Below are positions 1 through 44,245 of a stretch of 44,245 nucleotides of DNA, one piece after another. The stretch covers positions 1 through 44,245 of the forward strand of contig NZ_JAFLQW010000426.1 of the NCBI RefSeq assembly GCF_017313335.1, given 5' to 3'. Within the stretch, counting starts at the first letter, position 1; each line of letters opens with the position of its first letter. The stretch is from Phormidium pseudopriestleyi FRX01. Its GTDB lineage: Bacteria > Cyanobacteriota > Cyanobacteriia > Cyanobacteriales > Laspinemataceae. The notes beneath the pieces are model-generated. The model saw only the letters and a program-made list of their open reading frames with translations, was not told the DNA's origin and made no database searches. The position numbers were made by a program, and so were the translations under genes.

Positions 1-2
1 AG

Positions 3-2006
3 GCGAACCCAATTACAAACCGGATTATTGGGGAAATCTTATCGATTAGCAGCGATCGCCAGCGTCTGGAATATATGCAACAAAACTATTGGCAGTTAGA
101 GGCATTTCTCTCTCTCATCACTCAATACTTTCCCCAGGATGCCCCTGCGAAACAAGCGGGGTTGGATTTGGTGTTGCGGCGCAAGGGGTTGGCGACGGAG
201 GCGGGGTTATTGATGAGAACCCTGATTCTATCCGGACGGTACTCTCACCTCAAATCTGAATTGGAGAAACTCGGACAATTAATTCAGCAAGTGGGTGCTT
301 TTACGTTGAAAGTACCGTCACAACCCGCACAATACTCCGCTTATCAGCAACAATTGGCCCGGTTTAAGCAAGAACAAGAGGATGTGGAACGATCGCTGAG
401 TCGTCAAATTCCCGAAATGAATCTGCAATCTCAATTAGATTCTGCCAGTCGTGAGGCGATCGCTCAATGCCTGCCGGAAGGTGCAACTCTGGTGGAGTTT
501 GTGCGGGTGAAGGTCTGTAATTTCCATGCAGTGAGAGCGAATGGAGATAAACTATGGTTTCCGGCGCGGTATCTGGCGTTTGTGTTGTCCTCCGGGGAGT
601 CTGATTCGGTGGAAATGATTGATTTAGGGGAGGCGGAGGAAATCGATCGCCTCTGTCGGATATTCCGTCAGTCGGTTTCGGGAGAGGAACAGTCTAACTC
701 GGATCGGGATATTGCTTTGCCCACCTCGAAGGCCAAAACCCCCGTGGAGGAAGCACCTAGCCCGGTCCTCCCCCTCATCTACACCACCCCGGAAGGGCAG
801 GATTTGTATCAAAAACTGATTGCCCCCCTGAAACCCTATCTGCAACCTCACCAAACCCTATATATTGCTCCCGATGGGGAGTTGAACACCCTACCGTTTG
901 GGATTTTATCCGAGAATGGTTCAGCATATTTGATGGCAGAATATGCGTTGCGGTATGTGAATGTGGGACGGGATTTGCTGCGCTTCCAGGTCCAGATTCC
1001 GGTGCAATATACAGAATCTTTGGTCATTGCCAATCCGGATTATAATTTACAGGGGGATGATGTGGCGAGTCCCCCTGGCAATGATGAAGTGCGATCGCTC
1101 TCTCGGGAGTTGGGACGCGGTTCGGGGGACGCATTCGAACCGTTGCCAGGGACGCAAATTGAGGGCAGTCGCATTGCCAAATTGTTGGGGGTTCCTGTAT
1201 ATACCCAGGCGCAAGCGGTGAAGTCGTTGCTGTCTCGATGCCACTCCCCGGAAATTGTCCATATTGCCACCCACGGCTATTTTCTACCCATTGACCAAAC
1301 TCCCCCGGATGTCAGGGGTTTTGGGGGTTTGCCGACCATTGAGATGGTGGGAGTCGAATCCGATGGAATGGCGATGCAACAGGGGAGACGCTTACATTTA
1401 CAGGGATTACAGGACCCGATGAGGCGATCGGGGTTGGCGTTTGCTGGGGCGAATACGGTGTTGCAAGAACGGTTGTTGCCGGGAGATGCGGAGGATGGGT
1501 TGTTGACGGCACAAAATACCGTTAAGGTGGATTTGACGGGGACGCGGTTGGTGGTGATGTCTGCTTGTGATACGGCGTTGGGAGATCAGTCCATTGGCGA
1601 GGGGGTACTGGGTTTACGGCGATCGTTCATTCTGGCGGGTGCAGAAACGGTGGTGATGAGTCTGTGGAAGGTTCCCGATGTGCCAACGGCGATTTTAATG
1701 GAACGATTTTATCACAATTTGTTCGAGACGGATTTGGGTCGCACTGTGGCATTGGAGGAGGCACAAGAGTATCTCAAAACTATCCAAGTTTCACAATTGC
1801 GGCAGGAGTGGTTAACTCCGGAGGCGATCGAGCAAGTTGAACAAGTGAGTTATGACAGTGCACAAGAGTTACAGGAATTAACCACAAAACCGGATGATTT
1901 TATGCCCTTTACAGGAACAAAATATTGGGCGGCATTTGTTTGTATTGGGAATCCGAGTCCCTTTCCTAAATCCACATCCCTTTCCCTACCTCTGAACCCA
2001 ATTTAA
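3..2006 (+). CDS. CHAT-domain (caspase-like) protein, 5'-truncated by the window edge
   Basis: The reading frame is open from base 3, so the ATG at 75 is internal and the gene begins outside the window. The first part (to about base 600) is helical and matches the stretch that normally joins TPR repeats to the CHAT domain in large cyanobacterial proteins, including the LDLVLRRKG segment. The CHAT peptidase-like domain occupies about 780-1960. The expected catalytic dyad is visible: His in IATHGYF (codon 1272) and Cys in VVMSACDTALG (codon 1566), followed by LRRSFILAGAETVVMSLW. CHAT proteins are caspase-like proteases, some acting as effectors gated by TPR or other sensors; here the sensor would lie upstream and cannot be seen. 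No cyclase-type or membrane segment is visible. The family is certain; substrate and role are unknown. Confidence 0.88.
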   Translation, partial: ANPITNRIIGEILSISSDRQRLEYMQQNYWQLEAFLSLITQYFPQDAPAKQAGLDLVLRRKGLATEAGLLMRTLILSGRYSHLKSELEKLGQLIQQVGAFTLKVPSQPAQYSAYQQQLARFKQEQEDVERSLSRQIPEMNLQSQLDSASREAIAQCLPEGATLVEFVRVKVCNFHAVRANGDKLWFPARYLAFVLSSGESDSVEMIDLGEAEEIDRLCRIFRQSVSGEEQSNSDRDIALPTSKAKTPVEEAPSPVLPLIYTTPEGQDLYQKLIAPLKPYLQPHQTLYIAPDGELNTLPFGILSENGSAYLMAEYALRYVNVGRDLLRFQVQIPVQYTESLVIANPDYNLQGDDVASPPGNDEVRSLSRELGRGSGDAFEPLPGTQIEGSRIAKLLGVPVYTQAQAVKSLLSRCHSPEIVHIATHGYFLPIDQTPPDVRGFGGLPTIEMVGVESDGMAMQQGRRLHLQGLQDPMRRSGLAFAGANTVLQERLLPGDAEDGLLTAQNTVKVDLTGTRLVVMSACDTALGDQSIGEGVLGLRRSFILAGAETVVMSLWKVPDVPTAILMERFYHNLFETDLGRTVALEEAQEYLKTIQVSQLRQEWLTPEAIEQVEQVSYDSAQELQELTTKPDDFMPFTGTKYWAAFVCIGNPSPFPKSTSLSLPLNPI

Positions 2007-2194
2007 GTGGGATGTTTGTACGGTTTGTGTCCCGAATCCCGTTGTTTTTCCTGTAGAATCCTCCACCTCGAATCCGTGAGGAAGGGTCGGTTCAGAATAA
2101 TGCTACACTCAGAGATTAATCACTGGGAGCAAAATGTGGCAAACTCAGGAGAACCGATTGGCATTCAAGTCTCTAAACCGGATGGCAAACACCC

Positions 2195-3535
2195 ATGCAG
2201 CACGACTTTCTTGAAAACAACCCGGTAGCGTCCCTGCTGACCAAGGTGTTCAAGTCCCCCCTCTCTCGCGATGCCTCCCACAATGCTGAATATGAGGCAT
2301 GGCGGGACCGTTTCATGCGGAAGCGTCTGGATGTGGGATTGTGGATTGGATTGATGGCTTTTTTGAGTTCCAGTCTGCTGCAAGTGAGCAATTGGTTCTT
2401 CCGTCCAGAGGAATTTCAGGCGGCATGGTTGCGATCGCAGGTGAGCATCGAACTCAGTTTACTGTTATGCCTCTTACTTCAGCATAGCAAATTAGGTCGC
2501 CGCTATCCCAGTTTAGTCTTTCTTGCCTTTTATTGGTCGGTGACGATTGTTTCCCAAGTTCAGGGTACTTTGTCCGGAGTTGCTAAACCGGATATCTTAG
2601 TTTGGACAATTATGTTTTTTGGTCAAGCAACATTTACTCCGGTGCGTTGGTATCTCCATCTGATGGCTCAATTAGGAGTATTTTTGTACTATCTGGGGGT
2701 GAATTCTGCATTCGGCGTAACCTTAAGTACCCCAAGCAATTGGTTGACCCCTTCCGTGATTATCTTGTATTTTTTCTGGGTTTGTTTTATTGGTACGTTG
2801 TCAGTTTATTTATATGAACAATTACAAAAGGCTGAATTTAAAGCCCGGTGGGATTTAGAGGATGCTTATGCTCAACTAGAGGAAGAACAAAAACTATCAG
2901 AGAGTTTATTACTGAATGTTTTACCCCACTCGATCGCCACTCGGTTGAAACAAAATCCCAAAAATTTGGCGGATAGTTATACCAATGTTTCAGTTTTGTT
3001 TGCGGATATTGTCGGGTTTACGGAACTTTCTTCCCATATTTCTCCTTGGGAGTTAGTGGAATTGCTCAATCAAATTTTTTCAGCTTTTGATGCCTTGGCG
3101 GAGTTGCATCAGTTGGAGAAGATTAAAACCATTGGTGATGCCTATATGGTAGTTTCTGGACTGCCAGAACCTCGGGATGATCATGCTCAAGCGATCGCAA
3201 ATATGGCCTTGGATATGCAGCGGGCGATCGCCACTTTTAATGACAAAACTGGGCAGAATTTTCGCATCCGCATTGGCATCGCCACGGGTCCGGTGATTGC
3301 CGGGGTAATTGGCATTAAAAAATTTATTTATGATTTGTGGGGAGATACGGTTAATCTGGCCTCTCGCATGGAATCTCATGGGATTCCCGGGGCGATTCAA
3401 GTGACTCGGGAAACCTATCTCTTCCTGAAAGATGAGTATTTGTTTCAGGAACGGGGGAAGGTTTTTATTAAGGGCAAAGGAGAAATGACGACCTATTTAT
3501 TGATGGAGAAAAACCGTAACCCTTCCCATTCTTAG
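2195..3535 (+). CDS. Membrane-anchored class III adenylate cyclase (CyaG-like)
   Basis: 446 aa. Residues about 46-205 form roughly six hydrophobic segments. A short signalling helix (205-245) follows, then a class III cyclase catalytic domain (about 262-440). Metal-binding aspartates are D271 (LFADIVGF) and D315 (KTIGDAY). Purine-selecting residues are K309 (EKIKTIGD) and D380 (YDLWGD), the combination expected for ATP rather than GTP. Transition-state residues N387 and R391 (NLASRM) are present, so a homodimer should be active and make cAMP. The layout of membrane domain, linker and cyclase resembles cyanobacterial CyaG, but orthology cannot be settled by eye. The ATG at 2195 has no convincing Shine-Dalgarno sequence. 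The gene is convergent with the sensor kinase, with 32 bases between the stops. Confidence 0.9.
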   Translation: MQHDFLENNPVASLLTKVFKSPLSRDASHNAEYEAWRDRFMRKRLDVGLWIGLMAFLSSSLLQVSNWFFRPEEFQAAWLRSQVSIELSLLLCLLLQHSKLGRRYPSLVFLAFYWSVTIVSQVQGTLSGVAKPDILVWTIMFFGQATFTPVRWYLHLMAQLGVFLYYLGVNSAFGVTLSTPSNWLTPSVIILYFFWVCFIGTLSVYLYEQLQKAEFKARWDLEDAYAQLEEEQKLSESLLLNVLPHSIATRLKQNPKNLADSYTNVSVLFADIVGFTELSSHISPWELVELLNQIFSAFDALAELHQLEKIKTIGDAYMVVSGLPEPRDDHAQAIANMALDMQRAIATFNDKTGQNFRIRIGIATGPVIAGVIGIKKFIYDLWGDTVNLASRMESHGIPGAIQVTRETYLFLKDEYLFQERGKVFIKGKGEMTTYLLMEKNRNPSHS

Positions 3536-3567
3536 TTATTCCAGAGTTGGGGGATTTATCCCAATTA

Positions 3568-6500
3568 TTAAGTCTTCCAAAGTTGTCCTACGACTTCTAT
3601 CAAATGTCTGGGGTCAATGGGTTTGGGAATATGCATCTGAAATCCGGCAGCGAGGGCGAGAATGCGGTCTTCGGTGCGAGTATAAGCGGTGAGGGCGGCA
3701 GCGGGAATGTTTCCGCCTTGTTCTGGGGGTAAGGTGCGGATTTGGCGAATTAAGGTATAGCCATCTTCTCCAGGCATTCCAATATCACTCAGGAGAATGT
3801 GAGGTTGCATTTCTTGGAGGAGGGCGATCGCCTCAGCGGTAGAAGCAGCGGCAAATACCTTGACACCATACTGTTCTAAGGCGGCGATTAAAAACTCCCG
3901 AGTGTCGAATTCATCATCCACAACCAAGATTTTTAACCCCGAGAGTTCCGAGGTTGACCGATCGCACTCAATGGATGAAGACTCAAAACAGGGGTCGGCG
4001 ATCGCATCGTTGGTATCTTGTAAGCAGAGAAATTGCACCACAAAGGTGGAACCCTTTCCAAGTCCGGGACTATCGGCAAAAATATGGCCGCCATGCAGTT
4101 CGACGAGGTTACGAACGATCGCCAACCCGAGTCCTAATCCCCCATGCGATCGCGTGGTTTTACTATCCGCCTGCCGGAACCGTTCAAACATATAAGGCAA
4201 AAATTCCGGTTCAATGCCGATTCCCGTATCAATAATCCGGATTTGTATCCAGTTTTCCACCCGTTCTAGGCAAATCTCCACTCCTCCGCCTTCTGGGGTG
4301 AATTTTACCGCATTTGACAGCAGATTCCAGACCACTTGTTGGAGGCGATCGCCATCTCCCGACACCAATCCCACTCCTGAATCCAGGGTCGTAATCAGCT
4401 TGATTTTTTTAATCTCTGCCGTAGGACGCACCGTATTGATGGCCGCTTCAAGTGGGGAGATTAATTGCAATGGACGCAGGTAGAGGCGAATTTTGCCGCG
4501 AATGATGCGCGAAATATCCAGGAGGTCTTCGATTAACTGGGTTTGTATTTCGGCATTACGTTCGATAGATTCGAGGGCCTGAGCCATTTTTTCCGGGTTG
4601 AGTTTGCGGCGACGCAGCAGCCGAGACCAGCCTAAAATCGCATTCAAGGGCGATCGCAACTCGTGAGATACAATCGCCAAAAATTCATCTTTCATGCGAC
4701 TGGCGGCTTCTGCCTGCTTGCGGGCTTCCTGTTCGCGCAGGAGCAACTCCTCGCGCTGGCGTTCGGCTAACTTGCGATCGCTAATATCATAGAACATCAC
4801 CACCCCCGCGACAATTCGTCCTGCTAAATTTTTCACGGGTTTAGCACTCAGGCACAAAATCTGAGAGTGACCATTAGTGAGAGGAATTTCGATTTCTTCA
4901 TCAATCACCGTCTCATCCAAGGCGATCGCCCGAGACAGGGGAAATTCTTGCAGTTGATAGGGTCGTCCATCGGGATGCAGTCCTTGGAACAGGCGATAAT
5001 CTTCTAGGTTATGTTCTTCGGCGATCGTCTCATTCCAAATCGCTTGTGCTTGCTTGTTACTCAGTAGAACTTTCCCGGAAGGCGCTTCAGCAACGATCGC
5101 ACCGGCAGGCATTTGTTGCAGGACTGCTTTTAACAGTTGTTGCTCAAATTCTAGTTGTTTGAGGAGGCGATCGCGTTCTTCCTCGGCCTTTTTCCGTTCG
5201 GTGATATCCAGCAGTACGCCCCCCATCCGAACTGCGGTCCCCTGATCATCATAAAAACCTCGACCTTTAGCTGCAATCCAACGTACCGATTTTTCCGTTC
5301 GGATAATCCGATACTCGATGTCATAATCCGCCTGATCGGTAATCGCACGTTGTACGGCCCGATCCACCCGGTCCCGGTCCTCGGGATGCACGCATTCAAT
5401 AAACCGAGCATATTGAATCACCGTCGCGGGTAGGTCCAGTCCAAATATGTCAAAAAATCGCCGGGATACAGAAATTTCTTCCGTGTCTAAATCGTAATCC
5501 CACAAGCCTAATTTTGCAGATTCCAAAGCGAGTCGTAGTCGTTCCTGGTTGCGATCGGATGTGGCCCGAGCGATTTTATATTCCGTGATATCACGACTGA
5601 GAGACAGGACCGATTCTACGGCACCATCTCGATCAAATTCCGGAACTAAGCGAGACTGATAAGATCGAGTTACCCCTTTGACATCAGTTAAGTCACATTC
5701 GATTTCCCCTTCCTCTCCTGTGGCAAAGACTTGGGCGATCGCCCCTTGGCACTCTGCCGACTGGGTTCCGGGAAAGGCGAGTTCCGAGTTACTGGTGCTG
5801 AGAAACTCTTCTGGCGATCGCCCAGTGACTCTATATATAGCTTGGTTGACATACAAAGGACGCATTTTGCGGTCAAATCGGGCAATGATATCCGGTGAAT
5901 TTTCCGCCAATGCTGTAAATTCTCGTTCCCGTCGGTAGAGTTCATCTTCCACTTGTTTGCGTTCAGTGATATCGCACCAAGTTGCCATAAATCCATCTCT
6001 AAATGCCACGCTTCGGATATCAAATGCTTTGGTGACTCCCGTTGTTGTCGTGAGATTTTCGTCCACAAAGGTAAAGGAATTTTTGACCAAGGGTTGTCTG
6101 GTTTCAACGACTTGGCAATATTCGTCGAAAAGTCCGGTGGTTCGGTGTCCAGGAAATAAATCGCACAGTCTTTTTCCTTCTTGTTCTTCCCGAGTCAATC
6201 CATTGTTGGCACAGGTTGCGGCATTCACATATTCAATACAAAAGTCTATAATTTTTCCCGATTCATCCCGGACTGACGTATAGATTCCAAAACAATCCAG
6301 CAAGTTTTCCACCGAAGTCCGGAAGAGTTCTTCGCGTTTTTGTAATTCGGTTTCGGCTTTTTTGCGATCGCTGATATCAATGGTTGTCCCAATCACGCGC
6401 ACCGCTTTCCCCGATTCATCCCGCAGAATCCCCCCGCGATCGCATACATTCAAATATCTACCATCTTGGTGCCGAATGCGATATTCTATATCAAACCGAT

Positions 6501-7476
6501 TGTCATGTTCTAACGCCTTATTCATAGCAATCCAGGCCGGTTCCCGGTCCTCGGGATGCATCAAAGAAAGCCACCAGTCCGCATCTTGTCCCTCAGAAGC
6601 TAAGGGATAGCCTAAGAGTTGGCTGATGCTTTCACTCAGAACCACCTGCTGAGTCTCCAAATGCCAGTAATAAATTACACAATTGACCGCATTTGAAGCC
6701 CGTTGATACCGCTCATTAGCCTGTACAAACTCCTGTTCTATCTGCTTGCGTTCAGTGATATCTTCAACAATTCCGGCAACTCGATACACCTCTGCTGTGC
6801 GATGTTTGCGAATTGGAAACGTCCGCGATCGCACCCAGCGAACAGTTCCGTCCGGATGAATCATGCGATATTCTTGATGATATTCCCCGCTTGAGTAGTT
6901 GGCTAAAGCCGTTGTGACGCGATCGCGGTCCTCGGGATGTATTCCCTCCAAAAACGAGGACGGTTCCTGATACAAACTCTCTAGCGATCGCCCCCACATA
7001 TTTTCATATTGAGGACTGACATAAAAAATTTCGGTTTTCTCCGGGTCACTCATCCAAATCAGGCAATCCGTATTTTCAGCAATTTGTCGGAATTCTTCCT
7101 GAGTATTTTCTAACCCATGAGCAGACAATTCGGCATTTTTTCGGGCGGTATAAAGTGCCGCAATTAGCCAACTAATTGCTCCTCCTTCTATCAAAAATAT
7201 CCCCAAGGCTAAAATTTGCCCGGGACTATGTCCTCCGAAGGAATAAAACGGGAATAAAAAGAAATATTCACCGCAAGCTGCGGCTAAGATTGTAGCCAAT
7301 AATCCAGCCCGAAATCCTCCATACCAAGCACTCACTGCCACCGTAGCGCTAAACAACAAAAATGGGTTGTTTGTCATGAGTTCTGAAGAAATTAACCACT
7401 TCAGTATCAAAGACAAAACTACCGTTGCCACAGCAAAACTATAGCGCCGGATCGGAGAGCGTGATTGTTCCAACAT
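3568..7476 (-). CDS. DUF4118 / six-PAS hybrid sensor histidine kinase with receiver domain
   Basis: 1302 aa. An N-terminal four-helix membrane domain of the KdpD/DUF4118 type spans about 13-112. Six PAS/PAC units follow at about 125-245, 252-372, 378-508, 512-635, 643-762 and 780-902, most ending in a DITERK-like PAC terminus. HisKA starts near 925 with the phospho-acceptor H938 in SHELRSPL. The HATPase domain (about 1035-1145) has the N box LLSNAVKFTP and G boxes DTGIGI and GGLGLGLAI. A C-terminal receiver (about 1180-1298) has D1231 in LLSDIGMPG. All catalytic residues are present, so it should autophosphorylate and pass phosphate to its own receiver. No output regulator is adjacent. PAS3 is divergent (less clear PAC). 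The stimulus is unknown; PAS cofactors cannot be read from sequence. Confidence 0.94.
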   Translation of the reverse strand: MLEQSRSPIRRYSFAVATVVLSLILKWLISSELMTNNPFLLFSATVAVSAWYGGFRAGLLATILAAACGEYFFLFPFYSFGGHSPGQILALGIFLIEGGAISWLIAALYTARKNAELSAHGLENTQEEFRQIAENTDCLIWMSDPEKTEIFYVSPQYENMWGRSLESLYQEPSSFLEGIHPEDRDRVTTALANYSSGEYHQEYRMIHPDGTVRWVRSRTFPIRKHRTAEVYRVAGIVEDITERKQIEQEFVQANERYQRASNAVNCVIYYWHLETQQVVLSESISQLLGYPLASEGQDADWWLSLMHPEDREPAWIAMNKALEHDNRFDIEYRIRHQDGRYLNVCDRGGILRDESGKAVRVIGTTIDISDRKKAETELQKREELFRTSVENLLDCFGIYTSVRDESGKIIDFCIEYVNAATCANNGLTREEQEGKRLCDLFPGHRTTGLFDEYCQVVETRQPLVKNSFTFVDENLTTTTGVTKAFDIRSVAFRDGFMATWCDITERKQVEDELYRREREFTALAENSPDIIARFDRKMRPLYVNQAIYRVTGRSPEEFLSTSNSELAFPGTQSAECQGAIAQVFATGEEGEIECDLTDVKGVTRSYQSRLVPEFDRDGAVESVLSLSRDITEYKIARATSDRNQERLRLALESAKLGLWDYDLDTEEISVSRRFFDIFGLDLPATVIQYARFIECVHPEDRDRVDRAVQRAITDQADYDIEYRIIRTEKSVRWIAAKGRGFYDDQGTAVRMGGVLLDITERKKAEEERDRLLKQLEFEQQLLKAVLQQMPAGAIVAEAPSGKVLLSNKQAQAIWNETIAEEHNLEDYRLFQGLHPDGRPYQLQEFPLSRAIALDETVIDEEIEIPLTNGHSQILCLSAKPVKNLAGRIVAGVVMFYDISDRKLAERQREELLLREQEARKQAEAASRMKDEFLAIVSHELRSPLNAILGWSRLLRRRKLNPEKMAQALESIERNAEIQTQLIEDLLDISRIIRGKIRLYLRPLQLISPLEAAINTVRPTAEIKKIKLITTLDSGVGLVSGDGDRLQQVVWNLLSNAVKFTPEGGGVEICLERVENWIQIRIIDTGIGIEPEFLPYMFERFRQADSKTTRSHGGLGLGLAIVRNLVELHGGHIFADSPGLGKGSTFVVQFLCLQDTNDAIADPCFESSSIECDRSTSELSGLKILVVDDEFDTREFLIAALEQYGVKVFAAASTAEAIALLQEMQPHILLSDIGMPGEDGYTLIRQIRTLPPEQGGNIPAAALTAYTRTEDRILALAAGFQMHIPKPIDPRHLIEVVGQLWKT

Positions 7477-7772
7477 TGATTTCCTCGCTAAGGGGACACG
7501 AGTCTTTTGAATTAAGACCCCATTGCTTTAATTAGATGACTCTCTAAATATTTTACCGACTCGGAAAATCAAGAGAAATCCTGATATAACAGGCGTGACT
7601 GGGGTGAGTCCCCATCGCCACCTATTTTGGCAATTATAGCGGCTTTTACTCCCATCTAGGACTGATTCCGACTCAGAATTTCCCAGGCATGAACCGGGTG
7701 ATTACCACTGGGGTTCTGATCCGCTTCTCCTAACGGGGTCTCTCCCTAGCCTAGTCCCTCTCTTCTGTCGCC
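7477..7772. other. Intergenic spacer between the kinase and methyltransferase genes
   Basis: 296 bases between the start of the hybrid kinase and the stop of the methyltransferase. It should hold the kinase promoter. I see an A/T-rich patch around 7510-7580 but no clear sigma-70 pair, repeat or RNA. Short open frames in it look like chance. Confidence 0.4.
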
Positions 7773-8564
7773 TTAAATGGATTGACAAATCCCCCCAAAT
7801 ACTGCAAGTCCATAGTGCTTCCAAGGGATAGCTACGGTGGCAAAATCTGCCGATTTCAATAAGTCCACCTGTTCTAACACCGTCGCCAAGCAATCGGGAC
7901 CAGAGTATCCCTGGGGAACGGTTTTACCACATTTAGCTCGTACTTTTTCCAAGGTGATTCCCTGTGCCGTGACCCCCTCCTCTCTGACTGCCTGATAAAC
8001 GGCCTCTAATGCTGGAGTTTCCGATAGTACCGGGTCAGCATTCCAAAAACATCCCCCTGGGGACAGATTTTGACGCACCCATTTAAATAGTTTTAATTTG
8101 ACGGGATCACTCAGATGATGAATCGCTAACGAAGAGGCACAGACATCAAATCCCTGATGCGGTGCAATTCGCACATTTAAGGTCGCTAAATTTCCAAAAT
8201 CTGCCTCAATCCATCGCACCCGTTCCCCATAGCCTGCTGCTTCAATTTTATCTTGACAAGCACCCAACATTCGGGGGGAATAATCCACCGCCACTAACTC
8301 CGCATCGGGACAATGAGCCAACAGTTTCAGGCTGAGTTCTCCGGTTCCACAACCTAATTCTAAAATTCGTTGGCTGGTAACCGGAATGCAACGCAATAAC
8401 GCTGCTAACAATTCATCATAAATCGGTAAGAGTTGGCGAATGCCACTATCAAAATCAGCAGTATTCGCAAAAACTTCCCCGGGATAAATTTCCGGTCTAG
8501 GGTCAAGAGTTTCTAAACTAATCTCACTGGGGTTTTCTTCTGAAAGGGGAGTCTCAGAACTCAT
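7773..8564 (-). CDS. Class I SAM-dependent methyltransferase
   Basis: 263 aa from the chosen start. The frame is open to 8612, which would add 16 residues, but the ATG at 8564 (MSSETPLSEE) is preceded by a TAGGAA ribosome-binding site at good spacing and the upstream candidate has none. Motif I is intact (ILELGCGTGELSL), followed by the acidic post-I residue (VAVDYS) and a motif IV-like segment (GFDVCASSLAIHHL). The fold is that of the Methyltransf_11/25 small-molecule methyltransferases, and the C-terminal half carries two helical insertions. The substrate cannot be inferred from the neighbours, which are unrelated. It is oriented like the kinase gene downstream but separated by about 300 bases, so probably transcribed alone. 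Confidence 0.85.
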   Translation of the reverse strand: MSSETPLSEENPSEISLETLDPRPEIYPGEVFANTADFDSGIRQLLPIYDELLAALLRCIPVTSQRILELGCGTGELSLKLLAHCPDAELVAVDYSPRMLGACQDKIEAAGYGERVRWIEADFGNLATLNVRIAPHQGFDVCASSLAIHHLSDPVKLKLFKWVRQNLSPGGCFWNADPVLSETPALEAVYQAVREEGVTAQGITLEKVRAKCGKTVPQGYSGPDCLATVLEQVDLLKSADFATVAIPWKHYGLAVFGGICQSI

Positions 8565-8637
8565 TAAGGGTTTCCTACTTATAAAGTTAGATAATTCCCA
8601 CAATTTTATCATGATGTTGCCCCAGTTGTGGACAAAG

Positions 8638-8667
8638 CATTTTTAGAGGCGATCGCCTCTAAAAATG
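8638..8667. repeat. Perfect 30-bp palindrome centred on HIP1
   Basis: Every base from 8638 (CAT) pairs with its partner up to 8667 (ATG). The centre is GCGATCGC flanked by TTTTAGAG and CTCTAAAA. It lies about 75 bases upstream of the methyltransferase start. It could fold as a hairpin or be bound by a dimeric protein; the A/T arms also resemble a bidirectional terminator. Confidence 0.8.
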
Positions 8668-8747
8668 GGAGATTTGGGGAATTTAAGAAAGCGGTATCCT
8701 AACCGGAACTCCCGAGGACAAGGTACAGTAAAAGTGACACCGGACAA

Positions 8748-8876
8748 AAACCCAGTTTGTATTCCCCAGACTGTACCGATGCCCTAGAGTGAATCCGGGC
8801 GGGCGATCGCCTAGCTTCCCTCTGGGCTCCAGTGATTCTACGGAGTCGTTACAGTCTGGGGAAAACAACCGGGTTT
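8748..8876. repeat. MITE-like inverted-repeat element (129 bp)
   Basis: The two ends are imperfect inverted repeats of about 28 bases (8748-8775 and 8850-8876), including a perfect 14-base core, TTCCCCAGACTGTA at 8762-8775 against TACAGTCTGGGGAA at 8850-8863. The interior holds a HIP1 site and no ORF. The outermost AAACCC/GGGTTT resembles the repeat family seen at 41054-41402. Confidence 0.65.
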
Positions 8877-8881
8877 CTTGC

Positions 8882-8990
8882 TATAGCAATCCTTGCGTGC
8901 CGTTGTGGAATGCCCTCACCCCTTTCTCGTCGGCGGCCCAAAGGGGGAGAGGGGAGCTATATATGTCATAAATCATTTAGGATTGCTATA
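8882..8990. repeat. MITE-like element with TATAGCAATCCT termini (copy 1)
   Basis: The left end TATAGCAATCCT (8882-8893) is exactly inverted at the right end AGGATTGCTATA (8979-8990). The interior has GTTGTGGAA at 8902-8910 and a CCCCTTT/AAAGGGGG hairpin. A second copy with the same termini and the same internal GTTGTGGAA lies at 28353-28483, and a third terminus is at 44153. It has no coding capacity, so any movement would need a transposase supplied in trans. Confidence 0.7.
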
Positions 8991-9290
8991 TATAGAGCGT
9001 CTCAAATCATTCGGCCCCTAAAATTAATCCGTTGGATCATCTGGCGACTAACTACTTATCCCTCGCCAAATGCTTCCACTCCTTTGCTCTTTTATCCAAT
9101 TCCTACAAGACTCGCTAGATCTCGACTTGCTTTGCACCAGATCAGGGCCAGAAACTGGGTAACAGTCCCCTGGATTGAATCCGGTAGCGGCATCCTCTTC
9201 AGCCATCCCAAAACTAACCCGTTCCCACACCTTGCACCCAACTTGTGATACCCTAGAGCATAACATCTGGCCTGTCACTTTTGGATCATT

Positions 9291-12200
9291 ATGTTGTCTG
9301 CAATTCGGCTGGTTAAACCCACCCAACACTGGCAAATTAAATGGTTGCTCTTACCGTTTTCCCTTGGCCTCTTCTCCTCCCCCAGCAGCGCTCAAATTGT
9401 TCCCGATACAACGCTTCCGGTGAATTCTATCGTCACCCCAAACGGCAGTCGCCAGGTGATTACGGGCGGCACCCCTGCCGGGTCCAATTTGTTCCATAGT
9501 TTTACTGAATTTAGCGTACCCACAGGCGGGACCGCCTATTTTAATCAGGGGAATAGTCTTCAAAATATCTTCACCCGAATCACCGGAATTAACCCCTCGA
9601 ATATCGATGGAATTCTCCAAGCCAATGGCAGTGCTAATCTATTTTTATTAAACCCTAATGGAATAATATTCGGAACGAATGCTCAATTAAATATTGGGGG
9701 TTCGTTTTTTGCCAGTGCCGGGGACCGGATCCAATTTAGCGATCGCACGGAATTTCCGGCCAATCCCGGGGACAACCCCCCCTTATTAACCGTGAGTTCA
9801 CCGATTGGGTTGCAACTCGGCACCGACCCGGGGAACATTACCCTAAACGGGACGCGCCTAGAAGTCCACCCCGGCCAAAACTTAGCCGTAGTCGGGGGCA
9901 ACTTGGCGATCGCCGGCGCGCAACTGACGGCACCCAGTGGCACAATCGACCTCACCGCCCAAAATATCGCACTTTCAGCCGGTGCATTGCTAGATGTGAG
10001 TGGCGAAGCTGGAGGAAAAATCCAAATCAGGAGTGGAGAACTCACTCTCACAAACCAATCCCGGATTGTAGCCGATACCTTGGGGAACGGAACCGGCAGA
10101 GGCATCGAAATCACCACAGACCGACTGCAATTGAGCGATCGCGCCTTCATTTCCGCCTCCACCTTTGGCAGTGGCAGCGGAGGTAACCTCACCATCCAGG
10201 CTACGGAGTCAGTCACCCTCACGGGCAATGATAACTATGAAACCAGTCTGAATCAGATTTTTAACCAAGAAATCACCAAACCCAGCGATATTGGCACCGG
10301 ACTGTTTGCCCTCACTTTTAGTCAGGGACGCGGGGGCAACTTAACCGTAACCACTCCTATTGTCAACCTCTCTAACAATGCCTATTTTTCTACCGCTACC
10401 TTCGGGTCCGGTCCCGGGGGGAATTTCACCGTGAATGCCCGGAACATTCACCTAATAGAATCCCAGTTTTTGGCGGATAACTTTGGGGATGGGGATGCCA
10501 GTCAAGTGCGGGTGAATGCAGAAACCCTCCGCCTAGAAAATGGCGGGGCGATCGGCACTTCCACCTTGGGTGAAGGGGTAGGTGGAACCATTGATCTGAA
10601 TATCTCGGACTCCTTTGAAGCCACCGGAACCACTGCCACGGGTCGATTTAACAGCGGCATCTTTGCCAAAGCCTATGCCAATGCCACCCACCCGGCTGGA
10701 AATATTAATATTCAAACCGGACGCTTAACCCTGGGTGGCGGTGCACATATCACCGCCACCACATTTGCCGTCGTTGATGGGGGAATTGTGAACATTAACG
10801 CCTCAGCAATAGAACTGAGGGGAATCAGTCCCGATGGCGCTTATATTACCAGTATCGAAACCCAAAGCCAAAATGCGGGTGGTGCTGGGGACCTAACGAT
10901 TCAGACTGATTCCTTGATTGTCGCAGATGGGGCGATGATTTCCACCTCTGCCTTAAAAACTGGAGATGGCGGAAACCTAACCCTGCAAGCCTCAGACTTT
11001 GTAGAACTCACTGGGTCCGGAACCTTCAACTTAACAGAACGAATTCTCGAACAAGCCTTTGAACCTTCACAATTACAGGATGGATTATTTACAGCCAGTG
11101 CCGGTAGTGGAAATGCCGGAAATCTCACCTTAAGAACGGGGAGACTCAGCCTCACGAATCAAGCTCACATTGCTACCAGTACCCTCAATCAGGGAAGCGG
11201 AGGGACTCTCACTATCCAGGCCCGCGATCGCATTTCTCTCCAGGAGGCTTACTTAGTCACGGGGACCGCCGGGACCGGGCAAGCGGGGGATATCTTAATT
11301 GAAACCAGTGAGCTAATCCTGCTCGATCGCTCGGAAATTATCGCCTCAACCATCGCCACCGGATCCGGGGGAAATATTCAGGTCAACGCATCAGAGTCGG
11401 TGCAACTCCAAAACCAATCCTCAATCATTTCCACCAGTGAAGGACCCGGAAATGCTGGTTATGTCCTCATCCAAACTGGTCAATTCCGGGCAGAAAATCA
11501 ATCCTTTATCTCCACCTTCACAGATCAAGAGGGAAATGCCGGTTTTTTGGGAATTGTCGCCGGTGAGTCTGTGGAACTCCTCAATAATAGTGCCTTAGAA
11601 ACCACAACTGGAGGAATCGGTGATGCCGGATTCTTGCAAATTCAGACGCGATCGCTCACCCTGGACAACAGTAGCATCACCGTCAGCGCTCAAGGGACGG
11701 GAGAGGCTGGTAATCTTAACATTGCCACCGATCGCATGAGTCTGAATAATTCAGTTTTGTTGGGAATTGCCGCATCCGGTCGCGGCGGTAATGTTCAATT
11801 AGAGGTTAACGAACTCCTGACTCTGCGACAAGGGTCTGCTATTTCTGCCGAAGCGTTAGGGACTGGGGATGGCGGCAATGTGGCAGTCATCACCGATGCG
11901 ATCGCCTTACTAGAAAATAGTCGCATCAGCGCCAATGCGGTACAAGGCATGGGCGGGAATATCCAAATCTTCAGCCAAGCTCTGTTTGAGAGTCCCGAGA
12001 GTCAAATTACCGCCAGTTCTAACCAAGGCATCGATGGCGTGGTTTCAGTCAACACCCCGGATCTCCAACCCACCCAAGGGTTAATTGCTCTCCCCTCAGA
12101 AATTGTCAACATCACCAATCTGGTCTTTGAAAAGTGTGGGATTGGCACATCCCAGAATGAGTTTATTGTCACGGGACGCGGAGGATTACCCCCCAATCCC

Positions 12201-12434
12201 ACGGACCCCTTCAATGGCGATCGCGTCCTGGAAGATTTGGGAACCCTGCAAAGCTATCCGGATTTACCCCGACAGCAGTCTACCGGCGCGAAGATTCCTC
12301 CAACTCCTCCCTTAGTAGAGGCCAATACCTGGGCGATCGCCCCCGATGGTCAACTCATCCTCACCACTGCACCCACTCCTCACCACCCCGGCGATCGCTG
12401 GGATACCCCCGCGCATTGTCATCCCCGTTCCTAA
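9291..12434 (+). CDS. Secreted filamentous-haemagglutinin-type (TPS domain) beta-helix protein
   Basis: 1047 aa. A signal peptide ends near residue 34 (SSPSSA/QIVPD). The two-partner-secretion N-terminal domain (about 35-165) shows the family signatures FHSFTEFSVPTGGTAYF, GSANLFLLNPNGIIFG and IGGSFFASAGDRIQF. The rest is a long right-handed beta-helix of about 20-30 residue repeats rich in GSGGN/GNAG turns and rung motifs such as LTLTNQS. The C-terminal segment NLVFEKCGIG...GRGGLPPNP is typical of cyanobacterial members. It should be exported by Sec and crossed through the outer membrane by a TpsB/FhaC (Omp85) pore, acting as an adhesin or surface protein. No TpsB partner is encoded in this window. 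The high G-rich Gly/Asn/Thr composition is usual for the family. Confidence 0.92.
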   Translation: MLSAIRLVKPTQHWQIKWLLLPFSLGLFSSPSSAQIVPDTTLPVNSIVTPNGSRQVITGGTPAGSNLFHSFTEFSVPTGGTAYFNQGNSLQNIFTRITGINPSNIDGILQANGSANLFLLNPNGIIFGTNAQLNIGGSFFASAGDRIQFSDRTEFPANPGDNPPLLTVSSPIGLQLGTDPGNITLNGTRLEVHPGQNLAVVGGNLAIAGAQLTAPSGTIDLTAQNIALSAGALLDVSGEAGGKIQIRSGELTLTNQSRIVADTLGNGTGRGIEITTDRLQLSDRAFISASTFGSGSGGNLTIQATESVTLTGNDNYETSLNQIFNQEITKPSDIGTGLFALTFSQGRGGNLTVTTPIVNLSNNAYFSTATFGSGPGGNFTVNARNIHLIESQFLADNFGDGDASQVRVNAETLRLENGGAIGTSTLGEGVGGTIDLNISDSFEATGTTATGRFNSGIFAKAYANATHPAGNINIQTGRLTLGGGAHITATTFAVVDGGIVNINASAIELRGISPDGAYITSIETQSQNAGGAGDLTIQTDSLIVADGAMISTSALKTGDGGNLTLQASDFVELTGSGTFNLTERILEQAFEPSQLQDGLFTASAGSGNAGNLTLRTGRLSLTNQAHIATSTLNQGSGGTLTIQARDRISLQEAYLVTGTAGTGQAGDILIETSELILLDRSEIIASTIATGSGGNIQVNASESVQLQNQSSIISTSEGPGNAGYVLIQTGQFRAENQSFISTFTDQEGNAGFLGIVAGESVELLNNSALETTTGGIGDAGFLQIQTRSLTLDNSSITVSAQGTGEAGNLNIATDRMSLNNSVLLGIAASGRGGNVQLEVNELLTLRQGSAISAEALGTGDGGNVAVITDAIALLENSRISANAVQGMGGNIQIFSQALFESPESQITASSNQGIDGVVSVNTPDLQPTQGLIALPSEIVNITNLVFEKCGIGTSQNEFIVTGRGGLPPNPTDPFNGDRVLEDLGTLQSYPDLPRQQSTGAKIPPTPPLVEANTWAIAPDGQLILTTAPTPHHPGDRWDTPAHCHPRS

Positions 12435-12812
12435 AAGGGCGATCGCCTCTACTAGCGTATCCCGTTCCCTACTTAACAACTTCCAACCTGGAAACCACTT
12501 CCGGGGTGAGATTCAACTGCCCCAAAACCTTTGAGTCCTGACCTTTCAATTAGGATGGCAAGGGGTGCATCCCTTTGCCTGGGAGGGTCAAAAGCCGCCA
12601 TCAACCCCCGGGATGGGGACGGCCCTAAAAAAAAATATGGCCGGTTGCATTCTCAAAATGCTCACCAGCCAGTCAGGTTCTATTAAACTGTGGAGAGGGG
12701 TTGCTCCGGCGATCGCCAGATAATCCCCTCATTAACGTTAGCATTGAATCGCTGGCTAGAGGGAGACCCAGACCAATGGTCCCGGTTCATTCCCCCTGAG
12801 CAGCACTACCCT
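12435..12812. other. Intergenic spacer, TPS protein to crhR (convergent)
   Basis: 378 bases between two converging genes. It contains HIP1 sites and a weak GGCC...GGCC stem around an A tract (about 12618-12646) that could end transcription. I see no gene or repeat family in it. Confidence 0.35.
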
Positions 12813-14267
12813 CTACTGACGTTCGCCAATTGGCTCACGGGAAGAAGAGTTACGAGGTTTTGAGCGCTTGACCGGCTTCGTGTAGGACCGCGATGAGCGA
12901 TCGCGGTTGTCATAGCGCTTGTCAGAATAGCTATCCATTTCCTCCGGCGCATCTTCCGTCATATTGTCCGCCCAATTGGGACGAGTGCGATCGTAAGCCA
13001 TTTGCAGGGCTGCCGCGGCGATCGTGTGGGGGTCATATTCTTCGCTCAGTTGAGCGACGATGGGCAGGAACGAAGCAAGACGCTCGCCACTGAGGATTTC
13101 CCGCACTTGAGATTGCAGTTTTTCCAGATGCCGCGCCTCAATTTGAGAGCGGGTAGGAATCGAGCGAATCTTCAGAGTTTGACGCAGATGCCGCTCAATT
13201 TGTTGGAGCTTGCGCCGGTCAAACGGCTGAATCAGGGAAATAGCAGTCCCTTCGCGACCGGCGCGGCCCGTGCGTCCGATCCGGTGGACGTAGCTTTCCA
13301 CTTGATCCGGCAAATCGTAGTTAATGACATGGGTCAGGTGATCCACATCTAAACCCCGTGCAGCAATATCCGTAGCGACAATCCAGCGCACCTGTTGCTT
13401 GCGGAAGCGATCGATTAAGCGTTCCCGCTGGGACTGGTTGAGGTCGCCGTGGTATTCATCCACGCTGTGACCGGCCCCTTGCAGTTGGCTAGTCAGTTCA
13501 GCAGCGGCCCGACGGGTGCGGACGAAGACGATCGCCGTTTCCGGGTCTTCCAATTCTAAAATTGGCAGTAAGGCCCGAGATTTCGACCAGCCGCGAGGGA
13601 CCATGTAGATTACTTGGTCAATCTGCTTCGGCGTCGATTTCTGTTGGTCAATCCTCACCGTGACCGGATCGCGCATGAACTTATTCATCAGCTTACGAAT
13701 GGAGGGTTCCATCGTAGCGGAAAAGAAAGCCGTCTGACGGTCCTTCGGGGCGCGATCGAGGATTTTTTCCACATCGTCAATAAAGCCCATACTCAGCATT
13801 TTGTCCGCTTCATCCAGGACGAGATGGGTGAGGGTGTCCAGTTTGAGATGTCCACGGTTGAGCAAATCCAGAACCCGTCCGGGAGTGCCGACGACAATCT
13901 GAACTCCCCGTTCCAAGCGCTGAATTTGGCGCTCAATGGAGGAACCACCGTAAACCGCAAAGATCCGGACCCGGCGATCGTCGGTTAAGTCGCGAATTGC
14001 ATTACTGACTTGGATCGCCAGTTCCCGAGTTGGGGCCAGAATCAGCGCTTGAACATTCTTGTCGTTAACATCCATCTGCTCCAAAATGGGCAGAGAAAAG
14101 GCCGCAGTTTTGCCCGTTCCAGTTTGGGCTTGTCCCGCTACATCCTGTCCCGCCATCAGTTTGGGAATGGCTTGTTCTTGAATGGGGCTCGGTTCAGTAA
14201 ACCCAAGTTTTTCTAGCTGTTGTACGCGCTCTTCTGAAAGACCTAAACTTTGAAATGAAACAGTCAT
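12813..14267 (-). CDS. crhR: DEAD-box RNA helicase CrhR
   Basis: 484 aa, close to the roughly 490 aa of Synechocystis CrhR. All helicase motifs are present in order: Q motif (FTEPSPIQEQAIP), I (AQTGTGKT), Ia (PTRELA), II (LDEADKML), III (SAT), IV (VFVRTRRA), V (ARGLDV) and VI (HRIGRTGRAG). The C-terminal tail is rich in Arg, Ser and Asp, as in cold/redox-induced RNA helicases that unwind or anneal mRNA. The start ATG has a strong ribosome-binding site (AGGAGA, 5 bases upstream). rimO lies upstream on the same strand, which is the known rimO-crhR operon order in Synechocystis. By analogy the transcript is processed between the cistrons and crhR is induced by cold. The orthology call rests on size, motifs and this gene order. 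Confidence 0.85.
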   Translation of the reverse strand: MTVSFQSLGLSEERVQQLEKLGFTEPSPIQEQAIPKLMAGQDVAGQAQTGTGKTAAFSLPILEQMDVNDKNVQALILAPTRELAIQVSNAIRDLTDDRRVRIFAVYGGSSIERQIQRLERGVQIVVGTPGRVLDLLNRGHLKLDTLTHLVLDEADKMLSMGFIDDVEKILDRAPKDRQTAFFSATMEPSIRKLMNKFMRDPVTVRIDQQKSTPKQIDQVIYMVPRGWSKSRALLPILELEDPETAIVFVRTRRAAAELTSQLQGAGHSVDEYHGDLNQSQRERLIDRFRKQQVRWIVATDIAARGLDVDHLTHVINYDLPDQVESYVHRIGRTGRAGREGTAISLIQPFDRRKLQQIERHLRQTLKIRSIPTRSQIEARHLEKLQSQVREILSGERLASFLPIVAQLSEEYDPHTIAAAALQMAYDRTRPNWADNMTEDAPEEMDSYSDKRYDNRDRSSRSYTKPVKRSKPRNSSSREPIGERQ

Positions 14268-14312
14268 TTATTCTCCTAAAACGTTTGAGTTTGGTGCGGC
14301 ATGAGTGCCGCT

Positions 14313-14414
14313 AATACCAGTTCTCGTTTTTGATGCTACATGGGGTTGCTCTTAGATATTGGGAGCTCGGACAGATACGCTTTCGATGTAGAGCATAAAA
14401 ATAGAATTGGTATT
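14313..14414. repeat. MITE-like inverted repeat in the rimO-crhR intercistronic region
   Basis: 102 bp with imperfect inverted ends of about 29 bases: the left arm begins AATACCAGTTCT (14313) and the complement of the right arm begins AATACCAATTCT (14414). The arms also share TTTTT, ATGC and CTACAT blocks. The transcript would fold into a long hairpin about 45 bases upstream of the crhR start. Confidence 0.7.
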
Positions 14415-14639
14415 GATGCTAATTGAGATTAGCCGATGTTGAGGGTTACGTCTGATTTGCCTGATATTCACAAGATTTGTAAAGAAAAGGCACGGTAGAA
14501 TCGGGCTTTCTGTCTTCAGGCCCGGGCCACCGATCCGGGGGCGGTATTGAACGAGCTTTTAAATTGCAGAGGATCTCAACATATCTGTTAAAGACCATAC
14601 CAAAAACTCTCCCAAACTTCCCCAGAAAATCTCGATTTC

Positions 14640-15995
14640 TTAACCGAGGGCAATTGATTCCCGTTGCACTAGGTCAGCTACAGTTGCAACATGACCGTAG
14701 AGGTCGTAAACGTCCGCACTGGCGATCGCCACCGGCACCCTCGAACCGAGACGGGCATTTCCCCGAACATAGACCAACCCATCCACTTCAGGCGCAAATC
14801 GCGCCGATCGGCCTATCAACTCCCCAGTCTCGGGGTGTTCTTGTTCGATTAATACGTCTACAACCTTACCGATTTCCCCTTGATTCTTCTTCAGTGAAAT
14901 CGGCTGCTGCAATTCCATCAAAGCATCCCGCCGTTCATCCATCACCTCTTGCGGGAGTTGATTCGGCAGCGTATAGGCGGGGGTTCCTTCTTCCGAGGAA
15001 AAGGTGAACACCCCTACATGATCGAACTCATGACGTTGAACAAACTGATACAGATGCTCAAAATGTTCGTCAGTTTCGCCGGGGAATCCCACGATAAAGG
15101 TCGTTCGCAATACCGCATCCGGCACCGCTGCTTTAATTCCCTCGATAATCCGATCATTGACCCCCGCTTGCCAGGGCCGATTCATTGCCCGCAACACTTC
15201 CGGATGGGAGTGTTGCAAGGGTAAATCTAAGTATGGCAGCACGTTGGGGGTTTCCCGAATCGCCCGCAGCACTTTAGGAGTCAGTCCCGTAGGATAGGCG
15301 TAGTGCATCCGAATCCAGGGGACATCTACCTCGCCCAATGCCCGCAGCAGTTCCGCCAATCTGGGTTCGCCGTATAGGTCTAACCCATAGTTGGTGGTAA
15401 TTTGAGAAATTAAAATAATTTCTTGGACGCCCTCGGATGCCAATTGCTTGGCTTCGGTTACGATGGACTCAATGGTGCGCGATCGCTGGTTTCCCCGAAG
15501 ATGCGGAATGATGCAAAATGCACAGCGGTAATCACATCCCTCCGCGACCCGCAGGTACGCTACACCTTCGGTAGTCGTCCGGTAGCGCGGTGTCGTCTCA
15601 TCGGCGATATAAGTCGGTTCTGCGGAAATCTCTGTGACTCGCTCGCCGACTTCGACCCGTTCAATCACTTCTACGATTTTATTATAATCCCCGGTTCCCA
15701 CAACTGCAACTGCTTCGGGCAGTTCATCAAACAGTTGTTCCTGGAAATGTTGCGCCATGCATCCAGTAATGACGATTTTTTTCTTCGCATGAGCTAGTTC
15801 TACCAGCGTCCGGACTGACTCTTCCCGAGCCGATTCAATAAAACTACAAGTGTTGACGATGACGTAATCTGCTACTTCTTCATCGGTATCGACCGAGTAG
15901 CCTGCTTGTACCAACAGGCCCAGAATATGTTCGCTGTCAATGCGATTTTTCTCGCACCCTAGATGAGATATAGCAATGGTTGGCTTGTTGCCCAT
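14640..15995 (-). CDS. rimO: Ribosomal protein uS12 methylthiotransferase RimO
   Basis: 451 aa from ATG 15995 ([17 protein letters not shown]), the start that matches the family; the frame continues 38 codons further upstream to 16109 without family similarity. RimO is a radical-SAM enzyme that adds a methylthio group to an Asp of ribosomal protein S12. The N-terminal UPF0004 domain supplies three cluster cysteines (GCEKN, NTCSF, GCMAQ). The radical-SAM domain has CDYRCAFC, and a C-terminal TRAM domain carries residues around [14 protein letters not shown]. First gene of the rimO-crhR pair, with a 372-base gap that is long for an operon but expected if the transcript is processed there. Confidence 0.93.
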
Positions 15996-17419
15996 GCAGT
16001 TATTGCTTCGAGTTATTGTAATGGTGCTCCGTAGAAGAAGCGAGTTTCGCTCCTGATCGTCAGTTTTATCAAAATACAGTATAGCCGCTTTTTCTACAAG
16101 TTTTCCCAATCGAACTCCTGGGGCTAGGGGTAAGGGTCCTGATAAAAGGATTCCTTATCCTTTCGGTTCTGGCTTGGGGCCTGTTGGATTTAAGGCTCCC
16201 GTTGTGGAGACGGTCGGTTGCACAGTTAGCAGCTTGTATCTCGTGTCAATGTACTATAGCATCTAACTGCTGTAATCAGGGCATCTTCCCAATAAATTCC
16301 TAATCCCGACTCCATTGACTCGATTTAAGGGGGAGGCGTAAGTGTAAGGAACTCCTCTCTATCTTACTCAATTTTTGGAAGGTAATGCTCTTTCTTGGCA
16401 GGGCCTTACCTGAATTCCCCCTCCCAGAAGGCGCAGATGAGTCCGTTCTGAAATAGTCACCAACTGAATTGATTAGACTCCCAATTGTCAGCATTCCATC
16501 ATCCAGTATTCCCGTTATTTTTCCATCAGGCCAACATTGATCCAGCCCCAGAAAATCCGCATCCGACTCGGGGCGATCGCCGCTTCTACCCAGATTTTCC
16601 CGTTGGAAAACTCTTCTTTGATCCAGAGTCCCCACCTAGAAAAACACCGATAGCCGTCTGTTTTAACCTCAAACTCCCCAGACCTACCGCGCATCTTACG
16701 CTATAAGATTGAATCTCGTAACAATCCGGATAGTCAAGGGATTAATTTTCCCTCTACATAGCCTTAAATATTAACTCGCTATCGATGCTTTTTTGCAGAG
16801 AGTTTAGATTAAAATAGAACACAGTCGAAAAATTTTCCCCCGGCTATAAAGCCTCATTTCGGTAAAAAAAGGACGACTCTACAAGAGCCAATGTTGATGA
16901 GTTAGCCCGATTAACCCCAAAACCGGGATACTGAGAGTCTCCCAATTGGGTAAATCGAGGATGACTGAAAGGCGATCGCAGGACTTACGCAGATTGTGAT
17001 AATTCATGCTAAATGTAGAGGCGAGCAAGCGAATCGCCTCTACATTTAGGGTTTAGTGTTAAAGATTGCGTAAGTCCTGGATCGGTGAAAATCGGCTTGA
17101 AACAGTCCGACTCGACTCGTCAAGCGTTCCTAACCCTAACAAGGATGTTCAGACGGGGAAACAAATCTGGGAATCGGGTCATCGGTGCTTTTTCAACATC
17201 CAGAGTGATCGCCCCCTTCGAGAGTCTTCCTCCCGGGGAGTCTCCCCAGTTACAATGATTAGGGAGAAAACCCGATCCCAGACTCCAGAACGGGGAGAAA
17301 TGCCAAATCTGCTCTCCCTAGAGTCAGCGACCCTCTGTCCGGGATTTTTAATAGAAACAGAGGGTAGGGATTGATCGAACGTTTAATCTTTGTTGTGCCT
17401 GAGCCAGGAGCGTAGCGCT
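15996..17419. other. Long gene-poor region upstream of rimO and the 46-aa membrane protein gene
   Basis: About 1.4 kb without a gene I can support. The open frames at 16300-16635 (minus) and 17066-17374 (plus) have no family features, no ribosome-binding site and low-complexity composition. It holds a short inverted repeat AAAGGAT/ATCCTTT near 16145-16165, a 7-base stem CAGTTAG/CTAACTG (16223-16269) and a MITE-like element at 16979-17079. It must also contain the divergent promoters of rimO and the small membrane protein. Confidence 0.5.
16979..17079. repeat. MITE-like element with CAGGACTTACGCA termini
   Basis: 101 bp. Perfect 13-base terminal inverted repeats, CAGGACTTACGCA (16979-16991) and TGCGTAAGTCCTG (17067-17079). 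An inner perfect 15-base stem lies at 17009-17023 and 17035-17049, with CTAAATGTAGAGGCG on the left arm. No coding capacity. From memory, GGACTTACGCA-type ends recur in many filamentous cyanobacterial genomes. Confidence 0.85.
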
Positions 17420-17560
17420 ATGTCAGACTTAAATCGTGGAATTATGAAATTTAAAGGGGCCGACAGCCCATTGCTGGTCGGGTTTTCCTCTGTGCTGATT
17501 TTAGGCGGCATTGCCTTTTTAATTTGGTGGGGGCTGCAATCGGCCTACAGTTTCAACTAG
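17420..17560 (+). CDS. 46-aa single-helix membrane protein (Psb35/Ssl2148-like?)
   Basis: A short gene with a good ribosome-binding site (AGGAG, 9 bases before the ATG). The protein begins MSDLNRGIMKFKGADSPLL, then has one hydrophobic helix (about 18-38, VGFSSVLILGGIAFLIWWGL) and a very short tail ending in SFN. The N-terminus is polar and would face the cytoplasm or stroma. This pattern, NRGIMKFKGADSP followed by one helix, is a conserved cyanobacterial miniprotein as I remember it, and I think it corresponds to Ssl2148/Psb35, a photosystem II assembly factor of the CP47 module. That identity is from memory. The coding call itself is strong. Confidence 0.8.
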   Translation: MSDLNRGIMKFKGADSPLLVGFSSVLILGGIAFLIWWGLQSAYSFN

Positions 17561-17671
17561 ACAGGGACATCGAGGCGATCGCCCAGATTGGTCCAGTCTA
17601 CCCTAAGCCTTCAATTTAATATGGGGCTAGGGTTTGGAAATCAGGGTCTGATAGTCCTCCCCGGATCGACA

Positions 17672-17698
17672 GGGAGGGGACCCCTCCAGTCCCCTCCC
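17672..17698. repeat. G/C-rich hairpin
   Basis: Perfect 10-base inverted repeat GGGAGGGGAC/GTCCCCTCCC with a 7-base loop, about 110 bases after the small membrane protein gene. No T tract follows, so a terminator role is uncertain; it also resembles dispersed G-rich cyanobacterial hairpins. Confidence 0.5.
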
Positions 17699-17764
17699 CA
17701 AAACACAGGGGCGGGGACCGGACGTAAATTAGGGGTTTTTTTATTGAAAAAAGCCTCAAATTGA

Positions 17765-19123
<1,359 letters not shown>

Positions 19124-19175
19124 GCTATTCGAGTCAGGGCCAAACCCGAGCTTAAAAAAAAGTTTGCTTAAACTC

Positions 19176-19203
19176 TTGACTTCTGTGAGAGTTCTGCTAG
19201 TAT
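19176..19203 (+). promoter_or_regulatory. Possible sigma-70 promoter of the tRNA-Tyr gene
   Basis: TTGACT (19176-19181) and TAGTAT (19198-19203) are spaced by 16 bases and would start transcription about 14 bases before the mature tRNA-Tyr end. This is a match by eye only. Confidence 0.45.
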
Positions 19204-19223
19204 TAGTAATTGTGGACAAAAAA

Positions 19224-19308
19224 GGGTCGATGCCCGAGCGGTTAATGGGGGCGGACTGTAAATCCGCTGGCTACGCCTACGCTGGTTCAAATCCAGCTCG
19301 GCCCACCA
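19224..19308 (+). tRNA. trnY-GUA: tRNA-Tyr (GTA)
   Basis: Acceptor GGGTCGA pairs with TCGGCCC. The anticodon stem loop reads GGACTGTAAATCC with anticodon GTA. A long variable arm follows, as expected for tRNA-Tyr, then a TTCAAAT T loop. The discriminator is A and CCA is encoded (19306-19308), unlike the neighbouring tRNA-Thr. Confidence 0.96.
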
Positions 19309-19383
19309 CAATTCATTCAAGGTTCTAATGTAAATGGTCAAGAAATCATGACCGAGTAACCCCTTGAAGATTGAATGTTGTCT

Positions 19384-19455
19384 GCCCGTGTAGCTCAGTG
19401 GTAGAGCACACCCTTGGTAAGGGTGAGGTCACGAGTTCAATCCTCGTCACGGGCT
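19384..19455 (+). tRNA. trnT-GGU: tRNA-Thr (GGT)
   Basis: Acceptor GCCCGTG pairs with CACGGGC. The anticodon arm CACCC-TTGGTAA-GGGTG carries GGT. The T loop is TTCAATC. CCA is not encoded. It lies 75 bases after tRNA-Tyr, and the two are probably cotranscribed and end at the terminator 19471-19520. In cyanobacteria a tRNA-Tyr/tRNA-Thr pair can precede other translation genes; none follows here. Confidence 0.96.
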
Positions 19456-19470
19456 TTTGAAGGTGAAAAT

Positions 19471-19520
19471 AAACAAAAAAGGGTCTAAGACTTGAGATAT
19501 TGTTAGACCCTTTTTTGTTT
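19471..19520. terminator. Bidirectional rho-independent terminator
   Basis: A perfect 18-base inverted repeat: AAACAAAAAAGGGTCTAA (19471-19488) and its complement at 19503-19520, giving a GGGTCTAA stem with T6 tails on both strands. It ends the tRNA-Tyr/Thr transcript on plus and can end the tRNA-Arg transcript on minus. Confidence 0.88.
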
Positions 19521-19598
19521 GATAACAATTAGGGCAAGAGGGGCGATCGCCACTATTGCCCCTGATTTGACCAATCGGGAAACCCCCGAGCCGAGAAA

Positions 19599-19672
19599 CG
19601 GGTGCGGCAGGACTCGAACCTGCGACCAACGAATTAGAAGTTCGCTACTCTATCCACCTGAGTTACGCACCC
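19599..19672 (-). tRNA. trnR-UCU: tRNA-Arg (TCT)
   Basis: On the minus strand the acceptor GGGTGCG pairs with CGCACCC. The anticodon loop is CTTCTAA with anticodon TCT between GAA/TTC stem bases. The T loop is TTCGAGT. No CCA is encoded. It converges on the Tyr/Thr pair and shares the bidirectional terminator. Confidence 0.96.
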
Positions 19673-20038
19673 ACATAACGGTTATGGGAAAACCCCGATT
19701 GAGTTTCTGCTTTGGAGCCAGTCTAGTAGACTATCCAACCCCAAGAGACTGCAAGGGTTCATTTCTGTATTTTATCAAACAACCGGGTATTTGCATAGCT
19801 GCTTTCGTAGCCGATTGGGTTTTTTCTATTCAAAAGTCCGCCGATCGCCAGAAACCGCGTCAATGAATCTCAACGGTTTGCTTAAAAACTCTCCATTGTT
19901 CGGGAGTGTTTCGGCATGGTGTTCCCAGGGGAACCCGAAATCCTAGTCCGGGGGTTAGGCTATCATCGACTCCCATAGTCCATTCCATTCCACAATCGGG
20001 AATAACAAGCTTGGGGTTTGTGCGGATAAGGCATAGAG
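19673..20038. other. Spacer between tRNA-Arg and the candidate RNA
   Basis: 366 bases. It should contain the tRNA-Arg promoter reading left. A short GTTCCC...GGGAAC hairpin lies at 19920-19934. No ORF with family features. Confidence 0.4.
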
Positions 20039-20044
20039 TAAGAT
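20017..20044 (+). promoter_or_regulatory. Possible promoter of the candidate structured RNA
   Basis: TTTGTG (20017-20022) and TAAGAT (20039-20044), spacer 16. The start would fall near 20051, exactly where the first stem of the candidate RNA begins (20052). Weak by itself. Confidence 0.3.
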
Positions 20045-20049
20045 AAGGG

Positions 20050-20685
20050 TTAGTCAGGGCGTTGAATTACGTCGCCAGGGAAGTAAACTACCCAACGCTG
20101 ACTGAGTACAGTACAGCGCGAGGCTCTTAAAGCCTAATGTTTACCAGACTCAGGCGTGTTGATTTACTACGTTAGAGGCAAGTGTTCAAGCTCTTACCTA
20201 CAGATGCGTAGCTAGTCTGTAGCTACTAAAACTTAAAGATTAAACAGGCTTATTATTGGGTTAAACCAGTGTCTTTAAGGTAGTACCGACCTCTAACAAA
20301 GGCGCAAGCTAACTTCACCCCAGAAATGGTCCGGCTCAATAGAGCAAAACCGTTATGCGGACTTCGGTTGTCAGATTTCAGTTCGTAACTGCCGATCGCG
20401 AAAGTAGATTGCAATACTACAAGGGATTAAGCAACTCCAAGGCGGTAATGGTCTGATTAATTCATGGAGAACAATCTTTATGCAGCGTAAACCTAGCCCC
20501 TCCTTGACTCTCACCGCTAATTGTAGTACCAGTATAGCGTCCGTCTCAATGAGGGAAGAAAGATGAGCAAGACTTGCCGAGTTGCGGTTAACTGCGTGAG
20601 TCAGACTAAACTAAAGCCAAAGTGTGGTTCAACTTAATCTTGAAACCAAGCAGGCCGACAAACGAAACTCTCGCTTTTCGCCATT
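20050..20685 (+). ncRNA. Candidate large structured RNA (unassigned, ~0.6 kb)
   Basis: No frame over 60 codons exists across about 870 bases, yet the stretch is dense in complementary segments. Stems seen: AGTCAG+CGTTG (20052-20064) with CAACG+CTGACT (20093-20103); AGGCT/AGCCT (20121-20135); GTTAGAGG (20171-20178) with CCTCTAAC (20290-20297) enclosing CTACAG/CTGTAG (20198-20222) and CTTAAAGA/TCTTTAAG (20232-20279); GTCCG/CGGAC (20329-20362) around GCTC-AATA-GAGC; AACCG (20348-20352) with CGGTT (20365-20369), which would make a pseudoknot with the previous stem; TGGTTCA/TGAAACCA (20625-20648); CGAAA/TTTCG (20663-20680). It lacks the RNase P core, tmRNA acceptor and tag, and does not look like 6S or SRP RNA. 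It could instead be a long leader of the gene at 20737. Strand is inferred from the promoter and next gene. Confidence 0.45.
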
Positions 20686-20736
20686 TCCATTGAACCGACA
20701 GCACCCACAGGCCACGAGGACTCAATTGGCAGCGTC

Positions 20737-21405
20737 ATGTTTATTCTGAAACGGCAGGATGTTGAAATAACGGGTATTCAGCACCCCAAAACGGGTCAAC
20801 AAATACCGATTTTGAACTATCAAGGTCAGACCTTTCGCTTAATTAACGTGTTCAGCGCTCAACAGGCGGATGAGGCAAGGGCCTTTTGGAGGGACCTAAC
20901 GGATAACCGTGGGAAAGCTTGCGTACTGCTTGAAGAGACTGATCGATACAGTGTTTGGGGCAAAATCCGTCTGGACCAGCTAACAGAGGATGCTCATGGA
21001 GGGGTAGCAGCAGCGCCCCTGTACACCCAAGCCTGTCTTTTAATGTTACAAGCGGTTTTCTTTGACATAGAAGACCTGCTGGGCAATCGGCAAGCGAGTT
21101 CATTTGAAAAGGACATTGCTGAGACCTTTAAAAAATGGCGCTTCCCTCAAGCGGAATCACCGGATGCGGTCAACCAGTTGCTCAATATGGACCCCTTGGG
21201 CGGCGCGCAAGTCCCGTCTTGGCAAGAGCATCATTTGAATACCTTGTTGCAAGAACTCTATCGCTTGGGCAAAGCCTATTTTGGGAATACCAGCTTTGTA
21301 GAACGAGCCTTAGATATCTTGGAAGATATGCCCTCTGGGGAACGCAAGCAGTTTAGAGATTGGCTTGGACAATCTCCCCTCGGTGAGATGTGGTCCCTAT
21401 CTTGA
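20737..21405 (+). CDS. Conserved cyanobacterial protein of unknown function (222 aa)
   Basis: Soluble, no signal peptide or membrane segment. Residues 1-80 look like a beta-rich domain (QIPILNYQGQTFRLINVFSAQQADEA, then CVLLEETDRYSVWGKIRLDQL). Residues 90-222 are mainly helical (CLLMLQAVFFDIEDLLG, FEKDIAETFKKWRFP, LNTLLQELYRLGKAYFG, ERALDILEDMPSGERKQFRDWLG). I think similar proteins are widespread in cyanobacteria but I cannot name a function. The gene is the first after the candidate structured RNA, and the next gene on the same strand starts 135 bases later. The ATG has only a distant GAGGA, so translation may depend on the leader. Confidence 0.75.
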   Translation: MFILKRQDVEITGIQHPKTGQQIPILNYQGQTFRLINVFSAQQADEARAFWRDLTDNRGKACVLLEETDRYSVWGKIRLDQLTEDAHGGVAAAPLYTQACLLMLQAVFFDIEDLLGNRQASSFEKDIAETFKKWRFPQAESPDAVNQLLNMDPLGGAQVPSWQEHHLNTLLQELYRLGKAYFGNTSFVERALDILEDMPSGERKQFRDWLGQSPLGEMWSLS

Positions 21406-21540
21406 AAGAGGGTTCTTTCAAGTGGGTTGGGTGTTCTTGTCGTTAACAAACGGCTCTCTAGGCAAGCCCTTGGCCGTTTCTACGTTTAAGAAAGTCCTAG
21501 ACCCCAAGACCGATGCCCCGTTAGCAATTTGGGAATTTCT

Positions 21541-22530
21541 ATGCGAACGACTTCAGAAAAGTTAACCAGTTCTCAACCCTTGTTTGCAGCTCAGACCCTG
21601 GTGATTGCCGGAATCGCCTGGGCTGTTTTAGCGTTGTTGTTTTTTTTGTTATTTAGCGTACCCGAAGCTCCTGGAATGGGGAGACCCTTGTGGTACTCAA
21701 TCGGTACGTTAATATTTGAATTAGCTGCTTTCTTGGGCGCTGCAATTCTCTGTTTTAGAAATTGGCGCGCTCCTCAAATTGTCAGTGGACGGAATGTCTG
21801 GCTGGCGCTTGGGATTGGAATGCTGTGCTATTTTCTAGGCGGCGTGTTATTTGGCTTATGGGAGTTGTATTGGAATCTTGCCCCGGATGTGTCTTTGGGG
21901 GATTTCTTTTACGCAATTACCTATATTTCCCTAACCGTTGGGATGGTTCTGGCGGTCTCAGGCCGCAAGCTGAATTTAGAAATTTGGCAGTGGGCCGTCC
22001 TCGGGGCGATCGCCTTGGCCGGGATATCCTTAGCGTACTGGCTGGCAGTGGCTGAACCGATTGATTTGCCGGAGGCAGCCTCACCCCTGGCGATCGAGCA
22101 GGTTGAGCCATCAGCTACCGGCTCCGGGACCTCGGCTCCTGCTCCGGCCTCCAGCACCCCGCAATCGGCTCCGGGCTTCATTTTGGCCATTGACCAAGCC
22201 CTAACTCCGGTGGCTTACTATGTGAATTTGTTCTATGTGATCATGGACGTCTTGCTCCTGATCCTGGCAACAGCACTGTTGTTAGCCTTTTGGGGAGGAC
22301 GCTTCTCTCAGTCTTGGCGGATGATTGCGGCGGCTACTTTTTCACTCTATATTGCCGATATGTGGTTTAAGTACGCCGATGTCTGGGTCGCCAACTATGA
22401 AAGTGGCAGTCTTTTGGAAGTCTTCTGGGTTTTCAGTGCCGTTTTGTTCGGCATTGGTGCAGTCTTGGAATACGATATCTCTACTCGTTCTCGTTCTCGG
22501 GGGCGTAGAAGAGGCGGGTCCTCAGATTGA
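21541..22530 (+). CDS. Eight-helix membrane protein of unknown function
   Basis: 329 aa. ATG 21541 is chosen because GGGA lies 8 bases upstream; a TTG four codons earlier is the only alternative nearby. Hydrophobic segments lie at about 20-38, 48-72, 82-106, 120-138, 146-168, 224-250, 258-280 and 288-310. A long Ala/Pro/Ser-rich loop between helices 5 and 6 (about 173-210) is low complexity. The C-terminal tail is very basic (RSRSRGRRRGG). No enzyme motif is visible. It lies in the same direction as the 222-aa gene and the HTH gene, and I believe it is a cyanobacterial conserved family without known role. Confidence 0.8.
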   Translation: MRTTSEKLTSSQPLFAAQTLVIAGIAWAVLALLFFLLFSVPEAPGMGRPLWYSIGTLIFELAAFLGAAILCFRNWRAPQIVSGRNVWLALGIGMLCYFLGGVLFGLWELYWNLAPDVSLGDFFYAITYISLTVGMVLAVSGRKLNLEIWQWAVLGAIALAGISLAYWLAVAEPIDLPEAASPLAIEQVEPSATGSGTSAPAPASSTPQSAPGFILAIDQALTPVAYYVNLFYVIMDVLLLILATALLLAFWGGRFSQSWRMIAAATFSLYIADMWFKYADVWVANYESGSLLEVFWVFSAVLFGIGAVLEYDISTRSRSRGRRRGGSSD

Positions 22531-22738
22531 CCGAACCCATCTGAATCCCCACTCCGACTCGGCTGAAATCCCTTGTCCGGAACGAGGCTACTCTATAACT
22601 CGCCCCCAATCGAACAATGGCATGATATTCTAGTCCTCCCCCATTCAGACACTGGCCGCGCTAAGATGGCGCTCATCCCCCTTAAGCGCGTTCAATCCCT
22701 CCGACTCTCGTCCAAATGTTTACCCCCGATGATGCGGC

Positions 22739-23581
22739 ATGAGTTCTCGAAAACTATCTGAATCTGACAAAAGCGACATTATCGACCTGTATCGACAGCC
22801 CGGAGAAACAACTTTAACCCTGGCAAGTCGTTACGGTGTCAGTAGCTCGACAATTAGCCGCATCCTCAAAAGCACGTTATCTGAAGAGGAATATGAATCC
22901 CTCATCCAACAAAAGCGCTCTGGTCGCTTCATTCCGAGCGATCCAGACCCCCTGGATGAGAAAGAGGAAGGCGAGCAGTTTCTAGCTGATCCGCGTCAAA
23001 AACGCATTCGCCTCCGTTCCGCTTCGGATGCTGCTGAGGAAGAAGATAAAAACGAGCTTGAACTCCCAGTGTCAGGCTTTAACGATCGCTATCCCAGGAT
23101 CGAAACTAGCGCTCTCCAGGAAATGTTGGGAGAAGACATCCTGGATGAGGACGATGAGGACGACGAATTAGAGGATGATGAAGAATTAGAGGATGAGGAC
23201 GATGAGGACGACGATGAGGAGTGGGAGGATGATGAACCCCTCTTGCGGCGAGTTCCGCCTCGGACCTCTACTGTCGTTGAAGTCTTACCCCTAGCAGAAG
23301 CTGAACTTCCAAAAATCTGTTATGTGGTTGTAGACAAAGGGGGGGATTTAATTACTCGCCCTCTCAAAGAGTTTGCCGAACTCGGACAAATTCCGGCTCA
23401 AGAGTCTTATGAAAGAACTCTGCCGGTTTTTGACAATCACCGAGTCGCTCGTCGCTTTTCAGCCCGAAATCAACGGGTGATTAAGGTTCCCGATGGCCGG
23501 ATGCTGCAAAAAACTAGCGTTTATTTGCAATCTAAGGGAATTACCCGTTTACTGATTGATGGTCAAGTTTACTCTCTGTAG
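22739..23581 (+). CDS. HTH protein with a long acidic tract (280 aa)
   Basis: Residues 5-50 form a transposase-type helix-turn-helix (SDKSDIIDLYRQPGETTLTLASRYGVSSSTISRILK). A variable linker follows, then a run at 132-167 in which almost every residue is Asp or Glu. A C-terminal domain (about 190-280) includes KICYVVVDKGGDLITRPLKEF and VYLQSKGITRLLIDGQVYSL. No catalytic DDE domain follows, so this is not a transposase but a putative DNA-binding protein that has taken over that HTH. The acidic run may mimic DNA or bind a basic partner. The gene converges on rsmI with 20 bases between stops. Role unknown. Confidence 0.8.
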   Translation: MSSRKLSESDKSDIIDLYRQPGETTLTLASRYGVSSSTISRILKSTLSEEEYESLIQQKRSGRFIPSDPDPLDEKEEGEQFLADPRQKRIRLRSASDAAEEEDKNELELPVSGFNDRYPRIETSALQEMLGEDILDEDDEDDELEDDEELEDEDDEDDDEEWEDDEPLLRRVPPRTSTVVEVLPLAEAELPKICYVVVDKGGDLITRPLKEFAELGQIPAQESYERTLPVFDNHRVARRFSARNQRVIKVPDGRMLQKTSVYLQSKGITRLLIDGQVYSL

Positions 23582-23601
23582 CTGTCCCGAGGCCCTAGGG
23601 T

Positions 23602-24471
23602 TTACAGGTCCTCGGCATTGGGCTGATCTAGGCCGATCGCCAGTTGATAAATCTGGCGTCGGGGAAGGTCGGTTTCCTGCGCCAACTGCCTTGTGGCTTC
23701 GGACCGGGTGAGTCCCTGGGCGATCGCATTTTGTAATGCAGCTTTGAGGGTCTCTTCTGAAAAAACGGGGGTTGAGCGATCGCCCCCGTCAATGACTAAG
23801 GTAAATTCTCCTTTGGGTTGACAATTGTCGTCATAATGTGCTATAGCCTCGGCAATTGTTCCCCGCCAAAACTCTTCATGGAGCTTGGTTAACTCTCGCC
23901 CTAACACCAAGGCGCGATCGCCCCCCAATATTTTCTCTAAATCTCGTAATGTTTTCCGCAACCGATGGGGCGCTTCATAAAGCACCATTGCCCTTGTCTC
24001 TCCCTTTAACCCCTGCAACTGCTCCTGTCGTTCTTTTCCCTTGACCGGCAAAAACCCCTCAAAGGTAAATCGAGAGGCAGGTAAACCCGCTGCACTAATG
24101 GCCGTAATGCAGGCACTGGGTCCGGGAATTGGCACTACCACAATTCCTTTTTCCAGACAAGCTTTGACGAGTTCATATCCGGGATCCGAGATTCCGGGCA
24201 TTCCGGCATCGGTAACCAGGGCGATCGCCTGACCCTCTGCTAACCGATTTACTAATTCTGGAATTCGCTGTTGTCGGTTATGTTCGTGATAGCTAATTTG
24301 CGGTGTTTTAATTTGAAAATGATGCAACAATTTTCCCGTGTGCCGGGTATCCTCAGCGGCGATCGCATCAACTTCCTGCAAAATTCTGACCGCCCGGAAT
24401 GTCATATCTTCCAGGTTCCCGATGGGCGTTCCCACAATATAAAGTGTGCCTAGTTTTGAATCAATTTCCAT
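23602..24471 (-). CDS. rsmI: 16S rRNA (cytidine1402-2'-O)-methyltransferase RsmI
   Basis: 289 aa, normal for the family. It has the tetrapyrrole-methylase fold with YIVGTPIGNLEDMTFRAV at the N-terminus, AEDTRHTGKLLHHF, ALVTDAGMPGISDPGYELV and the SAM-site segment VPIPGPSACITAISAAGLP. C-terminal half includes FEGFLPVKGKER, GETRAMVLYEAPHRL and LGRELTKLHEE. RsmI methylates the ribose of C1402 in the decoding centre of 16S rRNA. A C-terminal extension (about 230-289) is the HTH-like accessory part. Divergent from the PfkB kinase gene, with 133 bases between starts. Confidence 0.94.
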   Translation of the reverse strand: MEIDSKLGTLYIVGTPIGNLEDMTFRAVRILQEVDAIAAEDTRHTGKLLHHFQIKTPQISYHEHNRQQRIPELVNRLAEGQAIALVTDAGMPGISDPGYELVKACLEKGIVVVPIPGPSACITAISAAGLPASRFTFEGFLPVKGKERQEQLQGLKGETRAMVLYEAPHRLRKTLRDLEKILGGDRALVLGRELTKLHEEFWRGTIAEAIAHYDDNCQPKGEFTLVIDGGDRSTPVFSEETLKAALQNAIAQGLTRSEATRQLAQETDLPRRQIYQLAIGLDQPNAEDL

Positions 24472-24604
24472 GAATAACGGACTAAATTTTTCCCAATTTT
24501 AATCTGGACAAAATACCTAACGGATAAACTTAAACTCCGGTGGCGGATTCCCGAGTCATCCGCATCTCAATTCATGATAAAGTATGAAACTCCAGAGATT
24601 TTGA

Positions 24605-25504
24605 ATGGAAGAATCAGCAGCCTTGAACCCAGATGACAAAACCCTGAAAAAACAAGGATTGTTTGTCGGATTAGTCACCCTGGATGTGATTTATTTAACC
24701 GCAGGAGTGCCTCAAAACAATCAGAAAATTGTGGCGACTGACTCGATGATTAATGCTGGGGGACCGGCAACCAATGCAGCGATCGCCTTTAGCTATCTCG
24801 GCAATCACTCGACCCTCGTCGGGGCGATCGGGCAACATCCCCTAACGGCCATTGTTTATGAGGAATTAGAGCAGTATGGGGTGGCGATCGCCGATTTAGA
24901 CCCTCAGCGCACCGAACCCCCACCACTGTCTTCCATTATCGTCACTGAAGCAACCGGCGATCGGGCTGTTATTTCCATCAATGCCACAAAATCTCAAATC
25001 CTGGGCGATCGGCTACCCCTTGATTCCTGGTCCAAGTTTAACATAGTCCTGACTGATGGACATCAAATGTCCGTCAGTCAACGGATCGCCCAAATCACTC
25101 ATGCCCAAACCATCCCCATCGTCCTGGATGGAGGAAGCTGGAAACCCGGATTTGAAAACCTTCTCCCCTTTATAAATTATGCCTTATGTTCCAGCAATTT
25201 TTATCCCCCAAACTGCCACAATTCCTCCGAAGTTTTCACCTATCTTGCCAACCGGGGAATCCCCCATATTGCCATTACTAACGGGGAAAACCCCATTCAA
25301 TACCTCAGTCAGGGTATCCCCGGTTGGGTAGAAGTTCCTAAAGTCAAAGCCCTTGATACATTAGGAGCCGGTGATATTTTTCATGGTGGATTTTGTCATT
25401 ATATTTTACAAGAAACATTTCCCCAGGCTTTAGCTTCTGCGGCAATCATTGCCTCCGACGCTTGTCAAGGATTTGGGACACGCCACTGTATGACCCTTAC
25501 TTAA
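24605..25504 (+). CDS. PfkB-family sugar kinase
   Basis: 299 aa ribokinase-like fold. The N-terminal signature GGPATNAAIAFSYLGNHSTLVGAIG and the C-terminal anion-hole motif DTLGAGDIFHGGF (catalytic D257) are both intact. The substrate site residues are not diagnostic, so the sugar or nucleoside substrate is unknown. The C-terminal IIASDACQGFGTR closely follows ribokinase-type kinases of cyanobacteria. It stands alone and is divergent from rsmI. Confidence 0.9.
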   Translation: MEESAALNPDDKTLKKQGLFVGLVTLDVIYLTAGVPQNNQKIVATDSMINAGGPATNAAIAFSYLGNHSTLVGAIGQHPLTAIVYEELEQYGVAIADLDPQRTEPPPLSSIIVTEATGDRAVISINATKSQILGDRLPLDSWSKFNIVLTDGHQMSVSQRIAQITHAQTIPIVLDGGSWKPGFENLLPFINYALCSSNFYPPNCHNSSEVFTYLANRGIPHIAITNGENPIQYLSQGIPGWVEVPKVKALDTLGAGDIFHGGFCHYILQETFPQALASAAIIASDACQGFGTRHCMTLT

Positions 25505-25594
25505 AGCGGGTCTAAACCTATCTCTTTAGAAGGATTTGAAGACCCATTTAATTGATTAAAATTAATACCAAAAGCCGGTTAAGGAAGCTAAACG

Positions 25595-26074
25595 ATGCAA
25601 ACCCGAGAACAATTCCTGCGGCTCTCTCCTCGTAATCCGTGGATTGGTTGGGGATTAGGAGTCTTTTACTTAAGCTGTGCCTGTCTGTCACTGCTCTTGA
25701 TTCCGGTTGGGACCGCGATGATTTGGATTGCGATGACCAGTCCGTTACTGATTATTGCTGATGAATTATGTGCTGCTATAGAAATTAGTCCTAGCCAAAT
25801 TGTGCGGCGCAGTCCTCTGAGTCCGAGACTGATTATCCCTTGGGTTGATGTCAAACGAGCTATCTTAGTGTCTAATCGGAAAAACAATCGGTTAGTGTAC
25901 ATTCAAGCCCGGGAACCGTTACGGTATTCTATTTCTTTTAACAGTAAGCAAAAAAAATTTAGAAATGGATTGCGCGTGCTTTTTGAAATTGCCGAAGTGA
26001 ATCGGATGGATATTGAAATTAAAGGGTTATCCCGTCGTCGAGATTGGAAACAGTGGGCTTACCTAGAAAATTGA
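25595..26074 (+). CDS. Membrane protein with PH-like domain, unknown function
   Basis: 159 aa. One or two hydrophobic segments at about 18-60 form a hairpin. The remainder is beta-rich (IEISPSQIVRRSPLSPRLIIPWVDVKRAILV, RLVYIQAREPLRYSISF) and is consistent with a bacterial PH-like fold (bPH) displayed on the membrane. The basic C-terminus ends LSRRRDWKQWAYLEN. No function is known to me. It follows the PfkB kinase by 90 bases on the same strand and may be cotranscribed. Confidence 0.75.
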   Translation: MQTREQFLRLSPRNPWIGWGLGVFYLSCACLSLLLIPVGTAMIWIAMTSPLLIIADELCAAIEISPSQIVRRSPLSPRLIIPWVDVKRAILVSNRKNNRLVYIQAREPLRYSISFNSKQKKFRNGLRVLFEIAEVNRMDIEIKGLSRRRDWKQWAYLEN

Positions 26075-26589
26075 AGGGATTAAGATTAAGCCGTCGTGAC
26101 TTTTTAGATAATCTGGTTTTTCAAGCCTTCTTTAGAAAGATTAGACTGGCACAGCCGTTACCCATCCCCTCGATCGCTTGATAGAAAGTCGGGGCAATTT
26201 ATCTGGGTTCCGCTACCCCTGGGGTTATATAGCGTCTACATGAATGGTCACAATGATTTAGACTGGCCTATATATTTCCCCAGCTTATGAGGAAGTGCGC
26301 GGAGAGTCGATTTGTACTTTTCCCGATAGAGGGTTTCAGGAGATTCTTCAAGTCACTTCAAGAAAACAGTTCATCTATCGTGTAGGGAATCAGTGAAATT
26401 ACTGAAAAATTGTTAGAAATCAGAGCGAATGTTAGCAAGTCTTGTATCAAGAAAACATGGGTTAAGTTAGGATAGAGAGGTCAGCTTAAATTTAAGACCA
26501 AAGATAAGCGGGCCTTTTTAAAACTATAAAAAACCCGGATAAATCATAAGGAGAGGGTTTTAAAGTTAGGCTAATTACCCGAGAGAAAA
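26075..26589. other. Intergenic region upstream of the CysQ-type gene
   Basis: 515 bases with no gene I can support. A GGAGAGGGTTTTAAAG ribosome-binding stretch lies near 26550-26566, somewhat far from the start at 26590. No repeat family or RNA was seen. Confidence 0.4.
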
Positions 26590-27483
26590 ATGAGCAAAAG
26601 CAAACAGTTAGGAGCAGCGATGAGGGACAATCGCTTAGAGAAATTGGAGGAGATAGGAGCGATCGCCCGGATGATTGGTTGGGGGAGTGCGGATATTCTG
26701 ACCTATTATCATACCGATGCGGCAGGGAAACTGAAGGTGAGGCAAAAAAAAGAAGGTCCCGTCACTAATGCCGATGTAGCGGCGAACGAGTATATCTTGC
26801 AAAAATTACGGATTGCCTTTGGCAGTCTGGAGTTTGGGTATCTGAGTGAGGAAAGTTATGAATCCCATGCCAATGGCGATCGCCGGAATCACCAGTGGGT
26901 TTGGATTATTGACCCCATCGATGGAACCCGCGCCTATATTCAGCAAAACCCTAACTATGCGGTGCATATTGCCTTAGTCCATGAAGGGCAACCCGTCGTG
27001 GCAGTGGTGGCAGTCCCTTCAGCCCAGAAATTATATTACGCCCAGCGTGGAGGGGGAGCCTTTGTGGAAAACCGTTCCGGCGATCGCACCCCCGTGAAAG
27101 TCTCCTCGCGCGATCGCCTCGAAGACTTATGCTTGCTGACGCGACGGACCCGCAAAGGCGAGAAACTGGACAAACTATTGCAACGGTTACCCTGCCAAAC
27201 CCAACAATATATGGGGAGTATCGGGTGCAAAATTGCCGCCATTGTGGAACAGCAGGTGGATGGGTTTATTTCCCTCTCTGGCAGAGGTGCCCCCAAAGAT
27301 TGGGACTTTGCGGCCCCGGAGTTGATTTTGACCGAAGCAGGGGGCCAGTTAACCTTTATGGATGGGACCCCTTTGCGCTATAACCAAAAAGATGTGAATC
27401 AGTGGGGATGCGCGATCGCCAGTAATGCTCATTGCCACGAAGCATTATGTCATCAAGTCCAGAAGATTTTGGCCTCACTCTAA
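26590..27483 (+). CDS. Inositol-monophosphatase-family phosphatase (CysQ-like)
   Basis: 297 aa. Metal-site motifs are intact: the acidic motif SEESYESHANGD, then DPIDGT (D108, D111) and the C-terminal WDFAAPELILTEAGG. The K-x-D-x-S/T-x-A-D motif is represented by KKEGPVTNADVAANEYI. This pattern is that of 3'(2'),5'-bisphosphate nucleotidase CysQ, which recycles PAP from sulfate assimilation, but inositol-1-phosphatase cannot be excluded. Start at 26590 fits the family; ATG 26620 (MRDNRLEKL) is an alternative. No cys genes are adjacent. Confidence 0.85.
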   Translation: MSKSKQLGAAMRDNRLEKLEEIGAIARMIGWGSADILTYYHTDAAGKLKVRQKKEGPVTNADVAANEYILQKLRIAFGSLEFGYLSEESYESHANGDRRNHQWVWIIDPIDGTRAYIQQNPNYAVHIALVHEGQPVVAVVAVPSAQKLYYAQRGGGAFVENRSGDRTPVKVSSRDRLEDLCLLTRRTRKGEKLDKLLQRLPCQTQQYMGSIGCKIAAIVEQQVDGFISLSGRGAPKDWDFAAPELILTEAGGQLTFMDGTPLRYNQKDVNQWGCAIASNAHCHEALCHQVQKILASL

Positions 27484-27561
27484 CGCAGCATCTGTCTGAT
27501 GTCATCTAACCGAGTACAGAACAAGTAGAATCTGATGATTTGGCAAATCTGACGGATTCAG

Positions 27562-28212
27562 TTATTCGGGTAAACGATGGGCGATAATCGCATAAAAGGG
27601 GTCGCCACCGCCCATGCCCATAAACTGCAAGATAGAAGGGAGATCGGACTTGCGAGTCATCGCTTCCGGGTTAGAAAACCCTTCTACTGCCTTAAAGTAA
27701 CGTTTCACCAGCGTAACGCGAGACCCTTCGTTACCCTCGCGCCATGCTTGAATCGCTTTCTGATAAAACATTCGATTGGAAAAACTAATAATGGCGATTC
27801 CCCCCGGTTTCAGGATGCGGTGAATTTCGCTAAATACCACTTCAGGATGTTGGATATATTGGACCGAAACCGCATTCAGGACCGCATCAAAACTTTGGTC
27901 TTCTAGGGGGAGGTGGGGATTGTCATTGAGATTTTGGACAAAATAATGGTTAAGACGACGATTTTTGGCTAGTTCCTCTTGATTGAGACCATGACCTTCG
28001 ACATGAGCAAAGGTCATCTCTGGGGGAAGATGGGAGACCCAGGAACTCATCATATCGAAGATGCGGTGGTTGGGTTTGAGGCGATCGCGATACAGATGGG
28101 TCAGTTGGTCGATGAATCCCTTATCCACATGGGTGACGAACCGGGGGAGGGAATAAAAGAGGCGATCGTCGGATTCATCCAGTTTCGTGCGTTGGGTCGG
28201 TTGTAACAACAT
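27562..28212 (-). CDS. Methyltransferase-like protein with degenerate SAM motif I
   Basis: 216 aa. The second half is a clear Methyltransf_11 half-fold: DQSFDAVLNAVSVQYIQHPEVVFSEIHRILKPGGIAIISFSNRMF. Where the glycine-rich loop of motif I should be, the sequence reads IFDMMSSWVSHLP, without glycines. GHGLNQEELAKNRRL stands where the post-I acidic residue usually is. This pattern is shared, as I recall, by a cyanobacterial and plant subfamily, so it is probably inherited rather than mutational. It may bind SAM in another way or have lost activity. The gene is convergent with the CysQ-type gene. Confidence 0.8.
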   Translation of the reverse strand: MLLQPTQRTKLDESDDRLFYSLPRFVTHVDKGFIDQLTHLYRDRLKPNHRIFDMMSSWVSHLPPEMTFAHVEGHGLNQEELAKNRRLNHYFVQNLNDNPHLPLEDQSFDAVLNAVSVQYIQHPEVVFSEIHRILKPGGIAIISFSNRMFYQKAIQAWREGNEGSRVTLVKRYFKAVEGFSNPEAMTRKSDLPSILQFMGMGGGDPFYAIIAHRLPE

Positions 28213-28352
28213 AGAGACAGGGGGCGGTTAGCTTGAATTTATTCTTATTGTAAAAAAAATCAAGAAATATAAAGCAGAAGAATCAGTCAACTTTCCCCAT
28301 ACCTTGAGACAGAACATCGGACAAATTCAAGACTCGGTGGGCCAAGACCTAG

Positions 28353-28483
28353 TATAGCGAACCTAAATCAGTTGTGGAAGAAGACCTCTCCCCCAACCCC
28401 TCTCCTGCTCCTTGCCGGATGTTTTGGGCCACCTTATGTTGGGGCAGAGGGCTTTATTCCACAACTGATATAGGATTGCTATA
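28353..28483. repeat. MITE-like element with TATAGC...GCTATA termini (copy 2)
   Basis: Second copy of the family at 8882-8990. Outer ends TATAGCGAACCT and AGGATTGCTATA are imperfect inverted repeats, and an inner perfect 13-base pair follows: ATCAGTTGTGGAA (28367-28379) and TTCCACAACTGAT (28457-28469). The interior is G/C rich and non-coding. Confidence 0.75.
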
Positions 28484-28587
28484 GAAACCCGATTTTTGAA
28501 TAAATATCTCCATGAGAAACAACCCACTGCTGTAAAAAATCGGGTTCTTAGGGTCAGTCCTAGTCTGAGTGGAAACCCTTGATCTGT

Positions 28588-28638
28588 TGTGGAAAACTGC
28601 CATAAATCTGTGGAAAACTATTATAAATCTGTGGAAAA
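28588..28638. repeat. Three DnaA-box-like TGTGGAAAA copies at 21-bp spacing
   Basis: TGTGGAAAA at 28588-28596, 28609-28617 and 28630-28638, each 21 bases apart. ATAAATC precedes copies 2 and 3. The complement TTTTCCACA matches the DnaA box used in cyanobacteria. Downstream are two copies of TTTCAACCGAG (28648-28658, 28661-28671) and GGTTATCCCC. Confidence 0.7.
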
Positions 28639-28700
28639 CGACAGATATTTCAACCGAGATTTTCAACCGAGGTTATCCCCTTGAGGAAGAAGTCCGCCCT

Positions 28701-29633
28701 TTATTCAAGGGGGTCAGGAGATTCCGGCGCATAGCTAATCTCCGGGGATTGATATCTGGGAGGTTCGATGTGAATCAAAATTCGGGCCGGGGAAAACCGC
28801 CCTTGTAAACGCGCTTCCACTTCCTCAGTAATGGTGTGGGCGGTTTCTACATCATTGGCATCAACAATCAGATGCATTTCAATAAAAACCTGACGTCCGA
28901 CCACACCGCGAGAGGCAATATCATGGCAGTTGAGCACGCCGGGAACCAGCATCGTAATTTCGTGAATGGCCTCCGGGGCGATCGCCATTTTATCCAGCAA
29001 CCAGGGTAAATTATCCGCCAACACCTCCCACCCACTTCTAAACACCAATAAGGCCACGGGAAAGGCTAACATCACATCCACCGATTGCAACCAGGGCCAG
29101 CGATCGGCAAAGGTAATCGCAATTAACCCCGCTATCACGACAATTGTCACCCAAACATCGCTCATGGTATGTTTGGCATCGGCAATCAGAATACTGCTAC
29201 CAATTCGCTGACCAATGGTCCGTTCATAAAAAGCTACAAAGATATTGATTCCCAACACAACCAGCAAAATCCACAGTTCTCTGGAGGAAACTTCCACCGG
29301 GGTTCCACCCCCGAATAAAAGGCGCTCGATCGCACTGCTGAGAATTTCAAAACAGGCCACCCCCAAAAAGGCGGCAATCCCCAAGGCCCCGACTGCATCA
29401 AACTTCTGATGTCCATAAGGATGTTCGCGATCGGGATCGGGAGAGGCGAAATGATTTGTCACCAATCCCAAAATATTATTGGCACTATCGGTTACGCTAT
29501 GCAACGCATCGGCCAACAAACTCAGGGAACCCGTCAAAGTCCCCACCACCCCTTTAATTCCCAACACGACTAAATTTAAGCCCAGGGTAATCAGGAGTAC
29601 CCGGCGAACTTCAACCCGATTATCTGTAGCCAT
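28701..29633 (-). CDS. Cation diffusion facilitator (CDF) family transporter
   Basis: 310 aa with six transmembrane helices and a C-terminal cytoplasmic domain. Metal-site motifs are the TM2 segment LLADALHSVTD (HxxxD) and TM5 segment ADAKHTMSD (HxxxD), both present. The C-terminal domain has the conserved IEMHLIVDANDVETAHTITEEVE. Family members export Zn2+, Cd2+, Co2+ or Fe2+ from the cytoplasm by proton antiport; the HD-HD pattern is that of Zn/Cd exporters. Metal identity is an inference. The start ATG 29633 is divergent from the next gene. The stop lies about 60 bases beyond the DnaA-box-like cluster. Confidence 0.9.
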   Translation of the reverse strand: MATDNRVEVRRVLLITLGLNLVVLGIKGVVGTLTGSLSLLADALHSVTDSANNILGLVTNHFASPDPDREHPYGHQKFDAVGALGIAAFLGVACFEILSSAIERLLFGGGTPVEVSSRELWILLVVLGINIFVAFYERTIGQRIGSSILIADAKHTMSDVWVTIVVIAGLIAITFADRWPWLQSVDVMLAFPVALLVFRSGWEVLADNLPWLLDKMAIAPEAIHEITMLVPGVLNCHDIASRGVVGRQVFIEMHLIVDANDVETAHTITEEVEARLQGRFSPARILIHIEPPRYQSPEISYAPESPDPLE

Positions 29634-29756
29634 GAATCTTTACCTTATGCAACCTACAAAAATTGTAGGCCATTCGGTTTCTGTGGAAGTTCACAGATCG
29701 AAATGTCCCCGTTCCCCCTTACCATAAAGAAACCGAATATTAAAAGTAGATTCCTG

Positions 29757-30116
29757 ATGTCTGGTTCTCAACTCACCCTAAATTTAATCGAGGGTTCCGT
29801 CTCGTTTCGGTTTTCTCCCGAAGCAGCGCGGGACTTGCAGGCGGCAATCAACGACCTGATGCAGCAGCTTAAAGCGGTGGCCTCTAAAGCAACTCCCGGT
29901 GCAGGTGCTGGCAAACCCACCCCCCAGAAACCGATGGAATATCGTTCCACTGGGGATGTGTTTTTAGAAATTTTCTGCAATCCGAATATTTACCCCACCC
30001 CCTTTGCCGCCAAGGTGTTGATTACCCTGCGCGACGATCGCATTCGCCTGAGTACCGAAGCGGAACTCACCCGTTTAGTCGAGGACATCAATCTGTATTT
30101 AGAACAGGTGGGTTAA
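29757..30116 (+). CDS. Conserved cyanobacterial hypothetical protein (119 aa)
   Basis: Start ATG 29757 (MSGSQLTLNL) is preferred; the frame is open from 29703 but the extra 18 codons look non-coding. The protein has a beta-rich first part (LTLNLIEGSVSFRFSPEA), a Gly/Ala/Pro-rich linker (about 46-60), and a second part with YPTPFAAKVLITLRDDRIRLS. I do not know its function. It directly precedes the glycan operon (130 bases to rfbF) on the same strand. Confidence 0.7.
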   Translation: MSGSQLTLNLIEGSVSFRFSPEAARDLQAAINDLMQQLKAVASKATPGAGAGKPTPQKPMEYRSTGDVFLEIFCNPNIYPTPFAAKVLITLRDDRIRLSTEAELTRLVEDINLYLEQVG

Positions 30117-30246
30117 TTCCCCTGTGTCTGAACCGCAGCTTGGGAAAGCCGTGGAAAACCCGCAAGGCGATCGCCTCCCCAGGTTTCCCAAACCCGTTTT
30201 TAACCTGACCGTCCGAACTCATGGATTTTTAAACACAGTAGATTCG

Positions 30247-31017
30247 ATGCAAGTCGTTATTCTAGCGGGGGGTCTAGGCACACGCCTCGCTGAACAAACC
30301 GAAGTCAAGCCTAAACCCTTGGTCGAAATTGGGGGCCGACCTATTCTTTGGCATATCATGAAACTCTATGCCCATTATGGGTTTAAGGAGTTTTTTATTG
30401 CCTTGGGGTATAAAGGGGAAGCCATTAAGCGTTATTTCCTAGATTACTATCCTCTAAATGGAAATATGACGGTTAATCTGACTCAAGGTCAGGTTCAGGT
30501 TCATAACAGTGAATCGGAAGATTGGACCGTGAATCTGATTGAAACCGGACTCGATACCCTCACCGGAGGGCGAGTCAAGCGCTTACAACCTTGGTTGAAA
30601 AATCAACCCTTTATGGTTACATACGGGGATGGGGTTAGTAATATTAATCTCAAAGAATTATGGGCTTTTCATCGGTCTCAAGGACGACTGGCAACCTTGA
30701 CTGCGGTTCGTCCTCCTGCCCGATTTGGGGGGATTATTTTTGAGGGAAATTTGGTGGCAAAATTCACGGAAAAACCGCAAATTGGCGAAGGTTGGATTAA
30801 TGGAGGATTTTTGGTCTTAGAACCGGGGATTTTTGATTATTTAGAAGGCGATCAAACCAGTTTGGAAGCTGAAGGATTGGAACGGTTAGCAGAAGCGGGT
30901 CAGTTAGCCGCTTATCGCCATGACGGCTTTTGGCAATGTATGGACACGCTTAGGGATGTGCGGCTGTTAGAAAGTTTGTGGGAAGGGGGGAATCCACCTT
31001 GGAAGGTATGGGATTAA
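30247..31017 (+). CDS. rfbF: Glucose-1-phosphate cytidylyltransferase RfbF
   Basis: 256 aa from ATG 30247, which begins [22 protein letters not shown]; the frame is open from 30124 (GTG) but those 41 codons lack family similarity. It converts glucose 1-phosphate and CTP into CDP-glucose. The nucleotidyl-transfer motif [13 protein letters not shown] is intact, as are [18 protein letters not shown], a TYGDGVSN segment for the catalytic metal, and [13 protein letters not shown]. First committed enzyme of the CDP-deoxysugar operon; overlaps rfbG by 10 bases, indicating translational coupling. Confidence 0.93.
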
Positions 31018-32009
31018 ATGCAAGGGGCGATCGCCGATTTTGGCAGGATCGTCCCACTTTGATTTCCGGGGCCACCGGCCTCGTTGGCGGTTGGGTGGTG
31101 AAGCAATTACTCGACTTAGGCGCGGATGTGGTTTGTCTGGTTCGCGATTGGGTTCCTCAAAACGAACTGGTTCGCAGTCAGAGGATTGAACAGGTCAAAA
31201 TTGTGCGGGGAAATATTCAGGACCAGTCGCTGTTAGAACGAGCAATGGGAGAATATGAAATTGATACCGTGATTCATTTGGCCGCGCAAACGATTGTGGC
31301 GATCGCCAACCGTAATCCTATCTCTACCTTTGAGTCGAATATTGCCGGTACTTGGTCGCTTTTAGAAGCTTGCCGCCATAGTCCCACGGTGAAGCAAATT
31401 GTCCTAGCTTCATCGGATAAAGCCTACGGCGAAGCCCAGCAACTTCCATATAATGAAGAGACTCCTTTAATTGGGCGTCATCCCTATGATGTCAGTAAAT
31501 CCTGTGCGGATTTAATCGCCCAATCCTATGCTAAAACGTATGATTTACCCGTAGTAATTACCCGATGTGGAAACTTTTACGGTGGCGGAGATTTGAATTG
31601 GAATCGCATTGTCCCGGGAACAATTCGGGCCGTGTTACGAGGCGATCGGCCTATCATCCGTTCCGACGGTCAGTATATCCGAGATTACTTCTATGTAGAA
31701 GATGGGGCCGCTGCTTATACTCTGCTGGCTGAAGAACTCTCCCACAACCGGGATTTACGGGGTCAAGCCTTTAATTTTTCCACGGAAACTCAACTCACCG
31801 TTTTGGAATTAGTCCATCAGATTTTAACCTTAATGGGTTGCGACTTAGAACCGGATATCCGAGGAGAAGCTTCTAATGAAATTCGCCATCAATATTTAAG
31901 TGCATCCAAAGCTAAAAAAATATTGAATTGGCAACCTTTGTTCTCCCTCAAAGAAGGATTAGAACGAACCATTGATTGGTATCAAATATTTTTGGGGGTT
32001 GGCAGATGA
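31008..32009 (+). CDS. rfbG: CDP-glucose 4,6-dehydratase RfbG
   Basis: 333 aa SDR-family enzyme. ATG 31008 is chosen because GGAAGG lies just upstream and it overlaps rfbF slightly; a GTG at 30978 also stays in frame. NAD-binding motif [11 protein letters not shown], catalytic YDVSK ([11 protein letters not shown]), and characteristic [18 protein letters not shown] and [10 protein letters not shown]. It forms CDP-4-keto-6-deoxyglucose from CDP-glucose. The ATGA overlap with the next gene (32006-32009) means the two are translated together. Confidence 0.93.
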
Positions 32010-33247
32010 GCAGTCTATTAAATCCCTGTCGTTCCTGTGGTAAAACCGGGCTAAAATTGATTCTGTCTTTGGGTGAAACTCCCTTGGCGAATCGGTTGCT
32101 TACCTCAGACCAAGTGACGGAACCGGAACCGAAGTATCCCCTAGATTTGGCATTTTGTCCCCATTGTACTTTAGTCCAAATTACCGAAACTGTACCCCCC
32201 GAGCAGCTATTTCGGGACTATGTTTATTTTTCTTCCTTTTCCAATACGGTGTTGGAGAATGCCAAAAAGATTGCGACTCGATTAATAGGCGATCGCCACT
32301 TATCTCCTGATAGTTTGGTCGTAGAAATTGCCAGCAACGATGGCTATTTACTTCAGTATTATCATCAACAGAAGATTCCCGTCCTAGGTATTGAACCAGC
32401 GGTCAATATTGCTACCGTTGCCCAAAATCAACGAGGAATTCCTACTCTGAGTGAGTTTTTTGGAGAAACCCTCGCCCAAGAACTCAAACAACAGGGAAAA
32501 CAAGCCGATCTCATTCATGCCAATAACGTTCTCGCCCATGTCCCGGATTTGAACGGCTTTGTTGCTGGAATTAATATCCTCCTGAAAGAACATGGCACAG
32601 CGGTGATTGAGGTTCCTTACCTCAAAGAATTAATCGATCGCGTCGAATTTGATACCATCTATCATGAACATCTCTGTTACTTTTCTATAACCGCCATAGA
32701 CTGCCTATTTAAGCGACAGGGATTAGTGATTGTAGCGGTTGAAGAACTCCCAATTCATGGGGGTTCGTTGCGACTATTTGTAGAGAAAGAACGAACAGGG
32801 ATAAATCGGCGATCGGCTCAAGTTTTGGACCTTTTGGAAGCCGAAAAGAATTGGGGAGTTAATCAGTTCAAATTTTACCAGGGTTTTAGGCAAAATATCG
32901 AAGACTTGCGTCAGAATCTTCTCAAACTCCTGGGTGAATTAAAAAGTCAAAACAAAACAATTGCCGTTTATGGAGCATCGGCTAAAGGCAGCACCTTACT
33001 CAACTATTTTGGAATCGATAAAAATCTCGTCGATTTTGTCGTAGACCGTAGTAAAATCAAACAAGGTCGATACACGCCCGGGACTCATTTACCGATTTAT
33101 GATCCAAAAAAATTACTAGAAGTGATGCCGGATTATGTTTTACTTTTAACCTGGAATTTTGCCGATGAAATCCTAGAGCAACAAGCCGAGTATAGGCAGC
33201 TAGGTGGTCGCTTTATTGTACCTATTCCTGATGTTAAAGTTTTTTAA
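32006..33247 (+). CDS. Sugar C-methyltransferase (TylC3-type, Methyltransf_13/14)
   Basis: 413 aa. Start at ATG 32006 in the ATGA overlap; the longer frame from 31976 lies inside rfbG. An N-terminal zinc-binding domain has CRSCG and CPHC pairs. The SAM domain follows with motif [15 protein letters not shown], then a conserved YHEHLCYFS segment. The C-terminal Methyltransf_14 domain has [18 protein letters not shown]. This architecture belongs to NDP-hexose C-3 methyltransferases (TylC3 and relatives), which add a methyl branch to C3 of a 4-keto sugar. With rfbF/rfbG the expected substrate is CDP-4-keto-6-deoxyglucose. Position of methylation is inferred from the family. Confidence 0.86.
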
Positions 33248-33279
33248 TCATCAACCGGGAGAAAAATAGAAAACATCCC

Positions 33280-33813
33280 ATGATTTTTAGAGAAACAAAA
33301 CTAGAGGGCGCATGGATTATAGAACCGGAACGGTTAACAGACGAACGGGGATTTTTTGCTAGAACTTGGTGTCAGAGAGAATTTGAGGAGCGTGGGTTAC
33401 ATTCTGGCCTCGTTCAGTGTAATACTTCTTTTAACTCCTTGTCGGGAACCCTGCGCGGGATGCATTATCAAATCCATCCTCATGGCGAAACCAAATTAGT
33501 CCGATGTACTCAGGGTGCAATTTATGATGTAATTATCGATATGCGTCCTACATCCCCCACCTTTACCCAATGGATTGGGGTAGAACTCACCGCAGAAAAC
33601 CACCGAATGCTTTACATCCCCGCAGGATTTGCTCATGGATTTCAAACCTTAGTTGATCAGACCGAAGTTTTTTATCAAATGTCAGAATTTTATCATCCAG
33701 AAAGTGCTAGAGGGGTTCGATGGAACGACCCCACCTTTTCAATAAAATGGCCGAATACTGATAATTTAATTATTTCTAGTAAAGATAACGACTATGCCAA
33801 CTTATCCTTATGA
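33280..33813 (+). CDS. rfbC: dTDP-4-dehydrorhamnose 3,5-epimerase-family epimerase (RfbC-type)
   Basis: 177 aa cupin. Signature residues: catalytic His in TLRGMHYQ, Asp-containing ERGFFARTW, VRCTQGAIYDVIIDMR and the FAHGFQTL segment, with Tyr in EVFYQMSEFYHPES. The nucleotide in this operon is CDP, so it should act on the CDP-keto sugar, probably at C5 like TylK/TylM-type epimerases, rather than on dTDP-rhamnose. Starts 32 bases after the C-methyltransferase and shares an ATGA overlap with the next gene (33810-33813). Confidence 0.87.
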   Translation: MIFRETKLEGAWIIEPERLTDERGFFARTWCQREFEERGLHSGLVQCNTSFNSLSGTLRGMHYQIHPHGETKLVRCTQGAIYDVIIDMRPTSPTFTQWIGVELTAENHRMLYIPAGFAHGFQTLVDQTEVFYQMSEFYHPESARGVRWNDPTFSIKWPNTDNLIISSKDNDYANLSL

Positions 33814-34718
33814 AAAAAGTATTAATAACAGGAGGAAGAGGATTTATAGGACAGCACTGTTTGCCCTTATTGTTAGCCAAAGGCTACGAAGTTCATGCCG
33901 TCTCTTCACAACCTGTCAATCAATCTAATTCAAAGGTTTACTGGCATCAAGCGAATCTATTAAAACCCGAAGAAGTATCCCGGTTACTTTCCCAAATTAA
34001 ACCCAGTCACTTATTACATTTTGCCTGGTTTGCGATACCCGGGAAATACTGGACTGCCTTAGAAAATTTTAAATGGGTAGAAGGGAGTTTAAATTTATTA
34101 CAAGAATTTGCCCAATCGGGAGGACAAAGAGTGGTCATGGCCGGGACCTGTGCCGAGTACAATTGGGACTATGGATACTGTTCTGAAAAAGTGACTCCCT
34201 TAGTCCCTAAAACCTTGTATGGAGTGTGTAAAAATTCGCTTCAGAGTATGGTAGATGCCTTTGCTCAACAAACTGGAATCAGTAGCGCTTGGGGACGAAT
34301 ATTTTTTGCTTATGGACCTCATGAATATGGCGATCGCCTCGTTCCCTCCGTGATTCGTTCCCTGTTGCAGAGAAAAACTGCACCTTGTTCTCATGGGAAC
34401 CAAATCCGAGACTTTCTCTATGTTCAAGATGTAGCCGATGCCTTTGTCACCTTATTAGAGAGTCACGTTTCTGGTGCGATTAATATTGCATCCGGTCAAC
34501 CCGTTGCTTTAAAGGATATAATCTACCAGATTGGAGAAATCCTGAATGGCTCAGAGTTGATTGAACTGGGAGTCCTTCCCACCTCTACTAACGATCCACC
34601 CCTGTTGATAGGGGATATGCGCCGTTTAAGGGATGAGCTTTGTTGGCAACCCAAATTTAATCTAAACCAGGGATTAAATGAAGCAGTTACCTGGTGGGAA
34701 AAGCAGATAGAAGGATAG
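33810..34718 (+). CDS. NAD(P)-dependent sugar 4-ketoreductase (extended SDR)
   Basis: 302 aa. Rossmann motif VLITGGRGFIGQH at the N-terminus and catalytic YGVCKNSLQSM (YxxxK). RDFLYVQDVADAFVTLL is typical of NAD-dependent epimerase/dehydratases. It stands last of the sugar-forming genes and would reduce the 4-keto group to give the finished CDP-deoxysugar. The exact stereochemistry cannot be read. It overlaps the epimerase by 4 bases (ATGA), and the O-methyltransferase gene starts 14 bases after its stop. Confidence 0.87.
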   Translation: MKKVLITGGRGFIGQHCLPLLLAKGYEVHAVSSQPVNQSNSKVYWHQANLLKPEEVSRLLSQIKPSHLLHFAWFAIPGKYWTALENFKWVEGSLNLLQEFAQSGGQRVVMAGTCAEYNWDYGYCSEKVTPLVPKTLYGVCKNSLQSMVDAFAQQTGISSAWGRIFFAYGPHEYGDRLVPSVIRSLLQRKTAPCSHGNQIRDFLYVQDVADAFVTLLESHVSGAINIASGQPVALKDIIYQIGEILNGSELIELGVLPTSTNDPPLLIGDMRRLRDELCWQPKFNLNQGLNEAVTWWEKQIEG

Positions 34719-34732
34719 AAAAAGGTAGACCA

Positions 34733-35506
34733 ATGAAATTGATAATAGATACGAGCGAAAAAACATTAACCCAAGAAATAGACGGCCAACAAGTCTGCCT
34801 GGACCTATATTCTAAAGAGGCCTTTGAACTGATTTCTCAGCAATGGGTAAAAGTGGGATGGAATCAAAAATATCCTTATACTTTTAGCTGGATGGGAAGA
34901 CCGATTATCCAACTCCCCGAAGATATGATCCGCATTCAAGAAGCAATCTATCAAGTGCAACCGGATGTTATTATAGAAACCGGAGTAGCACATGGGGGTT
35001 CTTTAATTTATTATGCGAGTTTGTGTAAGGCGATCGCTCAAGGGAGAGTGATTGGGATTGATATCGAGATTCGACCCCACAACCGCAAGGCGATCGAAGC
35101 TCATGAACTTTTCCCTTACATTACCTTAGTAGAAGGTAACTCCATAGAACCGGAGCTCGTCCATCAGGTTAAATCCACCGTAAAACCGGGAGAGACGGTG
35201 ATGGTTATTCTCGATTCTTGCCATACAAAAATGCACGTTTTAGCCGAGTTAGAAGCCTACTGCGACTTAGTAACTCCCGGGTCTTATCTCGTGGTAACCG
35301 ATGGAATTATGCAAGAGTTGAGTGATGTACCCCGAGGTCAAGCAGACTGGAGTTTTGATAATCCAACAGCAGCAGCAGCAGAATTTGCTCAACAGCATCC
35401 TGAATTTCTATTAGAACAACCGGAATGGCTGTTTAATGAAAGTGAATTAACGGAAAATGTTACCCATTGGCCCGGTGCTTGGTTGCAGAGAAAAGAATCA
35501 ATTTAA
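34733..35506 (+). CDS. CmcI-like / rhamnosyl O-methyltransferase-family protein
   Basis: 257 aa from ATG 34733 (MKLIIDTSEKT), which has AAAGG 8 bases upstream; the frame is open 13 codons further up. SAM-binding region IIETGVAHGGSLIYYASL (motif I), then GRVIGIDIEIRP and ITLVEGNSIE. MVILDSCHTKMHVLAELEAY and GSYLVVTDGIMQEL complete a cephalosporin-hydroxylase (CmcI/PF04989) fold, many members of which O-methylate sugars. In this operon a sugar hydroxyl is the likely substrate. The gene lies between the SDR gene and the giant glycosyltransferase, 18 bases from the latter. Confidence 0.84.
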   Translation: MKLIIDTSEKTLTQEIDGQQVCLDLYSKEAFELISQQWVKVGWNQKYPYTFSWMGRPIIQLPEDMIRIQEAIYQVQPDVIIETGVAHGGSLIYYASLCKAIAQGRVIGIDIEIRPHNRKAIEAHELFPYITLVEGNSIEPELVHQVKSTVKPGETVMVILDSCHTKMHVLAELEAYCDLVTPGSYLVVTDGIMQELSDVPRGQADWSFDNPTAAAAEFAQQHPEFLLEQPEWLFNESELTENVTHWPGAWLQRKESI

Positions 35507-35524
35507 AAAAGAGAGGGAAACCCG

Positions 35525-38500
35525 ATGAAAGAGACTCAACCTTTAGTCAGTATTGGAATGCCGGTTTATAACGGCGATCGCTACCTACGTTTGGCTTTAA
35601 ATTCCCTATTAGCTCAGGATTATCAACAATTTGAAATAATTATTTCAAATAATGCTTCGACGGATTACACCGCTAAAATTTGTCAAGAATATGCAGTAAA
35701 AGATAGCCGTATTCACTATGTTAGAAACCTGCAAAATATTGGATCTACAAAAAATTTTAATCAAGTTTTTGAACTATCTAAAGGTCAATATTTTATGTGG
35801 GCAGCCCATGATGATTTATGGGAAAAGACCTATTTAAGGAAAGCCGTTAACAAATTAGAAGAAACGCCCAACGCTGTATTATGCTGCTGTGATGTGGTAT
35901 TTATTGATGCACAGGGAAGCGTCATCCACGAGTGGACAGCTAATCCTAAAAAACAGAATATCGAAACTTTGGGAATGAACGTGGTGCAAAGAAGTCACCA
36001 ACTCATTGCTAAAGCCGGGTGGTACACGATTTATAGTTTAATTCGTAAAGAAGCATTAATCAAAACAAATTTATTTTTAGAAGAGTATGGACCCGATGTC
36101 ATTATCTTACAAGAACTAAATTTACTCGGCGAATTTGTAAAAATCAAAGAGCCTTTATTTTTTTATCGACTCCATGACCACCAAGACCAGACCGAAAAAT
36201 ACCAGAGTCAAAAGCAACAAGGAAAAGCCCCCTATTCAAATTTAGTCAGAAACCTTTTAAAAACTATCTGGAATTCTCAGTTAGAAGAGGCAGTAAAACA
36301 GGAGATAAAAACAGATTTTATCGAAACCTTGTGCTTTCACAACCCGGATTTACTAAATCTGATAGCCGATGAACAATCATTTTCCATCCAATCCTCACTG
36401 ACCTCAGAACCACTTAAAGAGTTTATGGCAACCCTGCTAGACCCTGAGACGCTACTCACCCCAGATAGAACCCACAGTGATTTAAAAACTCAGGCCAAAA
36501 AAAGAGCAATTGTTGCCTATCATAATCATGTTTATCCCCCGCGCTATGCCTCCGATCGCCGCTGTTTGTCCGTCATCCAAGCGTTGCAGCAATTAGAGTA
36601 TGATGTAACTTTGTTTAGTTCCAACTTGTTTAGCAATATCCCTTGGGAAGAAAAAAGCATTAACCGCCTAGAACAGGAGGTGGGAATTAAGGTTGAAATT
36701 CACTATGTTACGGCCAGCGATCGCCAATTTGTTGAGGAAGAATTTAAAAAAGCAGGGGGACGGCAATGGTGGAATATGTATTCCCCGGGTTTGCGGGAAC
36801 AATTTCGACAGCTTTTTACTCGGTTACACCCTGATTTAGTGCTGATTAATTATGCATTTTGGGGAGAATTGGCGATCGGCGATGAATTTAAGTCGGCGGT
36901 GAGAGTAATTGATACCCTGGATTTGTTGAGCTTAAATCAAAAAATGGCCGCCTTAGTCTCTGAATTTATAAATAAACGGCCAACTGAACCAGATTTTTTG
37001 AACGAAAACTTTTTCTCGAAATATTCCCTCCCTGTCGATCCAGAAGAATACAAACTCTATGATTGCTACGATTTTACAGTAGCCATTAATTCTAAAGAAA
37101 AAACTCTAATCCAAGAAAACACCACTTATACAAAAGTTCTGCATTTACCCTTTGCCTTGCCGGTTAAACCCCTTAACAATACTTACGGAAAGAATCCGAT
37201 CTTTGCGATTGGCCCAAATCCTTTTAATTACCAAGCCTATATATATTTTGTTCGCAAAGTCCTGCCTAAGATTTTAGCTCAAATTCCAGAATTTGTACTG
37301 AATGTCGTTGGGGATGGATGTAAAATTTTAGCCCCGACTCAGGGAATCCATTTACTGGGTTTCGTTCCGGACTTAGAACGGCTTTATCAAGAAAGCCCCT
37401 TTGCAATCTGCCCCATGATTGGAGGAACCGGCCAACAACTCAAAGTGCTAGAGGCAATGGCTCATGGTTTACCCGTTATTGCCCTAGAAAATGTTGCCGA
37501 ACGATGTCCTATCGAACACCAAATCAATGGCTTAATTGCTAAAAATGCTGATGAATTTGCTCAATATACCCTAGAATTATTTCGGAACCCAACTCAGTGC
37601 CGTATTTTAGGAGAAGCGGCACGCCAAACGATATCAGAAAAGTTTTCGGAACAAATATTAGTAGAACGCATGAAAGAAATAACCGATCGCCGTCCGGTCG
37701 AATTATCAACTCAAAAAATCACCGCCATCGTAGACGGGGTATTTTATCAAATCAACAATACCGGAATCGCTCGCGTCTGGACCTCTCTATTGCAAGAATG
37801 GGTCAAAACTGGATTTGCCAAGCAAATCTTATTTTTAGACCGCGCTGGAACTGCGCCCCGGATTCCCGGTATCAAATATTTATGTCTTCCCCCTTACGAT
37901 TACAATAATACCCACGCCGATCGCAACTTACTACAACAAATTTGTGATGAAGAAAGCGCTGATATCTTCATCTCCACTTATTACACCACTCCCCTCTCCA
38001 CACCCTCAGTATTTATGGCCTATGACATGATTCCAGAACGGTATTCAACCAATCTGAATGCCGCCATGTGGCGCGAAAAACATCAAGGCATTCGTCATGG
38101 TTCGGCTTATCTTACTATTTCTGAACAAACTGCCCGGGATTTGGTTGAATTTTTCCCCGCAATTCCTCGCGATCGCGTGACGGTTGCTCCTTGCGGCATT
38201 CAGCCGGAATTTATGCCGACCCCTCCGGCAGAAATTACCGCCTTCAAATCAAAATACCGCCTCTCAAAACCCTATTTCCTCTGGGTTGGTAGCCGCACCA
38301 ATATCAACAACTACAAAAATGCCATCTTATTCTTCCAGGCATTTTCTCAACTCCCAAACCGCCAAGAATTCGACATTCTCTGTGTGGGTGGAGAAGCCCA
38401 ATTTGAATCCGAATTTCAACCTTACGTTACCGATACTCTGGTTCATCTATTTAAATTGAGTGACCCAGAATTGCGACTGGCTTATTCCGGTGCTACGGCT

Positions 38501-41029
38501 CTAATTTATACCTCTAAATATGAAGGCTTTGGCTTGCCAGTCCTAGAAGCAATGGCTTGTGGATGCCCAGTGATTACTTGTCCCAATGGTGCGATTCCCG
38601 AAGTTGCGGGACAAGCAGTTATTTATGTCAAAGACAACGATATTTCTGGTCTGGTCAAAGCCATGCAGGAGATTCAAAACCCCGAAGTTCGCAATCCCTT
38701 AATAGCGGCAGGATTGCAACGGCATCGGCAATTTTCCTGGGAAAAAATGGCAGAAATTGTCCGTTCAACCCTAGTGGCTACAGCACAGAACCAACCGGAC
38801 AAGGCGATCGCCTCTCCCTCTTACCGGATACCCTCAGAACCCACTCCTTTAACTCATCTCCAGCAAACCCGCCAACAACTGGCCCAGCAATGGTTAAATA
38901 CTCCCGAAGAACAGTTACAATCCGCCTATTTAGGTGAACTTGGTAAAGCCCATAAAGCCCTCCTAGAGAGTAGCATTAAACATCACGCCCTTACCCCATC
39001 TGAACAAGCACTAATCCGCCAAATTTCTGGTGGAATTGTCTGGGGATTTGATGCACCCAATGCCCTGCAATCCTTCATTGCCGCTACCCTCTATTGCTAT
39101 CCCCATCAACTCCAGATTCCCTACACCAATGCACCGATTACCAAATGGTTCGCGCAGGATTATCTCAAATTTATGTTTGCCAGTCCTACCCTGTTCCATG
39201 AAATCGGAGAAGTCGAACAATACTATCGCTATTTCCAAGGTTGGTTAGAATATATCCATCAGAAAATATTCAACAATCCCGACTCACCCCTCTGGCAAAG
39301 CGTCGCCGAGTTTTTCACCCAGGGAAATGCCAACTTTGCACCCCTTTACTTCACCCATGCTAACCCGAAATCTCTTTACAGTCAGCGGGCAGACATTATT
39401 GAATTTGCCCTCAAAAATCGGGGATTTCAAGTGGATTATGTCTTCCCCACCCGTTCGGCTAATCGCCTCAAAATTCGCCTGGGAATTTTGAAAAATCATT
39501 TCAATTCCGCCACTGAAACCTTAGCAACTCTGCCCGTTTTTGAACATTTGGATCGCCAGCGGTTTGAGATTATTCTCTATGCCAATCAGGTCAATGGCAG
39601 CCAACTCGAATGGTATTGTCAGAGTCGGGCCGATCGCCTCGTGAAACTGCCAGAAAACCTCCGTGAACAAGTCCAAACCCTCCGCAACGATGACTTAGAC
39701 ATCCTCTTCATCGGCACCAATATTACCGAACTCAATAAACCCTTAACCGCCCTCGCCCAACACCGCCTCGCCCGAGTTCAAGTCACCTCCATTGCCTCCC
39801 CTGTCACCACCGGCATTCGCAATATCGACTACTATATTGCCGGCAATTTAACTGCACCTACGACCACAAACTCAGAACAATACCGCGAGAAACTGGTCAA
39901 TATTGACGGTTCTGGATTATGTTTCCGGTTCCCCTTCCCAGAACCCGCATCCACCGTTAATCCCACTCGTGCAAGCTGGGGTGCAACGGAGCAAACTGTG
40001 GTGTTTATGTCCGGTGCCAACTTCTATAAAGTGATTCCCGAACTCACGGAAACTTGGGCCAAAATTATCGCTGCCGTTCCCAATTCTATTTTGGTATTGT
40101 ATCCCTTTGGTCCCGCCTGGAGTTCCAATTATCCGGCGATGCCGTTTTTGGAACGAATCCACCGAATTTTTGCCCAGTATGGTGTCGATAAACGGCGGTT
40201 AGTTGTGATTAATACCCTGCCGAGTCCAGCGGATATTAAAGAATGCGTCAAACTGGCCGATATTTATCTGGATTCCTATCCCTATAGTGGGGCGACTTCT
40301 TTGTTGGATCCGTTACAACTTGGGATTCCGGCGATCGCCTGGGAAGAAAATAGCTTAAAGTCTCGCCAAACTTCTGCACTCTTGCGGGAAATCCAACTGG
40401 CTGATTTAATTGCCCAGGACGAATCAAGTTATATCCAATTGGCGATTAAACTCGCAACAAACCCGCAACTCCGCCAGCATTATCGCCAACAAATCCAGCA
40501 ACAAATGCAGCAGAATCCTCCCTTTTTAGATAGTGCTGCTTACGGCAATAAAATGGGAAATTTGTTTGAGCAATTGTTTCTAGGGGGACAGACTTCTGAG
40601 GCAATAGCGAGTGCTACACCCACCCCCACTCCCTCGACACCTGTCTCTGTTTCTCAGGAATTTCTCAATCGCCTGATTGGTTGTGCCAATCTCTATTATA
40701 TTGACCCGTCTGATGAATCCATTCAACGGGAATTGCTCCAATTGCGGCGAGAATTTGCTGAGTTGTGGTTGCAGATACCCAGCGATCGCCTACGCGAATA
40801 CTATACCAATGACCTAGGTAAAGCTCATCAAAGTGTCTTGAATAGTGGCATTCAAAATCAGCCCTTACCAGAGACAGAACAGACATTTGTCCAGGAGTTA
40901 ATAGCTCAAATAACGCCGGGACTAGATGCGCCCTTGGCAATGAATGCAGTCCTAGCCGTTCTGTTATATCAGCAGCGCGATCGCCTCCCCCAATTCACCC
41001 AACCCTTACCCGATTGGCTGAATGGTTAA
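35525..41029 (+). CDS. Giant fused glycosyltransferase: GT2 + GT4 + GT4 + SPINDLY/GT41-like
   Basis: 1834 aa with a ribosome-binding GAGAGGGAAA just before the start. GT2 domain at about 1-290 (PLVSIGMPVYNGDRYLRLAL, WAAHDDLWEK). First GT4-like domain about 327-715, with GTGQQLKVLEAMAHGLPVIA; its N-terminal half (YHNHVYPPRYASDRRCLSV) is degenerate in the usual GGxE site. Second GT4 about 731-1090, with YEGFGLPVLEAMACGCPVITC. An unassigned helical module about 1110-1215 follows. A SPINDLY/GT41-like catalytic region about 1267-1650 has ADIYLDSYPYSGATSLLDPL. A Thr/Pro linker (about 1696-1711) precedes a second copy of the helical module (about 1737-1834). It should build a glycan stepwise from several sugars, cytoplasmic. 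Length is exceptional; a frame-shift or misassembly is unlikely because the frame is continuous. Confidence 0.9.
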   Translation: MKETQPLVSIGMPVYNGDRYLRLALNSLLAQDYQQFEIIISNNASTDYTAKICQEYAVKDSRIHYVRNLQNIGSTKNFNQVFELSKGQYFMWAAHDDLWEKTYLRKAVNKLEETPNAVLCCCDVVFIDAQGSVIHEWTANPKKQNIETLGMNVVQRSHQLIAKAGWYTIYSLIRKEALIKTNLFLEEYGPDVIILQELNLLGEFVKIKEPLFFYRLHDHQDQTEKYQSQKQQGKAPYSNLVRNLLKTIWNSQLEEAVKQEIKTDFIETLCFHNPDLLNLIADEQSFSIQSSLTSEPLKEFMATLLDPETLLTPDRTHSDLKTQAKKRAIVAYHNHVYPPRYASDRRCLSVIQALQQLEYDVTLFSSNLFSNIPWEEKSINRLEQEVGIKVEIHYVTASDRQFVEEEFKKAGGRQWWNMYSPGLREQFRQLFTRLHPDLVLINYAFWGELAIGDEFKSAVRVIDTLDLLSLNQKMAALVSEFINKRPTEPDFLNENFFSKYSLPVDPEEYKLYDCYDFTVAINSKEKTLIQENTTYTKVLHLPFALPVKPLNNTYGKNPIFAIGPNPFNYQAYIYFVRKVLPKILAQIPEFVLNVVGDGCKILAPTQGIHLLGFVPDLERLYQESPFAICPMIGGTGQQLKVLEAMAHGLPVIALENVAERCPIEHQINGLIAKNADEFAQYTLELFRNPTQCRILGEAARQTISEKFSEQILVERMKEITDRRPVELSTQKITAIVDGVFYQINNTGIARVWTSLLQEWVKTGFAKQILFLDRAGTAPRIPGIKYLCLPPYDYNNTHADRNLLQQICDEESADIFISTYYTTPLSTPSVFMAYDMIPERYSTNLNAAMWREKHQGIRHGSAYLTISEQTARDLVEFFPAIPRDRVTVAPCGIQPEFMPTPPAEITAFKSKYRLSKPYFLWVGSRTNINNYKNAILFFQAFSQLPNRQEFDILCVGGEAQFESEFQPYVTDTLVHLFKLSDPELRLAYSGATALIYTSKYEGFGLPVLEAMACGCPVITCPNGAIPEVAGQAVIYVKDNDISGLVKAMQEIQNPEVRNPLIAAGLQRHRQFSWEKMAEIVRSTLVATAQNQPDKAIASPSYRIPSEPTPLTHLQQTRQQLAQQWLNTPEEQLQSAYLGELGKAHKALLESSIKHHALTPSEQALIRQISGGIVWGFDAPNALQSFIAATLYCYPHQLQIPYTNAPITKWFAQDYLKFMFASPTLFHEIGEVEQYYRYFQGWLEYIHQKIFNNPDSPLWQSVAEFFTQGNANFAPLYFTHANPKSLYSQRADIIEFALKNRGFQVDYVFPTRSANRLKIRLGILKNHFNSATETLATLPVFEHLDRQRFEIILYANQVNGSQLEWYCQSRADRLVKLPENLREQVQTLRNDDLDILFIGTNITELNKPLTALAQHRLARVQVTSIASPVTTGIRNIDYYIAGNLTAPTTTNSEQYREKLVNIDGSGLCFRFPFPEPASTVNPTRASWGATEQTVVFMSGANFYKVIPELTETWAKIIAAVPNSILVLYPFGPAWSSNYPAMPFLERIHRIFAQYGVDKRRLVVINTLPSPADIKECVKLADIYLDSYPYSGATSLLDPLQLGIPAIAWEENSLKSRQTSALLREIQLADLIAQDESSYIQLAIKLATNPQLRQHYRQQIQQQMQQNPPFLDSAAYGNKMGNLFEQLFLGGQTSEAIASATPTPTPSTPVSVSQEFLNRLIGCANLYYIDPSDESIQRELLQLRREFAELWLQIPSDRLREYYTNDLGKAHQSVLNSGIQNQPLPETEQTFVQELIAQITPGLDAPLAMNAVLAVLLYQQRDRLPQFTQPLPDWLNG

Positions 41030-41053
41030 TCGGAATTAATGGTCCCCCACTCT

Positions 41054-41402
41054 AGAAACCGGGTTTCTGCCACAATTTTGGCTTCGTTATCATAAATTCA
41101 TGAAAGAAACCCGGTTTCTGACCCTTGCGGTAGCAGCAAGAAACCGGGTTTCTGCGATAATTTTGGCTTTTTATCATGAATTGATGAAAGAAACCCGGTT
41201 TCTAAACCCCCGCAGACGGGAGCATCTCAATTTTGCCTAAAAACCGATCTGACTTCTTTCTCCCCCTTCCCTTGAAGGGAAGGGGGCTGGGGGGTTAGGT
41301 CTCTTTTCCCGGTTTCTGACCCTTGCAGTAGGAGCAAGAAACCAGGTTTCTGCTAAACTTGTTGCCTTGTTATCATGAATTGATGAAAGAAACCCGGTTT
41401 CT
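41054..41402. repeat. Tandem 65-66-bp inverted-repeat units (AGAAACC...GGTTTCT family)
   Basis: Three complete units (41054-41119, 41139-41203, 41337-41402). Each begins with AGAAACCGGGTTTCT or a one-base variant and ends AGAAACCCGGTTTCT, with a TTTTGGCTT...ATCATGAATTGATGAA-like centre in units 1 and 2 (unit 3 differs on the left of it). Units are joined by GACCCTTGCGGTAGCAGCA-like spacers. Between units 2 and 3 lies a G/C-rich palindrome CCCCCTTCCCTT/AAGGGAAGGGGG (41262-41286), apparently inserted in a fourth, truncated unit. The GAAACCCGGTTTC core is a dispersed cyanobacterial repeat. Confidence 0.85.
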
Positions 41403-41409
41403 GTACCCT

Positions 41410-41697
41410 CTACATCCAATCTTCGCTATCACTATCCTGCGCTCGATAAACTCGCCCTTTCCGGTGAATTTCGCGGGTTTTTTCAAATAAATCCTCTTCA
41501 GTCATATTCCAACGGGATAACACATTTTCGATGTCACTCCAGACATCCCGCGAACCGGGAAATCCTCGATATCGAATTCGTAATCGAGCTAATTCCGCCA
41601 GATTATATTCGGTTAAATCCCCTGCTAAAATTTTATCCAGTGTCTCGCGGTCCTTACGAGATTGGGGATGTTGCTGTTCCGGGTTGAGTTCAGCCAT
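41410..41697 (-). CDS. DUF3288 family protein
   Basis: 95 aa, compact and highly charged. The pattern QQHPQSRKDRETLDKILAG, YNLAELARLRIRYRGFPGSRD and WNMTEEDLFEKTREIHRKGRVY is the cyanobacterial DUF3288 family as I know it. No signal peptide, membrane segment or catalytic motif; function is unknown. Its gene starts 26 bases after the stop of the SPINDLY gene on the same strand, so the two probably share a transcript, with this gene distal. Confidence 0.85.
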   Translation of the reverse strand: MAELNPEQQHPQSRKDRETLDKILAGDLTEYNLAELARLRIRYRGFPGSRDVWSDIENVLSRWNMTEEDLFEKTREIHRKGRVYRAQDSDSEDWM

Positions 41698-41723
41698 AAT
41701 TCTAAAAATTATCCTTGATTGAG

Positions 41724-44117
41724 TTAATTGATACGGATTTGCTGTTTTCTTAGCGCTTTAAAAATCCCATACATATCTTGAGCAAATTTAGCCGGATTCC
41801 ACAAAGGAGATAGGTGTTTGGGTTGCTTAGACCGGATTAATTGATGGCGGATGTCTTGCCGAATTTTCAACTCCTGACCCAACCGAACTCCCCACTCAAT
41901 ATACTCGTCCCAACTCCAGGCAATTCCACTCTCAATGCCTAGGGTATTGAGAAAAGAATATCCCATCCTCGCCAGACAGAGTTCTCCCACTCGGGTGACG
42001 AGGGGTAGGTTAAACCACAAGGCTTCTAGGGTATGAGTGCCGCCATTATAAGGATAGGAATCTAATAAAATATCCGCACATTCGTAGATGTCCCGGTGCT
42101 GTTCTTCCGTGGGCGTTCTTGATATTAAAATAACCCGACTGCTGGGGACTTCTAACTCAGTACAGGCTTGTTTATAGAGTTCCAAAATAGCCGATCGCTC
42201 TCCTTCTCCTTTATGCATTAACACGCTATTGGGAACCTGCTTCAGGATTTGAATTTGGGCTAAAACCAACTCACGATTCAGTTTTTTACCCGGGGCGACA
42301 CAGAGATAGGCAATCTGTTTCCAACTGATTCCTAGGCTCAACCGGACGACTTCTCGCTCGACGGATTGACGCTTAAATCCGGAGACGGCCACAAAAGAAT
42401 CGGGCATCCGAATTAACTGCTCAATGTAATCGGCTTCAATGCCTGGGGGATGAGTGTGCCGATCGCCTAAAAAGTAATGGGCTGAAGATAAAAACGGTGC
42501 GTCAAATCCTAGCCACGATAAGCAAATCGGGGCCGGTTGACGATACAAAATTTCTAGCTGCTCGGAACAGGTGACTGAATCTAAATCAACTAAAATATCA
42601 ATTTTGTCCCGGCGGATTTGCTCAATAATCTCTAATTGAGCAGCTTCAAAATTAGCACTTTGCGGGCGATAAAATTGGGTGGCTAGGTTCTCGAACTCTT
42701 GGGTTTTATCATCCCTGGCTTGAGATTGAGTCACATAGAGATAGAGTTCAGCAGAAAGCCCAGATAACTCGCGGAGAATATCTGCGCTACACCATCCGAT
42801 GGAATGGCGGCGCCAATGCGGGGAGAGGAAGCCGATTTTGAGATTGGCGGGATGGGGGAGATGGGGGGATGAGATTGGTTCTTTGTTGAGGCGGGCTTGA
42901 TTTTTAGAGCCCAGCAGTTTCGCTAAGGTTAGATTGGCCTCTCGATCATCTCGGAGATGGGGTTGAGAAAACATCAGCCGAGAATAAAGCAAGGCGATCG
43001 AGTCCAAGTCTAGGCGATCAAGGTCGGACTGAAGCTGTGTTTCTAGGGTAAGAAAGGTTTCCCGGGCTAATTCGCTGTATCCCCCATGTAAACATAAGGA
43101 GAGATAGGGCAGGGCGGCTAACAGTCGAGTGGGGCCTTGGGCGCGGCTTAAATAGTCTTCGGCAGCTTGTCGCAGGGAGTCAAAGTCGATGCCGAAGGGG
43201 TCTCGGGACCGAATTAGATAGAACAAGGCATGATGTGCCGCGATTAAGTCTGGATCAAGGCCGATCGCCTCCAGAAAACAGTCCACCACCCCGCGCCATT
43301 CTGACCCACTGAAATTTTGATGCTGATGCCCTTGTTGTAAAAGGGCCGTCCCTAAATTGTAATGAATCCCTGCTAACTGGGGGCTGAGGGTTTGGGCAGT
43401 TTTGAGGACCGCAATCCCTGACTCTAAGGACCCCTGTTGGATCAGGGCGTTGCCGAGATTAGAATGCGCTTGGGAAAAGTTGGGTTGTAGAGCGATCGCC
43501 TGTTGGTAGTGGTGAATCGCCGACTCAATTCGTGTCAGTGCTAAGAAGGTATTTCCGATTTTTAAATGCCGTTCTGCGGTTCCCATGTCCGGTTGGAGCA
43601 GTAATGCTTGTTGCCAGGACTCCACAGCCTCCCCTAAGCGGCCTAAATCGTGATAGAGGGTCCCGAGATTCCAGTGAATGCCCGCTTGGGAGGGCTCCAG
43701 GGCGAGGGCTTTTTGGTAGCAGGCGATCGCCGCTTCAGACTCCCCCCGACGATAGTAGAGGCTGCCCAGATTAGCATGAGCTGCCGCAAACTCCGGCAGA
43801 ATCTGCACCGCCTGTTGGTAAGCGCGTTCCCCTGCGGCCCATTTTTCTTGGGATTGCAGGATATTGCCCAGGGTTTTGTAGGTCTCCGCTGATTGAGGGT
43901 CCAGTTTGAGCGCCCCTTGACAGTGGGCGATCGCCTCAGTCAATTGGCCCTGTCGCCAATAGAGGTCAGACAGTTGGCAATAAGCTTCAACCTCATCCGG
44001 GTTAAAATTCAGGGCTTCTTGATAAAAGGCGATCGCTTCAGAATACTGCCCCTTTGCTTTTAACTGATGGCCGCCCTGGAGCCAAACCCCAGCTTTTTCC
44101 AGATCAATCACAGACAT
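41724..44117 (-). CDS. TPR-SPINDLY (GT41-like) protein
   Basis: 797 aa from ATG 44117 (MSVIDLEKAG); a GTG at 44132 gives five more residues. About eight TPR repeats occupy residues 10-275 (GQYSEAIAFYQEALNFNPDEVEAYC, GNILQSQEKWAAGERAYQQA and so on). A helical middle follows, then the GT41/SPINDLY catalytic region (about 430-790) with IGFLSPHWRRHSIGWCSADIL, RQPAPICLSWLGFDAP and ADILLDSYPYNGGTHTLEALW. In bacteria such proteins are putative O-glycosyltransferases, some acting on surface proteins or glycans. The DLDSVT segment stands where OGT has the DLxGxT motif. It may cooperate with the GT41-like domain of the adjacent giant protein. Confidence 0.9.
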   Translation of the reverse strand: MSVIDLEKAGVWLQGGHQLKAKGQYSEAIAFYQEALNFNPDEVEAYCQLSDLYWRQGQLTEAIAHCQGALKLDPQSAETYKTLGNILQSQEKWAAGERAYQQAVQILPEFAAAHANLGSLYYRRGESEAAIACYQKALALEPSQAGIHWNLGTLYHDLGRLGEAVESWQQALLLQPDMGTAERHLKIGNTFLALTRIESAIHHYQQAIALQPNFSQAHSNLGNALIQQGSLESGIAVLKTAQTLSPQLAGIHYNLGTALLQQGHQHQNFSGSEWRGVVDCFLEAIGLDPDLIAAHHALFYLIRSRDPFGIDFDSLRQAAEDYLSRAQGPTRLLAALPYLSLCLHGGYSELARETFLTLETQLQSDLDRLDLDSIALLYSRLMFSQPHLRDDREANLTLAKLLGSKNQARLNKEPISSPHLPHPANLKIGFLSPHWRRHSIGWCSADILRELSGLSAELYLYVTQSQARDDKTQEFENLATQFYRPQSANFEAAQLEIIEQIRRDKIDILVDLDSVTCSEQLEILYRQPAPICLSWLGFDAPFLSSAHYFLGDRHTHPPGIEADYIEQLIRMPDSFVAVSGFKRQSVEREVVRLSLGISWKQIAYLCVAPGKKLNRELVLAQIQILKQVPNSVLMHKGEGERSAILELYKQACTELEVPSSRVILISRTPTEEQHRDIYECADILLDSYPYNGGTHTLEALWFNLPLVTRVGELCLARMGYSFLNTLGIESGIAWSWDEYIEWGVRLGQELKIRQDIRHQLIRSKQPKHLSPLWNPAKFAQDMYGIFKALRKQQIRIN

Positions 44118-44152
44118 CTCCCTGATCCCCACGGATTTTCGGTCTTGACTCC

Positions 44153-44168
44153 CATAGCAATCCTAAAT
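44153..44168. repeat. Single terminus of the TATAGCAATCCT repeat family
   Basis: CATAGCAATCCTAAAT matches the left terminus of the elements at 8882 and 28353. The rest of the element, if present, lies beyond the window end. Confidence 0.5.
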
Positions 44169-44245
44169 CAAAACGGCTCCGGGCCTCTACATTGCCTTCT
44201 GCCCTAGATGTAGATTGCATCGTCCCGCTCCAAAGTGAGCGCTAG

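Follow-up and report, generated by a model that had tools for sequence, protein, structure and literature searches.

IscB is regarded as the ancestor of Cas9, and HEARO elements reportedly integrate before ATGA or GTGA, as their 2009 description is said to state. The HEARO RNA is the omega-RNA of IscB (PMC9755519), and the target-adjacent motif (TAM) of DtIsrB is given as NTGA (PMC9581776). Omega-RNAs that stand alone and function with IscB have already been reported (cited in PMC9581776), and from Limnospira maxima a HEARO of 343 nt has been recorded (PMC12286853); such longer HEARO constructs may already include part of the 3' domain described below. In the literature searched on IscB/IS605 together with start codons, Shine-Dalgarno sequences or non-autonomous elements, no report of such siting at start codons was found.

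Then, how does a long non-coding region of a cyanobacterial genome compare with these systems? The window is a stretch of 44,245 nt from Phormidium pseudopriestleyi FRX01 (contig NZ_JAFLQW010000426.1), in which a first-pass annotation had proposed, at 20050-20685, either a large new structured RNA or a giant cis-regulatory leader. Our reading is that the region holds a stand-alone, non-autonomous IscB/HEARO (IS200/IS605-like) transposon, to which, mechanism steps included, we give a probability of about 0.85. A precise insertion of 480 bp lies 5' of ATGA in the leader of a DUF7469 gene, and it has an omega-RNA fold, no iscB and a second, intron-related domain. The idea of a new structured RNA was thus correct in part. 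The region is structured, both of its halves covary, and the 3' half has no match in Rfam, while the 5' half does have one, to the known HEARO class. It was also correctly stated that no frame exceeds 60 codons from about 19866 to 20737, where the longest is 53 aa.

The whole non-coding element occupies 20083..20562 on the plus strand, with limits given by empty sites in relatives and by repeated copies with identical ends. In all five of the closest relatives found (Laspinema and Oscillatoria, L027-L031, chosen from 80 loci kept), the bases matching 20082 and 20563 adjoin directly, and therefore the limits are 20083 and 20562 instead of the broader ones first drawn. Compared with these empty sites, the insertion is precise, target duplication is absent and ATGA stands on the 3' side, that is, the element sits beside a fixed tetranucleotide in the manner of non-autonomous IS200/IS605-type elements. 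This ATGA, at 20563..20566 (plus strand), is the putative target-adjacent motif, in agreement with the NTGA of DtIsrB, and it follows all nine right ends examined in the family of the window element. The right end, 20468..20562 (plus strand), was recognised from right-end matches in the own genome, and the last 12 nt of the element (20551-20562), GAGGGAAGAAAG, are purine-rich and Shine-Dalgarno-like. The empty sites also speak against a giant cis-regulatory leader conserved before orthologues of one gene, since five of five near relatives have this gene without the element before it and related copies stand before unrelated genes.

The host flank directly 5' of the element, 20063..20082 (plus strand), is the presumed guide: it adjoins the omega-RNA scaffold and is kept at the empty sites of the five relatives. 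Its length of 16-20 nt is taken by analogy with IscB/IsrB (PMC9581776). In the own genome, the guide-proximal 14-mer (20069-20082) is found once in exact form, at its own position; matches with one or two mismatches are about as frequent as for a reversed control. The 11-bp stem reported at 20052-20064/20093-20103 straddles the left end (20082|20083) and is fortuitous, because its 5' arm is host flank, present also at empty sites. On the other side, a putative 24-codon frame opens at the ATGA (20563..20637, plus strand) and has an identical 24-aa translation in the five relatives, where the non-coding DNA around it is conserved equally well. The downstream host gene, 20737..21405 (plus strand), lies outside the element and belongs to the DUF7469/Npun_F0813 family (Pfam PF24276, NCBIfam NF045621). 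Its host leader (20001-20082 plus 20563-20740), about 240 nt, is nearly invariant in the five Laspinema/Oscillatoria relatives, and the DNA immediately upstream is without conservation in them; the leader may hold a regulatory element of its own, or the 24-codon peptide.

The 5' half of the element, 20083..20318 (plus strand), is an omega-RNA scaffold (HEARO, RF02033). A cmscan of the whole window gave 94.3 bits against a curated cut-off of 83, over the full length of the model (1-211 of 211). Among 13 related sequences, two-sided changes were found in 17 of 38 pairs, and 94.3% of the cells of the alignment are paired, compared with 30-46% in slid controls. Within the order, 64 of 120 genomes have HEARO. 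RNase P, tmRNA, 6S and SRP were sought as well, and besides HEARO and three tRNAs the window has no Rfam match.

Of the pairs listed in the first-pass annotation, GTTAGAGG/CCTCTAAC (20171-20178 with 20290-20297) exists and corresponds to a covarying helix of the omega-RNA (helix 4). The abundance of complementary words is not exceptional: words of 5-8 nt do not exceed those of 200 first-order Markov sequences (177 complementary 5-mers against a mean of 192; five 8-mers against 2.8, a count reached by 38 of the 200), and folding of the 480-nt element gives a z-score of -1.6. Consequently, the listed pairs, being at chance level, are no evidence in themselves, and the case has to be made by comparison. 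The suggested pseudoknot has both arms fully paired in two of nine aligned copies (AACCG/CGGTT in four, GTCCG/CGGAC in five), and where a weak promoter had been supposed, a scan of 19680-20760 yielded no plus-strand site and one minus-strand site, with 1.4 expected.

A HEARO RNA may be followed directly by an HNH-endonuclease (IscB) gene; directly 3' of the window's omega-RNA, in 20319-20700, neither an ORF nor an IscB trace was found; the copy is called stand-alone for this reason. A six-frame comparison of this interval with two full IscB proteins, which considered a decayed iscB, gave chance-level matches only (best E 0.82).

The own genome has 19 HEARO matches, 10 of them above the cut-off. 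Among these 19 loci, several of which stop at contig ends, a long IscB reading frame lies beside L001 only, whose omega-RNA is of another subtype than that of the window; L009 and L011 have short IscB-like pieces at chance-level E-values. The element itself has 17 matches in the own genome, many of them partial or cut by contig ends, with 86-94% identity for the longer ones, and a full-length copy with 87% identity is present in a relative (G005). The IscB gene is seen as two pieces at contig ends, perhaps from different copies: an N-terminal part on contig C556 (NF040563, 368 bits), truncated where the contig stops, and, on C445, 47 residues that match the C-terminus (66%). Behind the IscB stop on C445 comes a right end that agrees in its last 24 nt with the stand-alone copy C188 of the window's family, and then ATGA. 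Gene-bearing and stand-alone elements have these ends in common, which suggests that they may be mobilised in common. For the Y1 transposase, one good gene (116.7 bits) and one fragment (23.8 bits) were found in the own genome, and the good locus shares no match with the element beyond 12 nt.

A second family of stand-alone omega-RNAs was also observed in the own genome (L011-L014, L016), in which three copies share about 500 bp and HEARO scores are 59-80 bits, below the cut-off. Three of its copies end close together, but their right flanks vary, with ATGA in L013, ATGA 5 nt away in L014 and none in L012; the family therefore counts against a universal ATGA rule, and it was left out of the count of right ends given below. 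One further copy of the window's family, C146, has an internal deletion, and another, L139 (C120), consists of a 70-bp right end, adjoined by sequence that resembles the start of another transposase-like frame.

Such copies raise the question whether the window element is itself a dead remnant, an inactive internal-deletion derivative of an IscB transposon with leftover sequence as its 3' half. The internally deleted C146, C120 with its right end only, and the eroded omega-RNAs found elsewhere (L281, L283, L286) all fit that view. However, compensatory two-sided changes occur in both halves, the window copy retains the whole HEARO model, 20319-20700 is free of any IscB trace, and the 3' half is related to introns and not to iscB. 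We consider a dead remnant improbable.

The 3' half carries a second RNA domain, 20313..20467 (plus strand), homologous to a group II intron domain, as set out below. Matches of about 70-80% to 20319-20480 are found in omega-RNA loci of other genera, and in a first alignment of 21 sequences two-sided compensatory change was seen in 18 of 30 pairs, with 94.6% of cells paired compared with 28-48% when slid. Based on this alignment, a model, R1, was built, which scores 109.8 bits in the window and served to align 49 loci whose match was known beforehand. Two-sided change then appears in 21 of 30 pairs and 94.2% of cells are paired, compared with 34-41% slid, for an alignment that, fitted to R1, leans towards the model, as the 21-sequence alignment does not. 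At E up to 10, the only Rfam match in 20300-20580 is a 13-bit CRISPR repeat on the minus strand. With no Rfam match and with covariation across several genera, it seems fair to speak of a new RNA for the 3' half.

The distribution of R1 is related to that of iscB. Among 73 omega-RNA loci from eight genomes, 28 have an IscB match, counted as any tblastn hit within the fetched stretch (that of L203 lies in a second element, and L232 stops at a contig end), and none of these has R1; of the other 45, 22 have it. The Fisher P of 2.4e-6 is optimistic, because loci within one genome are related and not independent. The remaining 23 of the 45 loci lack both, and R1 is wholly absent from three of the eight genomes (G028, G055, G105). 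The 3' domain thus appears to occupy the place of iscB. At E up to 0.001 and with intron-type matches counted, 25 of the 120 genomes of the order have R1; at E up to 1e-8 it was found in 23 of 292 genomes of the phylum, all 23 in the same order; HEARO lies directly upstream of the best R1 locus in 13 of the 25. One genome (G063) has 21 matches to the 3' domain, many of them partial and at contig starts. In three copies of the own genome (L136, L137 and L017, on C188, C649 and C558), the same insert of about 24 nt separates omega-RNA and 3' domain, as would a small dispersed repeat.

Some of the best R1 loci are of another kind. Five of them (L291, L293, L295, L296, L297; R1 42-60 bits) lack HEARO and have, 56-97 nt downstream of R1, a domain V of the group II type, and L292 resembles them, with no domain V found there by Rfam. 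In L290 and L294, domain V is upstream of R1, and the best R1 loci L281, L283, L286 and L287 have a match to neither HEARO nor domain V. The six intron-type sequences, aligned alone and without reference to R1, show the same architecture. In the introns, the R1-like domain lies between a long 5' part and domain V. A model built from these six sequences, R2, matches 31 of 31 R1-bearing loci tried, 30 of them at E up to 4e-9 and L290 weakly (E 0.003); the window is included with 43.7 bits (20325-20468). Of 70 controls, made up of 50 HEARO loci lacking R1, six IscB loci and 14 relatives, R2 matches not one. By comparison of sequences and models in both directions, the 3' domain is thus reciprocally homologous to the domain that precedes domain V in group II introns of cyanobacteria.

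Given this homology, could the 3' domain be part of a degenerate group II intron that entered the omega-RNA element, and not part of the RNA? In L290 (1384-1651), a group II domain V-VI does, by eye, sit inside a stand-alone element, between the 5' side of the omega-RNA remainder and R1, which shows that omega-RNA elements and group II introns do meet. However, the window has no domain V match (RF00029), nor has 20300-20580 at E up to 10, and the same single domain, which covaries, follows the HEARO model directly at the best R1 locus of the 13 genomes mentioned above. An intron remnant is accordingly, in our view, the least probable of the alternatives considered here.

The 3' domain persists in elements with an eroded omega-RNA. 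Orthologous insertions before the same gene were found in three species of the genus (L286, L287 and, in the own genome, L305 on C271), and the old element ends at the ATGA that starts that gene. In all three, its omega-RNA part escapes detection with Rfam, and in L286 some of that part is deleted. Pairwise identity among L286, L287 and C271 is 93-96% for the 3' domain, 84-85% for the omega-RNA part and 92-94% for the gene start; this is the single site where the 3' domain was seen to change more slowly. By eye, L283 retains no more of the omega-RNA before R1 than its first stem. In L281 (1430-1735, genome G116), almost no omega-RNA is left between the upstream gene and R1; the 3' domain and the right end are kept, and the element ends at the ATGA starting a petA-like frame, the frame that L258, from a genus-mate, also shows. 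An element thus stands directly before a petA-like start codon in two members of one genus.

These sites, together with the frequent position of copies in leaders described next, would fit an element, chiefly its 3' domain, that now acts in cis within the host gene's leader. At the old insertion it is the 3' domain that is the better preserved, and before petA it is what has been retained. However, the difference in rate concerns that single site, the host genes are unrelated, and the absence of the window insertion from all near relatives implies that no long selection has acted there. A cis role is therefore unlikely for the window copy, about as unlikely as the dead remnant.

In order to see where copies land, right ends were collected. 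From 73 loci of eight other genomes, right ends were proposed for 47 based on repeat boundaries; six unclear ones (L242, L246, L224, L204, L206, L248) were dropped, and the remaining 41 were joined by nine from the family of the window element and by two later finds (C445, G002_C443), which gives 52. Each boundary was adjusted to an NTGA close by, a step that biases the set towards the motif; the flank is CTGA in one of the 52 (L203). A co-directional gene start lies within 300 nt downstream of 35 of the 52 copies, whereas 658 of 1835 non-genic [AG]TGA sites (36%; window and 80 loci) are in co-directional leaders (P 4e-6). Such an excess would be expected if the guide, lying outside the element, has to be transcribed from a host promoter.

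Start codons are also frequent at the right ends. A frame of at least 80 codons opens exactly at the flank ATG/GTG in 21 of the 52, compared with 172 (9.4%) start-like sites among the 1835 controls; an antisense gene call overlaps one of these frames (C458), and for three others (L260, L234, L226) the joined flanks contain no in-frame stop over 33 codons upstream. When an in-frame upstream stop is required, 14 of 45 sites with upstream flank remain, against the 9.4% background (P about 4e-5). The looser count, set against sites in co-directional leaders (26% start-like), gives P 2e-5, for a comparison of unlike criteria. The copies behind these statistics are not independent, and the rates differ among genomes (6/8 in G055, 4/6 in G067, 1/9 in G085, 0/6 in G119 and 0/5 in G100), and the excess at start codons is best called suggestive. 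Of 19 frames compared with NCBIfam over their first 160 residues, 13 matched a family, including rpoB, ndhA (NuoH), ndhB (NuoN), dnaN, eda and dcm, and six were unmatched. For dnaN, ndhA, ndhB and eda, the alignment begins within the first five residues of protein and profile, and rpoB, dnaN, ndhA and ndhB are among the genes with a copy at the exact ATGA/GTGA start codon. The window copy opens only its 24-codon frame, and right ends in G085 and G100 are T-rich instead of Shine-Dalgarno-like.

For the stand-alone transposon, the following course of events may be envisaged. A transposase supplied in trans would have moved the element, and transcription from an upstream host promoter would cover the flank, as guide, and with it omega-RNA and 3' domain. 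An IscB from another locus would take up this RNA and cut element-free copies of the site, recognised by the guide sequence and ATGA, after which recombination could copy the element back, as in the model of retention described for TnpB, in which the empty allele is cut and re-copied (PMC11870625). The 3' domain would most likely be a protein-binding or stabilising part of the trans-acting RNA, which is the weakest step of the scheme.

A bolder version, which we offer tentatively and regard as possible but doubtful, is that stand-alone cyanobacterial omega-RNAs include a long-lived chimeric class, composed of a guide RNA and a captured intron domain that is kept longest, with start codons (ATGA/GTGA) as target-adjacent motif. 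The intron-derived domain might be kept, for example, by binding an intron-encoded reverse transcriptase/maturase or another factor of stability or spread. Some families would bring a ribosome-binding stretch at their right end and could thereby settle before essential genes, with the guide transcribed from host promoters.

Compared with known systems, the window element agrees with the reported stand-alone omega-RNAs that function with IscB in being an omega-RNA without an adjacent effector gene (cited in PMC9581776). With HEARO, it shares the full-length model match, the conserved fold, the ATGA at the 3' side and the multiple copies in the genome; it differs in that no iscB lies behind the RNA and a second domain outside the Rfam model is there instead. 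Similar to non-autonomous IS200/IS605 elements, it shows precise insertion, no target duplication, a one-sided fixed tetranucleotide and ends common with a gene-bearing element, but it carries an omega-RNA and an intron-like domain. The three-way architecture and the loop sequences of the 3' domain are those of group II introns, whereas domain V or any other intron hallmark was not found in the window element, which is not an intron. What would be new, therefore, is the conserved group II intron-like 3' domain, the stand-alone omega-RNA being of an already known kind. Since IscB is the presumed ancestor of Cas9, omega-RNAs apart from the protein bear on the separation of guide and effector in CRISPR, and one with a conserved extra domain of its own offers a handle on trans-acting guides. 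Insertion directly before start codons, such as those of rpoB and dnaN, suggests how a transposon may be transcribed by its host and yet do little harm. If omega-RNAs and group II introns have a domain in common, two classes of RNA-based mobile elements would be linked in an unexpected way.
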